Below, piece after piece: positions 1-64,000 of a stretch of DNA of 64,000 nt. Location: assembly GCF_006715005.1 (NCBI RefSeq), contig NZ_VFMJ01000001.1, positions 3,720,001 through 3,784,000 of the forward strand. The letters run 5' to 3'. Below the pieces are notes generated by a model. That model was not told where the DNA came from. It saw only the letters and a program-made list of their open reading frames with translations, and made no database searches. The position numbers and the translations under genes are program-made. Origin of the DNA: Serratia marcescens (GTDB taxonomy: Bacteria; Pseudomonadota; Gammaproteobacteria; Enterobacterales; Enterobacteriaceae). The first letter of the stretch is position 1. Each line of letters begins with the position of its first letter.

Positions 1-202
1 CAATAGATTTGGCGGCTGCAATCGCCTGAGGGTCACGGTCAATCGCCAGCAAGCGCCCTTCCGGCCCCAGCTGGGACAGAATCAGACGAGAATGGCCACC
101 GCGACCAAAAGTACCGTCGATATATATGCCGTTGCTGCGGATGTTGAGGCCGTTGACGGCTTCGTCCAGCAGGACGGTGGTGTGTTTATAGTTTTCCAAC
201 AT
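1..202 (-). CDS. rsmH: 16S rRNA m4C1402 methyltransferase RsmH (5' part only)
   Basis: Only the first ~67 codons lie in the window; the gene runs off the left edge. The N-terminus [19 protein letters not shown] and the SAM-binding segment [11 protein letters not shown] at about residues 29-39, followed by [11 protein letters not shown], are typical of RsmH (MraW), which N4-methylates C1402 in the ribosomal P site. The ATG lies two bases beyond the mraZ stop codon, so the two genes are co-transcribed at the head of the division/cell-wall (dcw) cluster. The family is certain; the rest of the protein cannot be judged here. Confidence 0.97.
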
Positions 203-204
203 GC

Positions 205-663
205 TTATAGCGACAAGTCCTGTAGCCGCTCAGACAACGGTTCCTGAGTCGACTGTTCAGCGTCAATATCATCCTTGACTTGTTGATACCAGGTCTGTTC
301 ATCCCACAGTTCAAACTTGTTGAACTGACCGACCAGCATCACTTCTTTCGTGAGTCCGGCGTGCTGCCGCAGCGTATTGGCGAGCAGCAAACGACCGGCA
401 CTATCCATCTGACACTCACTGGCATGCCCCAGCAGCAGGCGCTGAACGCGGCGCTCGGCGGGATTCATGCTCGACAGACGTGATAATTTTTGTTCAATAA
501 TTTCCCATTCGGGCAAAGGATAAAGCAGCAGGCAGGGCTGATGGAGGTCAATGGTACAGACCATTTGGCCTTGCGATTCCTCGTTGAGCAATTCCCGATA
601 TCGGGTAGGTACGGCGAGCCGCCCTTTGCTGTCGAGGTTGACCATCGTCGCTCCACGGAACAT
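205..663 (-). CDS. mraZ: Transcriptional regulator MraZ
   Basis: A 152-residue protein, the usual length. It has two SpoVT/AbrB-like half-domains, marked by DSKGRLAVP (residues 11-19) and DSAGRLLL (87-94). MraZ forms a ring-shaped oligomer that binds tandem TGGGN repeats and represses its own dcw promoter. It is the first gene of the cluster and is followed at once by rsmH. Three correctly spaced repeats lie just upstream (692-716), so autoregulation is very likely here too. Confidence 0.97.
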
Positions 664-691
664 TCCTGAGCTACCCCTTAGTGACCGTTTT

Positions 692-716
692 CACCACTTT
701 ACCCCACAAATTCCCA
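692..716 (-). promoter_or_regulatory. MraZ operator: three TGGGN-type direct repeats
   Basis: Read on the minus strand, TGGGA (712-716), TGGGG (702-706) and TGGTG (692-696) recur with an exact 10-base period, about 30-50 bases upstream of the mraZ start. This is the arrangement described for MraZ autoregulation in E. coli. The third repeat is degenerate (TGGTG), as in E. coli. The dcw promoter should overlap this site. Confidence 0.85.
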
Positions 717-1525
717 CACAATGGAGTTTACGGAGGGTATGAAAACCTTGTCAAGCCAGAGCGCCAGCGCTTTGGCAATATTTCTCTGGTCATTTTGGGA
801 GCTGACTCGCGAAAGAAACTCTGATTATTCGACGATTAAAAATTAACATCATGATAAACGGAGAGAATTTTCTAAGCGGAAAGAATCTGATTAAAAACCT
901 GACGAACTGGCGATTAATTAACTCATTACTTCCTTCTGCAAGCCATGTCTCATTTTTCAGCTCGGCAATCTCAGGGCCGTAACCGCTGGCGAGCCGCGCC
1001 CGCCAAGGCTCGGCGTCGGGCGAACCGATCGCGGAATAAGGCCATAACTCCTTGAGTTAATAACGCTCAATCGTTATTCACCGTAAAACCGGGCGCTATT
1101 TTACTTCAATTTGCATGGCCGTGATGCGGCCGCGATAAAAATAAATGGTTCGGATATTACGAGCAGAAGTAATTTCGATTTAAATCAATTTGGTAAGATT
1201 ATTCCCAAAATACCTGTTTACAATTATGGTTTCATTTTCTTACACCTTTATTTCCACAATTTTTGCCGGAAAAAATCCCCTTCAAACATCAAAAATCGCA
1301 ACATTATGTTTTTTATCGATTTATTTAAAAATGCCGATTTTAATCTCTCCGCCCCATCCTGAACCTCCGTTCTACGGGACAAAAACCGAACAAATGTTAA
1401 AAATAAAAATATAAATCTAGTTAAAAAACACAATGCAGATTAGTAAACTACTAATAATGCTAAAAACTAGAATTAACATCCAATTATTAATAATTTAACG
1501 GCATTTTAACCAAGAGGGATAACAC
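717..1525. other. Long non-coding region between mraZ and alaE
   Basis: About 800 bases without a credible gene; the short open frames lack ribosome binding sites and recognisable sequence. Most of it is A+T-rich (notably 1100-1500), unlike the flanking genes. It must hold the divergent mraZ and alaE promoters. A GC-rich island at about 960-1035 with interleaved complementary arms, followed by two small A/T-rich hairpins, stands out (see findings). Confidence 0.6.
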
Positions 1526-1966
1526 ATGCTTTCGCCCGCCGCTCACTGGCGTAGCGCCGCTGCCGATACGTTCGCACTGGTGGTGTACTGCTTTATCGCC
1601 GGTATGGCGATAGAAGTGTTGATCTCCGGCATGAGCTTCCAGCAATCCCTCTCTTCGCGCCTGCTGTCGATCCCGGTCAACATCCTGATCGCCTGGCCTT
1701 ACGGCCGCTATCGCGATCTGTTTATCCGCACGGCGCGCCGCTGCCCGCGCGGCCAGTTCGTGCTGCGCAACCTCGCCGACCTGCTGGCCTACGTCAGCTT
1801 CCAGTCGCCGGTTTATGCCGCCATTCTGTGGAGCGTAGGCGCCGACGGTCAACAAATGCTGGCGGCGGTCACCAGCAATGCGCTGGTCTCCATGGCGATG
1901 GGCGTGGTGTATGGCTATTTCCTGGAGTATTGCCGGCGGCTGTTCCGGGTGGCGGGGTACGTTTAA
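1526..1966 (+). CDS. alaE: L-alanine exporter AlaE
   Basis: A 146-residue membrane protein closely matching E. coli AlaE (YgaW) along its length. Shared blocks include [10 protein letters not shown] near the start, [19 protein letters not shown] (about 48-66), [16 protein letters not shown] and the C-terminal [13 protein letters not shown]. About four membrane segments are visible. AlaE pumps excess L-alanine out of the cell and is Lrp-controlled and alanine-inducible in E. coli. A Shine-Dalgarno-like AAGAGGG precedes the ATG. In E. coli the gene lies elsewhere (near stpA), so its place between mraZ and cra is lineage-specific. Confidence 0.93.
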
Positions 1967-1968
1967 AT

Positions 1969-1994
1969 CAGGAGCCCAACACGCCGGGCTCCTG
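1969..1994. terminator. Hairpin between convergent alaE and cra
   Basis: Perfect 9-bp arms (CAGGAGCCC at 1969-1977 and GGGCTCCTG at 1986-1994) lie just after the alaE stop and before the end of cra, which reads the other way. The U-tract is poor on both sides, so efficiency is uncertain, but the position suits a shared terminator. Confidence 0.55.
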
Positions 1995-2003
1995 TAGAGC
2001 GAA

Positions 2004-3008
2004 CTATTTGCGGCTCAGGCTACCGCGGCGGAACAGATTGCGGCGAATACGCGTCAACCCCGGTTTGGGTTTACGCGGTTCGTCCAGGCTGGCCAACACC
2101 AGCTCCAGCACGCGTTCGGCTACGTCCCGATGGCGCTGCGCCACCGCGAGCACCGGGCACTCGAGGAAATCCAACAGTTCATGGTCGCCGAAGGTGGCAA
2201 TCGCCAGATCGGTCGGCAAACGGCCACGTTGCTTCAGCGTCACGTCCATCACGCCCTGCAACAGCGAGAACGAGGTAGTGAACAACGCCTGCGGCATCGG
2301 GTGCGTTTTCAGCCATTCGGCAAACAGCGCGCCGGCGGCTTCACGTTCATAGCTGTTGGCGTACAGATAATCGACGTGGCGGGGATCTTCTTGCCAGGCC
2401 TGACGGAAGCCCTGCTCACGCAGGAAGCTCACCGAAAGCTCCGGCAAGGCGCCCAGATACAGCACCGATTCAGCCGGGAAGGTGCGCAGCTCCTGCGCCA
2501 GCGCAAAGGCGTCTTCCTGATCGGCCCCGACGACGCTGATGAAATGCTCGCGATCCAGCGCGCGGTCCAGCGCGATGATCGGCAGCGGATCGTTGGCCCA
2601 GCGTTGATAGAAAGGATGCTCCGGCGGCAAGGCGGTGGAGACGATGATGGCGTCCACCTGGCGCTGCAGCAGGTGCTCAATACAGCGCATTTCGTTGTCC
2701 GGCTGATCTTCGGAACAGGCGATCAGCAATTGGTAGCCACGCTGGCGCGCCTGGCGTTCCAGGTAGTTGGCGATGCGGGTATAGCTGGTATTTTCCAGAT
2801 CCGGGATCACCAGACCGATAGAACGGGTACGCCCGGCACGCAGCCCCGCCGCGACGGCATTCGGGTGATAGTTATGCTCCCTGACCACGGCCATCACTTT
2901 CTCGACGGTTTTATCGCTGACACGATACTGCTTCGCCTTGCCGTTGATGACGTAACTGGCCGTCGTGCGCGAAACGCCCGCGAGACGCGCGATTTCATCC
3001 AGTTTCAC
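2004..3008 (-). CDS. cra: Catabolite repressor/activator Cra (FruR)
   Basis: A 334-residue LacI-family regulator almost identical to E. coli Cra. The N-terminal helix-turn-helix covers residues 1-50 (LARLAGVS-type helix, TTASYVING), followed by a periplasmic-binding-protein-like sugar-phosphate domain. Cra senses fructose-1-phosphate/fructose-1,6-bisphosphate and controls the direction of carbon flow between glycolysis and gluconeogenesis. The start is GTG at 3008, giving [11 protein letters not shown] exactly as in E. coli; AAGGGG lies in front of it, and the overlapping ATG is out of frame. It keeps its conserved place between ilvH and mraZ. Confidence 0.97.
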
Positions 3009-3171
3009 ATTAACCCCTTAATGACGCTGAAAATAGAAGTGAAGGCTGTGCTCGGATTAACCATGACATCCCGTGCGGTTATTCAATCCAGCCTCTGCGA
3101 TCTAACAGCAGAAAACACTGCCTAGCAACCGCTTTTGCCGAAAGGTGCCAGCAATCGGGCAAAAAATACCG

Positions 3172-3201
3172 AAAAACAAAGGGCGCAGCCACGCCGCGCC
3201 C
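3172..3201 (-). terminator. Terminator of the ilvIH operon
   Basis: On the minus strand a GGGCGC/GCGCCC hairpin (3181-3201) is followed by a T-rich tract (TTTGTTTTT), about 25 bases after the ilvH stop codon. This is a standard Rho-independent layout. Confidence 0.75.
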
Positions 3202-3226
3202 CCGATTATTCGCCGCCAGACCGCGC

Positions 3227-3718
3227 TCAGCGCATGATTTTGTCGCCGCGCGACACGCCAACCACGCCGGAACGGGCCACTTCCACGATCTCCGCCACTT
3301 CACGCACCGCGCTCAGGAAGGCGTCGAGCTTGTCGCTGGTGCCGGCCAGCTGTACCGTGTACAGCGTCGCCGTCACATCAACGATCTGGCCGCGGAAAAT
3401 GTCGGCGCAGCGCTTCACCTCTTCACGGCCGTAGCCGCTGGCCTGCAGCTTCACCAGCATGATCTCGCGCTCGACGTGAGCGCCCTGCACCAGCTCGCTG
3501 ACGCGCAGCACGTCCACCAGCTTGTGCAGCTGTTTCTCAATCTGCTCCAGCACTTTCTCGTCGCCGACGGTCTGGATAGTCATGCGCGACAGCGTCGGAT
3601 CGTCGGTCGGTGCCACCGTCAGGCTCTCGATGTTATAACCGCGCTGAGAGAACAGCCCGACCACGCGCGACAACGCGCCGGATTCGTTTTCCAGCAAGAC
3701 AGATAAAATACGGCGCAT
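3227..3718 (-). CDS. ilvH: Acetolactate synthase III regulatory subunit
   Basis: A 163-residue small subunit of AHAS III, the same size as in E. coli. The N-terminal ACT domain (about 1-80) contains the valine-binding loop [14 protein letters not shown], with N11 and G14 present, so feedback inhibition by valine should be intact. The C-terminal domain contacts the catalytic subunit. The stop codon of ilvI lies only 2 bases upstream of its start, so the two are made as an operon and assemble as a heterotetramer in the cytoplasm. Confidence 0.97.
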
Positions 3719-3720
3719 GA

Positions 3721-5439
3721 TCAGGTCCTCTCCGTTTTGCTAAGCCACATTTCGTCCATGCTTCCGCCGCGGATCTGCATCGGGTAAACATGTTCGGTTT
3801 CATCGACGGTCACGTCGACGAACACCAGCCGCTCTTTTTCCGCCAGCGCCTGCGCCAGCTTGCTTTCCAGCTCATCCGGCGTGCGGATGGCGATGCCGAC
3901 ATGGCCGTAAGCCTCGGCCAACTTGACGAAGTCCGGCAACGAATCCATGTAGGACTGCGAGTGACGGCCGGAATAAATCATGTCCTGCCACTGCTTCACC
4001 ATGCCCAGATAGCGGTTGTTGAGGTTCACCACCACCACCGGCAGGTTATATTGCAGCGCGGTGGACAGCTCCTGAATGTTCATCTGAATGCTGCCGTCGC
4101 CGGTCACGCACACCACAGTTTCCTCCGGCAGCGCCAGCTTGACACCCAATGCCGCCGGCAAACCGAAGCCCATGGTGCCGAGGCCGCCGGAGTTGATCCA
4201 GCGGCGCGGTTTGTCGAACGGATAATAGAGTGCGGCGAACATCTGGTGCTGGCCCACGTCCGAGGTGACATAGGCGTCGCCTTTGGTCAGGCGGTGCAGG
4301 GTTTCGATCACCGCCTGCGGCTTGATGGTGCCGCTGTGCTTGTCGTAACCCAGACAGTCGCGGGCACGCCACTGCTCAATAGACTGCCACCAATCGCGCA
4401 GCGCGTCGTGATCCTGCGCTTTCTCGTCCTGCGCCAGCAGCTCCAGCATCTGAACCAACACCTGCTTGGCATCGCCGACGATCGGAATATCGGCGTCCAC
4501 CGTTTTGGAGATCGAGGTCGGATCGATATCGATGTGCAGCACAGTGGCGTCCGGGCAATATTTAGCGAGATTATTCGTGGTGCGATCGTCGAAGCGCACG
4601 CCGACGGCGAAGATCACGTCGGCATGGTGCATGGTTTTGTTGGCTTCATAGGTGCCGTGCATGCCGAGCATGCCGACGCTCTGACGATGGGTGCCGGGGA
4701 AAGCGCCCAATCCCATCAGGCTGCTGGTCACCGGCAGGTTCAGCTGCTCCGCCAACGCCAACAGTTCGGCCTCGCAACCGGCGTTGATCGCGCCGCCGCC
4801 GACGTACATCACCGGCTTTTTGGCCGCCAGAATGGTTTGCAACGCGCGTTTGATCTGCCCGCGGTGCCCCTGCACCGTCGGGTTATAAGAACGCATACTC
4901 ACGTCCTGCGGGTAGGCATAAGGCATCCGCACCGCCGGGCCGACGATATCTTTCGGCAGATCGATTACCACCGGGCCGGGGCGGCCGCTGGAAGCCAGGT
5001 AGAACGCCTTCTTCAACACCGCCGGGATGTCTTCGGTGCGTTTTACCAGGAAGCTGTGCTTCACCACCGGGCGAGAAATCCCCACCATATCGCACTCCTG
5101 GAAGGCGTCGTAGCCGATCAGCGAGCTGGGCACCTGCCCCGACAGCACCACCATCGGGATCGAGTCCATGTAGGCGGTGGCGATGCCGGTAATGGCGTTG
5201 GTGGCGCCGGGGCCGGAGGTCACCAGCACCACGCCCACTTCACCGGTGGCGCGCGCGTAGCCGTCGGCCATGTGCACCGCCCCCTGCTCGTGGCGCACCA
5301 GAATATGATCGATCCCTCCGACCGTATGCAGGGCGTCGTAGATATCGAGCACCGCCCCGCCGGGGTAGCCGAATACATGCTTAACGCCCTGATCGATCAA
5401 CGATCGGACGACCATCTCGGCTCCTGACAACATCTCCAT
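3721..5439 (-). CDS. ilvI: Acetolactate synthase III catalytic subunit
   Basis: A 572-residue TPP-dependent enzyme that condenses two pyruvates (or pyruvate and 2-oxobutyrate) in valine, leucine and isoleucine synthesis. E51 in VRHEQGA is the cofactor-activating glutamate, and the TPP/Mg motif [11 protein letters not shown]...NN lies near the C-terminus. The ATG at 5439 ([10 protein letters not shown]) is chosen because GGAGG lies 8 bases upstream and it matches the E. coli start; an upstream in-frame ATG at 5511 has no similar support. It pairs with ilvH. In E. coli this operon is activated by Lrp; no Lrp site was identified by eye. Confidence 0.97.
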
Positions 5440-5755
5440 GGGTTTGCCTCCAGGCTTGCTTATTCTTCTCTGGCGCTGGAACGTAGCGCCTGCTGCGGGG
5501 CAATGCCCCAAAGTTTTTATGGGTTGTCGCTATCGAATTAACATAACGTCAGAATATGGGGCAGGCAAACGGCAAAATAGCTTAACGGTAGCGGGGTTAT
5601 TGCCAAGCGGCTGGAGATCGCGGCTTTATAAAAACAATGCGCTAGCCTCGGGGTTGTCAGGCTAGGCATTGTTTCGAACAGGGGGGAAATTACAGAACTA
5701 AATCAGGTGAAGGATATGCCGCTTTTTTGGCCGGGCACATGGCCCGGCGGCGGCG
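5440..5755. other. ilvIH promoter region
   Basis: About 316 bases between ilvI and the acyl-CoA synthetase gene, both leftward. It contains the synthetase terminator (5626-5673) and, between that and ilvI, presumably the ilvIH promoter and Lrp-responsive sequence known from E. coli. A second inverted repeat (GCCGGGC/GCCCGGC, about 5733-5751) has no U-tract on the proper side. No gene is seen. Confidence 0.5.
5626..5673 (-). terminator. Terminator downstream of the acyl-CoA synthetase gene
   Basis: A long imperfect palindrome: AACAATGC plus CTAGCCT arms (5633-5648) pair with AGGCTAG plus GCATTGTT (5659-5673), with one bulged G. On the minus strand it ends in TTTTTATAA. It lies 80 bases past the stop codon at 5756. 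Confidence 0.7.
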
Positions 5756-7564
5756 TCAGGCCTGTTCCTGGTACATCGAGTCGATTTCACGCTGATAGCG
5801 CTGCAGGATCACTTTACGGCGCAGCTTCAGCGTTGGCGTCAACTCCCCCAGCTCCATCGAAAACGCCGCCGGCAGCAGAGTGAACTTCTTCACCTGTTCG
5901 AAGCGTGCCAGCTCCTTTTGCATTTCGCGCAGGCGCTTTTCGAACATCTCGAGGATCTCGCCGTTGCGCAGCAGCTCCAGGCGATCCTGGTATTTCAGGT
6001 TCACTGACTTCGCATACTCTTCCAGCGACTCAAAGCACGGCACGATCAGCGCGGAAACGAACTTGCGCGCATCGGCGATGATCGCCACCTGCTCAATAAA
6101 GCGATCCTGCGCCAGCGTGCCTTCCAGCATCTGCGGCGCGATGTATTTGCCGCCGGAGGTTTTCATCAAATCCTTCAGGCGCTCGGTGATGAACAGATTG
6201 CCCTCTTCATCGATCGCCCCGGCGTCGCCGGTTTTCAGCCAGCCGTCCTCGGTAAAGGTCGCGGCGGTTTCCAACGGCTTGTTGAAATAGCCGCGCATCA
6301 CGATCGGCCCGCGCACCTGGATTTCATTTTCTTCACCGATGCGCACCTCAACCTCCGGCAGCGGTTTGCCGATAGAGCCGAAGCGGAAATGCCCCTCTTC
6401 CCAACAGGAGACGGTCGCACAGGTTTCGGTCATGCCGTAACCGTACTTGATGTTGACGCCCATCGCCTGGAAAAACAGAATCATATTGTCGTCCAGCTTG
6501 GCGCCCGCCGCTGGCAGAAAGCGCACCCGGCCGCCGAGGATACCGCGCAGCTTGCTCAACACCAGCTTATCGGCCCAGCGATGGGTGAAGTCGAACAGTT
6601 TGCCCAACGGTTTGCCGGCGCGTTCCTGCAGGAATTTGCGCTCGCCGCAGACGATCGCCCAGTGGAACAACGCACGGCGCAGCCAAGGGGCGCGCGCCAC
6701 TTTTTCGTGCACCGCGCTGAAAATCTTTTCGTAGAAACGCGGCACCGCACACATCAGCGTCGGGCGGACCTGCCCCATCGCTTCCCGCACCCAGTCGGTG
6801 TTCGGCAGGAAAACGTTCTGCGCGCCGGAATGCATCACAAAGAAGCTCCAGGCCCGCTCAAAAACGTGCGACAGCGGCAGGAAGCTGAGCGACACATCTT
6901 CTTCGCCGACCGTCAGCCTTTCATCATGCAGGTAAAGCTGCGCCGCCAGGTTGCGGTAGTCCAGCATCACCCCTTTCGGCTCGCCGGTAGTGCCCGAGGT
7001 ATAGATCAGGGTGAAGAGATCCTGCAGGTCGCACTCTTCAATACGCTGCCGACGTTGAGCGGCAAAAGCCGCCGGATCGGCAGCGCGTTCGAAGACGCTC
7101 AGATGCTGTGCGATCTCGCAGCCGCGCAGATCGGCCCCCTCGTCGAAGACGACAATATGACGCAGCTGTGGGCAGACGCCGCGCAGCGCGATGGCGGCGT
7201 CAAGCTGCGCCTGCTCGCCGACGAACAGTATACGGATGTCGGCGTCGTTGGTGACGAACGCCGCCTGTGCCGGCGTATTGGTGGAATACAGCGGCACGCT
7301 GACGCCGCGCAGATGCAGGATAGCGAGATCGGCCAACGCCCAGGCCATCGTGTTATTGGCGAAAATACCGATGCGTTCTTGCACGTCGACGCCAAGCCCC
7401 AGCAGCCCGGCGGCAATGCGATCAATACGAGTGGCGGCCTCTCCCCAGGTCAACTGAAACTCGCCGTTGGGCGACCATTGGCGAAAAGCTGTGCGATCGG
7501 CTCGGTGGATGATTTGATGCTGTATACGATGGATAAGATGGTATTGCAGCAGATTAGTGATCAT
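5756..7564 (-). CDS. Long-chain fatty acid-CoA ligase (AMP-forming, FAA1-like)
   Basis: A 602-residue ANL-superfamily enzyme of the long eukaryotic-style FAA1/COG1022 type rather than the FadD type. The P-loop LIYTSGTTGEPKG lies at residues 187-199, YGYGMTET at about 380, the adenylate-binding GWLKTGD at about 435, and KTSGGKYIAPQ is the C-terminal-domain catalytic lysine region. It should activate long-chain fatty acids with ATP and CoA at the inner membrane. It stands alone between leuO and ilvIH, a position with no such gene in E. coli. The physiological substrate cannot be read from the sequence. Confidence 0.88.
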   Translation of the reverse strand: MITNLLQYHLIHRIQHQIIHRADRTAFRQWSPNGEFQLTWGEAATRIDRIAAGLLGLGVDVQERIGIFANNTMAWALADLAILHLRGVSVPLYSTNTPAQAAFVTNDADIRILFVGEQAQLDAAIALRGVCPQLRHIVVFDEGADLRGCEIAQHLSVFERAADPAAFAAQRRQRIEECDLQDLFTLIYTSGTTGEPKGVMLDYRNLAAQLYLHDERLTVGEEDVSLSFLPLSHVFERAWSFFVMHSGAQNVFLPNTDWVREAMGQVRPTLMCAVPRFYEKIFSAVHEKVARAPWLRRALFHWAIVCGERKFLQERAGKPLGKLFDFTHRWADKLVLSKLRGILGGRVRFLPAAGAKLDDNMILFFQAMGVNIKYGYGMTETCATVSCWEEGHFRFGSIGKPLPEVEVRIGEENEIQVRGPIVMRGYFNKPLETAATFTEDGWLKTGDAGAIDEEGNLFITERLKDLMKTSGGKYIAPQMLEGTLAQDRFIEQVAIIADARKFVSALIVPCFESLEEYAKSVNLKYQDRLELLRNGEILEMFEKRLREMQKELARFEQVKKFTLLPAAFSMELGELTPTLKLRRKVILQRYQREIDSMYQEQA

Positions 7565-8029
7565 AGTGCTCTAAGCCTGAAATGAATCATACAGTTAAGC
7601 CTGAACGACGCCTTGCGGCCCTCATCTCAGCTTACACGTGTTTACTTTTTTCCGCGCAGTCTACCTACTCTCAGGCAGAGGGAAAAGTGATTTCAGCGTA
7701 GAAGTGTGAGCCAAAACTCAGGCCGGCTTTCGTGCTTCCATAGGTTGGACAGAATGGGAAGGAAAAGGTTTGGTGGCGGCAATAAAACGCGGCCCATTCG
7801 GGCCGCCGCATCGGTTAGTTTAAAATACCAGCCGGGAAGTAAAAATCAGAATATTAATTTATATTAATTATTTTTGCTGAACGAACAAACCCACTCTGAA
7901 AATAAGTTATTTTATCGCCGTAAAACCAAGAAACATCTTAATAAAAACACAGATAGTTCTTAGCTTTTATCATGAGAAAAAAACGCTCAGTTGAATATTA
8001 TCTTTATGTGGTTCCCATTTTTTATCGCT
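7565..8029. other. A+T-rich spacer downstream of leuO
   Basis: 465 bases without a gene. It holds the probable leuO terminator (7781-7806) and the promoter of the leftward acyl-CoA synthetase gene. The stretch 7830-8030 is markedly A/T-rich. A 113-codon rightward frame starting here runs antisense into leuO and has no coding character. Confidence 0.55.
7781..7806 (-). terminator. Probable leuO terminator
   Basis: A 7-bp GCGGCCC/GGGCCGC stem (7789-7806) with an ATTC loop, followed on the minus strand by GTTTTATT. It lies about 225 bases beyond the leuO stop, so the leuO transcript would carry a long 3' untranslated region. Confidence 0.6.
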
Positions 8030-8977
8030 TTACTTTGGGTTACCGGCCTCAATCAGGACGGATTTCATCCACTGGTGGCCTTTATCCCGCTCGGAGGATT
8101 CATGCCAGGAGAGATAGCAAGTGGCTTTATTATCGTTGCCACATAAAGGAACCGCCTTTATTTTCAACGCCTCCGCCTGTTGCCGCACCAACCAAGCGGG
8201 CGCAATCGCCACCATTTCCGTTTGCGACACCATATTCAACACGCTGTAAAGATCCGTGCACTGTTGCGTCACGGCGCGCAGCATCGGTTCCTCTAAATAA
8301 AAAGGTTTACTGAACGATCCAAAACTTTCCAGGGAAACCGCAGCGTGCTGCTCGGCCAGTATGTGCTCCGGCGTCACCTCCTCGCCTATTCTCGGATGCG
8401 CCTGCGCAACCGCCAGCACTAATTCGTCGTCGAACATCGCCAGGCTGCGAAACTCCGCCGATTCGAAACGGCTGTAGCCGATGACAAACTCGACGTCCTG
8501 ATAACGCAATTGATGCTCAATATTATTGTTGATGTACGATTTTATTTGCAGGTTAAGCTGCGGCGCGATCTGTTTGACGTGATTGATTATCCCGGCGCCC
8601 AGACGCAAATCGAGCGGGCTGCACAGCGACAGGGAGAACGCTCGCGTGCTGGTCAACGGTTCGAACTCGGCGCCCGGCAACTCATTTTGCACCAGCTGCA
8701 GCGCTTGCCGCACCGGCCCAAAAAGCTGCCTGGCCCGCATGGTGGGCTGGATCCCGCGCCCACAGCGCACGAACAGCTCATCGTTGAACATCACCTTCAG
8801 GCGCGCCACCGCATTGCTCACCGCCGGCTGCGACATCCCCAACGAATTAGCGGCTCGCGTAATATTTTGCATTTGCATCACGGCGTCAAACACCGTCAGC
8901 AAATTAAGATCGACGCTGCGCAAATGAATGTCCGCCGGCTCTTTGACCATGGCGATTTCTGAATCATATTCAGCCAT
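8030..8977 (-). CDS. leuO: LysR-type global regulator LeuO
   Basis: 315 residues with the LysR helix-turn-helix in VDLNLLTVFDAVMQMQNITRAA...GMSQPAVSNAVARLK (about 22-65) and an effector-binding domain ending in CYLSWHESSERDKGHQWM, all closely matching E. coli LeuO. LeuO is an H-NS antagonist that controls stress, virulence and cas genes in enterobacteria. It lies divergent to leuLABCD across a long A/T-rich intergenic region, as in E. coli, which suggests that H-NS silencing and LeuO autoregulation are conserved. The N-terminal ~20 residues are variable. Confidence 0.95.
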   Translation of the reverse strand: MAEYDSEIAMVKEPADIHLRSVDLNLLTVFDAVMQMQNITRAANSLGMSQPAVSNAVARLKVMFNDELFVRCGRGIQPTMRARQLFGPVRQALQLVQNELPGAEFEPLTSTRAFSLSLCSPLDLRLGAGIINHVKQIAPQLNLQIKSYINNNIEHQLRYQDVEFVIGYSRFESAEFRSLAMFDDELVLAVAQAHPRIGEEVTPEHILAEQHAAVSLESFGSFSKPFYLEEPMLRAVTQQCTDLYSVLNMVSQTEMVAIAPAWLVRQQAEALKIKAVPLCGNDNKATCYLSWHESSERDKGHQWMKSVLIEAGNPK

Positions 8978-9607
8978 ATTTCACTCCACTAAATCCTGTG
9001 TAGATAATCTAATCCTTATGCTCGACAAACAATGAAACGCCGCATTGTCTTATCTTTGCACGACAAATCCTGCCATTACCGCCATCAGCCGATAAAAAAC
9101 CTCGTGTTATCGTCACGATATAAGTCGTATATGGAATGCATGTCAGCAGCTTCTCCCGTCAGCGGGAAGAATGCCACCTGGGTGGTACTAATAATTAGGT
9201 ATCAACAATGATTAATACAATTAAACAACCTAACCGCACAGTATGGGACAAACTATAAAAACACATCATAAGCAATCAAACCATCTAAAAACACCGCTCA
9301 CTTTGTGTAAAAACGCATTATTTTGTTATATTATGACTAAAACAATCAATTAATCATATGAATTCAATTTAAATCATTTGTATTAAAAATGTTATTTTAT
9401 TGCCCCCCGTGATTAATCGCTCTTATTTTTCATTACAAATCTTAACGCAACGAAATCCAGAAGCAATTAGCGCAGTCTCTATTCGATTCGTTTATGCTAA
9501 GCAGCGCGCAAACTGGCCCCGTTTTTTCTCTAAGGCGTCGCTTTTTTGCCGCATGATCCTCTGTTTGGCCCCTTGGCCGGTGCATTGTCCCCGCATTCAA
9601 TCAGGTG
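8978..9607. other. A+T-rich leuO-leuL intergenic regulatory region
   Basis: About 630 bases of low-G+C DNA between divergent leuO and the leu operon promoter, richest in A/T at 9200-9430. In E. coli the matching region carries H-NS and LeuO binding sites and the leuO promoter. No conserved reading frame was found. Individual operator sites could not be assigned by eye. Confidence 0.6.
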
Positions 9608-9636
9608 TTGACATCGCCAGGCCAATCACGTATCAA
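9608..9636 (+). promoter_or_regulatory. Promoter of the leuLABCD operon
   Basis: A perfect -35 TTGACA (9608-9613) and a -10 TATCAA (9631-9636) are separated by exactly 17 bases, 39 bases upstream of the leuL ATG. This fits a sigma-70 promoter with a short untranslated leader, as at the E. coli leu operon. Confidence 0.75.
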
Positions 9637-9674
9637 ATTAGGCAGACACCCAATTTAAGAGAAGCTGAACCATT

Positions 9675-9758
9675 ATGATCCGTACTCACCGTCTACTAGG
9701 CCTACTACTTAACGCATCTTGTTTGCGCGGTATGCCTGTGGACGAAGTTCGGAGCTGA
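9675..9758 (+). CDS. leuL: leu operon leader peptide LeuL
   Basis: A 27-residue frame, MIRTHRLLGLLLNAS..., with a run of leucine codons (CTA CTA GGC CTA CTA CTT); four of the five are the rare CTA. It corresponds to E. coli LeuL, in which ribosome stalling at Leu codons under leucine starvation prevents formation of the downstream terminator. A GAGAAGC Shine-Dalgarno-like stretch precedes the ATG. The attenuator hairpin starts 22 bases after the stop codon. Confidence 0.9.
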   Translation: MIRTHRLLGLLLNASCLRGMPVDEVRS

Positions 9759-9780
9759 CTCAGCCGATCACCCATAAGAA

Positions 9781-9808
9781 ACCCGCGCTACTGCGCGGGT
9801 TTTTTTTT
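9781..9808 (+). terminator. leu operon attenuator
   Basis: An 8-bp GC-rich stem (ACCCGCGC, loop TACT, GCGCGGGT) is followed directly by eight Ts. It lies between leuL and leuA, the classical transcription attenuator position. Confidence 0.92.
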
Positions 9809-9848
9809 GCCCGCTTAGCGTGAAATCAACACGATAAGGAATGCACCG

Positions 9849-13919
<4,071 letters not shown>

Positions 13920-13928
13920 GGGGCTAAC

Positions 13929-14531
13929 GTGGCTAAATTTACTCAACATACCGGCTTAGTGGTGCCTTTAGATGCGGCCAACGTCGACACCGACGCCATT
14001 ATTCCCAAGCAGTTCTTACAGAAGGTCACCCGTACCGGCTTCGGCCAGCATCTGTTCAACGACTGGCGCTTCCTCGACGACGCCGGCCAACAGCCGAACC
14101 CGGCGTTCGTGCTGAACAAACCGCGCTATAAAGGCGCCAGCATCCTGTTGGCACGCGAGAACTTCGGTTGCGGTTCCTCGCGCGAGCACGCCCCTTGGGC
14201 GCTGACCGACTACGGGTTCAAAGTGGTGATCGCGCCGAGCTTCGCCGATATCTTCTATGGCAACTCGTTCAACAACCAGCTGTTGCCGGTGACGCTGAGC
14301 GAGCAGCAGGTGGATGAGCTGTTCACCCTGGTCGGCGCCAACGAGGGGACGGAGTTCGTGGTGGATCTGGAGAACCAGACGGTCAACGCCGGTGGCAAAA
14401 GCTACCCGTTCGAAATCGACAGCTTCCGCCGCCACTGCATGATCAACGGGCTGGACAGCATCGGCCTGACGCTGCAGCACGAAGCGGACATCTCCCGCTA
14501 CGAAGCGCAGCAGCCGGCGTTTCTGAATTAA
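13929..14531 (+). CDS. leuD: 3-isopropylmalate dehydratase small subunit
   Basis: A 200-residue swivel-domain subunit with [12 protein letters not shown] near the start and the hallmark [15 protein letters not shown] at about residues 77-91. It completes the LeuCD hydro-lyase. It is the last gene of the leu operon and is followed at once by a strong terminator. Length matches the 201 residues of the E. coli protein. Confidence 0.98.
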
Positions 14532-14536
14532 TCCCC

Positions 14537-14566
14537 TTCACCCGCCGCCCGGCGGGTGAATTTTTT
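14537..14566 (+). terminator. leu operon terminator
   Basis: A perfect 10-bp stem (TTCACCCGCC / GGCGGGTGAA) with a GCCC loop, followed by six Ts, starts five bases after the leuD stop. It may also serve the convergent transporter gene, since its A/T ends are symmetric. Confidence 0.9.
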
Positions 14567-14568
14567 CC

Positions 14569-16041
14569 TCACCAGTAGCCCAGCAGCTTCCACCATGCCC
14601 CGCCGATCAGCATCCAGATCAGCAGGTTAACCACGCTCATCACCCATCCCGCTTTCCACCATTCCCCCAGCGTCACGTAGCCGGAGCCGAAGATGATCGG
14701 CGCGGTGCCGGTGCCGTAATGCGTCAACGACATCATCAGCGAGGAAGAGAACGCCAGGATCAGGCCCAGCAGCGCCGGTGGCGCGCCAAGCGCGATGCCG
14801 GCGGCGAAGAAGGCGGCGAACATCGCCGTCACGTGCGCCGTGGTACTGGCGAAGAAATAGTGCGAATACAAATAGATAAGGGTCAGCAAGATCGTACCGC
14901 CCACCCAGCTCATACCCATATGGTCAATGCCGTTGCCCACGGTCTGCGACAGCCAGCCGATCAGCCCCAGCTTGCCGAGGAAGCTGGCCATCATCACCAG
15001 TGCCGAGAACCACACCACGGTGTCCCAGGCCCCTTTATGCTTCAGCACATCCTCCCAGCTCAGCACACCGGTGGCCAGCAACACCGCCAGGCCGATCAGC
15101 GCCGCGGTGGTGGGATTGACCGCCAGCGCCGGGCCGAAGATCATCGCCGGGATGCCGGCCCACAGCACCAGCAACAGCGCGAACACCCCAAGGGTAATTT
15201 TCTCCGGTAGCGTCACCGGCCCCAGCGCCTGCAGTTTTTCGCGCGCGAAGCGCGGCGCGTCTGGGGTGCTTTTCACCTCCGGCGGATACAGCAGGTAGAT
15301 GACCAACGGCATCACGATCAGCGAACACAGCCCCGGCACCAGGGCAGCGATCGCCCACATCGACCAGGACAGCTCGAAGCTGCCGTGGGTGCCTTTGGCG
15401 ATCAGGCTGACGATCAACGGGTTAGGCGCAGTGGCGGTGATAAACATCGCCGAGGTAACCGGGTTGATGTTGTAGTTCACCAGCGACAGGTAGCGGCCGA
15501 TCTTGCCGGAGGTATTGAGCTCCGGTTTTGAACCGAAACTGTCGGCGATCGATTTCATGATCGGGTGAATGATGCCGCCGCCGCGCGCGGTGTTGCTCGG
15601 CGTCACCGGCGCCAGCGTGGTTTCCGCCAGCGTCAGCGCATAGGCGATGCCCAGCGTTTTTTTGCCGAACAGCGAAATAAAGTAATAGCCAATGCGCGCG
15701 CCCAGCCCGGTTTTGTTCAGGCTGAGGGAGATCATGATCGAAAAGCCGATCAGCCAGATCAGTTGGTTGGAAAAACCGCTGAGCGCATCGTCCAGCGCGG
15801 CGCCCGGCTTGCCGGGATTGGTGACGCCGGTCACCGCCACCAGGGCGATGGCGATCACTGAGACCGCGCCAATCGGCATTGCCTTGCCGATGATGGCGAT
15901 GATGGTGCCAATAAACAGCGCCAGCAGCTGCCAGGCGTTGGGCGCAACGCCCTCCGGCACGGGAATGAGGAACCAGATAATCAGCGTGGCGGCGAGGGCG
16001 CACAAGGAAGGAAGCGGTTTGAGCGGTGTGAGTTTATCCAT
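14569..16041 (-). CDS. DASS-family dicarboxylate/citrate transporter
   Basis: A 490-residue inner-membrane protein of the divalent anion:sodium symporter family, in the CitT/TtdT-like antiporter group. Twelve or so hydrophobic segments are present, with the SNT-type motif in APVTPSNTARGGGIIHP (about 145-161) and a second clip motif near ASTTAHVTAMFAAFFAAG. Likely substrates are succinate, tartrate, citrate or related acids in exchange or with Na+; the exact one cannot be read. It converges on leuD and sits between the leu and sgr loci, where E. coli has no such gene. Confidence 0.85.
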   Translation of the reverse strand: MDKLTPLKPLPSLCALAATLIIWFLIPVPEGVAPNAWQLLALFIGTIIAIIGKAMPIGAVSVIAIALVAVTGVTNPGKPGAALDDALSGFSNQLIWLIGFSIMISLSLNKTGLGARIGYYFISLFGKKTLGIAYALTLAETTLAPVTPSNTARGGGIIHPIMKSIADSFGSKPELNTSGKIGRYLSLVNYNINPVTSAMFITATAPNPLIVSLIAKGTHGSFELSWSMWAIAALVPGLCSLIVMPLVIYLLYPPEVKSTPDAPRFAREKLQALGPVTLPEKITLGVFALLLVLWAGIPAMIFGPALAVNPTTAALIGLAVLLATGVLSWEDVLKHKGAWDTVVWFSALVMMASFLGKLGLIGWLSQTVGNGIDHMGMSWVGGTILLTLIYLYSHYFFASTTAHVTAMFAAFFAAGIALGAPPALLGLILAFSSSLMMSLTHYGTGTAPIIFGSGYVTLGEWWKAGWVMSVVNLLIWMLIGGAWWKLLGYW

Positions 16042-16185
16042 AACGTTCCCACTGTTCTAAACAACAAGGCGGCATCTCAATAGCGAGACGGGCGTGGGCG
16101 CAACGATCGCGCTCCATATGCCTTCAGCTTGGGCGTCCGCTTCAGCCTTCTCAATGACTTGCATCAAGAATGCCGTCGTTTGACC

Positions 16186-17382
16186 TCACACTTCACGCAC
16201 TTTGGCGCTCATCCAGAGCGCCGCCAGCGCCAACAGCGCCGCCATCCAATACACCGAGCCATGACCGAGGTTCTCCACCAGCACGCCCTGCAGCACCCCG
16301 GCCAGGATCACCCCGGTCGAGATACTGTTGGTGAACAGCGTGGTGGCGGCGCCCGGTCGGCCCGGCATCAAATCTTGAAAATAGAGCATGCCGATACCGG
16401 CGACGATGCCAATAAACACCGCGTTGAGCAGCTGCAGCGCGATCAGGGCCGGCTTGGCCGCCAGCACGATCAGCCCGAGATAAAACAGCACGCCCGCCGC
16501 CACCGCCAGCAGCATCATATTACGCTTGCCGAAGCGTTTGACGTAATAACCGGCCAGCAGCATCGCCGGGATCTCCAGCCCGGCAGCGGTGCCCATCAGC
16601 ACCCCGGCCAGCCCTTCCGGCAGGCCGAGATCGGCGGTGATATACAGCGGCATGTCGATGATGTACAGGGTATTGCAGGTCCACATCAGCATTGAGGCGA
16701 TGAAGAGCCAACGCACGTCGCGATTGCGCCAGGCGCTGGCGGGCGCAATCGGCGCGGAAGCGCCATCCCGCAACCCTTCCCCCTCCGCCGCGCGCGGCAC
16801 CGAAGGCAGCATGAATCCGACCAGCAGCACGCAGACCGCGAAGGTGGCGGCGGCGATCAGGAACATCACGGTAAAGCCGTAGTTCAGCGCCAACGCAAAC
16901 GACAGCGGCGGGCCAATCACCCAGGCCAGCGAAAGCTGGGCGCGCATCACCGAGCTGAACATCACGACTTCACGCGCCTCGCTGTCGGCGTATTCCCGCG
17001 CCAGCGCGAAGATCTGCGGCATGGCGGTGTTGGCGATCGCCGCCATCAACACCCCGGCAGTGATCAGCGTCAGGTAGTCGCGGTTAAAGGCGAACAACAG
17101 GCAATTGCCGACCGCCATCAGGCAGCACAGCAGGATCAGCCTGCGCCGATCGCCGCGGGTGTCCGAGCGCTTGGCCAGCATGAAGCTGACCACAATGCCG
17201 GCCACCGCGTTGGCGGTGTAAAACAGACCGACCCACAGCGGCCGCACTTTGACCTCGGTGGTCAGAAACAGGCTGAGCGTCGGCGTCAGCAACGCGCCGG
17301 CGATGCCGGAGAGAAAAGCGATCAGCAGGAATGCGGCAAAGATGGGGTTGATGCGCAGTGACAACCGGCTCAGGCGTTGCAT
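16186..17382 (-). CDS. setA: SetA-type sugar efflux transporter
   Basis: A 398-residue MFS transporter with 12 predicted membrane segments, close to E. coli SetA/SetB. The loop motif KRSDTRGDRRRLIL follows TM2-TM3, and SetA-like FSSVMRAQLSLAWVIGPPLSF and LYITADLGLP are present. SetA exports glucose/lactose analogues and belongs to the sugar-phosphate stress response. It lies directly downstream of sgrS/sgrT on the same strand, as in E. coli, where read-through from the sgrS promoter expresses it. The synteny supports setA rather than setB. Confidence 0.88.
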   Translation of the reverse strand: MQRLSRLSLRINPIFAAFLLIAFLSGIAGALLTPTLSLFLTTEVKVRPLWVGLFYTANAVAGIVVSFMLAKRSDTRGDRRRLILLCCLMAVGNCLLFAFNRDYLTLITAGVLMAAIANTAMPQIFALAREYADSEAREVVMFSSVMRAQLSLAWVIGPPLSFALALNYGFTVMFLIAAATFAVCVLLVGFMLPSVPRAAEGEGLRDGASAPIAPASAWRNRDVRWLFIASMLMWTCNTLYIIDMPLYITADLGLPEGLAGVLMGTAAGLEIPAMLLAGYYVKRFGKRNMMLLAVAAGVLFYLGLIVLAAKPALIALQLLNAVFIGIVAGIGMLYFQDLMPGRPGAATTLFTNSISTGVILAGVLQGVLVENLGHGSVYWMAALLALAALWMSAKVREV

Positions 17383-17465
17383 ATCGTCTTCCCTGACCTC
17401 AAAGCAGAAGAATGAACCTTAGGCCACGACGAGAAAAATGCAAGCATATCGCCATGACCACGCAT

Positions 17466-17735
17466 AAAAAAACCAGTGGGTCGCCCCACTGGCTGGTGAA
17501 ACAGCACCATTACTCAGAAACTTTTATACCGCAGCGCCTTACAGGTGCTCGCGATACTGTTTGTCCGTCATCTCTTTGATATCCCATTGCGTCAGGTGCG
17601 CCAGCATCGCCAGCCGCGCCTGTTCGGGCACCACGCTCAACCAGTCGGCGCGCTGGCGGCGCACCGCGCTGAAATAGCGCTGATAGAACTGTCTGGATAA
17701 GAAAGCTTTCATGATTACGCCCTCCCCTTTCATTG
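17466..17735 (-). ncRNA. sgrS: SgrS small RNA (dual-function, encodes SgrT)
   Basis: A leftward transcript is inferred from a GATAAT -10 (17742-17747) to the terminator CCAGTGGG/CCCACTGG (17473-17492) with seven Ts. Between sgrT and the terminator lies CTGAGTAATGGTG, close to the E. coli SgrS seed that pairs with the ptsG ribosome binding site. The 5' part encodes sgrT, as in E. coli. SgrS with Hfq represses ptsG/manXYZ and stabilises yigL mRNA under glucose-phosphate stress. The weak -35 fits dependence on the divergent activator SgrR. The ends are approximate; the length (~270) exceeds the 227 of E. coli because sgrT is longer. Confidence 0.88.
17539..17712 (-). CDS. sgrT: Sugar-phosphate stress protein SgrT
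   Basis: 57 residues containing RQFYQRYFSA and LTQWD, which align with RQFYQHYFTA and LMQWD of the 43-residue E. coli SgrT, an inhibitor of the glucose permease PtsG. The start at 17712 is preferred because GGGGAGGG lies just upstream; an in-frame ATG at 17733 would add seven residues but sits at the inferred SgrS 5' end. The C-terminus extends about 12 residues beyond the conserved QWD (KEMTDKQYREHL). It is embedded in SgrS. Confidence 0.87.
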   Translation of the reverse strand: MKAFLSRQFYQRYFSAVRRQRADWLSVVPEQARLAMLAHLTQWDIKEMTDKQYREHL

Positions 17736-17802
17736 ATGAAAATTATCGGCGTAATATAGGGAAAGATAAATTGACGAGTTGAGGCGGGAGCGTTCCTCTT
17801 TT

Positions 17803-19464
17803 ATGTCCACGTCCAGATTGCAGCAACAGTTCATCCGCCTGTGGCAGCGCTGTCACGGTGAAACCACTGACACCACGCTCCAGGATCTGGCGGAGGTGCT
17901 CAGCTGCTCGCGGCGCCACGTGCGCTCCCTGCTGAGCGCCATGCAGCGGGAAGGCTGGCTCACCTGGCAGGCGGAGTCGGGGCGCGGCAAGCGTTCACGG
18001 CTCACCTTCCACTACACCGGCCTGGCGCTGCAGCAACAGCGGGCCGAGGAGCTGCTGGAGCAGGACCGCATCGATCAGTTGGTGCAGTTGGTGGGCGACA
18101 AAAACGTGGTGCGCCAGATGCTGCTGTCGCAGCTGGGTCGCAGCTTCCGCCAGGGTAAACACATCCTGCGGGTGCTCTACTATCGGCAGCTGTACAACCT
18201 GCTGCCCGGCTCGGCGCTGCGGCGTTCGGAGACCCATTTGGCGCGCCAGATCTTCAACGGCCTGACGCGCATAAATGAGGAAAACGGGGAACTGGAATCC
18301 GATCTGTCTCACCATTGGCAGGCGCTGACGCCGCTGCACTGGCGGTTTTATCTGCGCCCGGCAATCCATTTTCATCATGGCCGCGAGCTGGAGATGGCAG
18401 ACGTCATCACTTCCCTCTCGCGTCTGACCTCGCAACCGCTGTTCTCGCATATCGAGAGCGTCACCTCGCCGACGCCGTTTGTTATCGACGTGCATCTGCG
18501 CAGCCCCGACCACTGGCTGCCCTGGCTGCTGGGCAGCGTGCAGGCCATGATCCTGCCGCACGAATGGCGCGAACTGCCGGATTTCGCCCGCCATCCGGTC
18601 GGCACCGGCCCCTACCGCGTGGTGCGCAACCTTCCCAGCCAGATGAAGATCCACGCCTTCGACGACTATTTCGGCTACCGGGCGCTTATTGATGAGGTCA
18701 ATATCTGGGTGCTGCCGGAATTCTCCGAAGAGCTGGTGCACTCCGGCGTGCAGCTGCAGGGCAATGAAACCGGCAACAGCGAGCTGGAAAGCCGGCTGGA
18801 AGAAGGCTGTTATTTCCTGCTGTTCGATCAGCGATCCCCATTAGCGGCCGATCCCGCCATTCGCAGTTGGCTGTGCGAATTGATCAACCCCATTTCGCTG
18901 CTGAGCCACGCCGGGCCGCTCTACCAGCGCTACTGGTCGCCGGCGTACGGCCTGCTGCCGCGCTGGCACCACAACCGCACGCTGGCGCAGCAGCCCAAAC
19001 CCGCGGGCCTGACCGAACTGACGATGACCCACTTCAATGAGCATTCGGAGTTTCACGCCATTCGCCAGGCGATCGAACCGCTGCTGGCGCAGCACGGCAT
19101 CCGCCTGATCGTGCAAAGCGTGGATTACGCCACCTGGCACCAGGGCGACGCGCGCAGCGATCTGTGGCTCGGCAGCGCCAACTTCTATCTGCCGTTGGAG
19201 TTTTCGCTGTTCGCCACGCTGTACGAACTGCCGCTGATGCAGCACTGCATGAACGAGGATCTGGCGGAGGATGCGGCGCTGTGGCGCGCCAACCGCTTGC
19301 CGCTGGCCGAGTTCTGCCGGCGCCTGGTCAGCAACCACCAGCTGCATCCGCTGTTCCACCACTGGCTGCAGCTGCACGGCCAGCGCAGCATGCGCGGCGT
19401 GCGGATGAACACACTGGGCTGGTTCGACTTCAAGTCCGCCTGGTTTGCCCCGCCGGAGGCATAA
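17803..19464 (+). CDS. sgrR: Sugar-phosphate stress transcriptional activator SgrR
   Basis: A 553-residue regulator with an N-terminal winged-helix domain ([11 protein letters not shown]...[12 protein letters not shown], about 4-60) and a C-terminal oligopeptide-binding-protein-like (SBP_bac_5) domain thought to bind a small sugar-related ligand. It ends in [17 protein letters not shown], as in E. coli. SgrR activates sgrS, transcribed divergently from about 65 bases away, and represses itself. The ATG at 17803 ([10 protein letters not shown]) matches the E. coli start; an upstream TTG at 17779 is unsupported. Confidence 0.96.
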
Positions 19465-19505
19465 GCGCCTTTCGCCCAGGTCGGTTAATCTTTACAATAG
19501 CGCCG

Positions 19506-19608
19506 TCTCAACGGGGTGCGGAGAATAGGGCCGTGTGATAAGCCCGATTTTCCGCTGAGAGCACACCCGTCGAACCTGATCCGGTCAATACCGGCGGAGG
19601 GATTTGAG
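19506..19608 (+). promoter_or_regulatory. TPP riboswitch (THI element)
   Basis: The conserved blocks appear in order: GGGGTGC (P1/P2), CCGCTGAGA, ACACCC, GAACCTGATC, CGGTCAATACCGGCG and GAGGGA, with TCAA/TTGA closing the P1 stem. Thiamine pyrophosphate binding to such elements in enterobacteria shuts off translation of the downstream gene. It lies 70 bases before the thiB start, so it should control the whole thiBPQ operon. Confidence 0.97.
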
Positions 19609-19677
19609 CCCAGCGAACCGGCGACGCCGCCTCGCCCCCTCAGATGCCCTTGCCCCCTTATTTTTCAGGAGTGCAAC

Positions 19678-20664
19678 GTGGTCAAAAAATATCTGCCCTG
19701 CTTATTGCTGCTGTGCGCCGCGCCGGTGTTCGCCAAGCCGACGCTGACGGTATACACCTACGATTCCTTCGCCGCCGACTGGGGCCCTGGCCCGGCGGTG
19801 AAAAAAGCCTTCGAAGCCGAGTGCGACTGTGAACTGAAGTTCGTCGCGCTGGAAGACGGCGTCTCGCTGCTGAACCGCCTGCGCATGGAGGGCAAGAACA
19901 GCGCCGCCGACGTGGTACTGGGGTTGGACAACAACCTGTTGCAGGCGGCGCAGCAAACCGGCCTGTTCGCGCCGAGCGGCGTCGACACCGCCAAACTGAC
20001 GGTGCCGGGCGGCTGGCAGGATACGACCTTCGTGCCTTACGACTACGGATACTTCGCCTTCGTCTACAACAAAGAAAAACTGAAGAACCCGCCAAAAAGC
20101 CTGCAGGAGCTGATCAGCAGCGATCGCAACTGGAAGGTGATTTACGAAGATCCGCGCACCAGCACGCCGGGCCTCGGCCTGCTGCTGTGGATGCAAAAAG
20201 TGTATGGCGACAAGGCGCCGGCCGCCTGGCAGCAGTTAGCGAAAAAGACCGTCACCGTTACCAAAGGCTGGAGCGAGGCCTACGGCCTGTTCCTGAAAGG
20301 CGAAGGCGATCTGGTGCTCAGCTACACCACCTCTCCCGCCTATCACCTGATCGCAGAGAAAAAAGATCTCTATGCCGCCGCCATGTTCAGCGAAGGTCAC
20401 TACCTGCAGGTGGAAGTGGCGGGCAAGCTGAAGGCCGCCAAACAGCCTGAGCTGGCGGAGCGCTTCATGCAGTTCATGGTGACGCCGGCGTTCCAGAACA
20501 CCATCCCGACCGGCAACTGGATGTATCCGGTGATCAACACCCCACTGCCCGTCGGCTTTGAGCAGATGAACGTACCGCATACCGCGCTGCAATACAGCGC
20601 CGAAGAGGTAGCCACACAACGCGGCGGTTGGATCCGGGCATGGCAAACCGCCGTCAGCCGTTGA
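19678..20664 (+). CDS. thiB: Thiamine/TPP periplasmic binding protein
   Basis: A 328-residue solute-binding protein with a Sec signal peptide (VVKKYLPCLLLLCAAPVFA, cleaved before KPTLTVYTYDSF). The mature part is nearly the same as E. coli ThiB, including VTKGWSEAYGLFLKGE and EGHYLQVEVA. It captures thiamine, TMP and TPP in the periplasm for ThiPQ. The start is GTG at 19678 with AGGAG six bases upstream; a longer upstream frame would run through the riboswitch and lacks a signal peptide. Confidence 0.96.
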   Translation: MVKKYLPCLLLLCAAPVFAKPTLTVYTYDSFAADWGPGPAVKKAFEAECDCELKFVALEDGVSLLNRLRMEGKNSAADVVLGLDNNLLQAAQQTGLFAPSGVDTAKLTVPGGWQDTTFVPYDYGYFAFVYNKEKLKNPPKSLQELISSDRNWKVIYEDPRTSTPGLGLLLWMQKVYGDKAPAAWQQLAKKTVTVTKGWSEAYGLFLKGEGDLVLSYTTSPAYHLIAEKKDLYAAAMFSEGHYLQVEVAGKLKAAKQPELAERFMQFMVTPAFQNTIPTGNWMYPVINTPLPVGFEQMNVPHTALQYSAEEVATQRGGWIRAWQTAVSR

Positions 20665-22247
20665 TCCCCCGCTGGCTCTGGCCGGGGCTGCTGGCCGCCG
20701 GCGTGATCCTGCTGGTCGCCGCGCTGGCGATGGGCTCGCTGTGGCGCCATGCGCCGGACAGCGACTGGCGCGGCCTGTGGCAGGACAGCTACCTGTGGCA
20801 CGTGGTGCGCTTCACCTTCTGGCAGGCGCTGTTGTCGGCGCTGATTTCGGTGCTGCCCGCCGTTCTGCTGGCGCGTGCGCTCTATCGCCGCCGTTTCCCC
20901 GGCCGGCAGCTGCTGCTGCGGCTGTGCGCCATGACGCTGGTGCTACCGGTGCTGGTGGCAGTGTTCGGCCTGCTCAGCGTCTATGGGCGCCAGGGCTGGC
21001 TGGCGACGCTGTGCGGCTGGCTGGGCGTCGAATATGGCTTCTCGCCCTACGGGCTGCAGGGCATTCTGCTGGCGCACCTGTTCTTTAACCTGCCGCTGGC
21101 CACCCGCCTGTTGCTGCAGGCGCTGGAGAACATCCCGGTGGAGCAGCGCCAGCTGGCCGCCCAACTGGGTATGAGCGGCTGGCAGCAGTTCCGCTTCGTC
21201 GAATGGCCGGCGCTGCGCCGCCAGATCCTGCCGAGCGGCGCGTTGATTTTTATGCTGTGCTTCGCCAGCTTCGCCACCGTGCTGTCGCTGGGCGGCGGAC
21301 CGCAGGCCACCACCATCGAACTGGCGATCTACCAGGCGCTGAGTTACGACTACGATCTGGGCCGCGCCGCCATGCTGGCGCTGATCCAGTTAAGCTGTTG
21401 TCTGGGGCTGGTGTTGATCAGCCAGCGCCTGAGCCAGGCGCTGCCGGTGGGCCATACCCACGCCCAACGCTGGCGCAACCCGGAAGACAGCCGGTGGCGA
21501 CGCGTCGGCGATTTTCTGCTGATCGCCGCCGCGCTGCTCCTGCTGCTGCCGCCTCTGCTGGCGGTGATCGCCGACGGCGCCAATCAGGCCGTCGTCAGCG
21601 TGCTGCGCCAGCCGGTGCTGTGGCAGGCGCTGTTCACGTCGCTGCGCATCGCCCTCGGGGCCGGGCTGCTGTGCGTGGCGCTCACGATGATGCTGCTGTG
21701 GAGCAGCCGCGAGCTGAAGCTGCGGCAGCAGCTGCGCGGCGGCCAGGCGCTGGAGCTGAGCGGCATGGTGATCCTGGCGATGCCGGGCATCGTGCTGGCC
21801 ACCGGCTTCTTCCTGCTGCTGAGCGATACGATCGGGCTGCCGCAGTCGCCCTATGCGCTGGTGATCCTCACCAATGCGCTGATGGCGGTACCCTATGCGC
21901 TGAAGGTGTTGGAAAACCCGATGCGCGACCTCGCCGAACGTTACAACCCGCTGTGCCTGTCGCTGGATATCCGCGGCTGGCAACGGCTGCGGCTGATCGA
22001 ACTGCGCGCGCTGCGCCGCCCGCTGGCGCAGGCGCTGGCCTTCGCCTGCGTGCTGTCGATCGGCGATTTCGGCGTGGTCGCCTTGTTTGGCAACGAGCAT
22101 TTCCGTACCCTGCCTTTTTACCTGTATCAGCAGATTGGCGCCTACCGTAGCAACGACGGGGCGGTGACCGCGCTGCTGTTGCTGCTGTTGTGCTTCCTGC
22201 TGTTTACCCTGATCGAACGCTTACCGGGGCGCCATGCTGACGCTTGA
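20640..22247 (+). CDS. thiP: Thiamine/TPP ABC transporter permease
   Basis: A 535-residue inner-membrane permease made of two homologous six-segment halves, each with a BPD-type EAA loop ([19 protein letters not shown] at about 170-188, and [22 protein letters not shown] in the second half). It forms the translocation channel with ThiQ. The start at 20640 gives [12 protein letters not shown] as in E. coli ThiP (536) and overlaps the end of thiB by 25 bases, indicating tight translational coupling. Confidence 0.97.
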
Positions 22248-22938
22248 AAAACTGACCTATCTGTATGAACACCTGCCGATGCGCTTTGATCTGCGCATTC
22301 AGCCGGGCGAGCGCGTCGCGGTGCTCGGCCCCAGCGGCGCCGGTAAAAGCACCCTGCTGAGTTTGATCGCCGGTTTTCTGCCGGCGGCCAGCGGCCGGCT
22401 GCTGCTGAACGGCGAGGACCACACCGCCACGCCGCCGGCCAAACGGCCGGTGTCGATGCTGTTTCAGGAAAACAACCTGTTCGCGCACCTGACGGTGGCG
22501 CAGAACATCGGGCTGGGGTTGGATCCCGGTCTGCGCTTGACTGAACAGCAGCGCCAACAGCGGGCGCATATCGCCCGTCAGGTCGGCCTGGAGGAACACC
22601 TGGAGCGCCTGCCATCGCAGCTTTCCGGCGGTCAGCGTCAGCGCGCCGCGCTGGCGCGCTGTTTGATTCGCCAACGGCCGATCCTGTTGCTCGACGAGCC
22701 CTTCTCGGCGCTCGATCCGGCGCTGCGCAACGAGATGCTGCAGCTGCTGCAGACGGTGTGCGAACAGCGCAACCTGACGCTGCTGATGGTGTCGCATAAC
22801 CTCGACGACGCCGCGCGCATCGCGCCGCGCACGCTGCTGGTGGTCGACGGGCGCATCTACTACGACGGCCCGACGCAGGCCCTGCTGGACGGCAGCGCGC
22901 CCGAAGCGCGCGTGCTGGGCATTTCGGGTAAAGCGTGA
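22234..22938 (+). CDS. thiQ: Thiamine/TPP ABC transporter ATPase
   Basis: A 234-residue ABC ATPase with Walker [10 protein letters not shown] (32-40), Q-loop FQENNLF, signature LSGGQRQR (about 128-135), Walker B ILLLDEP and the H-loop histidine in MVSHNL. It powers ThiBP uptake. It overlaps thiP by 14 bases and is the last thi gene; the ivbL leader of ilvBN follows about 100 bases on. Confidence 0.97.
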
Positions 22939-23041
22939 TCTGACGCGCGTTTTTTATGCTGCGCCAATAAACCTGTTGTGCGAATTTTGCGCCTGTGTTT
23001 TTATAAAAACCTGACTTTTTTTACTGATGATAAGGTTCCCT

Positions 23042-23140
23042 GTGATCGCATCCTCGCTGACTTCGACCCTACTAGTTACCGCGCTACCAGCCGCGGTGGT
23101 CGTCGTGCGTGTGGTGGTGGTCGTCGGCAATGCGCCGTAG
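23042..23140 (+). CDS. ivbL: ilvBN operon leader peptide IvbL
   Basis: A 32-residue peptide starting with GTG whose second half, PAAVVVVRVVVVVGNAP, reproduces the E. coli IvbL C-terminus residue for residue. The valine run (nine codons in ten) and upstream CTA CTA ... CTA leucine codons are the sensing codons; scarce Val- or Leu-tRNA stalls the ribosome and allows antitermination. It is preceded by AAGG and followed 26 bases later by the attenuator. Confidence 0.95.
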   Translation: MIASSLTSTLLVTALPAAVVVVRVVVVVGNAP

Positions 23141-23165
23141 GGTCCGAATCAACGCATCGATTCCC

Positions 23166-23204
23166 AAACCCCGCCGGCGCAAACCGGGCGGGGTTTCTTG
23201 TTTT
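23166..23204 (+). terminator. ilvBN attenuator
   Basis: A strong 10-bp stem (AAACCCCGCC at 23166-23175 and GGCGGGGTTT at 23187-23196) is followed by CTTGTTTT. It lies between ivbL and ilvB, as in the E. coli ilvBN leader. Confidence 0.9.
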
Positions 23205-23251
23205 AGCACCCTGCCCAGCAAAGCTCACCGGCCTTGAGAAAGGACAGGAAC

Positions 23252-24946
23252 ATGGCAACTTCGGGCACGCCTCAACCGAGCACCCGCTTCACCGGCGCAC
23301 AATTGATCGTTCATCTGCTGGAGCGTCAGGGCATCACCACCGTCGCCGGCATCCCCGGCGGCGCGGCGCTGCCGCTGTATGACGCGCTGAGCCAAAGCAC
23401 CCGCATTCACCACGTGCTGGCGCGCCACGAACAGGGCGCGGGCTTTATGGCGCAGGGCATGGCGCGCGCCAACGGCAAAGCGGCGGTGTGCATCGCTTCC
23501 AGCGGGCCGGGTGCCACTAACCTGGTCACCGCCATCGCCGACGCCAAGCTCGACTCCATTCCACTGGTGTGCATCACCGGTCAGGTGCCCTCCTCGATGA
23601 TCGGCACCGACGCCTTCCAGGAAGTGGACACCTACGGCATTTCCATCCCGATCACCAAGCACAACCATCTGGTGCGCGATATCCGCGAACTGCCGCAGGT
23701 GATCGGCGACGCGTTCCGCATCGCCGAATCCGGTCGCCCCGGCCCGGTCTGGATCGATGTGCCGAAAGACGTGCAAACCGCCACCATCACGCTGGAAGAG
23801 CTGCCGCCGATCGCCGTGCCGGACGCCGCTCCGAGCTTCGATCCGGCGCTGGTTTCGCAGGCCGCCGCGATGATCAATCAGGCGAAACGCCCGATCCTCT
23901 ACCTGGGCGGCGGCATCATCTGCGCCGACGCTCACCACCAGGCGCTGGAACTGGCTGAGCGCGCCGGTCTGCCTACCACCATGACGCTGATGGCGCTGGG
24001 GGCGATGCCGGTGGAACACCCGCTGTCGCTGGGCATGCTGGGCATGCACGCGGCGCGCAGCACCAATTTCATTCTGCAGGAGGCCGATCTGCTGATCGTG
24101 CTGGGCGCGCGCTTCGACGATCGGGCAATCGGCAAAACCGAGCAGTTCTGCCCTAACGCCGCCATCATTCACGTGGATATCGACCGCGCCGAGCTGGGCA
24201 AGGTCAAACAGGCCAACGTGGCGATCCATGCCGACGTCGGCCAGGTACTGCAACAGCTGCTGCCGCAGATCGACACGCAGCCGCGCAGCGCGTGGCTGAA
24301 CACGGTCAACGACCTGAAGCGCGAGTTCCCGTTCAACATGCCGAACGCCGACGATCCGCTGAGCCATTACGGCCTGGTGCTGGCCGCCGCGCGCTGCGTG
24401 GACGACAGCGCCATTATCACCACCGACGTGGGCCAGCATCAGATGTGGGTGGCGCAGGCCTATCCGCTGAGCCGGCCGCGCCAGTGGCTGACGTCGGGCG
24501 GCCTGGGCACCATGGGCTTCGGTCTGCCGGCGGCGATCGGTGCGGCGCTGGCGGAGCCCGAGCGTAAAGTGCTGTGCTTCTCCGGCGACGGTAGCCTGAT
24601 GATGAACATTCAGGAAATGGCCACCGCGGTCGAACACGATCTGGACGTGAAAATCATTTTGATGAACAACCAGGCGCTGGGGCTGGTGCACCAGCAGCAA
24701 ACCCTGTTCTACCAGCAGCGCATCTTCGCCGCCGCCTATCCGAAGCGCACCAACTTCCTGAAGATCGCCGCCGGATTCGGGCTGGATACCTGCGATCTGA
24801 ACGCCGCGGAAGATCCGCAGGCCGCACTGGCCGAAGCGATCCAACGCCCGGGTCCTTGCCTAATCCACGCGCTGATCGACATCAACGAAAAAGTGTTCCC
24901 GATGGTGCCGCCGGGCGCCGCCAACATCGACATGATTGGAGAATAA
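23252..24946 (+). CDS. ilvB: Acetolactate synthase I catalytic subunit
   Basis: A 564-residue TPP/FAD enzyme very close to E. coli IlvB (562). The cofactor-activating glutamate is E60 in LARHEQGAGF, and the TPP motif GDGSLMMNIQE...NN lies near the C-terminus. VDTYGISIPITKHN and the ending MVPPGAAN are typical of AHAS I. The ATG at 23252 (MATSGTPQPS) has AGGACAGGA upstream and matches E. coli; an earlier ATG six codons upstream is less likely. It is controlled by the ivbL attenuator and partners with ilvN. It is the second AHAS in this window. Confidence 0.97.
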   Translation: MATSGTPQPSTRFTGAQLIVHLLERQGITTVAGIPGGAALPLYDALSQSTRIHHVLARHEQGAGFMAQGMARANGKAAVCIASSGPGATNLVTAIADAKLDSIPLVCITGQVPSSMIGTDAFQEVDTYGISIPITKHNHLVRDIRELPQVIGDAFRIAESGRPGPVWIDVPKDVQTATITLEELPPIAVPDAAPSFDPALVSQAAAMINQAKRPILYLGGGIICADAHHQALELAERAGLPTTMTLMALGAMPVEHPLSLGMLGMHAARSTNFILQEADLLIVLGARFDDRAIGKTEQFCPNAAIIHVDIDRAELGKVKQANVAIHADVGQVLQQLLPQIDTQPRSAWLNTVNDLKREFPFNMPNADDPLSHYGLVLAAARCVDDSAIITTDVGQHQMWVAQAYPLSRPRQWLTSGGLGTMGFGLPAAIGAALAEPERKVLCFSGDGSLMMNIQEMATAVEHDLDVKIILMNNQALGLVHQQQTLFYQQRIFAAAYPKRTNFLKIAAGFGLDTCDLNAAEDPQAALAEAIQRPGPCLIHALIDINEKVFPMVPPGAANIDMIGE

Positions 24947-24949
24947 GCC

Positions 24950-25243
24950 ATGCTGCAACCACAAGATAAACCCCAGGTGATCCTGGAGCTGGCCGTGCGC
25001 AACCATCCCGGCGTCATGTCGCACGTTTGCGGGCTGTTCGCCCGCCGCGCGTTCAACGTCGAAGGCATTCTGTGTCTGCCGCTGAAGGACGGCCAGCAGA
25101 GCCGCATTTGGCTACTGGTCGCCGACGATCAGCGGCTGGAGCAAATGATAAGCCAGGTGGAAAAGCTGGAAGACGTGCTGCAGGTGAAGCGCCACAGCGA
25201 AGACGTGCGGGTATTTGAACAGCTGGAAGCGTTCTTCCAGTAA
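24950..25243 (+). CDS. ilvN: Acetolactate synthase I regulatory subunit
   Basis: A 97-residue single-ACT-domain small subunit, the short form typical of AHAS I (96 in E. coli). The valine-binding segment [20 protein letters not shown] and the [18 protein letters not shown] stretch are conserved. It starts three bases after the ilvB stop. It raises IlvB activity and confers valine inhibition. Confidence 0.96.
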
Positions 25244-25249
25244 GGCAAA

Positions 25250-25268
25250 CGGGGGCTTACGCCCCCGC
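25250..25268. terminator. GC hairpin between convergent ilvN and dedA-family gene
   Basis: GGGGGC/GCCCCC arms with a TTAC loop lie between the two stop codons. There is no good U-tract on either strand, so only a weak bidirectional terminator is suggested. Confidence 0.45.
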
Positions 25269-25270
25269 AA

Positions 25271-26041
25271 TCATTGCCCGGACAGCACCTGCCACAACAG
25301 GTGCCGATACACCGGCATCAGCGGCTGCTGGCTCAGCAGATAGCCAACCGCCAGCGCCGCCAGCCAACTCACGGCGCACACCACGCGCAGCCGCAGCGGC
25401 GTCAGCCAACGGCTCAGCCGATCGGCGTTGCGTTTGCCCTCACGCCACCAGCGCCAGCTCAGCCACACCGCCAGCCAGAGGGTGAGCGCCGCAGCGAGCA
25501 GCAGCCACTTGAACATCGCGCTGTTGGCGCCGGCGGGAATGTCGATCGCCACGCCCGCCAAAATGCCGGGGAAGAAATAGACCGGCGGCCAGGTCAGGCA
25601 GCCGATGATGTTCGGCAGCGCGAACTTGTACGGCGGCAGATCGAGCATGCCGGCCACCATCGGCACCAGCGGGCGCGTCGGGCCAACGAAGCGGCCGATC
25701 AGAACGGTCGCCATGCTGTGCTGGTGCAAGGCGTGTTCGGTTTTGTCGAGCAGCGCTTTGTTCTTCTTCAGGAACGACCAGCGGTGCAAAGGCCCCTTAA
25801 AGGCGCGGCCGACGAAATAGGAGATCCAGTCGCCGAGCAGGCAGCCGACGATCCCCGCCGCCCAGGCGTAGTAAAAGTCCACTTTGCCGCTGCCGATCAG
25901 CGCGCCGATGCTGGCCATCATCACCGTGCCGGGCAGCAGCAGCCCCACCAGCGCCAACGACTCGAGAAAAGCGACCAGCAGAACGACCATCAGGGTGAAA
26001 GCCAGGGACTGGGTGATCAAATCTTGTAAATAGGCTTCCAT
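25271..26041 (-). CDS. yabI: DedA-family inner-membrane protein (YabI-like)
   Basis: A 256-residue DedA/SNARE-associated-domain protein. It has the family motif ESLALVGLLLPGTVMM near residue 27, GDWISYFVGR at about 70-79 and the conserved FVGPTRPLVPMVAGM at about 118-132; several membrane segments extend to a hydrophobic C-terminus. DedA proteins are implicated in lipid (undecaprenyl-phosphate/phospholipid) flipping and membrane homeostasis and are partly redundant. It sits next to thiQ in E. coli; here ilvBN lies between them. Confidence 0.88.
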   Translation of the reverse strand: MEAYLQDLITQSLAFTLMVVLLVAFLESLALVGLLLPGTVMMASIGALIGSGKVDFYYAWAAGIVGCLLGDWISYFVGRAFKGPLHRWSFLKKNKALLDKTEHALHQHSMATVLIGRFVGPTRPLVPMVAGMLDLPPYKFALPNIIGCLTWPPVYFFPGILAGVAIDIPAGANSAMFKWLLLAAALTLWLAVWLSWRWWREGKRNADRLSRWLTPLRLRVVCAVSWLAALAVGYLLSQQPLMPVYRHLLWQVLSGQ

Positions 26042-26156
26042 TACACCTCTGCAGATTATTCGGCCAAACGGGGCGGAGGATTTTCCAGTGCCGCCGCAGA
26101 CGAGTCAATCGATGAATTGTATGCGTATTTGGCAGCGCCGTACGCCGATGGACAAT

Positions 26157-26176
26157 GACTGTATAAAAACACATAC
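26157..26176 (+). promoter_or_regulatory. LexA-like box upstream of polB
   Basis: GACTGTATAAAAACACATAC has the CTGT-N8-ACAx layout of a LexA operator and matches the E. coli polB box except that the second half is ACAT rather than ACAG. It lies about 80 bases before the polB ATG. Retained SOS control is likely, perhaps with weaker repression. Confidence 0.6.
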
Positions 26177-26255
26177 TATAATTTATCTATATTAGCGCCA
26201 AAACCGACATCTCGCTGAATGTCGCGCACGCCGCCCGGCCGAAGACGAAGGGGTT

Positions 26256-28622
26256 ATGACAGCACTGCAACAGGGTTTCCTGCTCACTCGCCACTGGCGC
26301 GACACGCCCGCCGGCACCGAGGTCGAATTTTGGCTGGCGACCGACGCAGGCCCGCGTCAACTGCGCCTGCCGCCGCAAACCTCGGTGGCGTTTATCCCCG
26401 CCGAACAAAGGCAGCGCGCGGAACTGCTGCTGCGTGAAGAACGGCAAGTCGAACTGAAACCGCTGGCACTGACGGATTTTCACCACCGCCCAATGCTGGG
26501 GTTGTACTGCCGCCAGCACCGTCAGCTCATCAAGCTGGAAAAGCTGCTGCGGGAAGGCGGCGTTGCGGTCTATGAAGCCGACGTTCGCCCGCCCGAGCGC
26601 TACCTGATGGAACGCTTCATCACCGCGCCGGTGTGGTTCAACGGCCAGGACAACGGCGATGGGCCGTTGCTCAGCGGCCAGATGAAGCCGGCGCCGGACT
26701 ACCGCCCGACGCTCAGGCTGGTGTCGCTGGATATCGAAACCACCGCCCACGGCGAGCTTTACTCCATCGCGCTGGAAGGCTGTGGCCAGCGGCAGGTCTA
26801 CATGTTGGGGCCGGCCAACGGCGGCGATGAGCCGCTGGATTTCGATTTGGAATACTGCGCCAGCCGCCCTCAGCTGCTGGAACGGTTGAACGCGTGGCTG
26901 GAGCGCCACGATCCCGACGCCATCATCGGCTGGAACCTGGTGCAGTTCGATCTGCGAGTACTGCAAAAGCACGCCGAACGCTACCAAATCCCGCTGCGGC
27001 TGGGGCGTGGCGGCAACCTGCTGGAGTGGCGCGAGCACGGCTTCAAGCAGAATCACTTTTTCGCCGCCGCCGCCGGCCGCCTGATCATCGACGGCATCGA
27101 GGCGCTGAAATCCGCCACCTGGAACTTTCCTTCCTTCAGCCTGGAATACGTTTCGCAGGCGCTGCTGGGCGAAGGCAAGGCGATCGACAACCCTTATCAG
27201 CGCATGGCGGAGATCGACCGACGCTTCGCCGAAGACAAGCCGGCGCTGGCCCGCTACAACCTGAAGGACTGCGAGCTGGTGACGCGCATCTTCGCCAAGG
27301 CCGATCTGCTCAACTTCCTGCTGGAGCGCGCCACCGTCACCGGGCTGGCGGCCGATCGCAGCGGCGGATCGGTGGCGGCCTTCAGCCACCTCTATATGCC
27401 GCGCATGCATCGCCTGGGCTTTGTCGCCCCCAACCTTGGCGAACAGCCGGAGGAGCACAGCCCCGGCGGCTTCGTGATGGACTCCCAGCCCGGCCTGTAC
27501 GATTCGGTGCTGGTACTGGACTATAAAAGTCTGTACCCGTCGATCATCCGCACCTTCCTGATCGATCCGGTCGGGTTGGTGGAAGGCATGCGCCACCCCA
27601 GCGACGCCGATTCGGTGCCCGGCTTTCGCAACGCCCGTTTCTCGCGCAACAAACACTGCCTGCCGGCGATCGTCGAACAGATCTGGCAGGGGCGCGAGGC
27701 CGCCAAGCGCCAGCACAACAAGCCCCTGTCGCAGGCGTTGAAGATCATCATGAACGCGCTGTACGGCGTGCTGGGATCGAGCGGCTGCCGCTTCTTCGAT
27801 CCGCGGCTGGCGTCGTCGATCACTCTGCGCGGCCACGAGATCATGCGCCAAACCCGCGAGCTGATCGAAGCCGATGGCTATCAGGTGATTTACGGCGACA
27901 CCGACTCCACCTTCGTGTGGCTGAAACAGCCGCATGACGAGCAGCAGGCCGCGCAGATCGGCCGGGCGCTGGTGCAACGGGTCAACGCCTGGTGGCAGCA
28001 GCATCTGCAGCAGCAGTTCGGGCTGGAGAACGCGCTGGAGCTGGAGTTCGAAACCCACTATTCCCGCTTCCTGATGCCGACCATTCGCGGCGCCGAACAG
28101 GGCAGCAAGAAACGCTACGCCGGCCTGATCGCGCGTGCCGACGGCCAGGAAGAAATGGTGTACAAAGGCCTGGAAACGGTGCGCACCGACTGGACGCCGC
28201 TGGCGCAGGAGTTCCAGCAGCAGCTCTATCAGCGCATCTTCAAACGGCAACCCTACCAGGACTACGTGCGCGACTACGTCGGCAAAACCCTGAACGGCGA
28301 CTTCGACGATCAGCTGGTGTACCGCAAACGGCTGCGCAGGAAACTCGACGACTATCAGCGCAACGTGCCGCCGCACGCCCGCGCCGCGCGCATCGCCGAC
28401 GACTACAACCGCAGCCAGGGGCGGCCGCTGCAGTATCAGAACGGCGGCTGGATCAGCTATGTGATGACCGTCGCCGGGCCGGAACCACTGGAAACCCGCC
28501 ATTCGCCCATCGACTATCAGCATTACCTCGAACGCCAGCTGCAACCGGTGGCAGACGCTATACTCCCTTTCTTGCACGACGATTTCACTACGCTGGTCAC
28601 CGGGCAGATGGGGCTGTTTTGA
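26256..28622 (+). CDS. polB: DNA polymerase II
   Basis: A 788-residue family-B polymerase (783 in E. coli). The DEDD 3'-5' exonuclease has [13 protein letters not shown] (Exo I, about 160), [12 protein letters not shown] (Exo II) and YNLKDCELV (Exo III); polymerase motif A is [13 protein letters not shown] and motif [11 protein letters not shown]. Both metal-binding aspartates are present, so replication restart and translesion activity should be intact. A LexA-like box lies upstream. It reads divergently from the dedA-family gene and is followed by rapA, as in E. coli minus the ara genes. Confidence 0.97.
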
Positions 28623-28869
28623 GATTGCGCCAGGTTAAGAAAAATCATCCGGTTTTGCAGGTGACGAACGCGCCGCCTTCCATTACCATAGCGCCCTTCC
28701 CAAAACTGAACCACGCTTAGCCCTGCCGTCTCGCGACGTCTGCATGGCGTGAACGGCTATTGCCCGTCAAATTTAAAACAAACCGGGATTAGCAGACGTT
28801 CAGTACAGGTGCCGCGGCCCTTCCCGCCCGGTAACAAGACTTACTTACAAAGAATCGAGCCGACAATAT

Positions 28870-31776
28870 ATGCCTTTTACTCTTGGTCAACGCTGGATCA
28901 GCGATACGGAAAGCGAATTAGGACTGGGCACCGTCGTGGCGCTGGACGCGCGCATGGTTACCCTGCTTTTCCCCGCCACCGGTGAAAACCGCCTCTATGC
29001 CAGAAATGATTCGCCGATCACCCGCGTGATGTTCAACCCGGGCGATACCGTCAGCAGCCACGAGGGATGGCAGCTGCAGGTGGAAGAGGTGAAAGAGGAA
29101 AACGGTCTGTTGACCTATATCGGCACCCGCCAGGACACCCAGGAAGGCGGCGTGGCGATGCGCGAAGTGCTGCTGGACAGCAAGCTGACCTTCAGCAAAC
29201 CGCAGGATCGCCTGTTCGCCGGCCAGATCGACCGCATGGACCGTTTCGCGCTGCGTTTCCGCGCGCGCAAATACCAGAGCGAGCAGTATCGGCTGCCGTT
29301 CGCCGGCCTGCGCGGCATGCGCGCCAGCCTGATCCCGCACCAGTTGCACATCGCCCATGAAGTCGGTCAGCGTCATGCGCCGCGCGTCCTGCTGGCAGAC
29401 GAAGTCGGCCTCGGTAAAACCATCGAAGCCGGCATGATCATCCACCAGCAGTTGCTGGCGGGCCGCGCCGAACGCGTGTTGATCGTGGTGCCGGAAACGC
29501 TGCAGCACCAGTGGCTGGTGGAGATGATGCGCCGCTTCAACCTCTACTTCTCGCTGTTCGACGACAGCCGCTACGCCGAAGCCAAGCTCGACAGCAGCAA
29601 CCCGTTCGAAACCGAACAGCTGGTGACCTGCTCGCTGGACTTCGTGCGCCGCAACAAGCAGCGCCTGGAAGAGCTGGCGGACGCCCAGTGGGATCTGCTG
29701 GTGGTCGACGAAGCGCACCACCTGGCCTGGAGCGAAGAAGCGCCGAGCCGCGAATATCAGGTGATCGAACAGCTGGCCGAGCATATCCCCGGCGTGCTGC
29801 TGCTGACCGCCACCCCGGAACAGCTGGGCCAACAGAGCCACTTTGCGCGCCTGCGCCTGCTCGATCCAAATCGTTTCCATGACTACGGCGAGTTCGTTGC
29901 CGAGCAGCAAAAATATCGCCCGGTGGCCGACGCCGTCACCCTGCTGCTGAGCGGTGAGCGCCTGACCGACGACAAATTGAACCTGCTGGGCGAGCTGATC
30001 GACGAGCAGGACATCGAACCGCTGCTCAAAGCCGCCAACAGCGAAGGTGACAACGCCGAGCAGGCGCGCCAAGAGCTGGTTTCCATGCTGATGGATCGCC
30101 ACGGCACCAGCCGCGTGCTGTTCCGCAACACCCGTAACGGCGTGAAGGGCTTCCCGCACCGCAACCTGCACCAGATCAAGCTGCCGCTGCCGACCCAGTA
30201 TCAGACCGCGATCAAAGTCTCCGGCATCATGGGCGCCAAGAAGTCCGTCGAAGCACGCGCGCGCGACATGCTGTACCCGGAGCAGATTTATCAGGAGTTC
30301 GAGGGCGAAAACGCCACCTGGTGGAACTTCGACCCGCGCGTCGAGTGGCTGCTGGACTACCTGCTGGCCAACCGTAACGAAAAAGTGCTGGTGATCTGCG
30401 CCAAGGCCGACACCGCGCTGCAGCTGGAGCAGGTACTGCGCGAGCGTGAAGCGATCCGCGCCGCCGTGTTCCACGAAGGGCTGTCGATCATCGAGCGCGA
30501 CCGAGCCGCCGCCTACTTCGCCTCCGAAGAAGAAGGCGCACAGGTGCTGCTGTGTTCCGAGATCGGCTCCGAAGGCCGCAACTTCCAGTTCGCCAGCCAG
30601 CTGGTGATGTTCGATCTGCCGTTCAACCCGGATCTGCTGGAGCAGCGTATCGGCCGTCTGGATCGTATCGGTCAGATGCACGATATCCAAATCATGGTGC
30701 CTTACCTGGAGCACACCGCGCAGGCGGTGCTGGGCCGTTGGTTCCACGAGGGTCTGGATGCCTTCGAACACACCTGCCCGACCGGCCGCACCATCTACGA
30801 CAGCTGCTACGAGCAGTTGATCGGCTATCTGGCCGCGCCGACCGAGCAGGAAGGCTTCGACGAATTCATCCATGCCTGCCGCCAGCAGCACGATCAGTTG
30901 AAAGCGCAGCTGGAACAGGGCCGCGACCGGCTGCTGGAGATGCACTCCAACGGCGGCGACAAGGCCCAGGCGCTGGCCGCCGCCATCGCCGAGCAGGATA
31001 ACGACGTCAATCTGGTGGGCTTCGCGCTCAACCTGTTCGACATCGTCGGCATCAATCAGGAAGACCGCAGCGACAGCCTGATCGTGCTGACGCCGTCCGA
31101 TCATATGCTGGTGCCGGACTTCCCTGGCCTGCCGCAGGACGGCTGCACCGTCACCTTCGACCGCGATCAGGCGCTGTCGCGCGAAGATGCGCAGTTCGTC
31201 AGCTGGGAACACCCGATCATCCGCAACGGCCTGGATCTGATCCTCTCCGGCGATACCGGCAGCTGCGCGGTGTCCCTGTTGAAAAACAAAGCGTTACCGG
31301 TTGGCACTCTGCTGGTTGAACTGGTGTACGTGGTGGAAGCCCAGGCGCCGAAGCACCTGCAGCTGACCCGCTTCCTGCCGCCGACGCCGATCCGCATGCT
31401 GATGGACCGCAAGGGCACCAACCTGGCGGCGCAGGTCGAGTTCGAAAGCTTCAACCGCCAGTTGAACGCGGTCAACCGCCACACCTCCAGCAAGCTGGTC
31501 AACGCCGTGCAGCAAGATGTGCACGCCATGCTGCAGCAGGCGGAAAGCCTGGTGGAAGCGCAGGCACGCACGCTTATCGAACAGGCGAAGCAAGAGGCGG
31601 ACGACAAGCTGAGCGCCGAACTGGCGCGTCTGGAAGCGCTGAAGGCGGTCAACCCGAACATCCGCGACGACGAAGTCGAAACGCTGGAGTTCAACCGCCG
31701 TCAGGTGTTGGCTAACCTCAATGAAGCCGGCTGGCGCCTGGACGCCATTCGTCTGGTGGTGGTCACCCACCAGTAA
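28870..31776 (+). CDS. rapA: RNA polymerase-associated SWI2/SNF2 ATPase RapA
   Basis: A 968-residue protein, identical in length to E. coli RapA (HepA). N-terminal Tudor-like domains (about 1-110) are followed by the ATPase core, with Walker [14 protein letters not shown] (about 174-186), [10 protein letters not shown] (DEAH box, about 279) and helicase motifs [11 protein letters not shown] and [13 protein letters not shown]. RapA recycles stalled RNA polymerase after termination. The upstream 250 bases hold no gene. Confidence 0.97.
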
Positions 31777-31787
31777 CCGGCGCGATG

Positions 31788-31809
31788 CGGGGAGACCACC
31801 GTCTCCCCG
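31788..31809 (+). terminator. Hairpin between rapA and rluA
   Basis: CGGGGAGAC / GTCTCCCCG arms with a CACC loop begin 12 bases after the rapA stop. Only TTCGGCCCTTTT follows, so it may be a partial terminator or attenuator, with some transcription reaching rluA 25 bases on. Confidence 0.5.
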
Positions 31810-31833
31810 TTCGGCCCTTTTCGCGGAGCCAAG

Positions 31834-32484
31834 ATGGAACCCTACAATCCCCCGCAGGACCCGCTGCACATCCTGTATCAGGATGAACACATCATGGTGG
31901 TCAACAAGCCGAGCGGCTTGCTGTCGGTGCCCGGCCGCGCGCCGGAAAACAAAGACAGCCTGATGACCCGCATTCAGGCCGATCACCCGGCCGCCGAATC
32001 GGTGCACCGGCTGGATATGGCCACCAGCGGGGTGATCGTGGTGGCGCTCAACAAGGCCGCCGAGCGTGAGTTGAAGCGTCAGTTTCGCGAACGCGAACCG
32101 AAGAAATCCTATATCGCCCGCGTTTGGGGGCATATGGCGCATGACGAAGGGTTGGTGGACTTGCCGCTGATCTGCGATTGGCCGAACCGGCCGCTGCAGA
32201 AGGTCTGTTTTGACACCGGCAAAGCGGCGCAAACGGAATATCGGGTGCTGTCGCGCGACGCCGACGGCAGCACCCGCGTGAAGCTAACGCCGATCACCGG
32301 CCGCTCGCATCAGCTGCGGGTGCACATGCTGGCGCTGGGACACCCGATCCTCGGCGACGGTTTCTATGCCCCGCCGGAAGCCAAAGCGATGGCGCCACGG
32401 CTGCAGCTGCACGCGCAGGAGCTGCGCATCACCCACCCCGCTTTCCAGACGCCGATGCACTTTCGCGCCGAGCCGGATTTCTGA
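31834..32484 (+). CDS. rluA: Dual-specificity 23S rRNA/tRNA pseudouridine synthase RluA
   Basis: A 216-residue pseudouridine synthase with the catalytic motif HRLDMATSG, where D61 is the nucleophile, and the C-terminal ITGRSHQLRVHM element. RluA modifies U746 of 23S rRNA and U32 of several tRNAs in the cytoplasm. It follows rapA as in E. coli, and its length is that of the family (219 in E. coli). The N-terminal motif HILYQDEHIMVVNKPSG is conserved. Confidence 0.96.
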   Translation: MEPYNPPQDPLHILYQDEHIMVVNKPSGLLSVPGRAPENKDSLMTRIQADHPAAESVHRLDMATSGVIVVALNKAAERELKRQFREREPKKSYIARVWGHMAHDEGLVDLPLICDWPNRPLQKVCFDTGKAAQTEYRVLSRDADGSTRVKLTPITGRSHQLRVHMLALGHPILGDGFYAPPEAKAMAPRLQLHAQELRITHPAFQTPMHFRAEPDF

Positions 32485-32499
32485 GCCCATCACTCAGGG

Positions 32500-32625
32500 A
32501 TACCCTAAATAATTCGAGTTGCAGGAAGGCGGCAACTAAGCGCAGCCCCGGGAGCGTACAAAAAGTACGTGACCGGGGTAAGCGCGGGCAGCCAACACAC
32601 CTGCGGCTCGAAGTATGACGGGTAT
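32500..32625. repeat. ERIC element
   Basis: A 126-bp imperfect palindrome with near-symmetric ends (ATACCCTAAAT... and ...TATGACGGGTAT). It contains AAGTACGTGACCGGGG followed by TAAGCG, matching the ERIC core. It fills the gap between convergent rluA and djlA, the usual setting, and probably forms a long hairpin in the mRNA. No target-site duplication is obvious. Confidence 0.9.
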
Positions 32626-32627
32626 CG

Positions 32628-33449
32628 TTATTTAAAGCCTTTCTCGCGTTTGATCAGGTCGTACGCCGCCTGGATTTCCTGCGCTTTCTGCTTGGCCATT
32701 TCCATCATTTGCGGCGGCAAGCCTTTCGCCACCAGCTTATCCGGATGGTGTTCGCTCATCAGCTTGCGGTAGGCACGTTTGATGGTGGCGGCATCGTCGC
32801 TACTGCGCACGCCGAGCACCTTGCACGCATCGTCGAGCGTCGGGCCACGCTGAGCCTGCTGATAGCCGCCCTGCGAATACCCGCCCTGCTGACCGCCGCC
32901 GAACTGGCGCCCGCCCTCCATCATGCTGAGGAACTGATCGAACTGCGCCCGCGAAATGCCCAGTTCTTCGGCGATGACATACAGTACCTGACGTTCATTC
33001 GGGTGCAGCGACCCGTCGGCGAACGCCGCCTGAATCTGAATTTCCAGAAACATCCGAATCAAATCGAAGCGGCCGAAACAGATGCTGCGGAACTGCTGCA
33101 GCGTCTCACGCAGCGGGAACTGGCTCTGTTTGCCCTCGCGGAACGCCTGCTGCGCGGCGGTGCGCGCTTCGCCGTGCAGCTGCAGACGATCCATGAACAG
33201 GCTGGCGATCTGGATATCCGCCTCGGTGACGCGTCCTTTGGATTTGGTCAGGTGGCCCATGACCTGAAAAGTGGTGCGGAAAAACAGCGTTTGCCGCGTT
33301 TGCTGATCGGTGAAAAATCCCCGGCTGCGCTTGTTGCTGCGCGCCGTATCGATCATATGACCGATAATCAGCCCCAGAACTACACCCCAGAATCCCGCGC
33401 CAGACCAGATGGCAACGATGACGCCGAGCAGTTTTCCCCAATACTGCAT
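32628..33449 (-). CDS. djlA: Membrane-anchored J-domain co-chaperone DjlA
   Basis: 273 residues. An N-terminal glycine-rich membrane segment (about 6-30, [18 protein letters not shown]) is followed by a TerB-like cytoplasmic region ([13 protein letters not shown]...[11 protein letters not shown]), a Gly/Gln-rich linker and a C-terminal J domain with HPD at 235-237. DjlA stimulates DnaK and influences the Rcs phosphorelay and capsule synthesis. The start at 33449 (MQYWGKLL) with AGGAG upstream is preferred over an ATG six codons earlier. It is divergent from lptD. Confidence 0.95.
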
Positions 33450-33677
33450 ATACTCCTCAATTATCATGCCGAAAGCCGCCCGCTCTCCTCCGTTTCAGGA
33501 AAGGGCGCAGGCGATTTTTCCTAGAATTTGGATTATCATACCTGTCATTTATCTTTGCGCCTAACGACGACGCAAGTAAACGGCTGGATTTAGCACTAGC
33601 GCAACGCAGATGAGTAATATAGTCTCTGACCGTTTGCCGGACATGACGCCTCTGATGACGGAACACCAAAACCGCGT

Positions 33678-36038
33678 ATGAAAAAAAGTTTCCCAACACT
33701 GCTGGCCACGATGATTTGGACGGCACTCTACAGTCAGCATGCGCTGGCTGATCTGGCCGAGCAATGCATGCTTGGCGTTCCCGTTTACGACAAGCCTTTG
33801 GTCAGCGGCGATCCGAACAGCCAACCGGTGACCATCAATGCCGATGACTCGCGCGCCGACTACCCGAAAAGCGCCCTGTTCAGCGGCAACGTGCGCGTCG
33901 AGCAGGGCAATAGCACCCTGACCGCCAAAGAAGTTGAGCTGAACCAGACGGAAAAACCCGGCCAGACGGATCCGGTTCGCACCGTCACCGCCACCGGCGA
34001 CGTGCACTACAGCGACAATCAGATCAAACTGAAAGGCCCGAAGGCCTGGTCGAACCTGAATACCAAAGATACCGACGTCTATGAAGGCGACTACCAGATG
34101 GTAGGCCGCCAGGGGCGCGGCGACGCCGACAAGATGAAAATGCGCGGCGCCAACCGCTACACCATCCTGGAAAACGGCACCTTTACCTCCTGTCTGCCGG
34201 GTGACGACAGCTGGAGCGTGGTCGGCTCCGAAGTGATCCACGATCGCGAAGAGCAGGTGGCGGAAATATGGAACGCCCGCTTCCGCATCGGTGGCGTGCC
34301 GGTGTTCTACAGCCCGTACCTGCAATTACCGGTCGGCGACAAGCGCCGCTCCGGCTTCCTGATCCCGAACGCCAAATACGGCAGCAACAACGGCTTCGAG
34401 TTCATGTTGCCGTACTACTGGAACATTGCGCCGAACTACGACGCCACCATCACGCCGCACTATATGTCCAAGCGCGGCCTGCAGTGGCAGACCGAGTTCC
34501 GTTATCTGGTGCAGCCGGGCCTCGGCCTGATGGAGTTCGACTGGCTGCCGGACGACAAGGAATACGGCAAAGATCATGACGACAACAAACGCTGGTTGTT
34601 CTACTGGAACCACAACGGCGTCATGGATCAGGTATGGCGCTTCAACGTCGACTACACCAAGGTCAGCGATTCCAAATACTTCACCGATCTTGACTCCAAA
34701 TACGGTTCCACCACCGACGGCTACGCCACGCAGAAATTCAGCCTCGGCTACGCCAACGAGAACTGGAACGCCACGCTGAGCTCCAAGCAGTTCCAGATCT
34801 ACGACGATACCGATCGTTCACAGTCGGACTCATATAAAGTTCAGCCGCAGCTGGACCTGAACTATTACAAGAACGACCTCGGCCCGTTCGACTTCCATAT
34901 TTACGGCCAGGCGGCCAAGTTCACCAGCGTCAACCCGTACAGCCCGGACGCTACCCGTCTGCACATGGAGCCGACGCTGAGCCTGCCGCTCACCAACGGC
35001 TGGGCCAGCCTGAACACCGAGGCCAAGGTGATGGCGACCCACTACCAGCAGGATATTCCTGACGGTTTCGCCACCAACTACCAGAACCGCAAAGGCGCCG
35101 CTGCACCGGAACTTGATGACTCGGTCAACCGCGTATTGCCGCAGTTCAAGGTCGACGGCAAGCTGGTGTTCGAACGCCCGATGATCTGGGCCGAAGGCGC
35201 CACCCAGACGCTGGAGCCGCGCGTGCAGTACCTGTACGTACCGTACCGCGACCAGAGTAACATCTACACCTACGACACCACGCTGCTGCAGACCGACTAC
35301 TCCGGCCTGTTCCGCGACCGCACCTACAGCGGCCTGGATCGCATCGCTTCGCAGAACCGCGTCTCTACCGGTTTGACCACCCGCATTTATGATGACGCAC
35401 TGGTTGAACGTTTTAACGCTTCCGTAGGTCAAATCTACTACTTCAGCCGTTCCCGTACCGGTGACCGGATGACCGGTTATGACAACAACGACGACACCGG
35501 CAGCGTGGCCTGGGCCGGCGATACCTATTGGAAAATCGACGATCGTTGGGGCCTGCGCGGCGGCCTGCAGTACGACACCCGCCTGAACAGCATCTCGCTG
35601 GGCAACGGCGTGGTGGAATACCGCCAGGACAGCGAGCGCGTGGTGCAGTTGAACTACCGTTACGCCACGCCGGAATATATCCAGACGGCGCTGAACACCC
35701 GGCAGGTTCCGGCCTTCCAGGACGGCATCTCGCAGGTGGGCATCACCGGCAGCTGGCCGATCGCCGATCGTTGGGCGGTGGTCGGGGCGTATTATTACGA
35801 CACCCGCGCCAAACAATCCGCCGATCAGCTGGTGGGGCTGAAGTACAACACCTGCTGCTGGGCGGTGACTCTGGGCTATGAGCGCAAGATCACCGACTGG
35901 AACAACAGCAACAATACCAGCGTTTACGACAACAGAGTTTCGTTCAACGTCGAACTGCGCGGCCTGAGCAGCGATCATAGTCTCGGCTCCGCAGAAATGC
36001 TGCGCTCCGGCATTCTGCCGTATCAGCGCGCATTCTGA
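33678..36038 (+). CDS. lptD: LPS-assembly outer-membrane protein LptD
   Basis: 786 residues (784 in E. coli). A signal peptide ends at ALA before DLAEQC, followed by an OstA/LptD N-terminal beta-jellyroll and a 26-strand C-terminal barrel. The four cysteines of the two essential disulfides are present: C30 in AEQCMLG, one in TSCLPGDD and the adjacent pair in NTCCWAV. With LptE it inserts LPS into the outer leaflet. It heads the lptD-surA-pdxA-rsmA-apaGH operon and is folded by the next gene's product, SurA. Confidence 0.98.
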
Positions 36039-36103
36039 CGCTTTGCAACACTTTGAAAACGAGAACTTTCACCCGCATTTGCGGATTACATAATGGGAAA
36101 TGT

Positions 36104-37405
36104 ATGAAGAACTGGAGAACGCTTATTCTCGGATTGGTGGTTTGCGCCAATGCCGCGTTCGCAGCACCCCAAGAAGTGGATAAAGTCGCCGCCGTCGTGG
36201 ATAACGGCGTGGTACTCGAAAGCGACGTCAACGGTCTGTTGCAGTCCGTGAAGCTCAACGCCCAGCAGGCCGGCCAACAGCTGCCGGACGACAAGACGCT
36301 GCGTCATCAGATCATCGAACGCCTGATCATGGATAACATCCAGCTGCAGATGGCCAAGAAAATGGGCATCACCGTGTCCGACGCCGATCTGGACAAGGCG
36401 ATCGCCAACATCGCCGCGCAAAACAAGATGAGCGTCGATCAGCTGCGTAGCCGCCTGTCGTACGAAGGGTTGAACTACAACACCTACCGTTCGCAGATCC
36501 GTAAAGAGATGCTGATCTCCGAAGTGCGTAACAACGAAGTACGCCGCCGCGTCACCATCCTGCCGCAGGAAGTGGACTCGCTGGCGAAACAGGTGGGCGC
36601 GCAGAACGGCAGCGACACCGAAATGAACATCAGCCACATCCTGATCCCGCTGCCGGAGAACCCGTCGCAGCAGCAGGTCGACAAAGCCGAAGAGCTGGCC
36701 AAACGCCTGGTGGGTGAGATCAACAGCGGCGCCGACTTCGGCAAGCTGGCGATCACCTACTCCGCCGACTCTCAGGCGCTGAAAGGCGGCAACATGGGCT
36801 GGGGCAAACTGCAAGAGATCCCGACCCTGTTCGCGGAACGTCTGGTGAGCGCCAAGAAAGGCGACGTCGTCGGCCCAATCCGTTCCGGCGTCGGCTTCCA
36901 CATCCTGAAAGTGAACGACATCCGCGGCGCGAGCCAGTCAGTGTCGGTCACCGAAGTGCACGCCCGTCACATCCTGCTGAAACCTTCAGTGGTGCTGACC
37001 GACGATCAGGCGCGCGCCAAACTGCAATCCGTGGCGGAAGCGATCAAGAGCGGCCGCGCCAAGTTTGCCGACGAAGCCAAACAGCTGTCGCAAGATCCGG
37101 GTTCTGCGATGCAGGGCGGCGATCTGGGCTGGGCTTCCCCGGACATCTACGATCCGGCCTTCCGCGATGCGTTGCTGAAGCTGAGCAAGGGTGAAATCAG
37201 CGCGCCGGTCCACTCCTCCTTCGGTTGGCACCTGATCCAGCTGCTGGATACCCGCCAGGTGGATAAGACCGACGCCGCGCAGAAAGATCGCGCTTACCGT
37301 ATGCTGTTCAACCGTAAGTTCGCCGAAGAAGCGCAGACCTGGATGCAGGAACAGCGCGCCCAGGCTTACGTGAAGATCCTCGATGGCAGCGATGCACAGC
37401 AATAA
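36104..37405 (+). CDS. surA: Periplasmic chaperone/peptidyl-prolyl isomerase SurA
   Basis: 433 residues with a signal peptide ([20 protein letters not shown], cleavage before [12 protein letters not shown]), an N-terminal chaperone domain and two parvulin (PpiC) domains at about 173-275 and 285-385, each with the family's [16 protein letters not shown] and GWG/GWA blocks. It escorts outer-membrane proteins, including LptD, to the BAM complex. The ATG at 36104 follows GGGAAATGT and matches E. coli; a longer TTG-started frame would bury the signal peptide. Confidence 0.97.
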
Positions 37406-38384
37406 ACGCGTCGTCATTACCCCCGGCGAACCTGCCGGGGTTGGGCCGGATTTGGTGGCAGCGCTGGCGCAACAGGATTGGCCTGTTGAGCTGGTGGTGT
37501 GCGCCGATCCGGCCCTGCTGCTTGAACGCGCCAAGCGTTTGGGCCTGCCGCTGACGCTGCGCGACTACCAGCCGCAGCTACCGGCCGAAGCGCAACGCGC
37601 CGGCACGCTGACCGTGCTGCCGGTCCCGCTCGCTCACCCGGTTACCGCCGGTGAGTTGAACGTCGGCAACAGCGCCTATGTGGTGGAAACCCTGGCGCGC
37701 GCCTGCGACGGCTGCCTGAACGGCGAGTTCGCGGCGCTGATCACCGGCCCGGTGAACAAGGGCGTGATCAACGACGCCGGCGTGCCGTTTATCGGCCATA
37801 CCGAATTCTTTGCCGATCGCAGCCGCTGCGATCGCGTGGTGATGATGCTCGCGACCGAAGAGCTGCGCGTGGCGCTGGCGACCACCCACCTGCCGCTGCT
37901 GGCGGTGCCGGGCGCCATCACGCAACAGAGCCTGTTCGAAGTCATCCGTATCCTCGACCACGATCTGAAAACCAAATTTGGCATCGCCCAGCCGCACATT
38001 TACGTTTGCGGTCTGAACCCCCACGCCGGGGAAGGCGGCCATATGGGGCACGAAGAGATAGATACCATCATCCCGGCGCTCGATGCGCTGCGCGCTGACG
38101 GCATCCATCTTGTCGGCCCGCTGCCGGCGGACACCCTGTTCCAGCCCAAATATCTGCAAGATGCCGATGCGGTGCTGGCGATGTATCACGATCAGGGGCT
38201 GCCGGTGCTAAAATACCAAGGGTTCGGCCGCGCGGTGAATATCACCCTCGGTTTGCCTTTCATACGCACCTCGGTCGACCACGGTACCGCTCTGGAACTG
38301 GCCGGCACCGGCACCGCCGATGTCGGCAGTTTCCAAACGGCCCTGAATCTCGCCATTAAAATGATAATTAATTGTAATGAATAA
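37392..38384 (+). CDS. pdxA: 4-hydroxythreonine-4-phosphate dehydrogenase
   Basis: A 330-residue metal-dependent dehydrogenase of pyridoxal-5'-phosphate synthesis. It has [15 protein letters not shown] near the start, [25 protein letters not shown], the metal-binding [11 protein letters not shown] and [15 protein letters not shown]. It overlaps the end of surA by 14 bases from the ATG used here; another in-frame ATG at 37383 would add three residues. The residue after GPV is N instead of H as in E. coli (GPVHKGV), a conservative difference outside the metal triad. Confidence 0.96.
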
Positions 38385-39195
38385 CAGAGTCCACCAAGGG
38401 CACTTTGCCCGCAAACGCTTTGGACAAAACTTTTTAACCGATCAGTTTGTCATCGATAGCATTGTCTCCGCCATTCACCCGCAGCCGGGCGAAGCGGTGG
38501 TCGAGATCGGCCCCGGCCTCGGCGCGTTGACCGAGCCGGTCGGCGCACGCATGGACCGCATGACGGTGATCGAACTGGACCGCGATCTGGCCACCCGGCT
38601 GGAGAACCACCCGCGCCTGAAAGACAAGCTGACCATCCACCAGCAGGACGCCATGACGGTGAATTTCGCCGAACTGGCCGAGGAAGCTGGCCAACCGCTG
38701 CGCGTATTTGGTAACCTGCCGTACAATATTTCGACGCCGCTGATGTTCCACCTTTTCAGCTATACTCAGGCAATCCGCGACATGCACTTTATGTTGCAAA
38801 AAGAGGTGGTCAACCGTCTGGTGGCCGGCCCGAACAGCAAGGCCTACGGGCGTTTGACCGTGATGGCGCAGTACTACTGCAACGTCATTCCGGTGCTGGA
38901 AGTGCCGCCGACCGCGTTCGCACCGCCGCCGAAGGTCGATTCCGCCGTGGTGCGCCTGGTGCCGCACAGCGTGCTGCCGAACCCGGTGGGCGACGTGCGC
39001 ATGCTGAGCCGCATCACTACGCAGGCCTTTAACCAGCGGCGGAAAACCATCCGCAACAGCCTGGGCGACCTGTTCACGCCGGAGCAGCTGACGGAGCTGG
39101 GCGTCGATCCTTCGCTCAGAGCAGAAAATATTTCTGTGGCGCAGTACTGTAAGCTGGCGAACTGGCTGTCAGCCAATCCGACGCCGCAGCAATAA
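38377..39195 (+). CDS. rsmA: 16S rRNA m6,2A1518/A1519 dimethyltransferase RsmA
   Basis: A 272-residue KsgA-type methyltransferase. [11 protein letters not shown] starts the fold, [11 protein letters not shown] is the SAM-binding motif I (about 41-51), and GNLPYNIS is the catalytic motif IV (about 112-119). It dimethylates two adenines near the 3' end of 16S rRNA, a late 30S maturation check. Its start overlaps the end of pdxA by 8 bases, and apaG follows after 12 bases. Confidence 0.97.
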
Positions 39196-39207
39196 GGAGT
39201 TGTTGTC

Positions 39208-39585
39208 ATGATTGATTCGCCCCGCGTGTGTATTCAGGTTCAGAGCATCTATGTGGAATCACAGTCGATCCCTGAAGAAGAGCGTTACGTCTTCGCCTAT
39301 ACCATCACTATCCGCAATCTGGGGCGGACCGACGTGCAACTGCTGGGCCGTTACTGGCTGATCACCAACAGCAACGGCCGCCAAACCGAAGTTCAGGGCG
39401 AAGGCGTGATCGGCGAACAGCCCGTCATTCCGCCCGGCGGAGAGTTTCAGTATACCAGCGGCGCCATTCTGGAAACGCCGCTGGGCACCATGGAAGGCCA
39501 TTACGAAATGGTGGACCATCAGGGTCAGCCATTCCGCACCGCTATTCCCGTGTTTCGCTTAGCCATTCCAACGCTGATCCATTAA
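39208..39585 (+). CDS. apaG: ApaG domain protein (Co2+/Mg2+ efflux-associated)
   Basis: A 125-residue protein made entirely of the ApaG/DUF525 fibronectin-like beta fold, with [11 protein letters not shown] and [10 protein letters not shown], the [19 protein letters not shown] core and [13 protein letters not shown]. Its role is not fully settled; it has been linked to Co2+ resistance/Mg2+ efflux in Salmonella. It lies between rsmA and apaH as in E. coli, with AAGGAG before the ATG. Confidence 0.95.
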
Positions 39586-39587
39586 TT

Positions 39588-40439
39588 ATGTCGACATACC
39601 TTATCGGCGACGTTCACGGTTGTTACGATGAACTGAAGTCGCTGCTGGCTCAGGCTGCTTTCGATCCCGAGCGCGATCGGCTGTGGCTGACCGGCGATCT
39701 GGTGGCGCGCGGCCCCGCCTCGCTGGACGTGCTGCGCTTCGTGCGCTCGCTCGGCCCGGCGGTGCGCATGGTGCTGGGCAACCACGATCTGCACCTGCTG
39801 GCGGTCTACGCCGGCATCAGCCGCAACAAACCCAAAGATCGCATCACCCCGCTGCTGGAAGCGCCGGACGCCGACGAGCTGATCAACTGGCTGCGTCGCC
39901 AGCCGGTGCTGCAGGTGGACGATGAGCAAAAGCTGGTGATGGCGCACGCCGGTATCACCCCGCAGTGGGATATCGACACCGCGAAAATGTGCGCGCGCGA
40001 AGTGGAAGCGGTATTGAGCAGCGACAGCTACCCGCTGTTTCTCGACGCCATGTACGGCGACATGCCGAACAACTGGTCGCCGGAGCTGAGCGGCCTGGCG
40101 CGCCTGCGTTTCAGCACCAATGCGTTCACGCGCATGCGCTACTGCTTCCCCAACGGCCAGCTCGACATGATCTGCAAAGATGCGCCGGGCACCGCGCCGG
40201 CGCCGCTGAAGCCGTGGTTCGAACTGCCGCGCCTGGTGGATCCGGAATACACCATCATTTTCGGCCACTGGGCCTCGCTGGAAGGCAAGGGCACGCCGGA
40301 GGGCGTGATCGGGCTGGATACCGGCTGCTGCTGGGGCGGCGATCTGACGATGCTGCGCTGGGAAGACCGTCGTTACTTCACGCAGCCCGCCAACCGTGGC
40401 GAGGCGCCTGACCACGCCGGCAGACTGGCCGCATCCTGA
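39588..40439 (+). CDS. apaH: Bis(5'-nucleosyl)-tetraphosphatase (symmetrical)
   Basis: A 283-residue calcineurin-like phosphoesterase that splits Ap4A into two ADP; it also removes Np4N caps from RNA in E. coli. Metal-binding motifs [10 protein letters not shown] (7-16), GDLVARGP (about 35-42) and GNHDLHLL (about 64-71), plus MAHAGI and FGHWA, are all intact. It starts two bases after the apaG stop and ends the lptD operon. Confidence 0.97.
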
Positions 40440-40446
40440 AAACATA

Positions 40447-40467
40447 AAGGCGGCCCAGGGCCGCCTT
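40447..40467. terminator. Bidirectional terminator between apaH and phoX-like gene
   Basis: AAGGCGGCC / GGCCGCCTT arms with a CAG loop lie 8 bases after the apaH stop. The plus side continues GGTTCTCTTT and the minus side TATGTTTTC, so it could stop both convergent transcripts. Confidence 0.7.
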
Positions 40468-40483
40468 GGTTCTCTTTACTGCC

Positions 40484-42373
40484 TTACGCCCCAATCACCC
40501 CGCCATCTTCACGCGTAATCATCAACACCGATGAACGCGGACGCGGGCTGTTGTTCGGGAAGTGCGAATCGCCTTCTTCTCCCGGATGCTGCACGTTGAC
40601 GAACATCGTCTTGTAGTCCGGAGTAAAGGTGATGCCGGTCAGTTCGCAGGACTTCGGCCCTACCATGAAACGGCGAATTTCGCCGCTGACCGGATCGCCC
40701 ACCAGCATCTGGTTATTGCCCTGCCCAACGTAATCCCCCTTGTTGCTGTACTTGCCGTCGGTGAGGATCCACAGGCGGCCGGCGCGATCGAAGCCCAGCC
40801 CGTCCGGGCTGTTGAACGTGTTGTCCGCCGTGATATTCGGCGTGCCGCGGTTGACGCCTTCCGGGTGGGCAATCGGGTTGCCGCACAGCGCATACATGTC
40901 CCAGGCAAAGGTGCCGGCGGTGGCGTCGCCGCCTTCGTCCCAGCGAATGATCTGGCCATAGATATTGTTCGGCCGCGGGTTGGCGGCGTTCAGCGGCATC
41001 CCTTCCTCACCGCGTTTGCTGTTGTTGGTCAGCGTGCAGTACGCACGGCCGTCATGCGGGTTCACCGCGATCCACTCCGGGCGATCCATTTTGGTGGCGC
41101 CGACCTGCTGCGCCGCCTTGCGGGCGAAGATCAGCACTTCGGCCTCATCGCGGAAGCCGTTCTCCGGCGTCAGGCCGTTCTTGCCGAACTCGAGCGCAAT
41201 CCAGCGCCCTTTGCCCTTCAGCGGCGTGCCGGCGGCGTCGCCGTCGAACTGCGCCACGTACAGCGTTCCCTCGTCCAACAGCGTGCGATTGTTGGCCGGG
41301 TTAGCGGCGTCGACCACGCCTTTGGAAACGTACTTATAGATATGCTCGCCGCGCTCGTCGTCCCCCATGTACACCACCAGACGGCCATCTTTGGCCACGG
41401 TCACCGCCGCATTTTCATGCTTGAAGCGGCCCAGCGCGGTGTGCTTGATGGGCGTCGAGGTCGGATTCAGCGGATCGATCTCCACGATCCAGCCGTGGCG
41501 GTTGAATTCGTTGGGGTTCTTCGCCACGTCGAAGCGCTCGTCATAGTCCGGCCAGTTGCGCTCCGGCTCGCTGACCTTCAGCGTGTAGCGCTTCTGTTCC
41601 GGCGTGGTTGGGTAATCGGCCTGACGGGTGCCGAAGTAGGTATCGAAGTTTTCTTCGCAGGTCAGGTAAGTGCCCCACGGCGTCTTGCCGTTGGCGCAGT
41701 TGCCGAAGGTGCCCAGCACCTTGCGCCCGCTCGGATCGGCGGCGGTCTGCAGCAGCGGATGCCCAGCGGCCGGGCCGCTGAACTGCATGTCGGTGTTGGC
41801 GGTGATGCGGCGGTTATAGCGCGACGGGCGCTCCACTTCCCAACGCTGGCCGTCGCCGACGCGCTTTACCGCTACGATGGAAACGCCGTGCGCCGCCTGG
41901 GATTTACGCACCTCTTCCAGGCTGGTGGCCTTGGCGCCGCCGTGGGCGAACAGGTACTGCTCGTTGACGTATTCGTTATTGATGGCCATCACGCCGTGGC
42001 GATCGTCGATCGGGAAGAAACTCATGCCGTCGTTATTGTCGCCGAACTGTTTTTCCTGATCGGCGGCGCTGTTGTTGCCCTGCGGATCGAAGGCCGGTGC
42101 GCCATCCACCAGCGGCTCGCCCCAGGAGATCAGCACCTCCGCGCGGTAGCCCGGTGTGATGGTCACCTCGTCGGCGGTAGACGCGGCGATGCCCTGAAAG
42201 CCCAGCAGCGTGTTGGGCGGCAGATCCTCGGCCAACGCCTCGGCGGAGACCGACCAGATGCCGCCGCCGAGAAAGCCGGCCAGGCCGACGGCGCCGGCGC
42301 TGCCGAGCAGCAGTTTACGGCGAGTGGGATCGATCAGGCGGTCGGCGTCTACTTGCTCAAATTGCTTGGTCAT
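40484..42373 (-). CDS. PhoX-family (DUF839) Tat-exported phosphatase
   Basis: 629 residues. The N-terminus carries a twin-arginine signal (DPTRRKLLLGSAGAVGLAGFL, R18-R19) ending near VSAEALA, so the protein folds with its cofactor before export. The rest is a PhoX/DUF839 beta-propeller, with CEENFDTYFG, HGWIVEIDP, VVYMGDDERGEHIYKYV, RPEWIAVNP and the C-terminal NVQHPGEEGD region. Characterised PhoX enzymes are Ca2+/Fe3+ alkaline phosphatases, but the substrate here is not proven and no Pho box was identified. It is a single gene between apaH and folA, absent from the E. coli layout. Confidence 0.85.
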   Translation of the reverse strand: MTKQFEQVDADRLIDPTRRKLLLGSAGAVGLAGFLGGGIWSVSAEALAEDLPPNTLLGFQGIAASTADEVTITPGYRAEVLISWGEPLVDGAPAFDPQGNNSAADQEKQFGDNNDGMSFFPIDDRHGVMAINNEYVNEQYLFAHGGAKATSLEEVRKSQAAHGVSIVAVKRVGDGQRWEVERPSRYNRRITANTDMQFSGPAAGHPLLQTAADPSGRKVLGTFGNCANGKTPWGTYLTCEENFDTYFGTRQADYPTTPEQKRYTLKVSEPERNWPDYDERFDVAKNPNEFNRHGWIVEIDPLNPTSTPIKHTALGRFKHENAAVTVAKDGRLVVYMGDDERGEHIYKYVSKGVVDAANPANNRTLLDEGTLYVAQFDGDAAGTPLKGKGRWIALEFGKNGLTPENGFRDEAEVLIFARKAAQQVGATKMDRPEWIAVNPHDGRAYCTLTNNSKRGEEGMPLNAANPRPNNIYGQIIRWDEGGDATAGTFAWDMYALCGNPIAHPEGVNRGTPNITADNTFNSPDGLGFDRAGRLWILTDGKYSNKGDYVGQGNNQMLVGDPVSGEIRRFMVGPKSCELTGITFTPDYKTMFVNVQHPGEEGDSHFPNNSPRPRSSVLMITREDGGVIGA

Positions 42374-42493
42374 AGCGTGGTTACCTTTTTAGTTATGGCG
42401 CCGCGGTCAAGATTCACCAGAGTTGCCGGGGCGCTCGGAGTTGGGCTTCATACTAATCAGGTAATGTGACGGAAAGGTTACGGACGACGGGCG

Positions 42494-42529
42494 CAAAAAG
42501 GCCGGGGGCGCAATTGCTTGCGCCCCCGG
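42494..42529 (-). terminator. folA terminator
   Basis: A perfect 12-bp stem (CCGGGGGCGCAA / TTGCGCCCCCGG) with a TTGC loop, followed on the minus strand by CCTTTTTG, starts 25 bases after the folA stop. Confidence 0.88.
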
Positions 42530-42553
42530 GGAGAGTTGGCTAACGCGCTGAAA

Positions 42554-43036
42554 TCAGCGGCGCTGCAGGATCTCGAAGCAGTAGCTGTGCGAGTTCAGAT
42601 CGTCGGCGTCGTGGAACTCGCTGAACGTGGTTTCCCACTCGTCCGGCTCGTAATCCGGGAAGTGGGTATCGCCGCCGACCTCGGCGTCGATGTGCGTCAG
42701 GTACAGGCGATCGGCGCGTGGCAGCAGCTGGGTATAGATGCGCCCACCGCCGATCACCATCACTTCTTCCACCTCACCCGCAGCGGCCAGCGCTTCATCC
42801 ATCGAGGTCACCCAGGTCACCCCGGCTTCGCTGCCCGGACGGCTGCTCAAAACGATATTGTGGCGGCCCGGCAACGGGCGGCCGATGGACTCGAAGGTCT
42901 TGCGGCCCATAATAACCGGTTTGTTCAACGTGTTGCGTTTAAACCACGCAAGGTCCGCCGGCAGGTGCCACGGCATGGCGTTTTCCATGCCAATAACGCG
43001 ATCCGCCGCCAAGGCAGCGATCAGGCTGATAATCAT
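42554..43036 (-). CDS. folA: Dihydrofolate reductase
   Basis: 160 residues, chromosomal type, close to E. coli FolA. D28 (E. coli D27) in [12 protein letters not shown] is the catalytic acid, and NADPH-binding [16 protein letters not shown] and VIGGG are present. It reduces dihydrofolate to tetrahydrofolate and is the trimethoprim target; nothing in the sequence by itself suggests a resistance variant. It has one extra isoleucine at position 2 compared with E. coli. Confidence 0.97.
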
Positions 43037-43179
43037 TGTTTAACCCTGTGTAGGCAGCAAAATTGGTGACACTATACGTAAAGGCCTGAGTGCCGTCGAT
43101 AGGCTAATCAAGCAAGATGAATATATAAGATAGCTCTTATCAGCATATCTAATAACCAACGATCTCCCGCCGGGAAATT

Positions 43180-43644
43180 TCACACGCCGGGGCGTTTGCG
43201 GTACAGCCACAGGCCCGGCAACGACAGGCCGATCGACAACGCGCCGACGATGAAACTGGCCTTGAGGAAGTTGGTGATCATGATCTCCATCAAGGCTTCG
43301 CTGTAGCCCAGATGTGAGATCTCTACCACAGTTATCATCGCGGTATAGGCGGAAATGCCGGGGAACATCGGGATCACCGCCGCCACGGTGAACACCTTGG
43401 GATGCGCCAACAGCCAGCGCGACCAGTAGATGCCGATGATACCGATCAGGATCGCCGCCAGCAGCGAGGCCCACTCGATGTTCATGCCACCGTGCATCAT
43501 CAGCATGCGCGAGCCGCGCCCGATGGCCCCGAGCAGCGCGCAATAGCGCAGCGCGCGTAGCGGCACGTTGAACACCATGGCAAAGCCCAGCGCCGGCACC
43601 GCCGCCAACAGCATCTCCTGCAACAATGCCCACAGCAGACTCAT
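43180..43644 (-). CDS. yjjB: ThrE-family exporter subunit YjjB
   Basis: 154 residues, entirely hydrophobic apart from short loops, with four to five membrane segments. It matches E. coli YjjB in [49 protein letters not shown] and [11 protein letters not shown]. It supplies the C-terminal half of the threonine/serine exporter (ThrE) fold; with YjjP it forms a split transporter that exports succinate in E. coli. The ATG overlaps the yjjP stop as ATGA, indicating coupled synthesis of the two halves. Confidence 0.92.
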
Positions 43645-44441
43645 GACCACCCCCGCAGATCCCACAGCGACATCGCCATCACCACCCCGATGCAGGTCGC
43701 CAGCGTCAGCAGGCTGGCCATCGCCCAGCGCGCCAGCCCGGTATTGACGTGCCCCTTGAACATATCGGCCACCGCGTTGATCAGCGGGAAGCCCGGTACC
43801 AGCAACAGCACGCTGGCGGCCATCGCCACGCTGGAGGTGTCTTTAAACGCCGGCAGGCGCAGCAGCAGTCCGGAGATCGACGTCGCGACAAACGCCGTCA
43901 GGCAAAAATTGATCAGCGGATTCATATGACGGGCGGTGAGGATTTGACGTACCAGCATCGCCGCGCCGCTGGCGATAAAGGTCACCAAAAAGGCGTCGCC
44001 GCCGCCGCCGTTGAGCATGCTGAAACATCCACAGGACAGGCCCACCATCAGCACCACCAGCCAGCGCGGGTAGCGTAGCGGCCGGATCCTTTCAAAGCGA
44101 CGCGCCACGTCGTGCGCATCCGCCAGGTGGTGCTCGGCGAGGATCACGATATGCTGCACTTCGGTCACCACCTGCATATTGATGCCGCGATCGACATTCT
44201 TGCGGGTGGTGGTCAGGCAGGCGCCGTGGCTGAGGGTGGTCAACACCACCGCATTGGCGGAGATTGAACTTTCCACGCTGTCCATCCCCAGCGCCAACCC
44301 CAGGCGGGTCGACAGCTGTTCCACCACCGTGCTCTCGGCGCCATGCTGCAACAGCAGCAGCGCGCATTGAATGCACAGGCGGGTAATTTCACGCTGTTGC
44401 CGGTGCGGCTCCGGCATGTCTGTGGCGGTAGTCTGCTGCAT
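43641..44441 (-). CDS. yjjP: ThrE-family exporter subunit YjjP
   Basis: 266 residues. An N-terminal soluble region of ~110 residues ([33 protein letters not shown]) typical of ThrE is followed by about five membrane segments with the conserved [21 protein letters not shown] and [16 protein letters not shown]. It is the N-terminal half of the split exporter with yjjB. In E. coli the pair lies elsewhere (near dnaT), so the position next to folA is lineage-specific. Confidence 0.92.
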
Positions 44442-44567
44442 GGTGCTCCGTCGCTGGCGGTAGATGAATTATTATCATAGAGCCTAACAATACCTCATTG
44501 GGTTGATGCGCATCAGAGGAAGCGGCGTTATTATCGCCAGAACTCTGTCTTTTGCGCGAGACGCCCC

Positions 44568-45182
44568 ATGCTTGAAACTTCGCTGTTCGTCGCCGGCATT
44601 GCCGCCCTCGGCATGCTCTCCCCCGGCCCGGATTTTTTCCTGGTGATCAAAAACGCCGCCCGCTATCCGCGGCTGGCCGCCATGATGACCGCCTTTGGCG
44701 TGATCTGCGGTGTCGCCACCCACATGTCCTACTGCGTCGCCGGGCTGGCGGTGGTGATCACCACCACGCCGTGGTTGTTCAACCTGCTGAAATACGCCGG
44801 GGCGGTGTATCTGGTGTGGATCGGCATCCAGGCGCTGCTGTCGCGCGGCGGCGGCAAGATGAACGTCAGCAATCTGCCGCAGCAACAGGTCAGCCTGAAG
44901 AGCGCCTTTGCGCAAGGCTACCTGTGCAACCTGCTGAACCCGAAAGCCACCCTGTTCTTCCTGGCGGTATTCACCCAGGTGCTGCAGATCGATTCCGGCC
45001 TGGGCGACAAGCTGTGGTACGCGGGGATTATTCTCGGCCTGTCGGTCATCTGGTGGCCGCTGCTGGTGTTCCTGATCCAGAGCGGGCCGGTGCGCCGCGG
45101 GTTGGAAAAGACCCAGAAGATCGTCGACAAGCTGCTGGGCGGTATGCTGATCGCCTTGGGCATCAAGGTCGCACTGAGCTAA
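44568..45182 (+). CDS. LysE/RhtB-family amino-acid exporter
   Basis: 204 residues with six membrane segments. The family signature LGMLSPGPDFFLVIKNAARYPRLAAM is at about residues 14-39, followed by GVATHMSYCVAGLAV, YAGAVYLVWIGIQALL and NLLNPKATLFFLAVFTQ. Members export homoserine, threonine, lysine and similar amino acids. It reads divergently from yjjPB, so two export systems share a 126-base promoter region. The substrate cannot be assigned. Confidence 0.87.
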   Translation: MLETSLFVAGIAALGMLSPGPDFFLVIKNAARYPRLAAMMTAFGVICGVATHMSYCVAGLAVVITTTPWLFNLLKYAGAVYLVWIGIQALLSRGGGKMNVSNLPQQQVSLKSAFAQGYLCNLLNPKATLFFLAVFTQVLQIDSGLGDKLWYAGIILGLSVIWWPLLVFLIQSGPVRRGLEKTQKIVDKLLGGMLIALGIKVALS

Positions 45183-45184
45183 GC

Positions 45185-45213
45185 AAAAAAAGGGGCGCCG
45201 ATCTGGCGCCCCT
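45185..45213. terminator. Terminator between LysE-family gene and kefC
   Basis: A 9-bp stem (AGGGGCGCC / GGCGCCCCT) with a GATCT loop. On the minus strand it runs into TTTTTTTGC (kefC side, strong); on the plus strand TACTCTTAT follows (weaker). It separates two convergent genes. Confidence 0.85.
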
Positions 45214-45217
45214 ACTC

Positions 45218-47071
45218 TTATCCTTTGGCTTCCACCACTTCATCCTCCGGCGCCTTGCCGTCGATACTGCCGCGCCAGCCGGTCTGCTGCACCCGCGCCA
45301 GCCGATTCTGATCCTGCTCGATGGCCGCGCTGAGCATCTCCTTGGCCCGCTGCAGGCTGGCGATGCGGAACTCGGTGTCCTGATAATTCTCCAGCGTGTC
45401 TTCCAGCATCTTCAGGTTATAGCGGCGGAACGTGTCTGCCTTCTCGCGTGCCTCATAGGCGTCCAGCCCCAGCAGCTCCAGCGTTTCACGGCCGATGCGC
45501 AGCGAGCTTTCAAAGGTTTCTCGCTCCGGTTTTTCCACCCCCAGCTGCCGCAGCTGATACCAGTGATCGACGTCGCGCGCCCGCGCCACCACCTTCAGAT
45601 GCGGGAAGTGCTGCCTGGCCAGCTCGGTTAACGCCAGGCTGTCTTCCACGTCGTCGATGGCGTTGATCAACACCTTGGCGTGGGCGGCACCGGCGGCCTC
45701 CAGCAAATCGGCGCGCGTGGCGTCGCCGTAGAACACCTTGGTGTCGAATTTGCGCAGCGTCTCGATATGGTCCGGATCGTGATCCAGTACCACGGTGTGT
45801 ACGCCGTTGGCCAACAGCAAGCGACCGGCGATCTGACCGAAACGGCCGAAACCGGCGATGATCACGCTGGCATTTTCGTCGTCAATGACGTCAGCCGGGC
45901 GCTCCTCTTTCGGCGCATTTTTCTCCAGCTGCGCGGCGATCACCAACAGCAGCGGCGTGGCCGCCATCGACAGCGCCACCGCCAGCGTCAGCGACTTGGC
46001 CCACTCGACCGGCAATACGCCGGCCAGCTGCGCGGCGCTGAAGATAACGAAAGCGAACTCACTGCCCTGCCCCAGCAGAATGGCGAACAGGCCGCGCTGG
46101 CGCTTCGGCACGCCGAGCAGCGGCCCGATCAGCCAAAGCAGCGCCGCTTTGATCAGCATAAAGCCCAGCAGCAGCGAGGCGATCAGCAACGGATGATGGA
46201 ACAGGGTGCCGAAATCGATCGACATGCCGACGCCGATGAAGAACAGCCCCAGCAGCAACCCTTTGAACGGCTGAATATCGCTCTCCAGCGCGTGGCGGTA
46301 TTCCGAGCTCGCCAGCAGCACCCCGGCGAGAAACGCCCCCATCGCCATCGACAGCCCGGCCATCTCCAGCAGGATGCCGAAGCCGAACACCAGGAACAGC
46401 GCCACGGCGCTGAATACCTCGCGCATGCCCGAGCGGGCGACGAAATGCAGCAGCGGGCGGGTGACGTAGCGGCCGAGCAGCACCACCATCACCAGCGCGC
46501 CCACCACCTTGGCCGCCGACAGCACGAATGCGCCCAGTGTGGTGCTGGCGCCGCTGCTGGCCAGCAGTGGGATCATCGCCACCAGCGGGATCGCCGCGAT
46601 GTCCTGGAACAGCAGCACCGCAAACGCGCTGCGGCCGATCGGCGACGGCGTCAAATTGCGTTCGCTCATCGCCTGCATGGCGATGGCGGTGGATGAGAGC
46701 GCCAGCGTCAAACCGATCAGCAGCGCCACCTTCCAGTTGAGGCCAAGGAAGTAACAGAAAGCGCTCAGCGCCAGGCCGCAGCCCACCATCTGAATGCTGC
46801 CGCCGCCGAACACCGAGGCGCGCAGCGTCCACAGCCGCTTGGGATCCAGCTCCAGGCCGATGATAAACAGCATCAGCACCACGCCGATCTCGGCGAAGGT
46901 CAGGATCGACTCGGCGTCCGACACCAGCTTCAGCCCCCAGGGGCCGATGATACAGCCGGCGATCAGGTAACCGAGTACCGAGCCCAGCCCCAGTCGCACC
47001 GCGATCGGCACAAACAGCGCGGCGGAGCCGAGGTAGATCAGCCCCTCGATCATCATGTGGTGGTTATCCAT
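45218..47071 (-). CDS. kefC: Glutathione-regulated potassium-efflux protein KefC
   Basis: A 617-residue K+/H+ antiporter. The N-terminal CPA2 domain has about 12 membrane segments with [37 protein letters not shown] and [17 protein letters not shown]. The cytoplasmic KTN (TrkA-N) domain begins [17 protein letters not shown] (about 400) with the NAD/GSH-binding fold. Glutathione holds it closed and glutathione adducts open it, acidifying the cytoplasm against electrophiles. The start at 47071 ([19 protein letters not shown]) is chosen by homology and overlaps kefF by 8 bases. Confidence 0.95.
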
Positions 47072-47621
47072 GGCTGGCCTCCCGTGTTTCCGCTTCGGCA
47101 TGTTCCATCAAGTAGTCGACCAACCGCTGGCGATAGGCTTCGCCGGCGGCGAGCAGCGCCGGCTCGTTGCAGGTAAAGGTGTTGTGCAGGGCGAAATAAG
47201 GCTGCCAGTTCATGCCGCAGTAGATCGCCGTGGCCTGCAGCGGCTGTCCTAGCGTAGCAAAGTTGGGAAAGTCGCCCAGCTCGAAGTGGTGCTCGTCGCC
47301 ACCGCTGGTCACCGCCCACAGGCAGTCTTTACCCACCAGCGCATTGCCGTCGTGGCCGTAGGCCCAGCCGTGCTCCAGCACTTTGTCGATCCACAGCTTC
47401 AACAGCGGTGGGAAGCTGTACCACTGCATCGGATGCTGCAGCACCACCAGGTCGGCGCGCTCCAGCGCCCGCTGCTCGGCGTTGATGTCGATATTGAAAT
47501 CAGGATACAGCTCATACAGCGAGCGCACCTCTACCTCGGGGAGATCCCTCACCGCCTGCAACAGGCGCTGATTGGCATGCGAATGCCGGGGATACGGGTG
47601 AGCATAAATTATCAAAATCAT
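47064..47621 (-). CDS. kefF: KefC ancillary flavoprotein/quinone oxidoreductase KefF
   Basis: A 185-residue NAD(P)H:quinone reductase of the NQO1 flavodoxin fold. It contains [20 protein letters not shown] at the N-terminus, [29 protein letters not shown] and [12 protein letters not shown]. KefF binds KefC and is required for its full activity, while also reducing toxic quinones. The start is at 47621 by homology; a longer frame begins 14 codons upstream without support. The kefF-kefC overlap (8 bases) is as in E. coli. Confidence 0.95.
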
Positions 47622-47742
47622 TGTTATCGTCGTTCCTTCGTTCCTTGCCAATACACCAAGCATATACCAATCACACAGAGTGACAGTTTGCCCACTGATT
47701 GATAGCGGAAATTTTTAACGTCAGCCGACAAATTCGCTGAAT

Positions 47743-47770
47743 AAAAAAAAGGCGCTGCATCTGCAGCGCC
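47743..47770 (-). terminator. carAB terminator
   Basis: GGCGCTGC / GCAGCGCC arms (47751-47770), followed on the minus strand by eight Ts (47743-47750), begin 22 bases after the carB stop. This is a textbook Rho-independent terminator. Confidence 0.9.
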
Positions 47771-47792
47771 CTGGCATAACGTTCTCGCGCGG

Positions 47793-51017
<3,225 letters not shown>

Positions 51018-51033
51018 TTTTTACTGCTCCTGA

Positions 51034-52182
51034 TTATTTGGCGTTAGAACGGTGAGTCTCAATCAGTTCGATAAAGTGATCGAACAGCGGCGCGGCGTCG
51101 TGCGGGCCTGGGCTGGCTTCCGGGTGCCCCTGGAAGCTGAACGCCGCCTTGTCGGTGCGGTGAATGCCCTGCACCGTGTGGTCGAACAGCGATTTGTGCG
51201 TCACGCGCAGGTTCGCCGGCAGGTTGTTTTCATCGACGGCGAAGCCGTGGTTCTGCGCGGTGATCATCACGGTGTTGTTGTCCAGATCCTTCACCGGGTG
51301 GTTGCCGCCGTGGTGGCCGAGCTTCATCTTCATGGTTTTCGCCCCGCTGGCCAGCGCCAGCAGCTGGTGGCCCAGGCAGATGCCGAACACCGGAATGTCG
51401 GTTTCAAGGAACTGTTTGATGGCGGCGATGGCGTAGTCGCACGGCTCCGGGTCGCCCGGGCCGTTGGACAGGAAGATGCCGTCCGGATTCATTTTCAGCA
51501 CCTCGTCGGCCGGGGTCTGTGCCGGCACCACGGTCAGGCGGCAGCCGCGATCCACCAGCATGCGCAGGATGTTGCGCTTGGCGCCGTAGTCGTAAGCCAC
51601 CACGTGGAACGGCAGCTCCGCGGCGGTTTTGGCTTCAGGCAGGTCGCCTTCAAGCGTCCAGCTGCCTTGCTGCCAGCTGTAGGCCTCTCGGGTGGTGACT
51701 TCTTTCGCCAGATCCATGCCCTTCAACCCCGGGAAACCTTGCGCCTTGGCCAGGGCCAGCGCGGCGTCCGGCGAGTCGGCGGCGATGATGCAGCCGTTCT
51801 GGGCGCCCTTCTCGCGCAGCAGGCGGGTTAATTTACGGGTATCGATATCGGCGATCGCCACGATGTTGTGACGCTTGAGGTAGTCGGACAGGCTTTCTTC
51901 GTTGCGGTAGTTGCTGGCGATCAGCGGGAGGTCACGAATGACGAGGCCTTGGGCGTGTACTGCGGAGGATTCTTCGTCGGAAGCATTGGTGCCGACATTG
52001 CCGATATGAGGATAAGTAAGAGTAACGATCTGGCGGGAATAGGAAGGATCAGTGAGGATTTCTTGATAACCGGTCATCGACGTATTGAAGACCACTTCCC
52101 CCACTGCCGTTCCCTCTGCCCCGATGGCCCGACCGTGGAATTGGGTTCCGTCTTCCAGAACCAATAGCGCTGACTTTATCAA
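51034..52182 (-). CDS. carA: Carbamoyl-phosphate synthase small subunit
   Basis: 382 residues. The class-I glutaminase domain has its nucleophile in [15 protein letters not shown] (the E. coli C269 equivalent) and the His/Glu pair in [13 protein letters not shown]. It supplies ammonia to CarB. The start is taken as TTG at 52182 (leader GGAGGATGTT), giving [21 protein letters not shown], as E. coli carA also starts with TTG. An ATG nine codons upstream would place the start in front of the Shine-Dalgarno. Confidence 0.97.
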
Positions 52183-52194
52183 AACATCCTCCGA

Positions 52195-52229
52195 GGAATA
52201 ATCAATCACAATATTTGCATATTAATTCA
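52195..52229 (-). promoter_or_regulatory. Tandem ARG boxes at the carAB promoter
   Basis: On the minus strand TGAATTAATATGCA (52216-52229) and TGATTGATTATTCC (52195-52208) are offset by 21 bases, close to the E. coli carAB P2 operator and its spacing. ArgR with arginine should repress the arginine-responsive promoter here. They lie directly upstream of the carA Shine-Dalgarno. Confidence 0.8.
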
Positions 52230-52652
52230 GATGTCACGATCTAAATCAATGCAAAAACCGTCCGCGAGGCCAATTTTTGGCAAATTGGGCGCATTTTAAT
52301 GATGAGTGCCCGGCTTGTCTACCCAAACTGCCGTTTTTTGTTTTATTTTTGCAGTTCTCGCCGCTCATGCGGCTTGAGCGACGATAAAAACACAGAAAAC
52401 CGGGGCTGGAAAACGGTTGCGAGGCTGAATGACGGAAAATGGCGCCAGAATAGACTCAAAAAGACCTTAAAATGGGATTTGGCGGATAAAAACGGGATGA
52501 TTAACAAGGTAAACATCAATAAATAACAGTAAATGAAACAAAATCACGCCAATGCTTCGTTTTTCATGTTAAAAAAAAGGACAATAAAATTATTGTCAGA
52601 TTATCATAGCATTATGATCAATACAACCACATCACGATGGTATGCAAATCAA
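52230..52652. other. dapB-carA intergenic regulatory region
   Basis: About 420 A/T-rich bases between the dapB stop and carA, both leftward. By analogy with E. coli it contains the distal pyrimidine-responsive carA promoter P1 with PepA/PurR/IHF sites; none could be assigned by eye. No gene is seen. A 75-codon frame at 52299-52526 has no family features. Confidence 0.55.
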
Positions 52653-53507
<855 letters not shown>

Positions 53508-53691
53508 TTAGGCTATCGATTCAGGGTAACCGCCCCGCTTCAGCGTCGCCAGAGGATTCATTTCATAATTAGAAAATTATGATATTCCTCCGTTCTCATC
53601 AGCGGCGCTGTCGTGAGATTAACATTCAACCGATTTGGCGGCCTGCGACGATTGTACATAATCATGCAGTTTGCATGGCAAAAAAATGCAG

Positions 53692-53715
53692 AAAAAAGGC
53701 GCCGAAAACGGCGCC
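53692..53715 (-). terminator. Terminator of the isonitrile operon
   Basis: GGCGCCG / CGGCGCC arms with an AAAA loop are followed on the minus strand by six Ts. They begin 22 bases after the glycosyltransferase stop, closing the isnA-isnB-GT transcript. Confidence 0.88.
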
Positions 53716-53737
53716 TGAGGAAGGGAGAACGGCGAGG

Positions 53738-55012
53738 TCAGGCGGTAATGGCGGCCACTTCGTTGGCAATCGCCGTCAGCGCGTCGTGGCGAGCATAGTC
53801 CTCACGCACCAGCGCCGCGCGTTGCCGATAGATCGGCTGTTGCAGAATACGCGTCGCCGCCGCCAGAATCTGTTCGGCGCTCGGCGTGCTGGTGTGCAGG
53901 CTGATGCCGCAGCCGGCGGCCACCACGCGCGCGGCCGCCTCCAGTTTGTCTTCGCCGGTGCCGGCGACGATCAGCGGCACGCCGCTGTCCAGCGCATAGT
54001 TGATCGAGCCATAACCGCCGTTGGTGATCAGCAGCGCCGCCTCCGGCAGCCAGCGTTCGAAGGAGATAAACTCCCGCACCCTGGCATTGCCCGGCAGTGC
54101 CTCCATCAGCCCTTCCGTCGCCCGCCCGCCGGTGGTGGCCAACACCCTCACCGGCAGATGCGCCAGCGCTTGCAGCGTCGGTACGATCAGCTGATGCAAA
54201 TCGACATTGGCCAGCGTGCCCTGAGACACGATCACCAGCGGTCGATCATCGTCCTTCTCCCACAGCGTCTCTTCCGCCGCCGGCTGGCCGCCGCTGCGCA
54301 GCGGGCCGACGAAGCGCACGCCGCTCGGCAGATCGTCGCGCTCATATTCCAGCGCCGTGGTGGCCAACTGCAGGAAACGCTCGCAGCCGCCGATCAGCGC
54401 GTCGGTAAACGGGCGATTCAGCGCCCGCCCGCCCGCCTGCACCAGTGCCGCATCAAAGCTTTGCTGCACCTCATCAAGCAACACTCGCGTCGCTTCATCC
54501 ACCAATTGCTCGCGGGTCAGCGCCCGCGGCAGCAGCGCCGGCGGGATACGCGGGCCATAAAAAATAGCATCGCGCGAAGAATACGACAGCGGTGTGACGC
54601 CGATACCGAAGACCGGCGGCCGCTCGGCGGACTGCAGCAGCGGCAGCACGCCGTAGAAGCAGTTCTCCACCATCAGCAGGTCGGTCTTTTCGGCGGCGAT
54701 GGCCGCACGCAGCTGCCGATCCAGCAACGGGATCGGTGCGGCGAAGAAATCCTTCAGCGCCAGCGCCATCTGCGCATTGCCCGGCGGCAGCGCGGCGCGC
54801 TCGGGGAAATGTTCCTCCAGGTGGCGATAATCGAAATCCACCTGCGCGTCGAACGGCACGAAGCTTGCCCCAACCGCCTCAGCGCGTTCGCGGAACAGCG
54901 CGCCGGTCATCACCCGCACCTGATGCCCTTGGGCAATCAGGTGGCGAGCGATGGCTAACATCGGGTAGACGTGCCCCGGAGTGGCGACCGCCGCCATCAG
55001 TATCCTTGCCAT
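53738..55012 (-). CDS. Family-1 (MGT/UGT-like) glycosyltransferase of the isonitrile cluster
   Basis: A 424-residue GT-B enzyme. The N-terminal acceptor domain starts MARILMAAVATPGHVYPMLAIARHL, with the usual GH near residue 14. The C-terminal nucleotide-sugar domain has VIVSQGTLAN (about 260) and the signature FISFERWLPEAALLITNGGYGSINYALDSGVPLIVAG, a UGT/macrolide-GT-type motif. There is no signal peptide. AAGGAG overlaps the isnB stop, 9 bases upstream, so it is translated from the same mRNA. By context it should glycosylate the aryl-isonitrile made by IsnA/IsnB; sugar and acceptor are inference. Confidence 0.85.
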   Translation of the reverse strand: MARILMAAVATPGHVYPMLAIARHLIAQGHQVRVMTGALFRERAEAVGASFVPFDAQVDFDYRHLEEHFPERAALPPGNAQMALALKDFFAAPIPLLDRQLRAAIAAEKTDLLMVENCFYGVLPLLQSAERPPVFGIGVTPLSYSSRDAIFYGPRIPPALLPRALTREQLVDEATRVLLDEVQQSFDAALVQAGGRALNRPFTDALIGGCERFLQLATTALEYERDDLPSGVRFVGPLRSGGQPAAEETLWEKDDDRPLVIVSQGTLANVDLHQLIVPTLQALAHLPVRVLATTGGRATEGLMEALPGNARVREFISFERWLPEAALLITNGGYGSINYALDSGVPLIVAGTGEDKLEAAARVVAAGCGISLHTSTPSAEQILAAATRILQQPIYRQRAALVREDYARHDALTAIANEVAAITA

Positions 55013-55021
55013 AATGCTCCT

Positions 55022-55885
55022 TTACGCTTCTGCGTTGGCCGGCTTCAGCGCCAGATTGGCGCACACCGGGTTGCTCTGGATATGCACGCGCTGCAAATGA
55101 CGCGCGGAACGGGCGGTAAAGCCCTCACGGCCGTGCAGCAGCGAGAAGTTGTCCGCCACCACTACGTCACCCTGTTGCCATTGGTGAGCATAATAGTGAC
55201 GCGGATCGTACAGATGCTGCTGCAGGGTGTGGTGGAACTGTTCCTGCTGCTGTTCAGGCACGCCGTGATATTCCAGCGCATGCTGGTTGAGGAATTTTTT
55301 CCCCTCCGTCGGCGGTTCATTGTAGCGCATGATTAACCCCCTGCCGTTCGGGTGCTGCACCACCAGCGGCGAACAGACTTCGCCACCGTAATGCACCACC
55401 TGTTTGATGCGGTAGGTGATAGAGACCGACAGCCACTGATCCAGCAGCGCTTCGTCCGCATTGGCCAGCAGCCGCGTGGTGTCGACGAAGGTGGTGCATC
55501 CGCCTTCGTCCTGAGAAGGTGCCGCTACGCAGTGGAACAGCTGGAACTCGGGGATGGTCGGCTTATACATGCCATCCCAATGCAGCGGGACGTAGCTGCT
55601 GTCGAAGATATGATCCTTGGCGTCAGGATGCTCCTTCACGTCCAGCACCGCACCGAACGGCCACATCATGATCTCGCCCCACTGTTCGGCATAGCGAGTC
55701 AGGACTTCCGCCTCGCTGAAACCGGAGTCGAATCCGCGCAGCACCAGCAAGTGGTGTTCCTGCGCCAGCGCTCGCAGCGCCGCCACCGGCAGCTCGCCGA
55801 TCTTTTGCCCCGGATGCTGCGGCGTCAGGATCGCGCCGAACGGGGTATTCGGTTGGATGTGGCAATTAAGCGGTTGGTTGTTCAT
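55022..55885 (-). CDS. isnB: Fe(II)/2-oxoglutarate-dependent oxygenase, IsnB/PvcB family
   Basis: A 287-residue TauD/TfdA-fold oxygenase. The iron triad is visible as H102 and D104 in PLHWDGMYKP and H251 in NFSLLHGREGF; R262/R266 are suited to bind 2-oxoglutarate. PvcB/IsnB homologues convert the isonitrile amino acid made by PvcA/IsnA, often by oxidative decarboxylation to a vinyl isonitrile. The start at 55885 (MNNQPLNCHI) has AAGGAG upstream; an upstream in-frame start is less likely. It lies 95 bases after isnA and 9 bases before the glycosyltransferase. Confidence 0.88.
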   Translation of the reverse strand: MNNQPLNCHIQPNTPFGAILTPQHPGQKIGELPVAALRALAQEHHLLVLRGFDSGFSEAEVLTRYAEQWGEIMMWPFGAVLDVKEHPDAKDHIFDSSYVPLHWDGMYKPTIPEFQLFHCVAAPSQDEGGCTTFVDTTRLLANADEALLDQWLSVSITYRIKQVVHYGGEVCSPLVVQHPNGRGLIMRYNEPPTEGKKFLNQHALEYHGVPEQQQEQFHHTLQQHLYDPRHYYAHQWQQGDVVVADNFSLLHGREGFTARSARHLQRVHIQSNPVCANLALKPANAEA

Positions 55886-55980
55886 CGGTATTCTCCTTGC
55901 ATCGAATGTGCTGCTCACACGGCAACGTGCCGTCAAAAACGCGCCCGCCAGGATTTCGGGCGCAAAAGCTTGCAGCGGCC

Positions 55981-56946
55981 TTAGGCCATCTGCGGCTGCT
56001 CGATCAGGTAATGGCTCGGCGTGCCGCGAATCTCCACCAGTTCACCGTCCAGGCTCTGCGCGTCTTTACGCTTCATCAGCACGAACTGGCCGTTCACGTT
56101 GGCCGCCACGCCGTGCCACGGCGTCAGCCAGTCGTCTTTGGTCGGCATCATATGGATGCCCATCTTCAGGCTGTCGACCGGCTGCGGGTGAATCGACAGA
56201 CGGATCGCCGCCGGGAAGTGCTGCGCCAGCAGGTTGCCCCAGGCCCAGCTGCGCTGGATCACGCCGCAGGCACGCTGTTTGGCGTCTTTCTGCAGCGCGG
56301 CGTTGGAACCGCTGTAGCCCGGCAGCTGGCTGTCTTCATACAGGAAGCGCGTGATGGCGCGGTACAGCAAGAGACCCTGTTCGTCCTGCATCAGCTGTTG
56401 CTTGATCGCCTCTTCCGATTCGGCGTAGCCGTCCACCAACAGCCGGCGCAGCAGGTCGTAATCATCGGTATGCTCCGCCAGGCCTTTGACGTCGCCGAGG
56501 TTGAACACGCTCAGGTGCGTCGCGCCCACTTCATGCAGCAGGCTTTCAATCTCACGCTGATAGTGGTTGATCGCGTCGTCGCTGACGCGGATCAGATCGC
56601 CGAACACGTGGCCGTCGGAGCAGATAACGATATGCGCACCCGGCGGGTAATAGAGCTGAATACGTTGGCACAGCGAATTGAGGAAGATCAGCGACAGCCG
56701 CTCCGCCATATCCGGCACCGCGCCGATCACCTTGTTGGTGTTGGGTGACTTGGTCGGAAAGGCCGGCAGCACGAATTCGATACGCTGCTCGTTTTCAATG
56801 AATGCCCGAATGCGTGGCAACTGCACCTGAGTGACCCGCTGTTCTTCTTCGGCAATTGAGGTGTCGCCGCCGGGGAAACGGCGGCGGTATTGCAATAATT
56901 CACGTAGGATTTTTAACGCTATTTCATCTTTCTGAACGCTGTCCAC
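55981..56946 (-). CDS. isnA: Isocyanide (isonitrile) synthase, IsnA/PvcA/Dit1 family
   Basis: A 321-residue enzyme of the PvcA/DIT1 family that turns the amine of Tyr or Trp into an isonitrile using ribulose-5-phosphate. Family blocks are PAFPTKSPNTNKVIG (61-75), ICSDGHVFGDLI (108-119), RLSIHPQP (249-256) and LTPWHGVA (274-281). It starts with GTG at 56946 behind AGGAG at good spacing. It is the first gene of the leftward cluster and reads divergently from the LysR gene. Whether it uses Tyr or Trp cannot be decided by eye; the attached glycosyltransferase favours the Tyr-derived rhabduscin type. Confidence 0.9.
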   Translation of the reverse strand: MDSVQKDEIALKILRELLQYRRRFPGGDTSIAEEEQRVTQVQLPRIRAFIENEQRIEFVLPAFPTKSPNTNKVIGAVPDMAERLSLIFLNSLCQRIQLYYPPGAHIVICSDGHVFGDLIRVSDDAINHYQREIESLLHEVGATHLSVFNLGDVKGLAEHTDDYDLLRRLLVDGYAESEEAIKQQLMQDEQGLLLYRAITRFLYEDSQLPGYSGSNAALQKDAKQRACGVIQRSWAWGNLLAQHFPAAIRLSIHPQPVDSLKMGIHMMPTKDDWLTPWHGVAANVNGQFVLMKRKDAQSLDGELVEIRGTPSHYLIEQPQMA

Positions 56947-57065
56947 AATGTGCTCCTGTTGCGATGCGGCGCGGGTGTATTATTGAAAAGCGCAATAAGA
57001 TTTATCAAAAAGAGAAAAAACCTCTGCGAGATAATAATCAGCCCGGCGTTTATATGCTTCAGGCA

Positions 57066-57088
57066 ATATAGAAGAGATGGTGCTATAT
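57066..57088. promoter_or_regulatory. Dyad 1 in the isnA-lysR intergenic region
   Basis: ATATAG-N11-CTATAT, perfect six-base arms centred at 57077, lies between divergent isnA and the LysR gene. It is a candidate binding site for the adjacent regulator or part of a promoter; function is inferred from position and symmetry only. Confidence 0.45.
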
Positions 57089-57115
57089 TATTAGCCCGTA
57101 TAATTCACAATCTTG

Positions 57116-57132
57116 GTTAAGTTGTGCTTAAC
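57116..57132. promoter_or_regulatory. Dyad 2: candidate LysR-type T-N11-A box
   Basis: GTTAAG-TTGTG-CTTAAC is a perfect six-base inverted repeat that contains a T-N11-A core. It lies six bases before the LysR start codon, where a Shine-Dalgarno would be expected, and is centred 47 bases from dyad 1. It could be the regulator's autoregulatory site. Confidence 0.5.
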
Positions 57133-57137
57133 AAACT

Positions 57138-58064
57138 ATGAGCAATATTTTAAAACGCATGGCCATTTTCTCAAAAGTGGTCGATTGCGGCGCATTCAGC
57201 ATGGCGGCAAAAGAATTGGGCATGACGACATCGGCCGTCAGCCAACATATTCGCCAGTTGGAGGAACATCTGGGCATTCAATTACTGCTGCGATCGACGC
57301 GTTCATTGAGTCTGACCGAAGCCGGATTGTGCTTTTATGAAGATTGCCTGCTGATGATCCACGCCGCCGAAAGAGGCCAACAACGGATCGCCGCGCTGCG
57401 TGGCGAACTGGTCGGCGAACTGCGCGTCGCCACCTCGACCGAATTCGCCACCCACTATCTGGTGCCGGCGCTGCAGAGCTTCCTCGATGAACACCCGCAG
57501 CTTACGCTGCGACTGGAAATCCACGATGAGAAGATAGACCTCATCACGCAACGCATCGATCTGGCGATACGTGGCGGCGTGCTGGCCGACTCCAGCTACG
57601 TTTCCACGCGGCTGGCACGCTGCCGCGAAGTGTTGTGCGCCTCGCCGGCCTACCTGGCGCACCACGGCGTGCCGGATTCGCCGCAGGCGCTGACGCATCA
57701 CCACTGGGTGACCTTTACACCGCTCGGCAACCCGCAGTTTGTTCGTCTGATCCATCGCGACGGTGGTGAACACCGCATGCGCATGACCGGGCGCTTGTTC
57801 ACCAACAGCGGTATGGCGATGAAGGAACTGGCGCTGACCGGCAAAGGCATCATTCGCAATTTCTTCGCCAACGTTGAGCGTGAGTTGCGCAGCGGCGAGC
57901 TGATTGAAATATTGCCCGACTGGCGATTACCGGAAATTAATTGCTATGCCATAATGCCGCGCCGGGAGATCCAGCCATTAAAAGTCCGACGATTGCTGGA
58001 GCATATGAAGCTCTATTTAAAGGAGAAAGGATTAAACGCCGTAGAACATATTCGACAAGAATAA
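57138..58064 (+). CDS. LysR-family regulator adjacent to the isonitrile operon
   Basis: 308 residues with an N-terminal winged helix (MAIFSKVVDCGAFSMAAKELGMTTSAVSQHIRQLEEHLG, about 8-47) and a LysR substrate domain (about 90-300) of the CrgA/AphB-like subgroup, with LRVATSTEFATHYLVPAL and LITQRIDLAIRGG. It is divergent from isnA with 191 bases between the starts, the standard setting for a LysR activator of its neighbour. There is no clear Shine-Dalgarno before the ATG. The inducer is unknown. Confidence 0.88.
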   Translation: MSNILKRMAIFSKVVDCGAFSMAAKELGMTTSAVSQHIRQLEEHLGIQLLLRSTRSLSLTEAGLCFYEDCLLMIHAAERGQQRIAALRGELVGELRVATSTEFATHYLVPALQSFLDEHPQLTLRLEIHDEKIDLITQRIDLAIRGGVLADSSYVSTRLARCREVLCASPAYLAHHGVPDSPQALTHHHWVTFTPLGNPQFVRLIHRDGGEHRMRMTGRLFTNSGMAMKELALTGKGIIRNFFANVERELRSGELIEILPDWRLPEINCYAIMPRREIQPLKVRRLLEHMKLYLKEKGLNAVEHIRQE

Positions 58065-58289
58065 AATAAGAAACATCTGCAAGACCACTATTGTAATTAT
58101 TGTAATCACTTTACCAACACCAGGCCCTATTTAGATTGCAGCCTAATGATACTCCTCTTAATGACTTTTCTCCAGCCGATATAATTAATGATGCAGACTC
58201 TATTTCAAATACTCAGAATAAATTTGACTTTAGTTAGCAGAAAATTTGAATATGCCAGAATGTTATTTTTAACCCCGCACCGTATTCCC
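58065..58289. other. A+T-rich spacer after the LysR gene
   Basis: About 225 A/T-rich bases between the LysR gene and the ispH terminator. No gene, repeat or clear terminator for the LysR gene was recognised. It marks the right boundary of the isonitrile locus against the conserved ispH-ribF block. Confidence 0.5.
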
Positions 58290-58318
58290 AAAAAAAACGG
58301 GAAGCCTAAGCTCCCCGT
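58290..58318 (-). terminator. Terminator of the ribF-ileS-lspA-fkpB-ispH operon
   Basis: On the minus strand ACGGGGAG-CTTAGG-CTTCCCGT is followed by TTTTTTT. It has one G-A mismatch in an 8-bp stem and begins about 20 bases after the ispH stop. Confidence 0.82.
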
Positions 58319-58337
58319 TGTCATTCATTAACGCATA

Positions 58338-59291
58338 TCAGTCAATCTGGCGAACGTCCACGCGCAACTCTTTCGGCACTTCGAACACGATGTTCTCTTC
58401 ACGCCCGCTGATTTCATGCACGTCCAGGCCGCCCAGCGCTTTCAGGCGAGAGATCACCTCCTGCACCAGCACGTCCGGCGCTGAGGCACCGGCGGTAACG
58501 CCGATGTGGCGCGCCCCGCTCAGCCAACTCTCCTGAATATCCGCCGCCGAATCGATAAGATAAGCCGGTTTGCCGACGCGCTGCGCCAGTTCCGCCAGAC
58601 GGTTGGAGTTGGAGGAGTTTTTAGACCCCACCACCAGCACCACGTCCGCATCGCCGGCCAGGTTGCGCACCGCTTCCTGACGGTTGGTGGTAGCGTAGCA
58701 AATGTCATCCTTGCGCGGGCCGATAATGCTCGGGAAACGCTGGCGCAGAGCGTCGATCACGTCCGAGGTATCATCAACCGACAGCGTGGTCTGCGTCATG
58801 AAGCACAGGTTGCTTTCATCTTTCACCTGCAGCTTCCACACGTCTTCCGGCGACTCGACCAGGTACATGCCGCCCTGCGGGTTGCTGTACTGGCCCATGG
58901 TGCCTTCCACCTCCGGATGCCCGGCGTGACCGATCAGAATCGCTTCGGTGCCGCGGCGGCTGGCGCGCGCCACTTCCATATGCACCTTGGTCACCAGCGG
59001 GCAAGTGGCGTCGAACAGCATGGTCAGATCGCGCGCCTTGGCTTCGGCACGCACCGCCTGAGAAACGCCGTGCGCCGAGAAGATCAGGATAGAACCGTCC
59101 GGCACTTCGGCGATCTCTTCGATAAACACCGCGCCGCGCTCACGCAGGCTGTCGACCACGTAGCGGTTGTGCACCACTTCATGCCGCACGTAGATCGGTG
59201 CGCCATACAGTTCCAGCGCGCGTTCCACGATGCTGATCGCACGATCAACCCCGGCGCAGAAGCCGCGCGGGTTAGCCAGCAATATTTGCAT
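58338..59291 (-). CDS. ispH: 4-hydroxy-3-methylbut-2-enyl diphosphate reductase
   Basis: 317 residues (316 in E. coli). The three [4Fe-4S] cysteines are C12 (NPRGFCAGV), C97 (DATCPLV) and one near 198 ([11 protein letters not shown]), with HxVVHN, the catalytic-glutamate region [12 protein letters not shown] and SSNSNRL. It makes IPP/DMAPP in the last MEP-pathway step. The one-residue shift after C12 comes from an extra leucine (TMLFDATC). It overlaps fkpB by 20 bases. Confidence 0.98.
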
Positions 59292-59742
59292 GCGTCTCCT
59301 CCTGCTGCGGATCGATCTCCAGCACTTCGATATCGAAGGTCACCGGATGGCCCGCCAGCGGATGGTTGAAATCGACGGTGATCGAATCTTCCGCCACCGC
59401 GCGCACCACGCCCGGCATTTCACTGCCGTCGATGGCGGTAAACAGCATGATGGTGCCCACGTCCGGTACGCCGGTTTCCGCAAAGTCGCGGCGCGAGAAG
59501 AACTGGACCAGATCCGGGTTCTCCGCGCCGAACGCCGCTTCCGGCTGCAGGGTAAAGGCGCATTTGTCGCCCGCGCGCAGGCCGAGCAGCTGCGCCTCCA
59601 GCGGCGCCGACAGGCTACCGTCACCCAGACGGAACAGCGCCGGTTTGCCGCTGCTGCGGGTAGATTCGGCGGTCGAACCGTCTTCCAGTTTCAGCGTAAA
59701 GTGAACCAGCACCGCGCTGTCACTGATAATCTGAGCCGTCAT
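59272..59742 (-). CDS. fkpB: FKBP-type peptidyl-prolyl isomerase FkpB (SlpA)
   Basis: A 156-residue SlyD-like FKBP with the FKBP core ([31 protein letters not shown]) and an inserted IF chaperone domain (about 70-125). The ending [22 protein letters not shown] is typical. It assists protein folding in the cytoplasm. The ATG at 59742 has AAGGTGAG upstream; an overlapping in-frame GTG at 59751 would add three residues. It sits between lspA and ispH as in E. coli. Confidence 0.96.
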
Positions 59743-59743
59743 G

Positions 59744-60253
59744 TTACTCACCTTTACTCTTTGCGCCTTTGTTCGCCGGCGACAGGAAACCTTCCAGCAC
59801 GATCATCGCCGCACCCACGCAGATAAAGCTGTCCGCCAGATTGAAGGTCGGGTAGTGCCAGTCACCGACGTAGAAGTCGATGAAATCGACTACGAAACCG
59901 TGCCACAGGCGATCGAACAGATTGCCCAACGCCCCGCCGATGATGAAGGCGTAGGCGATGTTGTTCAACTTCTGCTGCGCCGCACTGCGGTACATCATCA
60001 CCAGCAGCACCGCGACGATGGCGATGGCGATGCCGGCGAAGAACCAGCGCTGCCAACCGCCGTGATCGGCCAGGAAGCTGAACGCAGCGCCGTAATTGCG
60101 CGCGTAAAACAGGTTGAACGACGGGATCAACGGCTGGGACTGGCCCAGCGTAAAGTTAGCGAGGATCCACTGCTTGCTGCCGAAATCCAGCGCCAGCACC
60201 GCCACCACAACCCACAGCCAACGCAGGCCGGTCGAACAAATTGGTTTACTCAT
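59744..60253 (-). CDS. lspA: Prolipoprotein signal peptidase II
   Basis: A 169-residue inner-membrane aspartyl protease with four membrane segments. The catalytic pair is D123 (VVDFIDF) and D141 ([10 protein letters not shown]), with conserved [16 protein letters not shown] and [11 protein letters not shown]. It removes lipoprotein signal peptides after lipidation and is the globomycin target. The start at 60253 gives [14 protein letters not shown], as in E. coli, 13 bases after the ileS stop. Confidence 0.97.
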
Positions 60254-60266
60254 CAGGCGCGAATTC

Positions 60267-63083
<2,817 letters not shown>

Positions 63084-63111
63084 GAGATTCTCGTTTCCGT
63101 TTTCGGCTATT

Positions 63112-63234
63112 TACCCGTCACACTTCAAGCTGCATCTTTGTCGGCCGCCCTTTCTCACCCGAATCACTTGCCTGTGCAAGCTCATCGGGATTCGCGCGGT
63201 TGCCGCCGCGATGCTACTCGAATTGTTTAGGGTA
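63112..63234. repeat. ERIC element (reverse orientation)
   Basis: A 123-bp element with ends TTACCCGTCACACTTC and ATTGTTTAGGGTAA and the core CTCACCCGAATCACTT / AGCTCATCGGGATTCGC, the complement of the ERIC consensus. It lies inside the ribF-ileS operon intergenic space and so is transcribed with ileS. It is more diverged than the element at 32500. Confidence 0.82.
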
Positions 63235-63239
63235 AACGA

Positions 63240-64000
63240 TTAAACCAGTGTTTTTAACCCGAAGAACTTCCGGGCCGTCACCACATCATTGGCGATTTGC
63301 TGCTTCAGGGCATCGAGCGAAGCAAACCGTTGTTCATTGCGCAATTTTGCGCGGAGCACCACCTCAATATGGCGCCCGTAAAGATCCATTGTGACATCCA
63401 GCAGATGCACTTCCAGCTGCTGGCGCACGCCGGCGACGGTCGGGCGCGTACCGATATTGGCCACGCCCGGCAGCGGCTGCGGCCCCAGGCCGTACACTTC
63501 TACCGCATACACCCCTTTCACCGGCGCCACCAGGCGCTTGAGCGGCAGGTTGGCAGTCGGGAAGCCGATGGTGCGGCCCAGCTCATCGCCATGCACCACG
63601 CGCCCGGAGATGCTGTACGGGTGGCCCAGCAAGGTCTCCGCCAGCGGCAGATCGTCCTCGCTCAGCGCGGTGCGGATCGCGGTGCTGCTGATACGCCGAT
63701 CGCCTTCGCGGAAGGTCGGGGTGCTGACCACGTCGAAGCCGTACTCTTTTCCGGCCTGCTGCAATAGCGGAAAATCGCCCTGGCGCCCAGCGCCAAAGCG
63801 AAAATCATCCCCTACCATCAGGAATTTGACGCCCAGTTTCTCCACCAGCAGCTCGGCGACGAACGCCTGCGCGGTGTTGGCGGCAAAACGCGGATCGAAC
63901 TTGACGCACAGCAGGTAGTCGACGCCCGCCTGCGCCAGGTAGCTGGCCTTGTCGCGCAGGCGCGTCAAACGGGCCGGCGCCTTGTCTGCGGCGAACATCT
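63240..64000 (-). CDS. ribF: Bifunctional riboflavin kinase/FAD synthetase (3' part)
   Basis: About 253 C-terminal codons of RibF are in the window; the start is beyond the right edge (E. coli RibF is 313 residues). The end of the N-terminal FAD-synthetase domain has VGDDFRFGAGRQGDF and RRISSTAIR; the C-terminal flavokinase domain has GRVVHGDELGRTIGFPTANL and PGVANIGTRPTV. It makes FMN and FAD from riboflavin. It precedes ileS, as in E. coli. Confidence 0.97.
   Translation of the reverse strand, partial: MFAADKAPARLTRLRDKASYLAQAGVDYLLCVKFDPRFAANTAQAFVAELLVEKLGVKFLMVGDDFRFGAGRQGDFPLLQQAGKEYGFDVVSTPTFREGDRRISSTAIRTALSEDDLPLAETLLGHPYSISGRVVHGDELGRTIGFPTANLPLKRLVAPVKGVYAVEVYGLGPQPLPGVANIGTRPTVAGVRQQLEVHLLDVTMDLYGRHIEVVLRAKLRNEQRFASLDALKQQIANDVVTARKFFGLKTLV

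Follow-up and report, generated by a model that had tools for sequence, protein, structure and literature searches.

The 64,000-nucleotide stretch of DNA analysed here (the window) carries, on the chromosome of a member of the Serratia marcescens group, a leftward operon of three intact genes, isnA, isnB and a glycosyltransferase (GT) gene, together with an intact, divergently transcribed lysR gene; the open reading frames of the operon are these three and no others (Table 1). Family profile matches identify ispH and dapB as the flanking genes. This is the layout, in gene content, orientation, coordinates and dapB/ispH location, that a first-pass annotation had proposed, except that the backbone, described there as E. 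coli-like, is that of Serratia itself. The annotation had also given the operon its own terminator. A hairpin does follow the GT stop codon, and its place and G+C content make it terminator-like, but the scan returned five such sites in total against a shuffled mean of 4.8, a count no higher than that mean.

Table 1. Features of the isonitrile locus, in window coordinates
Feature	Position	Strand	Details
isnA, pvcA-type, predicted L-tyrosine isonitrile synthase	55981..56946	-	GTG start, 321 aa; PF05141, 282 bits
isnB, predicted Fe(II)/2-oxoglutarate desaturase, PIsnB type	55022..55885	-	287 aa; TauD/TfdA family (PF02668 profile match)
Glycosyltransferase (GT), GT1-type	53738..55012	-	424 aa; EryCIII-like C-terminal (PF06722) and GT28 N-terminal (PF03033) domains
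lysR, divergent LysR-type regulator	57138..58064	+	308 aa; HTH_1 (PF00126) and LysR_substrate (PF03466) domains
Terminator-like hairpin with T tail, 3' of GT gene	53692..53716	-	stem 53716-53697, 8 pairs, 7 G-C, then TTTTT
Palindrome, probable LysR binding site	57116..57132	.	GTTAAG-N5-CTTAAC, 17 bp, perfect
isnA-lysR intergenic promoter region	56947..57137	.	alignment

Within the intergenic region, both arms of the palindrome are invariant in all 13 aligned Serratia sequences (window included), and the motif has one match in the window at up to one mismatch, compared with 0.03 expected. A promoter scan found six sites against 2.2 expected, a signal too weak for naming a start point. In another strain, phosphorylated RssB (RssB-P) targets the segment from -349 to +38 of pvcA (PMC5109203), which, projected onto the window, would correspond to about 56909-57295.

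IsnA scores 647 bits against the NCBIfam equivalog NF045653 (TyIsonSynPvcA, L-tyrosine isonitrile synthase), above the curated cut-off of 600, and is on this measure predicted to be an L-tyrosine isonitrile synthase; its solved relatives are 9dhm, 9dh4 and 3e59. The open frame of isnB extends to 55936 from a TTG, but the ATG at 55885 is the likelier start because in 22 of 26 genomes of the genus the match to the longer frame, opened by the TTG, starts only at its residue 15 or 16. The best solved relative of IsnB is PIsnB (7tcl, 396.7 bits, versus 281.8 bits for PvcB, 3eat). Counted from that ATG, the alignment places the iron triad at H102/D104/H251, together with R266, W75, K108 and N189; the roles of the triad and of the substrate-binding Arg and Trp have been described (PMC9467999). 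Vinyl-isonitrile-forming enzymes are marked by Lys or Arg at position 107 and Asn or His at position 188 in PIsnB numbering (PMC9467999), and K108 and N189 are both vinyl-type residues at these positions. The Leu and Cys that PvcB (3eat) and Pseudomonas mangiferae L074 carry there in the same alignment were not found in IsnB. The residue rule is a correlate of product type, as the single changes K113L and N194C left the product of the Aeromonas enzyme unaltered (PMC9467999). IsnB is thus predicted to be a PIsnB-type vinyl isonitrile desaturase rather than a PvcB-type enzyme.

The GT shares 54-57% identity with the GT encoded beside isnB in Xenorhabdus, 65-68% with that of Pectobacterium and 56-64% with the GTs of Photorhabdus, where the rhabduscin GT is unlinked, whereas in Serratia it is adjacent. 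Across seven Xenorhabdus rows, identity is 56-60% in the N-terminal and 54-55% in the C-terminal domain, with no strong contrast between the acceptor and donor halves, and H14 is invariant in all 20 aligned rows. On the GT tree, Serratia and Pectobacterium fall into one clade (99/97). Judged by sequence, the enzyme is orthologous to the rhabduscin GTs of Xenorhabdus and Photorhabdus. The first-pass annotation had named a PvcA/Dit1-type isocyanide synthase, an Fe(II)/2-oxoglutarate oxygenase with an intact triad and a family-1 glycosyltransferase, and had suggested profile and homology placement of the three proteins; all three assignments hold, with the proteins falling beside TyIsonSynPvcA, PIsnB 7tcl and the rhabduscin-type GTs, and the triad numbering is right with the ATG at 55885 as the start.

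The operon therefore carries the combination by which we recognise a rhabduscin cluster, isnA-isnB with an orthologous GT. The rhabduscin cluster of Xenorhabdus consists of these three genes, arranged as in Serratia and also in Pectobacterium; its IsnA and IsnB are 69-72% and 52-57% identical to those encoded in the window, and the vinyl-type IsnB residues are in common, while a divergent LysR and the dapB/ispH location are found only in Serratia among the loci compared. Because IsnA exceeds its cut-off, IsnB carries K108 and N189, and the GT agrees in gene order and orthology, the product is best read as an O-glycosylated vinyl isonitrile. We consider this probable, with product and reaction order carried over from characterised relatives. 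IsnA would act on L-tyrosine, whose amino group becomes the isonitrile of tyrosine isonitrile; in the IsnA family the isonitrile carbon is derived from ribulose-5-phosphate. IsnB would then take away CO2 and one hydrogen from the benzylic position, yielding 4-(2-isocyanovinyl)phenol, and the GT would put a sugar on the phenol to form the O-glycoside, with LysR probably controlling the divergent promoter through the palindrome. The rhabduscin-like vinyl-isonitrile glycoside envisaged in the first-pass annotation is thereby supported by the HMM scores, the IsnB residues, the GT orthology and the GT tree. The IsnA and IsnB trees have midpoint roots and long, unsure branches (Phaseolibacter, P. 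mangiferae).

The suggestion that the system might be undescribed does not hold, for a "pvc cluster" has been published for S. marcescens, with 2-isocyano-6,7-dihydroxycoumarin as its reported product (PMC5109203). The operon must be this cluster, since only one PvcA homologue is present in each of the 26 genus genomes with the cluster, and we infer that sma0021 is the isnA of the present locus. According to the available part of that source, the coumarin was detected by LC-MS and NMR in S. marcescens overexpressing the cluster and was absent from a deletion mutant with vector (PMC5109203). On this account the cluster makes paerucumarin, an iron chelator feeding back on RssAB, with the GT as an accessory, and RssB-P indeed binds the pvcA promoter (PMC5109203). 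Ring hydroxylation would be possible in principle, as the window's genome has HpaB and HpaC, and each of 25 further genomes of the genus returned a comparable HpaB-like match. The gene content nevertheless argues against the coumarin, because IsnB has K108 and N189, the only PvcC-like gene of the window's genome is hpaB and the conserved third gene encodes a GT orthologous to rhabduscin GTs. In P. mangiferae L074 an HpaB-family gene (506 bits, below the HpaB cut-off) adjoins pvcB and, from its place and family, is taken for pvcC. A search with its protein gave a single match (44-46% identity) in each of 26 genomes of the genus, with no second PvcC-like gene, and the remaining four returned none. 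In the window's genome this sole candidate for a PvcC hydroxylase turned out to be the catabolic HpaB (TIGR02310, 1026 bits, cut-off 885), encoded 84 kb away with hpaC, hpaX and hpaE nearby. The Pseudomonas pvc (paerucumarin) cluster resembles the operon in its homologous PvcA (3e59, 436 bits) and PvcB, but the Serratia operon is without a pvcC neighbour and without the Leu/Cys residues, and has a GT. Moreover, the words "pvcC" and "glycosyl" are absent from the main text of PMC5109203, and the published m/z of 204.03023 in negative-ion ESI corresponds to the anion C10H6NO4, whereas the [M-H]- of C10H5NO4 is 202.0146, a mismatch that may be a slip of notation. We therefore regard paerucumarin as a quite improbable product. 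The locus is the published one, and the most likely reading of its product, a vinyl isonitrile glycoside, differs from that in print. If it is true, the product now in print behind the S. marcescens circuit for iron sensing and swarming will have to be determined afresh, and the chief value of the present analysis is that the published assignment is now directly testable.

Within the vinyl isonitrile glycoside reading, rhabduscin and a byelyankacin-type product are sub-cases that differ in the sugar. In Xenorhabdus and Photorhabdus, the rhabduscin sugar is presumed to come from the dTDP sugar of enterobacterial common antigen. GT orthology at 54-64% identity is consistent with rhabduscin itself as the product, made from that donor, which would be available throughout because wecE exceeds its cut-off in all 26 cluster-bearing genomes (28 of the 30 genus genomes). 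Set against this is GT position 355, which is placed in the sugar pocket by aligning the sequence, without gaps, to 10zg, CalG2 and YjiC and which we take to correspond to the acidic residue of the sugar site in GT1 enzymes, in the D/E-Q motif. It is Asp in all 13 Serratia sequences (window included) and all seven Pectobacterium-type GTs, Gly in all 19 distinct Xenorhabdus sequences, which stand in for the rhabduscin-proven X. nematophila GT, and, among 21 Photorhabdus rows drawn from four genomes, Gly in 17 and Ser in 4, duplicate retrievals of one gene accounting for several of these rows. The difference forms a single split on the GT tree; as a sugar-site criterion it is our own rather than a published one. 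It suggests that the Serratia sugar may differ from that of plain rhabduscin, and an acid at this position is weak evidence for a sugar whose 4-hydroxyl is free rather than for rhabduscin's amido sugar. Of the amido/O-glycosyl product first proposed, the glycoside is thus supported while the amido sugar is uncertain, and rhabduscin itself is a real possibility that falls somewhat short of being expected.

Byelyankacin, an isocyanovinyl phenyl alpha-L-rhamnopyranoside and hence an O-glycoside of the class predicted for Serratia, is known from Enterobacter sp. B20, according to the available part of the source (PMC10420840). Asp355 would suit its free 4-hydroxyl, and rmlD is present in the window's genome (337.5 bits, cut-off 224.05), but only 14 of the 26 cluster-bearing genomes have rmlD over the cut-off, the other 12 being without it although the GT is present in all 26, and an alpha-L-rhamnoside of this type seems unlikely. 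Rather less doubtful, though still tentative, is that Serratia and Pectobacterium make an undescribed isocyanovinylphenol glycoside whose sugar is not that of rhabduscin, and that the published coumarin assignment is wrong; in that case a glycosylated vinyl isonitrile would account for the RssAB, swarming and biofilm effects.

In the available parts of the sources, glycosylated vinyl isonitriles are the compound class that blocks insect phenoloxidase (PMC6386379), and the aglycone of the class acts as an inhibitor of the alternative complement pathway in humans (PMC4683029). The former source also records, in the part available, an observation that speaks against the glycoside reading: the supernatant of S. 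entomophila Mor4.1, the one Serratia strain tested there and one that may or may not carry the operon, did not inhibit insect phenoloxidase (PMC6386379).

Finally, of 30 genomes of the genus Serratia, 26 carry isnA, and in all of these isnB and the GT lie next to it; the four that lack isnA are the smaller genomes. Among 12 named Serratia loci, lysR is at the same place in every one and the operon lies between ispH and dapB in ten; in the other two (L033 and L035) other genes follow the GT and dapB is missing, the L033 contig beginning after ispH. This setting and distribution rule out a recent gene island, and the distribution does not support the idea of an unusual insertion in the backbone. 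Gene decay is likewise ruled out, by open frames and low dN/dS against three relatives; against S. plymuthica the values are 0.06 each for isnA, isnB and lysR, 0.15 for the GT, 0.09 for dapB and 0.05 for ispH. If the product is a glycosylated vinyl isonitrile, this compound class may be a regular feature of the genus.

The first-pass annotation had described an isonitrile glycoside operon of three leftward genes, and this operon is real and was correctly read. It is flanked by dapB on the left and ispH on the right; from the coordinates, 95 bases separate the isnA stop from the isnB start, and 9 bases separate the isnB stop from the start of the glycosyltransferase (GT) gene. The gap between ispH and the convergent lysR holds a second terminator-like hairpin (58296-58319; 10 pairs, 6 of them G-C).

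Features of the isonitrile operon and its divergent regulator gene (window positions)
Feature	Position	Strand	Remark
isnA	55981-56946	minus	
isnB	55022-55885	minus	
GT1-type glycosyltransferase	53738-55012	minus	third gene of operon
terminator-like hairpin	53716-53697	minus	after GT
divergent LysR gene	57138-58064	plus	

The source genome is a Serratia. Among 11 of 12 named Serratia loci (all but L033 of S. liquefaciens; L035 of S. quinivorans aligned over 7.8 kb only), window positions 50001-61500 share 94-95% identity with S. nevei, S. bockelmannii, S. marcescens MSU97 and S. ureilytica, and 81-85% with the seven others. IsnA occurs as a single copy in each of 26 of the 30 genus genomes; the four lacking it are 1.5-3.6 Mb in size and the remainder 4.9-5.9 Mb. 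IsnB and the GT (77-100% identity, leaving out of the count a weak 45-residue match of about 23 bits seen in 30/30) are present in the same 26 genomes, with the three genes adjacent by coordinates in every one. In the wider family, IsnA is found in 10 of 198 sampled genomes (7/154 genera), and Serratia accounts for three of these ten. These counts show that the operon is a genus-wide trait of larger-genome Serratia, sporadic elsewhere.

The S. marcescens pvc cluster, with pvcA (sma0021) as its first gene, is reported to be bound by phosphorylated RssB, to be needed for normal swarming and biofilm, and to produce 2-isocyano-6,7-dihydroxycoumarin (PMC5109203), a compound also mentioned in PMC7027876. 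Because each cluster-bearing genome has a single PvcA, we infer that this cluster must be the window operon. isnAB homologues are likewise reported in S. marcescens (PMC6386379), and no second product claim for the Serratia cluster was found in the open-licence literature, mostly judged from listings. The operon is thus an already described locus, genus-wide in Serratia; what is new is a mismatch between its genes and the published product, and a difference in the sugar site of the GT.

According to PMC9467999, vinyl-isonitrile-forming enzymes carry K/R at position 107 and N/H at 188, whereas isocyanoacrylate-forming enzymes carry L and C; the rule was confirmed on one uncharacterised Aeromonas enzyme, and residues changed one at a time left the product as it was. 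At these positions the window IsnB carries K108 and N189, and its annotated H102/D104/H251 triad is borne out by the alignment. Among loci with a long IsnB match (thus excluding such loci as L043, L081 and L083), the exceptions are PvcB (3eat) and P. mangiferae L074, each with L/C, and Pectobacterium sp. L077, which is frameshifted and has K/T; every other row has K or R at the first position and N at the second. As a PvcC query we used the HpaB-family protein encoded beside pvcB in P. mangiferae, taken for PvcC from its place and family. It gave one match each in 26/30 genus genomes (44-46%) and none in the other four. The match in the window's genome, the one of the 26 covered by this classification, scores 1026 bits against an HpaB-2 cut-off of 885, with hpaC, hpaX and hpaE nearby. 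Together, the vinyl-type IsnB residues and the identity of the PvcC-like match as HpaB make 4-(2-isocyanovinyl)phenol and its glycoside the products predicted from the operon's genes, rather than a dihydroxycoumarin. The strongest evidence against this reading is the published LC-MS and NMR claim with a deletion control (PMC5109203). The m/z of 204.03023 given there for negative-ion ESI corresponds to an anion C10H6NO4, while the computed [M-H]- is 202.0146, a discrepancy that may be a slip of notation. We consider the coumarin unlikely as the cluster product. The deletion phenotype reported in PMC5109203 holds whichever product is right.

For the predicted glycoside, the Serratia GT has orthologues in Xenorhabdus, next to isnB (54-57%), in Pectobacterium (65-68%) and in Photorhabdus, where they are unlinked and in tandem (56-64%; present in 4/4 genomes searched). 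In GT1 enzymes, an acidic residue followed by Gln contacts the sugar. D355 aligns without gaps with Asp of CalG2 and 10zg and Glu of YjiC. In a comparison leaving out X. nematophila and L077 (which matches in pieces), position 355 is Asp in 13/13 Serratia and 7/7 Pectobacterium-type sequences (one from another genome grouping with Pectobacterium), and Gly in 19/19 distinct sequences from Xenorhabdus. The 21 Photorhabdus rows, drawn from four genomes and with several rows duplicating a gene, have Gly in 17 cases and Ser in 4. A 4-amido sugar, with no 4-hydroxyl, would fit a site without the acid, and a sugar with a free 4-hydroxyl a site that has it; since the difference corresponds to a single split on the GT tree, it offers a lead rather than a test. 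The common-antigen sugar gene wecE exceeds its cut-off in 26/26 cluster-bearing genomes (28/30 overall), in keeping with rhabduscin itself as the product in the window's genome, a possibility we hold at somewhat below even. The rhamnose gene rmlD does so in 14/26, which makes rhamnose a very improbable donor for the genus as a whole. For the window's genome, a rhamnoside is a less likely possibility.

In the genomes that hold the P. australis and P. asymbiotica loci (L094, L096, L106, L107), the tandem GTs include a third copy whose sugar-site residue is Ser rather than Gly, in line with a remark in PMC4683029 on a possibly different rhabduscin from P. asymbiotica.

According to PMC6386379, inhibition of Spodoptera phenoloxidase in an assay requires the X. 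nematophila cluster, but virulence in two moths does not; supernatant of S. entomophila gave no phenoloxidase inhibition. The aglycone from Photorhabdus is an inhibitor of the alternative complement pathway (PMC4683029). The compound made by Serratia may therefore have a role in surface behaviour or in immunity.

A 17-bp palindrome, GTTAAG-N5-CTTAAC, containing T-N11-A, is separated from the start of lysR by 5 bases, and isnA begins about 170 bases downstream of it. It occurs once in the window against 0.03 expected, its arms are invariant in 13/13 aligned Serratia sequences, and it is likely the binding site of the LysR protein. By projection of coordinates, the RssB-P target region of PMC5109203 overlaps it; that paper's main text does not mention a LysR regulator.

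At the expected place of dapB, other genes lie 3' of the GT in S. quinivorans (L035, 10239-14244) and S. liquefaciens (L033, 4594-9282), their reading frames resembling by eye those of an aldolase, a dehydratase and a transporter. The operon's dapB flank is a possible hot spot for insertion. Two Pectobacterium loci (L043, L083) keep isnA without an adjoining isnB or GT, and GT searches of their genomes give nothing above 24 bits, a probable partial loss of the pathway. L112 (6668-8622; genome G175, 3.1 Mb) carries isnA and isnB at 69% identity, with no GT within the 14 kb fetched around them. In Pectobacterium sp. PL152 (L077), the isnA and GT matches are fragmented and the isnB match is short, perhaps through sequencing error. 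L115 (4861-8405; genome G125) groups two divergent PvcA homologues (37%, 29%) with a distant IsnB (29%), probably a different isonitrile cluster.
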